From Phoronis ovalis (taxonomy: Eukaryota > Phoronida > Phoronidae): DNA of 20,555 bases. The notes beneath the pieces are model-generated. The model was given only the letters and a program-made list of their open reading frames with translations. It ran no database searches and was not told the origin of the DNA. Of this stretch, positions 1-20,555 are shown one piece after another; the first letter of the stretch is position 1; each line of letters starts with the position of its first letter. The position numbers and the translations under genes were made by a program. The DNA is taken from the NCBI GenBank assembly GCA_028565635.1, contig JAOXYB010113269.1, forward strand, positions 1 through 20,555. The letters are read 5' to 3'.

Positions 1-442
1 CACCACGATGTCAATGACGACATTTATTTATATATAGCAAATTATATAAATATAAACATTTTTTTCTGTGATTCTATGTTTCATACATAAATAGAATATC
101 TGTCAATTTTAATTTCGCAACATGATTTGTTTTCAAATTTCTTTATTGTAACCTTTTTTTGTGGAGCACCTGCTTTGCCTTAATGTTGATGAATCCAAAG
201 GAAACAAGTTGTAAATAATTCACATAATCGAATTAGCATTCATTTTGTGTAACAATTGCGTTTTTTCCATAACGTAATTAAAACAATAACTTTATCTGTT
301 TTTGCTTGACACAGAAATGTAGCTGAATAAAAGGATGATAATCCTGCTGGAAGTGAGCCGTTTTTCGCGATTTTTTCGTTTATATATTGTATTTCTGAGG
401 ATCGATATTTATGGGGGAAAGGACTTATTTATATCTACACAG
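1..442. other. AT-rich intergenic DNA
   Basis: No convincing exon. A 50-bp less AT-rich stretch near 163-212 reads open on the plus strand (VEHLLCLNVDESKGNK) up to a TAA but has no clear splice signals. A minus-strand AATAAA at 142-147 is a distant candidate polyadenylation signal for the subtilase gene. Confidence 0.4.
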
Positions 443-633
443 AGCACGTGTTGTTCGTTTACTTGATCCCGAAGCCACATGAAACGAGGCCTCTGATTGG
501 GGCGATTTTACAAAATAATACTGCAGGGGTTCGCTCAGGTTATAGAAATAGAGAAAACCTACGTTTGAAGGATGCTATTATGTTTGACAACAAACGCACA
601 ATCGAAACACTAAGAAACAGCGAATATTGGTAA
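443..633 (+). CDS. Possible terminal exon of a plus-strand gene, unrecognised
   Basis: A plausible acceptor (ttatatctacacag) at 442 opens a frame at phase 1 that continues for 62 codons to TAA at 631-633. The peptide starts HVLFVYLIPKPHETRPLIG and ends RTIETLRNSEYW. There is no ATG near its start, so it makes sense only as a downstream exon. It is visibly less AT-rich than its flanks. I do not recognise a family. Any upstream exons would lie before the window, and it runs convergent to the subtilase gene. It could be a chance open frame. Confidence 0.25.
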
Positions 634-1344
634 AAAAAAAGATAATCAATTTTCCCCATGCATTTTAATAGCAATAATTTTGATTATATATGCAAATTTG
701 AAGAAAACAGTTACATTGGTAGATACATGTAAGTACTGAAATGCATTCAGGATATCAGTCATATTTAATTTTCTAAATTTATAAATGTTTCAGAAAGATC
801 TGTACGTTTTTCCCAATTAAACTTGTAAAATTACATACACAGCATAAAACAAAACTGATAGGAACAAGCAAGGCTTTACAAAATGCTGTTAATACGAAAT
901 TGCAATGCAGCATGTTCACAATAGGACATACGAGCTATACAATGTACAATGTATACGAAACTATGATTTTATGTGTCTTCCTCCAATTTATGTAACAGTA
1001 TCATATCGTCACAAGTAATTAGATTGCTTTTAATGCAAATCTAGAATACAACGTGACGACAACAGTTCCCAAATCTGATTATAGAACGCTTTCTTTTTTT
1101 AGTCATTCTCTTACTCTTTGGTGGTACTTTGCTATTCTCATCTATATTACTCATATAGCAGATATCATTGCACCATGAAGATGATTTTAATGTTTTTGTT
1201 CATTTTCTGTTGCGTCATTTTACACATTAATATTTCTTACTGTAACTTTGTAATCTTTGTTGGACAGATCAGCACAATTAAGTTTGAAGAATAAAATACA
1301 AGTTAACAATGTCAACACACTTCAGACATATGTTGTAAATATAC
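634..1344. other. 3' flank or 3' UTR of the subtilase gene
   Basis: AT-rich, without coding potential on either strand that I can support. If the distal AATAAA at 142-147 is used, this whole stretch is 3' UTR; if the ATTAAA at 1186 is used, most of it is intergenic. Confidence 0.4.
1186..1191 (-). terminator. Possible polyadenylation signal (ATTAAA)
   Basis: Reads ATTAAA on the minus strand about 155 bp after the stop codon. A second ATTAAA lies at 1029-1034. The nearest canonical AATAAA on this strand is at 142-147. In AT-rich DNA such hexamers are common by chance, so the true site cannot be chosen from sequence alone. Confidence 0.2.
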
Positions 1345-1547
1345 TCAGTCAGAACTAGTAACCTGCTTCACAATCATAATGAAATGTTCAGAGGATTCTA
1401 TCAGACTGCTTGGTTTCAACAGTCCAAATCCTCGCTCAACGCTGTGACGTTGTTCAGTAGACATCCGCTTTAGAAGGCGTTTCATGGTCTCAGTGTTTGT
1501 CAGCTGCTTTCTTAATGTTTTACCAAAACCTGGTTGCTTCTCCTCGC
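1345..1547 (-). CDS. Terminal exon: basic C-terminal tail of the subtilase protein
   Basis: The acceptor is actatcttgtag|GC and entry is phase 1, matching the subtilase donor (junction codon GGC, Gly). It encodes 66 residues to a TGA stop at 1345-1347. The start reads GEEKQPGFGKTLRKQL and continues KRLLKRMS, then HSVERGFGLLK. Lys and Arg dominate and it is probably helical. It may contain the last helix of the subtilase fold, but I do not recognise a separate domain. It is the only well-formed phase-1 acceptor with an open frame downstream of the protease exon, which is why I place it in this gene. An additional exon in the 2-kb intron is not excluded. Confidence 0.72.
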
Positions 1548-4500
1548 CTACAAGATAGTGTACAAAAAGAGATGTATATGTGAGTATACTTAGTAACATG
1601 ATTTGTCACCCATGGCCTGCCAGTGACAGCGGTATGGCCATATAATAATTCAAAAAATACGTTACCGACAGAAGTCGCATTGACAGTGCCATATATTAGA
1701 TAGTAAAATGTAGTAAAAAAAAAAGCAAAATAAGATTCACATCTTATTAAATAAAAGGACTTGAAAGAAGAATATTATATTACTTGCCTTCATTCATTTT
1801 TTTATATATCTTAAGACTACGTATGTTTGGTAATCATAAGGTTGAAATTCCAGAGAGGTCACTATCTTTATTTTTTAAAAATGTTTAATCGGTTTTAACA
1901 TGGAATCTGCTATGGCCGACAGTACCAATGTCAAGATATCTCTGAAATAAACTTGGCTGCAACTGACCATAGTGGAGTTGATCTAAATCATATTTGAACT
2001 GTATTTTGGTTTCTATCACTATATGTATCAATTTTCAAGTTAATATCATAACGGGTAAAACAGCTTAACTGAGCAAAATTGACGAGGTTAGGATGGATGT
2101 TTAACCTACTTTTTAAGGTAATTCTTAAAACCTATGCGTCAATCCATGGCCTTTACTATCAAATCGTCTTTGTATGAAGACAAAGAGGTATAGCCTGTGA
2201 AAAACACTGCCAGCTGACCATATTGACATGATTGGAAATGATCCAGTCAAAATTACATTTGACTTGTATTTTGCCCTAACTATACCAAATATGAAGTTGA
2301 TCTGATAAAAAAACTGAAGCTGTTTTAACTGAAAATCAACCTTAACCTGTATTTTGTCTTCTATTTACAATCTAAATTAAAGCGATCTCTCTATGTGTCA
2401 GAGTTTTCAATATCCAGATTAGAGCAGTTTTGACGACTGTGAATTTTTCCAATCAGCAGTTGATCAAACTTCGTTCAAGGTCATTCTAAAATACCACCTA
2501 GTATATTACATATGCCTTGCGCCGCCTTTCATAAATACATGTGCGAATTCTCCAGGCATCGCTTCGTCTGCATGAGAAGACACCTTTTGAAGCACCATCT
2601 GGAGAACAAACATGGCAGGCAGGAAAAATCTAGGTCAACATTGTACATTACCTGTACTTTGCCTTTTACTTGCCCTATACTAAATATGGAGCTGATTGGA
2701 TACAGACTGATGAAGCTTGTATTGCGACGTTGTCATCTCGAAAACAAACATGGTCACCAGTCAGCCATTTTGCAAGCGATCCAAGTCAAAATATATCTAA
2801 CCTGTAATTTGACCTGTATTTACCCTGCGAATAGAAAACGCCGAAGCTGCATTTACAAGACATAGAAAGTGCTATGCACAAGGGAAAATGTCGAAGATTT
2901 ATATTGGCATCTGACCCACCTTTCAAGGTGATTGTAAAATTCCACCTAGCCTAATACCCTCATTCACCCATGGCCTTCATGAATTATAGTTGACCCTATT
3001 TTGACTTGCACTTACTCATTGCCGAATATGAAGCTGATCAGAAAAAAATTAAGCTGTTATCGCCAGACAAAAGAAGTGTTACCTTTATCGATGCAAATAG
3101 GGATTGCTTTTATTTGCTGCTAAAACTAGTTTTAGGTCACCATTTTATAAAGTTTAGTATTAAAAAAATACTATTAAACTTCGCTTAGTTACAACTATTG
3201 AATATTTATGGCCAATAGTATACAAAGTATAGTCCTGCTAAGTTACTGGCTTACCTTCCACAATTGGTGGCGAGGCAACCCTGAACCAGAGATATGGACA
3301 CACTATTATCGCACATTTTAGAAAAGTGCATTATTAAATTTTTCAGAAATGATCTGACATTTTGCAAAGGTTGCTAAAGTTCTATAGGAACACATGTTCT
3401 GATTGTCTTCTTCCAGCTGGCACTCGCGCTGGTTAACGTCACAATATAGCGGTAGCGACTTATGTATCCTTCTATGACCCACCTTTTGATGTCTAACATC
3501 CGCCTAACCATATACTTCATGTAATAAAGTGAAATAAAATACTGCCTAAATTGTCAGCAGTATAGTTACGCCATGACTTACCTAATATCTCTGTTATAGC
3601 CAGTAACTGTGCAGTAAGCCCTGCTACAAATGGTGCAGCAAATGAGGTTCCGCTTCTTAGTACAACTCCTTCTTGGTTAACAGGAGGACGTCTTGAGTCG
3701 CATACAGGTATCTGTTCTCCCGGACCAAGGAAATCTAGCTGTTGTCCTATCGCACTAAACTTGGATCTGTTTCCATGCTCGTCATGGCTTCCTATGCAAA
3801 TACAGCAACCAAACGCAGCCGGGTGTAATATGGTGTCATTATCAAGCATGCCGTCATTAGAAGGAGCACAAATTACTATACGTTTACCGCATACATCATT
3901 TAAGGCATCACGTAGCTGCTTACGCTCCGCATTATTAGCAAACTGGACAGCTAATGATATGTTCACTATATCAATGTAACCTTGACTATCCATGGCATTT
4001 AAATCAATCAATGCTTGGGTAAGATTAGAAGCAGATACTGCGCCATTCTTATCAGCAACCTTACTGAAGACAAGTTTTGCAAATGGCGCCAGTCCTCTGT
4101 AGCTGACCCCATTATATGTATAATACTCATCGCCAGCAATTATAGCTGCAACTCCAGTGCCATGATTCGCAATATCAACATTCCAAGACTCTGTGGGGTC
4201 ATTCACGTAATCTTTCTCAGCAATACCACAAGGATTTACCAGAGATTCGAAAGCAGCATGTCCAGTCCACATTCCAGAGTCTAACACAGCTACATAAACG
4301 TTTCCTTTTGGTAGGGTTAACAGTCCAAATCTTGGATCACTGAGTATCTTATGGACATCACTGTACTGATGAACGTATGTATTCATTAATTTCCCACTCG
4401 GAACTGAAATATAAAAGTTAACTGAATCTGATAATTTGCCCACTTTACATCTCTTTAGTGAGTTACTATTTTGTGTATATCAAAAGTTCTATCAATATAG

Positions 4501-7500
4501 CTGGAAACAGCATCTGAAACCAAAAAAAAAGAGTAGGTCCCTGGCATATATATATATATATATACTCACAGAAAAGGTGAATATAAATGTTGCCATGCAA
4601 CAAGATTTCCAGCAATATTGATCGAAAGGTGCCGCCGAATCTGAATTTGAATCTGGATCTGTGAATAAAAAAATAGCTTGGTCTCATAATGTTTGTAAAA
4701 ATCAGTGATATTCGCAGATTCCACGAAGAAGTATTTTAGAAAAATTAATGAAAACAAAAAAAACGTTATTTTTTTCAAATAATTGCAATTTAAAGTATTT
4801 TAATTTTGGTTTTCTTTCGAATCTGAATCTGGAACTGGCTTTACGTTAAAATCTGAATCTGAAGCTAAAGCTGGAGCTCACTTAACGTACGCGTTTAGGT
4901 ACAATATATCACACATCTACGTACTGCTTGTGTACACAGTCCTATATAACTGTATGTTAGATGGCATAGCGGGTACAGAAACAAGAAAGGTATTTATAAA
5001 AAGACTGGCACTCGGGGTCAAATAGATATTCCAGGATTACCTTAAACCCTATGAACATAATACATGCACGCTTAAACGCAAAGTATGAAGAACTGCATTC
5101 TAAAAAATTATATCTGGGAAACATTGATTTATTTTTTGAAATTCCGTGTTAATTAGCCACCCAAAATGATGTCAGAAATATCGGTTGTGACGGCACATTG
5201 AGCAGCGAAATGGCGGGCAGCTCAAAGAAAATAAAATTGCCGTTTCATGAATCACAAGTAATAACTTTCTGCAATCGCAGGTCACGAAAATAATACGACC
5301 CTTCCCCGCATCAGCAATAACAACTATTCATAAAACAGGTTGTACACAGCCTATCGCAACCTACACTCATAATTGAAGATAACTTATATTCAGTCATTCA
5401 GTCATTATATTCGATGAATCAATAAATCTCACAGCACGATAATAAAATATGACCTTTTCACACCTGTAGGAAACATGTGTGTTCCCTTTCCCGCAAAATA
5501 CATGCAGGTAGGCTGAATGGTCACTAACTAGAATGGGAACTTGTGCTCGTGTATGTATCGTGGGGTATATATAACAATTCGAGTTGCATTAATGATCCTT
5601 AAGGAATTTGGGATTCTGCGATTCCTTATCGATTCCTTAACAGACTAAGCTAATGACCTAAATAACACAATATTAATATTAGAATCATGTAGACTCAATA
5701 ATAAAAATGACTAAACAAACTTATAAATACATAAAATGACACAATTATATCAAAATTTAGAGGTACAAAACTTATAATATTTAGTCTCTTTTCAAAGTTA
5801 TGAAAAATGATCTAAAATATATAAAAGACCTAAAATTACATAAAACATAAACACTGACATAAAATTGTATAAGAATAGAACATCTAATTTACTGTACCAT
5901 ATTTAATGAATGCCTACTCTGATACTGTAAAGCAAAGTGATTTGGCATAAGGTCACAAATGATGTAACCGCAGTGGTGGCGCAAAGACTGCACGTGCTGG
6001 AAGTAGTCCGTCAACCTTAAATTGATGATGATTTTTCTTTTTCCTTGGCGCTGGCTTTTTTGTTTGCTTCTGTTTAAAAAGTAAATCACTGTACAAGAGA
6101 TTGAAACTTATATTAGCTTTTTAAAGTAAAATAAACCGAAATTTGAGTAGGATTATTTGAGCTAGGGCAAAGCTCTGAATTTTGTCAGTTGTTAGGTTGC
6201 AATTCCCTGGGGGTAGTCTACATAGTGGAATCGCAAAAATGTAGATCGTCATGCCTGCACGAAAAATTAACTGGGCGTTGTATACATAACAATCTTCAGT
6301 TTTTAACAGGTCATTTTCTTCGCGCAATGTTTGGGACATTTTTATTATAATTTAAATTACATGAATTTATTATAGAAGCGGATGGGAAATCAATTGTGTC
6401 CTTATACCATTTATCTTGGTTATTTATTAGTTATATTTCGTTTTATTTTTTTAGTTATTTTTATTATTGAGTCTACACGATTCTCATATTAATATTATGT
6501 AATTTAGGTCATTTTTCTTAATTTTGAATAAAGATTATTTAATTTTTGTATCTCTAAATTCTTGTTTAAATTGTCGTTTTATATATTTTTAGGCCATTTT
6601 TGAATCTCGATATAAGAGCACAGCCGAATAACTTGCTAGCGTTTTGGGCATTATGAATATGTCATTATTATTTTATTCATTTATAGTGTTTTTATGAACT
6701 TTCTCATGTCAGCTAGTTAAATTTCGTAGACTCGTTCACTTTCCATTAAAGCGTAATTTGAAAGCATACATAAATTATGGAGTGTGAAAATGTTCAACAT
6801 GACACTCATGTTATTGAAGAATTGCAGTATTATTTTATTATCAATAATTAGGAAAGCAAACCTTGTTTTCCAGGAAGTTAAATAGTTTTTATCGCTACGA
6901 TTCAAGTCCAGTCAGAAAAATGACATAACTAGCCTAGCTACATTTTGTGGCCTATTTCTTAATTTGAGTGCTTTTGTTATTGCCTTTATACGGATTCAGA
7001 TTTCAGTTAATTAGATAACAAATCTCCATAATATTTTGTTTTGCCGCATTTCTTCCATGCAACGAGTTCCCAATAATTCATGGGATATTAACAGTATTTC
7101 AAAGATGCAGCCATTTCTGGAAACATGATATATCAAGAACTATAACCTTTGAATTTAACATGTAACACTTGCAATTGAATTCAGTTTTCGATTGACATTG
7201 AAGTATTGCTGGATAATATGTATAGTCCTTTTGGGCGTCAAAATCAAGGCCTCACAAAATGCATTCTGGTATTTAACCAAATGTTTCAAGATATATTACA
7301 AATAAACTTGTCAAATAAAATGGATATTGTTTATAATTAAATTTGATTTGTAAAATGTTGTCTTTCTATGCGGCTTTTTCTGTAAGTAATGAGAACTATA
7401 AAACTATAAAAAAAAACAATTTAAAATCGTTCATGTTATTTCGTGTCACCTTGAACATAACGAAATATAAGTGTAGATAAAATTAGCAATACCTTTCTCT

Positions 7501-10500
7501 TTACCGGCAGTTGCACTGCTGTATCCTTTGTCCTCACTTTTTCTAGCAGATGCTACAAACAAAATAAACTTGCCAAAAAAATTGATATTGTTTATAATTA
7601 AACTTGATTTGTCACAGTAAAATTGTGTCTTTCTATGTGGCTTTCTATGTAATTAATGAGAACTATAAAACTATACAAAAAACAATTTAAAATCGTTCAT
7701 GTTATTTCGTGTCACCTTGTACATAACGAAACATAAGTGTAGATAAAATTAGCAATACCTTTCTCTTTACCGGCAGTTGCACTGCTGATTCCTTTGTCCT
7801 CACTCTTTATAGCAGATACTACAAACAAAATAAATAAAGCTGTGAATAGGACGACACAGTGATGCATTTAAATTGATAAACAGTTTCATGTTAAGATTGG
7901 AAAAGAATACACACAGGCGGATTTTCTTGTGCTTTATTAGTATCATCATGTTTCTAGTCACATGATATACACTATTTATGCCTAAAACGTAGATTTATAA
8001 TTATAGATGTACCTTAGTTTTTTCTATTGTTTTGTATTTATTTTAGTCCAGATGCAGTGTTTCAATAAACAAGAAAATCAAAAATGTTTAAGAGTACAAA
8101 ATAAAGCAGTTTCATGAATATCATTTTTAAGAAATAGATGAACATGGAGTTTTGAACGTCCATGTGTGCGACTAGCTCATTTGTTCAGTTTTCATGCGCA
8201 ACATTAATAGAAAGAATGAGTATTCAGGTCCCAAATGTACTCGTTGTTGATCAGTTATAGATTGTAGTACATTAATACAGCGATATAATAATCCACCTGG
8301 TCCATGTAGCGTTACACAATTGTATCGTACATCCAATGCTAAGGGTTATTCCATTATATCGTATGTAGCATATGCTAGACCGCTAACCGCTTTTATCGGA
8401 CTAATAATTTTGTTTCATGCTTCTAGGATTAGATATAGGTTTCAAATATTTAGTGTTAAAAATATATTTCGCGTTTATTGTTCTCCTGAGTACCAGTTAG
8501 CGTGATAGTTAGTGTTAATAGCAATGCGGGTACAGGTATAGTTTGTGTAGTTTGTGTACCGAATTGCAAGAGAAAATTGAAATTTTGTTTAACTAAACAA
8601 ACAATGAATGTTGATAAAAACACTTCCAGCTTGTGAACATGGAATCACAAAATACATACAAATCATTATAATAATGCAATAAAAATATACAATCACTTCT
8701 ATTCATAACTCATACAAGTAACGGGGCTATATACAAAGTAGATCACCACAAAGATATATGAGTTGTGAAATCTACAACTTCACTGAATCGATGCTATTAT
8801 CGATAAAGTTTAATATAATCAAATGTAATCACAACATTTCTTTTTTAAGTAAACTGATTCGTTCAGAGATCCCGGGTCATGGAAAACATAATTAATATAA
8901 TCCATATGATTGCTGACTAGAAATTGAATGCCGGGATGGTCCTACATTTTACAGTGTTACATAGATTCTCAAAATATGCTCGGCCCAAATTTGCAATATA
9001 ATGATGATATTAATTTAATAAGTGGTAACTTTGTTTAATATTGGACGCTATCATTCAACAGGCACGAACTTTTACACTAATTATCACGTTAACTATAGTT
9101 TTGTCCGAGAATTATTTTCTGAGATACTCGTTAAAAATCCCATATTATAGAGGGACGCTAACAACAGCTGTCACCGCGCTGTAACTTTTAACTCATAAAC
9201 ATAGAGATATACTTTTGAAGAGCTGTGAAATGTTCTATTTCCTTGGAATAGATAAAGTTTAGTGTAATCACAACAGTTTTTATATTACTGAAATTAAGCG
9301 CCGGGATTGTTTATAGTGTTATATTCCAGATTATGGACGCTAACTATAGCTGTGCCGTCATAACGAGTTAGTTAATTAATTTTTAAGAAAAAATATTATC
9401 CGTATATGTTAGTACATTATCAAAGTAAAAACGAAATATTTTTTATCAAAATTTGAGTGGATTATATCCAGACCTAGAAGGTAACCCAGTTTTGTGTCTA
9501 TTTTAGATAATTCCATCTCGTGGTCTGTGGTTACAGTCCACAAAAAAGTTAATTGCACGAAAAATCGGGAATAGGCATGATTATCTTTATTTGTGACTGA
9601 ATAGAGTTAGTCTATTTACTAGAAGGCAAAATGTTACTATTGAGGCGGATGGGAAAATCAATTGTATCCTTACGCCAGTGTATGACCAGACATGATTTAG
9701 GTTTTATTAGTTTTGTAACAATAAAAATAAAAAATATTTTTTATAGTCCGAGATGGTCGATGCTCGTATCTAGTCTAGTGTGGTCTTTAACATTTTGGTA
9801 AATATTTTAATGTAAATGTATGTTGCACATGGACAGTTTTAATTGAATTTTATAATTCTGTCAATTACAGTGTGACACAAATAACGTGAAAAATTTTGTT
9901 TCAAAAATAATCTACTTCGTCTTTAAAAATGGTATGATCAGAATAGTAGTTTTTGTGAACGTCTGCAATTCGTCGACTCAGGAAATAGACATACTTAAGG
10001 CTAAGCTAGACTCCCTTGTTGTTTCAATACTATTTAGTGCAAAATAATTTTACTTTTACATACAATTTCAACATTCAGGCTATGTCATGGTGGTATTTTC
10101 AGACTCGTGTGTGAAATGCATGAAATTTATTCACGTTCTCTGATACCTCATAAAAATCATAAGGTACATTCCAAAAATTAATCCTGCCGATCTAATAATG
10201 ACATTTTAAAGAAGCAAATGATACTATCATTATTCTGTTATGGTCAAATTGCTAATACCGAGAATACTCTCTGAGTTATCAATTAATGTTTAAAAAAAGT
10301 TTGTTTTTTCCTAAATAAAACTAAATTAATTATATAACCAAAATCCATGGTGCAATTTAAAAAAGATTCATAAAAATTATTGGAGTTAGTTTCGTTTACT
10401 TGCTAAAAACTTAGTACAGATTTAGATCTACTGGGTTACCCTGTAGGATGTCCCTTTTTGTTCGTAAATGGTGTCTTTAAACGTCAGTTGAGTTTCATAC

Positions 10501-13500
10501 ATTTTACGCACTAGACTAGTTTGAAAACACCGATATGACATAGTATGAATATTTTAATGCGGAATTCTCATGAATTTTTATTTATACAGGAATGAGGGTC
10601 TAGCTTAGCCTTAAATTACGGAGTGTGAAAATATGATAAGCATGTTTTTTGAAAATTCCAATATAACTTTTATTATCAACAATTACGAAAAAAAATCTTG
10701 TTTTCCATGGCCAGGAATTAGTTTTCTATTTAACAGTCCAGTCAAACAAGAAAAATTACATAATTAGACTAGGCACGTTTTGTGGCCTATTTTGAATTCT
10801 ACTGTTACAGACTATATTACAATATGGACACGGAATTCAGTTATTTAGAAAACGTAACAAAAAGTATTAAAATTAAATTGAAAACACGTAACGGCGTCTG
10901 CACTTTCAAGAAATTAACTTTACAAAAAGTATACCCGGAAAGAGTATCTCTTGCTAATACAGCAACCGTAATTTTGTTCAAGATTCCTTCAATACAACGA
11001 ACTGCATCGAATGTTAACACTTGTTCAAAGATGGAGCCAGTTCTGGAAAACATGATATATCGAGATAATGTATCGAACGTGTGTGTGTTTTAATTCTGTG
11101 TTTGATAGTCAATGCCGCATAAGTGTATGCTAGTATCCAAACGTTCAACAATTGTTACAAATAAACTCGCCAAATAAATTAGACACGGGATTCAATTACA
11201 TGTTCAATTCAAAATCGTTCACGATATTTTGTGTCACATTGTACATTAACGAGAAGAGGTAATACAGTTTAAAATACCTTTTTGTTTACCGGCAGTTGCA
11301 CTGCTGTCTCCTTTGTCCTCACTGCTTATGGTGGTTTCTGCAAGTAAAATGAGAATAAATTGACTTTCCTTAACATATATATTGATAATTGGTTTCATGT
11401 TAAAATCAGAAAAACACCCTCTGAGGTATCATATGTTTCTTGATATACACTGTGTGTCTAAAAGGTAGATTTACAATTTTACACAAACAGTATTTTAACC
11501 ATATTTGCTGTTATTATTCGATTCGATATTATTCTTCGATTTCATTGTTTTGGACTGCCATGTTACATTATATATTCATCTTCCCCCTTAAATGATTCAG
11601 TTGTCGAAGTTCACGATTGGCATTAACGCAAGGAGCAAAGACATTTAAAGTAGAAAATATATATTTTAGAATGTATTATGACAAGTAATGTTGCATGTAA
11701 AAGACAAATTGGTGGATAACTCGTGCAGAATGATCTCAAATATATTTAGCATGTGCTAATCTAGGTTGGTCCAGATGATATCAGGATCAACACTCTATGT
11801 CATACCTGGTGGTAGGTTAAGTTCTTTCTCACACTCTACAATACGTTTCACAATTGTATCTAGTTTAACTTGTTCGAACACAAGCTTAAGTATTCTATAG
11901 CCACCATTCCCCCAGCTGACAGCATGTCCTCTTGATTCCAGCTTATTAACTAACTCGCGAAAGTCAGTTACTTGTGCTAATTCAGCTGGTCTAAAAATGT
12001 TAACTGTTAATATCAAAGGTACAGTATCACAAGTTTTAAAAAGATCGTTTCACTTTTTTATTCAAATTTTAATCTCTTGATCTCCCCGATAACGGTGTAA
12101 TGGTGCAAACATTAAGCACTGAATTCTGAAATAATGTTTCGGTTTCTCTAAAAATGAGAAATTCCCTGTTAAATATACAAGTTTGATAGGTATGGGGGAA
12201 CAGATATGCAAAATGAACACTACTAGAAATAGCAGTTTCACTCACAAGAGGGTACTCCCTCGAATTCTGATCAACAATTGCATATTTTGTTATCAGATTG
12301 ATCTAATACGTTCCATTGTAATATTATATTCCCATAGTTAACTCAAAACAACATATTTGTTGTTTAAGATTTTCATATTAAAAGTATACCTAATGTCTTT
12401 AGTATTGTTAAAGTCTACGACTGGTATCAATGGAATATAGATTTTTTTTATTTTCATTATATTTTACATTTGTACCGTATGTATTTTTTTCTTTATTTGT
12501 GTACATTTGACTTAAGAAACATATTTAAAGTTCCTACCCAGTTACAATACACTATTTCGGCTCCCTGGTGTATTAACTTTCAGATTTTGGTGTGTTGGGA
12601 AGCTGACAACTGTACATGTGAGTGTCAGAGGAAGATGAGAAGTGTTTGGAATATGTTTGATACAGCAAGATCTGGGGACATTTTATTAGGCCCTTTTTGA
12701 CTGCTTACATGGGTGTTGTGTGATGGTGATGTTTACATATATTTTGAAAAAACAAGACTGCATGTGCATGATATGAAGTCCGGTGAATTTTGAATTTAAA
12801 AACTGAGATCAATGTATGGCAGTAATTCTGCATTGTTTTGAATGGGGGAAAAATAGTGTACTATAGCCATCCACAATTAATTCAACCGATTCATTTGCGG
12901 CCATATATCCATACATTATTTTCACTTTGTTGTTCTTTAGTGTTTTACTTCTCTCGATACCATATTAATTACTTACTGCTGATATTATCAATTTAATTTC
13001 AATGTTTCTAACACAATATGCAACTGTATAGTCAGACCTATTAAATCAGCAGCGTAGACTCGATTTTATACCGAAATTCCTGTTACTCGAACCGTCATTT
13101 CCGCGTACCCGCGCAAATTGCCATGAACTGGGACAAATTGCCAAAGACTCAAACCTGCTGTTCTAGTTCCTGGCAACTGTGCTAGTTCGCGGATGACGAT
13201 TCTGCAGGAACTTTCACTAGCCTGTCCGCAGGCTAAGGAAGGACTAATTATATAAGGATTTAATATATTGATAGGTGACAATTTTGGTATCAAACTATCA
13301 GCATTTAAATATGACTAAATATAAGTTACACAGTTGAAAAAGTATAATTAATCATCACTTTAGGCAATTTGAGTAAAAAAATGTTCAATGATGTAAAACT
13401 TCATTATTCAGACTGAGTCCAGTCTAGATCTTTTACGGACATATCCATGAAAAAACTTACTTCAAATAGTTTGATTTTCTACAGATGGACTTGATATTCA

Positions 13501-16500
13501 CCAGTTCATCCGAGTCAAAAGAGTTCTTTATCTCCAATAACAAACTCAGGTGAATCTCATCTTCTGTTCTGCTGTTTTCGGTGTCAGAAGATACTACAAA
13601 TAAAAAACAGGATAACAGATGGTTACCTGCATGTATAAATAGAGAAGTAGTTCCGTGTTAAGATCATGTGAAAACATTAAAAACATGGATTCCCCAATGG
13701 GTGTACATTATCAGTAAGCGCAAGCACGTGTTCCAGGGCACATGACAGCTATGCCATCCATGAAACACATATTTATAACCATGACAAAAGGTATGTTTTA
13801 ACAACAGTTTCAGATATTTTATTTCGTAAAAACATATTTACAGTTACTAGCCAATTATAAATTGCAATATTCTTCAGTCTCAGTGATTTCGGCTGCACCT
13901 TGTGTTTATTTACTGTCATATTATCGTAACTAGCGGATGAGCTAATCTAGGCTAGTCCTGATTCATTCTGATAAATCCATCCGTTAGTCTTACGTACCTT
14001 CTAAACTAACGTCTGGGCTTAACCATAGTCGGTTTTCGTTAAATTTAATTTAACAAGAGCGAAATAATTACGTCATTGATCTTTTGCCAAGCGAGATAAA
14101 CCTTTATCTCTGCGTGATCCATTGTCGCCTACCACGTGTATTCTATCACTGTGACTCATTCTGAATAGGTATCGCCGTGGAGCTTGCTTTTTGCTTAGCG
14201 GACTATAGATACACTCTGGCAGGACAGAATGTGTAATCGACCCCCTACCCGCTTATTCCGCTGTTATACCTATTATTGTAAGCTGCAATTTGATCGGTGA
14301 TAAGATGTTCTTGACACTTTATATAGAAATAAAGAGAGTACAGTTCTTTTGTTTTTCGAGATAATAAACAAAAATTGACCATGATTAAACCCAGACGTTA
14401 GTTGAGACGGTACAGAACACTAACTGATGGATTTATTCAGACTGGTCCAGATGATGCTATCAGGATTAAAAGTTTACCTGCTGGTACTTTCTTGGCTATT
14501 TCATCGGCAGCCTTACGCAGTCTTGCAGTTTTGAACAAATATTTTAGTTTGCCATAACCGCTATTGCAGCCGACTTCAAATCCTCTTAATTCAAGTTTGT
14601 CAACTAAACCGTTAAAGTCTTTTACTTTGTGTAAGTCAGCTGGTCTAAAAAATGTTAACTGATACTATCAAAAGGTACTTTATCACAAGCAATCAAATGT
14701 TCGTTTTCATTCTGTTTCAAACAGTACAGTATCTTTGAGAGCAAGGATCTGCCACTACTTCATTAGTCACTTGCACGCAGCACTCGAAACATTGAATTTT
14801 TACATACTTTAACTTTGGTCATAGCTAATACATGTAGTTTCAAATTTGCATTTTAACTTGCAAACTTAAGAATGGAGCTGCTAGTGTACCGCAGGAGTAT
14901 TAATCATGCATATCTATGTTCTACACCTTGTAGTCTGTATCTGCATAGCGTGGTGTATTATATAATCATATTTACTAAAAAAAAAACTTACGACAAATAT
15001 GCTTTACATAGATACTTAATGTCTTCGAAATGGTCTGGTTCCAATAATTGGCTTATTGAAAATATTAATCCGGCATGGATCTCTTCCTTTGTCTGCATCA
15101 TGAATATTTGTTTCAACCACTAAACACAGTTTACTGGAAAATGCCACGTTTCCTATAAAATACTTTCGTGCTTTAAACATAGTGAATACATTAAATATAT
15201 ACGGATGTATTTTTATTAGCCATTCTAGTCTTCAGATACATATACAGGGGCAATAACGGGGGCACTTGGTCAATGTATGGTACTGATGGCTAAAAACATA
15301 CCCCGTTGTCAGAAACGATGGCTAAAAGCATCACCCTTTAGTAACACTCATCATGCCAAAAAAACTCTTTATAACCAACCACTAAGTCTGTAAAGCTGTT
15401 GCAGAATTTCTAGAAATGTTTACCGTAAATACAATGTACTAATCAGTAGCTAGTACTGCATATACCTTTTTCTTTGGTATGTCATTGTGCACTTTGTTGT
15501 ACATCACTGTCATGTAACTTATTAAGTATTGCTTTTTATTAACCAATGTGACCACATTTTGCAAGTCAGGTTAACATTTCATAAGCATTTTGATCTAATC
15601 ATAAAATCTTTCCTTAATTTTGTGATTATAAACGCCATGAACTAACACATAGAAATGAAACTAACTTTTCCTTATTTCCTCTACTACGTTAAATATCCTT
15701 ATTTACCTGCATGAAACACGTCAAACAGAATACTGTTTATAGCTTTTGCACAGTATATCAGTATGTTGACATAAGCATGTTGTATTTTAAAACAAACATA
15801 CATGTGCGTAGTGTCAATTGGACAATGTGTTAGTCAAATGTAAAAGCTCTATATTGCTATAAAGTTAAATTAAGATAATAATTTCAAATTTATATCAAGC
15901 TAAACCTTTTTATGGTTGTAACTGAGATGCAGGCATTTTACCTAAAAGGTATTATTTTGAAGTTGAGTTTCAGAAAAAATATTTTCCAAACCACCACCAT
16001 GTGTATCTGAGTAATCAATTAAAATGAAAACCTTAAAAGCTACTACATGAATGAGTTCTTCATTCGTAGTGTCCTTATACCCCTGATGCATAAAATAAAT
16101 GATACTTCCTGAAACTCTTATAGTTCCTTAAGATTTGCACCCAATTGTTTTCGTACTTTGACAAACATGTACATTTCATGATAATAATACAAAGTAACAA
16201 TACAAAGTAACACTACGCAATAACTAAACATGGCTTCACCGTCCAACTTTTAGAGACCTGAAGTTTCACGCGATATTTATAGTTATTCCCAGAAATAATG
16301 TTCTCAATTCTCAGTAGTATTTTGTAAAATATTTATTTGTGTAGAATGCACTGAATGATCCCATATAGGGCTCGACCTGTACCTGCTATATCCCATGGTT
16401 ATCTATATACATCGTTCCCCCCAGAACACCAGCCACTCTCAAGACACCCTCTTCTGCAATACTGCTTTATTTCACCTGTCTGTGTTAAACGAAAATTGTA

Positions 16501-16954
16501 TTCAGCTAGCCTAAATGTAATTTATAAGGACTGTATTGTAAAATATACATTATCCAGATTACATCACTGTGATTAGCCTATGAAATTTCGCCGAATCAAC
16601 AGATTTCAAGACATATCTGTCTTATGATATTTGATAAAACTGTAAGCATGTCTGTCTTTTCATCTTTTACATATTTACTACATACTAATTTAGTGTGATA
16701 ATTTAGGCTGGATCGATATAAGAATCACTTAAAAGTACACTAATATGTCAACTACTATTTCCGGGATAATGTCAATGATCCTGTCAAGGTGCTATATATA
16801 CGTTCAAATATGATATTATCAGGAACTGCCAAATGCTAATTTAATATAACTTACAGTTTTCGTGTTTTGTCATATTCCTCTAATTCTGCTGTACACGTCT
16901 CTAATCTCGTCACAAGTTTCCAATTCTTTCGTAAGAGCACTTTCGATATCCAAT
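1345..16954 (-). CDS. Spliced gene model: tandem DED-like domains + linker repeats + subtilisin-like protease (5' incomplete)
   Basis: Nine exons join with consistent phases into 595 complete codons plus stop. Approximate residue layout, counted from the first complete visible codon: DED-like A 1-88, DED-like B 95-194, three 20-residue linker units 195-254, subtilase about 255-530, basic tail to 595. Catalytic residues of the assembled protein fall at about Asp296, His335, oxyanion Asn437 and Ser508. Death-fold domains normally act in the cytosol by homotypic assembly, so the inferred role is a scaffold-activated intracellular protease in cell death or immune signalling. That role is inference; the exon phases and catalytic motifs are seen directly. 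No start codon, signal peptide or I9-type propeptide was found. The N-terminus probably lies upstream, possibly outside the window. The gene could also be a recently decaying paralogue, but all exons from the second onward are open and have good splice sites. Confidence 0.7.
1850..3170 (+). repeat. Degenerate tandem-like repeat array in the last intron
   Basis: At least three diverged units carry the shared phrase AATATGAAG(T/C)TGATC-GA, at about 2287, 2683 and 3025. Each is preceded by TTTGACTTG or TGCCCTA-type sequence and followed by an AAACTGAAGCTGTT-type segment. The TTCAAGGT-ATT-TAAAATxCCACCTAG block near 2475-2505 recurs at 2920-2950. The AACAAACATGG block at about 2606 recurs at 2741. 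Spacing is roughly 340-400 bp and irregular. This is intronic on the minus strand. The 2512-2865 plus-strand open frame lies inside the array and is not a gene. The family is unidentified; it could be an eroded non-autonomous transposon or satellite-like intronic repeat. Confidence 0.55.
3582..4403 (-). CDS. Exon encoding the whole subtilisin-like (S8) catalytic domain
   Basis: The acceptor is cttttatatttcag|TT and the donor is ATTAG|gtaagt. Length is 822 nt with both ends phase 1. Motifs in order: VAVLDSGMW with catalytic Asp at 4279-4281; NHGTGVAAIIAG with catalytic His at 4162-4164; CAPSNDG with oxyanion Asn near 3856-3858; RSGTSFAAPFVAG with nucleophile Ser at 3643-3645. Spacing Asp-His 39 and His-Ser 173 residues fits active S8 peptidases. 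About 40 residues precede the Asp region (YVHQYSDVHKILSDPRFG), with no recognisable inhibitory propeptide. The domain is Cys-containing (CCICIG) and shows no secretion signal in this exon. The protein is predicted to cut peptide bonds; substrates are unknown. Confidence 0.92.
4546..4564. repeat. (TA)n microsatellite
   Basis: About nine uninterrupted TA dinucleotides immediately upstream (in gene sense) of the subtilase exon, within the intron. No function is implied. Confidence 0.9.
4630..4870. repeat. GAATCT-rich low-complexity patches
   Basis: The hexamer GAATCT with variants recurs at 4637-4661 and again at 4817-4864 (plus strand). It produces the Gln-Ile runs of spurious minus-strand open frames. 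It is intronic simple-sequence DNA. Confidence 0.6.
4871..5600. other. Intron segment, no supported gene
   Basis: Part of the 3.1-kb intron between the last linker exon and the subtilase exon. One short plus-strand frame starts with a good start context at 5211 (MAGSSKKIKLPFHESQ) and could end at a gtaata donor, but no partner exon is visible. I see nothing else. Confidence 0.35.
5640..6605. mobile_element. Large inverted-repeat structure (MITE-like or foldback element)
   Basis: The sequence AATGACCTAAATAACACAAT at 5652 continues for about 70 bp. It reappears as its reverse complement at 6447-6513 with roughly 85-90 percent identity by eye, sharing GTAGACTCAATAATAAAAAT. A second, more diverged pair follows: 5734-5850 against the reverse complement of about 6505-6600, sharing AATTTAGAGxTACAAAA. 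The arms therefore contain repeated subunits. No clean target-site duplication was found, so exact ends are uncertain. Between the arms lies the RING relic. It sits in the intron upstream of the subtilase exon. Confidence 0.55.
6121..6339 (-). pseudogene. Degenerate IAP-type C-terminal RING finger relic
   Basis: The minus-strand frame begins SQTLREENDLLKTEDCYVY, close to the LxEEN-x-LK-x-C lead-in that precedes the RING in mollusc inhibitor-of-apoptosis proteins. The second Cys of the first CxxC pair is Tyr here. Shifting one frame after the AQLIF segment gives CRHDDLHFCDSTM, which matches the CGH...C..C region of the RING before a stop. So the zinc ligands are partly lost and the frame is broken. 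It is located within the inverted-repeat structure, suggesting capture by a mobile element or insertion next to one. RING identity is inferred from the pattern; alignment to IAP proteins would settle it. Confidence 0.4.
7493..7552 (-). CDS. 60-nt linker exon, copy 1
   Basis: The acceptor is tttgtttgtag|CA and the donor is GAAAG|gtattg; both ends are phase 1. The peptide is ASARKSEDKGYSSATAGKEK. Only about 206 bp of intron separates it from copy 2. It joins the subtilase exon with a Val codon (G|TT). Being symmetric, it could be skipped in alternative transcripts to shorten the spacer by 20 residues. Confidence 0.72.
7759..7818 (-). CDS. 60-nt linker exon, copy 2
   Basis: The acceptor is tttgtttgtag|TA and the donor is GAAAG|gtattg; both ends are phase 1. 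The peptide is VSAIKSEDKGISSATAGKEK. It lies in the upstream half (in gene sense) of a tandem 260-270 bp duplication that also copied the flanking intron. The 3' two thirds is nucleotide-identical to copy 1. Disordered spacer between the DED-like region and the protease; function beyond that is unknown. Confidence 0.72.
7991..9640. other. Intron segment with a diverged direct repeat
   Basis: No exon supported. The stretch 8757-8960 is echoed at about 9207-9320: both contain GTGAAAT-, GATAAAGTTTA-T-TAATC, TCACAACA-TT and GCCGGGAT-GT followed by AGTGTTA. GGACGCTA recurs at 9043, 9153 and 9338. The plus-strand open frame at 8320-8505 has no splice context and is probably chance. Confidence 0.4.
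9643..9710. repeat. Short block shared with 6376-6430
   Basis: GGCGGATGGGAAAATCAATT followed by GTATCCTTACGCC matches GCGGATGGGAAATCAATT and GTGTCCTTATACC at about 6378. It is either an outlying part of the intron duplication or a fragment of the same mobile element. Confidence 0.55.
10610..11490. repeat. Duplicated intron block carrying linker copy 3
   Basis: Paralogue of 6770-7990, with the same order of landmarks around a linker exon. The stretch 10800-11030 matches poorly to the other copy and is open on both strands; this may be a replaced or inserted segment. Confidence 0.7.
11278..11337 (-). CDS. 60-nt linker exon, copy 3 (most diverged)
   Basis: The acceptor is ttacttgcag|AA and the donor is AAAAAG|gtattt. 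Length is exactly 60 nt and both ends are phase 1, so the exon can be gained or skipped without changing frame. The peptide is ETTISSEDKGDSSATAGKQK after completing the junction codon. It is hydrophilic, rich in Ser, Thr, Lys and Glu, and predicted to be disordered. It shares the SEDKG-SSATAGK core with the copies at 7759-7818 and 7493-7552. It is the first linker after DED-like domain B. Confidence 0.7.
11806..11990 (-). CDS. Exon: second half of DED-like domain B
   Basis: The acceptor is aacatttttag|A and the donor is CCAG|gtatga. The exon enters at phase 2, has 61 codons and leaves at phase 1. Key stretches are PAELAQVTDFRELVNKL, ESRGHAV and YRILKLVFEQVKLDTIVKRI. The last matches the DED helix 5-6 pattern, ending in a K-L-D version of the RxDL charge motif that defines the family. 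With the preceding exon it gives a domain of about 90 residues, the usual DED size. It is followed by a short ECEKELNLPP connector into the linker exons. CARD or another death-fold class is the main alternative; the RxDL-like site favours DED. Confidence 0.78.
12000..13460. other. Intron between the two halves of DED-like domain B
   Basis: The first 90 bp (11991-12085) are homologous to the flank at 14645-14740. Two less AT-rich patches, about 12560-12710 and 13070-13235, have short open frames (12470-12700 plus; 13066-13293 minus) without recognisable protein similarity or consistent splice sites. I annotate neither as a gene. Confidence 0.4.
13461..13593 (-). CDS. Exon: linker plus first half of DED-like domain B
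   Basis: The acceptor is tttatttgtag|TA and the donor is TTTGAA|gtaagt, a perfect consensus. The exon enters at phase 1, has 43 codons and leaves at phase 2. It opens with an acidic, serine-rich linker (SSDTENSRTEDE) and then IHLSLLLEIKNSF and DSDELVNIKSICRK. That pattern of helix 1 (LLLxI), acidic turn, and helix 2 (LxxIKxIC) is typical of death effector domains. The acceptor region and first codons (TATCT) resemble those of the three 60-nt linker exons, so the linkers may derive from the start of this exon. The join to the next exon makes a Lys codon (AA|A). Confidence 0.75.
13957..14440. mobile_element. Inverted-repeat insertion (MITE-like), about 480 bp
   Basis: The arm at 13969-14040 (ATAAATCCATCCGTTAGT ... 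ACTAACGTCTGGGCTTAACC) matches the reverse complement of 14370-14440 (ATAAATCCATCAGTTAGT ... ACTAACGTCTGGGTTTAATC) over about 75 bp. The paralogous intron at 11755-11790 reads GCTAATCTAGGTTGGTCCAG without the insert. Here the same flank is split into GCTAATCTAGGCTAGTCC before and GGTCCAGATGATGCTATCAG after. The overlap suggests an eroded target duplication near GG-T-GTCC. The interior of about 330 bp is non-coding. Confidence 0.7.
14478..14644 (-). CDS. Exon: second half of DED-like domain A
   Basis: The acceptor is cattttttag|A and the donor is GCAG|gtaaac. The exon enters at phase 2, has 55 codons and leaves at phase 1. The peptide runs PADLHKVKDFNGLVDKL, then ELRGFEV, then GYGKLKYLFKTARLRKAADEI. 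This fits helices 4-6 of a death effector domain: a hydrophobic LVxxL helix, a xRG turn, then a LxxLF helix followed by a basic-hydrophobic helix. It is a clear paralogue of the exon at 11806-11990, including about 100 bp of flanking intron. Where DEDs carry the conserved RxDL motif this copy reads RLRK, so the acidic residue is missing. That suggests a different assembly surface from unit B (inference). Confidence 0.72.
14645..16660. other. Intron between the halves of DED-like domain A
   Basis: The flank next to the exon is shared with the intron after 11990. Small direct repeats occur: GATGGCTAAAA twice at 15285-15330 and AATACAAAGTAAC twice at 16186-16212. Short plus-strand frames at 14872-15123 and 16355-16576 have no supporting context. 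I see no gene. Confidence 0.4.
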
Positions 16955-17505
16955 CTATACTACAAATGGGTACAAACTGATACAAATGTTATAAAGTAAT
17001 AATACCTCATATAAGTAAACATGACCTGACCCCGTTTTACACATTTGCTTTTGTAATCAATATATTTTGGTTTGAATCAACATATTTTAATTTAGCCTAC
17101 TCTCGCCGCTGTAATTAAAAAAATTAACTCATTAATTACATCTGCCTTCTACACAAAATAAAAAGTAAGAATTGTGACTGGATCAAATCAGATCTAGAGG
17201 AAAAATGGCGAATGTATTCCTGTTATAGGAAATAAGTAAATCGACAAGCTAGCACACGTCATTTTGTGACTACAATATAATTTTGATGATAATGAATTAT
17301 CAGCATTACAAACTAGAGATGCAACGTTGTCGAAAGTGAGACTTTTATTACAAAAAAGTTATAACTATGCAAATATTATAGGCTTTTACATGTCTTTAGC
17401 TGTTACCGAAGTACGTAATTTGCACAGTTCTCGCCATCACAAACATGGTATGATAAGTGAGACGAAAAATGTGCTAAACAATATTACTGCCAATCTTGTG
17501 AATGA
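16665..17505. repeat. Segmental duplication, copy 1 (intact insertion site)
   Basis: Matches about 18170-18206 plus 19186-20010. Shared landmarks: GTGATAATTTA; TTCACTTAAAAGTA-ACTAATATGT (reads ATCACTT- here); CGTTCAAATATGA; CAGGAACTGC; TTAATATAACTTACAGTTT; TTTTGTAATCAAT; CTAGAGATGCA; GTTGTCGAAAGTGAGAC; ATGATAAGTGAGAC. It contains the candidate first DED exon. The plus-strand frame at 17327-17536 is disrupted in the other copy and is not a gene. Confidence 0.8.
16855..16954 (-). CDS. Candidate exon: first half of DED-like domain A
   Basis: The acceptor reads ...tagtatag before AT-TGG and the donor is AAACT|gtaagt. The 100-nt exon is open for 32 codons in the only frame that enters at phase 1 and leaves at phase 2, which is what the downstream exon needs. 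The peptide includes KLVTRLETCTAEL, resembling helix 2-3 of the other DED-like unit (ELVNIKSICRK), and ends just before the shared PA(D/E)L junction. A second acceptor 5 nt further upstream (exon start 16959) aligns better with the acceptors of the other exons, but at phase 1 it gives an immediate stop. Similarity to a DED first half is weak, and this is the least certain exon of the chain. It lies inside a segmental duplication whose second copy is broken. Confidence 0.45.
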
Positions 17506-18169
17506 GAATGGACAAGATAAGCAGTCATATTCTTAGTATGCAAGGTTTTCATTAGGGCTGCTCATATAAGGGAGCAAGTCTGTTTTGTACGATTTCTTTC
17601 TTCTTCATTTTCTGCTTTTTCTACCCGTTTTCAGCCAGACGGCAACAGCTAGGAACTTAGTATTTGATGTGTGACATCCCTAGGGTAGGCCATGGATTTT
17701 GAGGTCAAAAGGTCATTTAACTAAAACATAAGCCTATTTCTTACAAAGTGCATTTGTAGTATCTTTTGTGATAATCGGCAGATCGTATTCATAAGTTTTT
17801 CAGCCAGCGCTCCCATCTATGTTCACAAATTCACTGCCCTTTTTATTAATACATCTATTCTGTTATTATTCTTTTCACGACCACCTTAGACAATTGTTAT
17901 TATTATTAAGGATTTTTATCACCAACATGATGACATTAGTTGAACAAATAATATGTACACAATAACCAAACAGGATTTTACCCTACATTTTTTACAGTGA
18001 TGACATATTATTTGCTAAGGTATAACAAACTGTATGTAATGCATAAGAATTGTATTCTACATAACTATAAATGTGATTTTTCAATCATACATGTCTCGCA
18101 GATAACCCACTAAAATTAAACTCCCTCAACAGAAACCAAGAAGTATCCAGCTGACCTCTCTGCTTTGGG
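17506..18169. other. Unique sequence between duplication copies
   Basis: AT-rich, without a supported exon, RNA gene or repeat on either strand. Confidence 0.4.
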
Positions 18170-18197
18170 TACAGAGTATTTACTAACAAGGTAGCGT

Positions 18198-18206
18198 GAT
18201 AATTTA
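18198..18206. repeat. Target-site duplication, left copy
   Basis: GATAATTTA, identical to 19177-19185. A single copy sits at the empty site 16697-16705. Confidence 0.9.
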
Positions 18207-19176
18207 GGGCAACGTTAATCAGCGGACTGAACGGACTGAACGGACTGAACGGACTGGCGGAGTAACAAGCGAACTAACAAAGTTAAATAATCACTGATAA
18301 TCGTTAAATAATCGTTCCGCGTAATCATATTACTGCTCAAACTGTGAAAAAGGCGGTAAACACTTTAAAAACTGAAAATTCATTAATTTTTCGTTAATCG
18401 CATTATATATAAAAATACATTTCTGCAGCGGTTTCTCAGATATCAAGAATTGGTCCTCGTGTCTAAAGGAGTGCTTAATCCTATTACTTAAGTTGTCATT
18501 GGTGAAGTCTTTTGTATCGCGGATTTATTTGCGAAGTAAACTGTTCGATTCGGGGAAATCCCAACTAATAACTTAAAACCGGAACTTGAACTCAATTATT
18601 GACGAGCTATCTGACCTGTTCTTCTCTATCACACGCACTGAAGCCTCGATAAGCTGACAACTTGAAAGGAAAGCAACGCTACAGATGTAAAATAAACAAA
18701 AACACTTTAACACATCATTTAAACGTACCTTCTTTTTCGTCAACATTTGGGAAAGCCTTTGACTTATCCGGTCACGTGATAGTCATGTTGTCTAAAATGA
18801 TATGGTTTCTGCCGCGCATTTTACCCGAAAAAGTATGCAATTAGATGCGGGAAATGTTCATAAGATCTACTTAAAGTTAACAAATGCGACAAACGTTTTG
18901 CCTGAAGTTACTGGATATAATTTTTTGGTACGACTTCTCTTGAGATTGAGTATAAAGTACACTTTTCAACGGGTGCGGCAACATTGCTAGGTGAGAGTAA
19001 TCGATAAAGATCCTTCATATTTTATTAAATTATATAATCTCTGCGTCAATTTTTTTGTAATAAAAATATGTATGAAGGCAGATCATGTAATAATGTAGTT
19101 AAATTAAATAACTAAATTCGTTTTACTCCGTTAGTCCGTTATTTTAGTCCGTTCAGTCCGTTGATTAACAGTGCCC
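18207..19176. mobile_element. 970-bp inverted-repeat DNA transposon, probably non-autonomous
   Basis: Ends are GGGCA...TGCCC. The left arm at about 18207-18283 reads GGGCAACGTTAATCAGCGG, then repeats of CGGACTGAA, then CGGAGTAACAAGCGAA. The right arm (reverse complement of about 19105-19176) reads GGGCACTGTTAATCAACGG, then CGGACTGAACGGACT, then CGGAGTAAAACGAA. It is flanked by perfect 9-bp target duplications, and the paralogous segment at 16.7 kb has the uninterrupted site. A 9-bp duplication with long arms is typical of Mutator-like elements; Merlin (8-9 bp) is an alternative. The interior has only short frames (18662-18844, 18802-18990) and no transposase I can recognise. It was inserted after the segmental duplication. 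Confidence 0.88.
18222..18256 (+). repeat. Tandem 9-bp repeat in the left arm
   Basis: About four copies of CGGACTGAA within the terminal inverted repeat. The right arm has fewer, interrupted copies. Confidence 0.9.
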
Positions 19177-19185
19177 GATAATTTA
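19177..19185. repeat. Target-site duplication, right copy
   Basis: GATAATTTA, identical to 18198-18206. Confidence 0.9.
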
Positions 19186-20010
19186 AGCTAGTTCGGCATA
19201 CGATTCACTTAAAAGTATACTAATATGTTAAATGCCATTTTCGGGATAATTCAAATGAACCTCTGTCAAGGTGATACATGCGTTCAAATATGAGATCCTC
19301 AGGAACTGCTTAATATTAAATGATATCTTAAGACACTTAATATAACTTACAGTTTCTGTATTTTGTGGTACGGTGTATCCCTCTAATTCACGTACACGTA
19401 GACACGTCTCTTTTGTAATCTAATATGGCGACAAGCACTTTTGATATCTGATCTATTATTAACATACTTTGTAAAGCAAAAATAAGTCATATAAGCAAAT
19501 ATTACCTGACCTCGCTGTACACATTTTCTTTTGTAATCAATGTGCATGCTTTGAATCAACATAATTTAACTTATCCTATTCCTGCTGCTGTTAAGAAATA
19601 ATTTGAAAAAAAATTAACTAACTAACTACAGCTGTATTTTGTACCAAACTATAAGGTAAGAATTGAGACTCTATCGATTTACATCTAGATCAATAATGAC
19701 GAATATACTCCTGTAACAAAAATAAGTCACATTGACCAGAACATTTGTAGTTCTCGTTAGGAAACATCGTTTCGTGACAACATTTTTGATGATATTGAAT
19801 GTCATCATTGTCAAGCTAGAGATGCAGTGTTGTCGAAAGTGAGACAGTTTTTATAACAAAAAATCCGACGTTAGTTAAATCTATGCATACATAATTGTCC
19901 ATGCGTTTTTATAACCTGCATAATAATCTTATTATATTTGCCCGGTTCTCAGTCAGAAACATGATAAGTGAGACATAAAATATGCTAAATATTCATGAAA
20001 ATTGTGCTAT
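19186..20010. repeat. Segmental duplication, copy 2
   Basis: Paralogue of about 16706-17505, collinear with it through the broken exon and up to the ATGATAAGTGAGAC landmark near 19960. Moderate divergence with indels. Confidence 0.8.
19351..19452 (-). pseudogene. Broken duplicate of the candidate first DED exon
   Basis: Acceptor (taataatag) and donor (GAAACT|gtaagt) positions match those of 16855-16954. The frame entered at phase 1 hits TGA after about 22 codons, and the total length (102 nt) would leave at phase 1 rather than phase 2. A shifted frame recovers ETC...RELEGY, similar to ETCTAELEEY of the intact copy. So an indel has broken it. No second-half DED exon lies between it and the intact copy. 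Confidence 0.5.
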
Positions 20011-20536
20011 AAAAATAAAGGGAATTTTATTATCATTATTTATTTATTTAATTTTTATATAGCTTTTGATCAATTACTGACATTATATTTGTATTATCCG
20101 ATGTTCGTTTTCATTTAATAGGAAATCGTTTAAAGTGCTCAACTCATAATTTAAGACAGAACAGTGCGAAGAAATAGGCAGAGAAAACAAAACAACGCAC
20201 ACCTGTTATTCTGTGCATTAAAGCTATGCTGCATATCTTCCTAGCTTCTTTAATACTACATCGTATGCTTAAAAGCCACAATGCATACCAATGCTTATTA
20301 CAATGAATCTAACTTTATAGCTAGCTGCCATAAGATTATAAAGAATAGCAGCCGAAAACTAATAATAATATAACATGTCCCGAGTAAGATATCAGATAAC
20401 AACTGATATCAAGCGTGTTTGTAATACATGAGTTTTAAATTGTTGACAAATGACGTATGAAATCTGACCCCACTGGTGTATTGTTGCAAAGGCCTGAGGC
20501 TTTATTTTTAACATTTAAGATCTTACTGTATTTACT
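20011..20536. other. AT-rich DNA, nothing recognised
   Basis: No open frame with splice context, no repeat shared with the rest of the window. The missing 5' exons of the subtilase gene might be here or beyond, but I could not identify one. Confidence 0.35.
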
Positions 20537-20555
20537 ACACACACACACACACATA
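20536..20555. repeat. (AC)n microsatellite at the window edge
   Basis: About eight AC dinucleotides running to near the end of the window; its full length may continue outside. Confidence 0.85.

What the first reader, a model, noticed from the sequence alone, without database searches (positions are those of the whole stretch)
1345..16954. A caspase-8-like layout with a subtilase in place of the caspase
Seen: nine exons with compatible phases assemble into one reading frame of 595 codons, giving two homologous death-fold units, a spacer and a complete S8 catalytic domain. Established: tandem DED plus protease is the layout of apical caspases, activated by induced proximity, and bacterial conflict systems also couple small adaptor or death-like folds to trypsin-, caspase- or subtilisin-type peptidases. 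Inference: this animal gene is a scaffold-activated subtilase in cell death or immunity. I do not know of a described animal protein with this architecture, but I could not search.
Basis: partly seen in the sequence, partly recalled or inferred. Interest (0 to 1): 0.9.

Follow-up and report, generated by a model that had tools for sequence, protein, structure and literature searches.

The report
Animal death-effector-domain subtilisin protease gene
This animal gene appears to make a cytosolic protein that joins the paired docking domains of the cell-death enzyme caspase-8 to a subtilisin protease instead of a caspase; a distant second gene with the same exon plan suggests the combination is real, though its function is untested.

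Summary
Nine minus-strand exons (15101-1345) with GT/AG sites and matching phases give one open frame of 599 codons. In the joined protein Pfam finds DED (42.0 bits, cut-off 35.9) and Peptidase_S8 (98.9 bits). The strongest support is a second gene, on contig C3407 of the same assembly: same exon order and phases, 60-nt linker exons, 35% identity over 590 columns. The S8 exon is under purifying selection, keeps D/H/N/S and is predicted to fold as a subtilisin. No I9 or P-domain hit, no hydrophobic N-terminus. The DEDs belong to a large local family (55 exon matches at E<=10, 45 at E<=0.001) that lacks RxDL in 13 of 13 units checked. I found no described animal DED-subtilase in the open-licence library searched. 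Best reading: a cytosolic protease governed by DED assembly, in innate immunity or cell death. Activation and substrates are inferred; there is no RNA evidence. Caspase-8-like in layout, not a caspase. New variant of a known kind.

The parts
16855..16954 (-). possible 5' non-coding exon (weak)
14992..15101 (-). exon 1: start codon(s), first half of DED1
   Evidence: donor GTAAGT; matches C3407 exon 1
14478..14644 (-). exon 2: second half of DED1
   Evidence: TTTTAG acceptor, phase 2 in, phase 1 out; matches C3407 exon 2
13461..13593 (-). exon 3: first half of DED2
   Evidence: matches C3407 exon 3
11806..11990 (-). exon 4: second half of DED2
   Evidence: matches C3407 exon 4
11278..11337 (-). 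exon 5: linker repeat 1 (60 nt)
   Evidence: 49 of 60 identical to each of the other two repeats
7759..7818 (-). exon 6: linker repeat 2 (60 nt)
   Evidence: C3407 also has two 60-nt linker exons
7493..7552 (-). exon 7: linker repeat 3 (60 nt), 55 of 60 identical to exon 6
3582..4403 (-). exon 8: Peptidase_S8 catalytic domain with D300, H339, N441, S512 (protein numbering)
1345..1547 (-). exon 9: C-terminal end of the S8 match, with stop codon
   Evidence: a matching tail occurs at C1292, C4368, C1693, C366, in part C2665 and C3407

Best explanation
A single gene encodes a cytosolic protease with two N-terminal death effector domains, a repetitive, probably flexible linker and a C-terminal subtilase. 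Shown by sequence: exon structure, domains, an intact catalytic set, no secretory or classical pro-region features found, purifying selection on the S8 exon, and a second gene with the same plan. Inferred: the DEDs co-assemble with other DED proteins of this expanded family when an upstream sensor fires; assembly gathers or unmasks the subtilase domains, perhaps by self-cleavage of the linker or of the segment just before the first catalytic Asp; the active protease then cuts cytosolic targets in innate immune signalling or cell death. It would thus do the job of an apical caspase with an unrelated peptidase.
For: Open nine-exon frame with matched phases. DED and S8 in one protein. C3407 gene with the same exon order and phases, 35% identity over 590 columns, E 2e-80; Pfam on it S8 69.2 bits, DED 33.5 bits. 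A profile of 13 local DEDs against the PDB ranks DED proteins first: DED1ch E 0.0012, then FADD and caspase-8; 21 of the 30 chains at E<=1 are DED proteins by name. 12 of 13 units match PF01335 at E<=0.01. Catalytic residues invariant in 8 of 8 aligned S8 relatives. dN/dS (NG86) 0.140/0.691, 0.191/0.771 and 0.151/0.764. No I9 or P-domain hit; no hydrophobic N-terminus. Precedents: bacterial death-like and EAD domains with trypsin- and caspase-like peptidases (PMC8195603, PMC7159879, passages); fungal NLRs with an S8 domain (PMC4986451, passages); subtilisin-like HET-Q2, which likely cleaves a fungal gasdermin (PMC12881547, passages).
Against: No RNA, protein or activity data. RxDL absent in 13 of 13 DEDs. 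Single DED units and the C3407 protein score below the DED cut-off, and the genome-wide DED model search gave 5 matches on 4 contigs, none on an S8 contig and not even the window, whose DEDs are split by introns. No DED exons were found upstream of the S8 exon in the two closest paralogues (9 kb and 5 kb held). Gasdermin search of the assembly was silent, as were its controls. Subtilisins work as monomers (recalled), so induced proximity need not be the switch.
Confidence: 0.5

Rival explanations
1. Targeting, not activation: the subtilase is active once folded, and the DEDs only bring it to DED-containing partners, which it then cuts or degrades to shape or shut down signalling.
For: Subtilisins are monomeric enzymes (recalled); no I9 pro-region found; many DED exons in the genome offer partners (45 matches at E<=0.001, three of them the window's own).
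Against: An unrestrained cytosolic subtilase would probably be toxic; a segment before the catalytic Asp, similar in the closest relatives of the alignment, could restrain it (inference).
Confidence: 0.28
2. Two neighbouring genes: a DED-only adaptor (exons 1-4) and a separate subtilase (exons 8-9).
For: Long introns between exons 5 and 8; read-through of the intron after exon 4 gives Gly-Met-Thr and a stop in both genes, so a DED-only form could exist; no DED found upstream in paralogues C1292 and C4368.
Against: C3407 repeats the whole order with the same phases and linker exons; the linker exons are phase 1-1 and in frame; besides the window, 2 of 17 S8 contigs carry DED exons against 0.134 expected (P 0.0077), though one of the two, C366, is unclear.
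Confidence: 0.05
3. A c-FLIP-like decoy or regulator whose protease domain matters for shape, not catalysis.
For: Tandem-DED decoys exist (c-FLIP, PMC4558505 passages).
Against: D, H, N and S kept in 8 of 8 aligned relatives; dN well below dS.
Confidence: 0.06
4. An ordinary secreted or digestive subtilase with chance N-terminal similarity to DED.
For: The S8 fold is standard; nearest solved chains are bacterial subtilisins.
Against: No hydrophobic N-terminus, no I9 or P-domain hit; DED hit over cut-off in the joined protein and a second such gene.
Confidence: 0.03

Closest known systems
Procaspase-8 and -10 (tandem DED initiator caspases), with bivalve caspase-8A/8B
   Same: Two N-terminal DEDs and a C-terminal endopeptidase; bivalves have two-DED caspase-8 homologues (PMC4558505 and PMC7836458, passages).
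   Different: Peptidase is S8 (serine, subtilisin fold), not C14; RxDL missing in this DED family; each DED here is split over two exons.
Amphioxus 'major intracellular serine protease-like' (P0013, 366 aa)
   Same: Best match and closest named S8 relative, E 8e-46 to the family profile.
   Different: Only PF00082 is listed for it, no DED.
Podospora HET-Q2 and fungal NLRs with a Peptidase S8 domain
   Same: Subtilisin-like protease wired into cell-death machinery; HET-Q2 likely cleaves gasdermin HET-Q1 (PMC12881547 and PMC4986451, passages).
   Different: The partner here is tandem DED, with no NLR parts.
Bacterial death-like/EAD conflict systems with trypsin- or caspase-like peptidases
   Same: Small adaptor domain fused to a peptidase; one mention of an S8 peptidase in NucA-trypsin systems (PMC7159879, passages).
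   Different: Bacterial domains; in the passages seen the peptidases are mostly trypsin and caspase, and the 2021 paper has no 'subtilisin' (PMC8195603).

Membership tests
Death effector domain (DED) proteins | PF01335 match over the curated cut-off | tested here: met
   42.0 bits, cut-off 35.9, two stretches, whole protein; single units 24.9 and 27.0, below cut-off
Death effector domain (DED) proteins | E/D-RxDL motif | tested here: not met
   RxDL in 0 of 13 units of alignment A2; motif as described in PMC4558505 passages
Death effector domain (DED) proteins | Hydrophobic patch in helix 2 (FADD F25, L28) | tested here: inconclusive
   DED1 has KYLC and DED2 has KSIC where the FADD chain has KYLC
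Death effector domain (DED) proteins | Six-helix death fold | not tested
Peptidase S8 (subtilase) | D, H, S triad and oxyanion N | tested here: met
   D300, H339, N441, S512; invariant in 8 of 8
Peptidase S8 (subtilase) | Subtilisin fold | tested here: met
   Model pLDDT 83.5, pTM 0.86; the 50 PDB rows shown are subtilisins, engineered forms of them or close relatives, TM 0.65-0.71 by query length
Peptidase S8 (subtilase) | Proteolytic activity | not testable with these tools
   needs purified protein
Initiator caspases (caspase-8/10) | Tandem N-terminal DED | tested here: met
Initiator caspases (caspase-8/10) | Peptidase_C14 domain with His/Cys pair | tested here: not met
   Only S8 and DED listed by Pfam with max E 10; so not a caspase
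Secreted subtilisins / proprotein convertases | Signal peptide, I9 pro-region or P-domain | tested here: not met
   Highest 19-residue hydropathy in the first 60 residues 0.44 (no dedicated signal-peptide program was run); no I9 or P-domain hit
NLR / STAND subtilases (fungal type) | NACHT or NB-ARC with repeats | tested here: not met
   no such domain listed for the protein

The most novel reading that the evidence does not exclude
Some marine invertebrates run a caspase-independent death or immune pathway in which one family of cytosolic subtilases is plugged, by exon shuffling at phase-1 introns, onto several sensor or adaptor modules (tandem DED, LRR-Roc-COR, perhaps TPR), as the animal counterpart of fungal and bacterial receptor-protease systems, with DED filaments as the activating platform.
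Probability: 0.35. Interest if true: 0.9.

Novelty: new variant of a known kind. Interest (0 to 1): 0.76.

Why it matters
In animals the tandem-DED protease plan is known from caspases. A DED-headed subtilase whose catalytic exon is under purifying selection, with a deeply diverged second gene of the same plan, would mean that apical death-fold signalling can be wired to an unrelated peptidase class, as in fungi and bacteria. It makes directly testable whether animals have caspase-independent, scaffold-driven proteolysis, and suggests one use for the DED expansion seen in this genome.

Tried and rejected
Chance assembly of exons: rejected by the C3407 gene. Two genes: considered, unlikely (see rivals). 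Pseudogene: no stop or frame break in the model, dN well below dS. Spliced relatives: the protein collection gave only S8 matches with the full protein (12 hits, 7997 candidates scored) and none with the DED-plus-S8 N-terminal part (0 of 7995 scored candidates at E<=0.001); both candidate lists were capped and most proteins in the collection are predicted from genomes and metagenomes, so this does not show absence elsewhere. The S8-only search (4398 matches, best 120 listed) considers only proteins of about 150-478 aa, so it could not have listed 600-aa relatives. PDB search with the spliced DED part alone found nothing useful; the profile did better. The DED model search of the assembly found no S8 contig. 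Gasdermin search silent with silent controls, so no inference. C366: two DED units upstream of an S8 on one strand, but each unit seems to have its own start and COR-like pieces, judged by eye, lie between, so I do not count it as a third DED-DED-S8 gene. S8 contigs shared none with Death or C14 and one with Roc (P 0.15); DED shared one with C14 (P 0.19), so those pairings are not significant by contig.

Papers: searches (0 papers; 2 of 2 listed; 20 of 76; 20 of 29; 12 of 3556; 15 of 31; 8 of 8; 12 of 713; 6 of 8), in the open-licence PMC library only. None listed describes, by title and start of abstract, an animal DED-subtilase; passages were seen of PMC8195603, PMC12881547, PMC4986451, PMC7159879, PMC4558505, PMC7836458 and PMC9334734; no paper was read whole.

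Rows dropped: alignment A2 uses 13 DED units with both halves visible (window 2, C3407 2, C366 2, seven of the ten non-window loci L038-L047); L039, L044 and L045 showed clearly only the second half and were left out. Of the 55 matches only the best 12 were fetched as loci. Alignment A3 uses 8 of the 18 S8 contigs. Alignment A6 uses 41 of the 132 proteins listed, plus the window exon. The contig counts use down to E 10; two of its 39 contigs (C1315, C4304) have only matches above 0.001.
Full report
What is there. On the minus strand of the window nine exons (15101-14992, 14644-14478, 13593-13461, 11990-11806, 11337-11278, 7818-7759, 7552-7493, 4403-3582, 1547-1345) are bounded by GT donors and AG acceptors (the first begins with the start codon, the last ends with the stop) with compatible phases; joined they give 599 codons without a stop. 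Residues 1-92 and 93-198 are homologous to each other (score 147 against a shuffled maximum of 45 in 500). Pfam lists only DED (1.1e-10, 42.0 bits, over the cut-off) and Peptidase_S8 (4.2e-28, 98.9 bits). Between them lie three 20-residue repeats, each one 60-nt exon; the last two sit in a tandem duplication (55 of 60 identical; 289 identities over a 338-base span).

Is it one gene? There is no RNA evidence. The best evidence is comparative. A search of the window's own assembly (77 Mb, 4805 contigs) with DED2 found 55 matches at E<=10, 45 at E<=0.001, on 39 contigs; Peptidase_S8 gave 23 matches on 18 contigs. Leaving out the window, two contigs carry both (C3407 and C366; 0.134 expected, P 0.0077). 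A search with the whole DED model found 5 matches on 4 contigs, none with an S8 and not the window itself, because here each DED is split by an intron. C3407 was read over the gene: DED1a, DED1b, DED2a, DED2b, two 60-nt linker exons, S8, tail, with the same phases at every shared junction. Its protein (562 aa) is 35% identical to the window's over 590 columns (E 2e-80), with S8 69.2 bits and DED 33.5 bits, just under the DED cut-off. Such agreement at this divergence is not expected of chance exons. C366 is unclear.

The protease. The S8 exon keeps D300, H339, N441, S512, invariant in 8 of 8 aligned relatives. AlphaFold2 on the exon, with 41 homologues, gave pLDDT 83.5 and pTM 0.86; the 50 PDB rows shown (of 265 at E<=0.001) are subtilisins, engineered forms or close relatives, TM 0.65-0.71 by query length. 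Between the window and the close paralogues C1292 and C4368, dN is about a fifth to a quarter of dS (NG86 0.140/0.691, 0.191/0.771, 0.151/0.764): purifying selection. There is no I9 or P-domain hit and no hydrophobic N-terminus, so a cytosolic enzyme is likely. The best match to the S8 family profile, and the closest named one, is an amphioxus 'major intracellular serine protease-like'; the next twelve are unnamed. NCBIfam models match only far below their cut-offs.

The DEDs. Thirteen units from this genome align well. 12 of 13 match PF01335 at E<=0.01. As a profile they find DED1ch, whose aligned stretch resembles FADD's, at E 0.0012 and then FADD, caspase-8, c-FLIP and PEA-15 chains at 0.067-0.96, among unrelated chains (21 of 30 are DED proteins by name). 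RxDL is absent in 13 of 13, so this is a diverged DED subfamily, and binding to FADD-like partners cannot be assumed.

Surroundings in the same genome. The closest S8 paralogue, on C1292, lies 1.4 kb behind a 2174-aa frame with LRR, Roc (45.4 bits), COR-B (36.0) and COR-A (25.0, below its cut-off) on the same strand, with a phase-1 donor that could join it to the phase-1 S8 acceptor. Two more distant S8 relatives lie behind TPR-like frames, clear on C1704 (53.3 bits) and weak on C1502 (22.4 bits, below cut-off). These fusions are candidates only; S8 and Roc share just one contig (P 0.15). One DED contig (C1867) has a caspase-like frame about 8.5 kb downstream on the same strand (36.3 bits), which contig sharing alone does not make significant (P 0.19). 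Death and Roc share 12 contigs (0.253 expected, P 1.5e-18). The picture is of expanded and perhaps shuffled death-fold, GTPase and peptidase modules.

How it most likely works. By analogy with tandem-DED proteases and with fungal and bacterial receptor-protease systems, DED assembly gathers or unmasks the protease, which then cuts cytosolic targets. Because subtilisins need no dimer (recalled), I give real weight to the rival that DEDs only target an already competent enzyme. Inference: the stretch just before the catalytic Asp, similar in the closest relatives (alignment), may restrain the enzyme as an N-terminal extension does in bacterial intracellular subtilisins (recalled).

Novelty. In the open-licence PMC library no listed paper joins DED with subtilase in an animal protein (listings in part only); the library lacks most subscription papers and preprints. 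Works like: an apical DED protease (inferred). Member of: DED proteins by profile but without RxDL; S8 peptidases by the features tested, activity untested; not a caspase. I rate it a new variant of a known kind.

Noticed in passing
L004 1128-7649 and 9060-9899 (contig C1292): LRR-Roc-COR frame of 2174 aa upstream of an S8 exon 76-77% identical to the window's at the protein level; phases allow a fusion.
   Followed up: partly
L060 and L061 (contig C1867): DED exons followed about 8.5 kb downstream by a single-frame caspase-like (C14) domain with YYSGH and DCCHAG stretches: a possible DED-metacaspase-like gene (label recalled).
   Followed up: partly
L063 and L064 (contigs C1502, C1704): TPR-like frames upstream of S8 relatives on the same strand; the C1502 one is below the Pfam cut-off.
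   Followed up: partly
contigs C4521, C1727, C1831, C3035, C261, C4344, C3258, C3846, C4798, C1255, C2924, C2375 of the assembly: Death and Roc domains share these 12 contigs (P 1.5e-18): an expanded Death-ROCO set.
   Followed up: no
window 16692-17500 and 19170-20006: Upstream duplication with 617 identical bases in the local alignment, next to the possible 5' exon.
   Followed up: no
window 18207-19176: Inverted repeat arms of 34 nt, 88% complementary, 902 nt apart: looks like a small transposon-like element.
   Followed up: no
window 11795-11806 and L048 5295-5306: Read-through of the intron after exon 4 gives Gly-Met-Thr and a stop in both genes; intron retention would give a DED-only, short-FLIP-like protein.
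   Followed up: no
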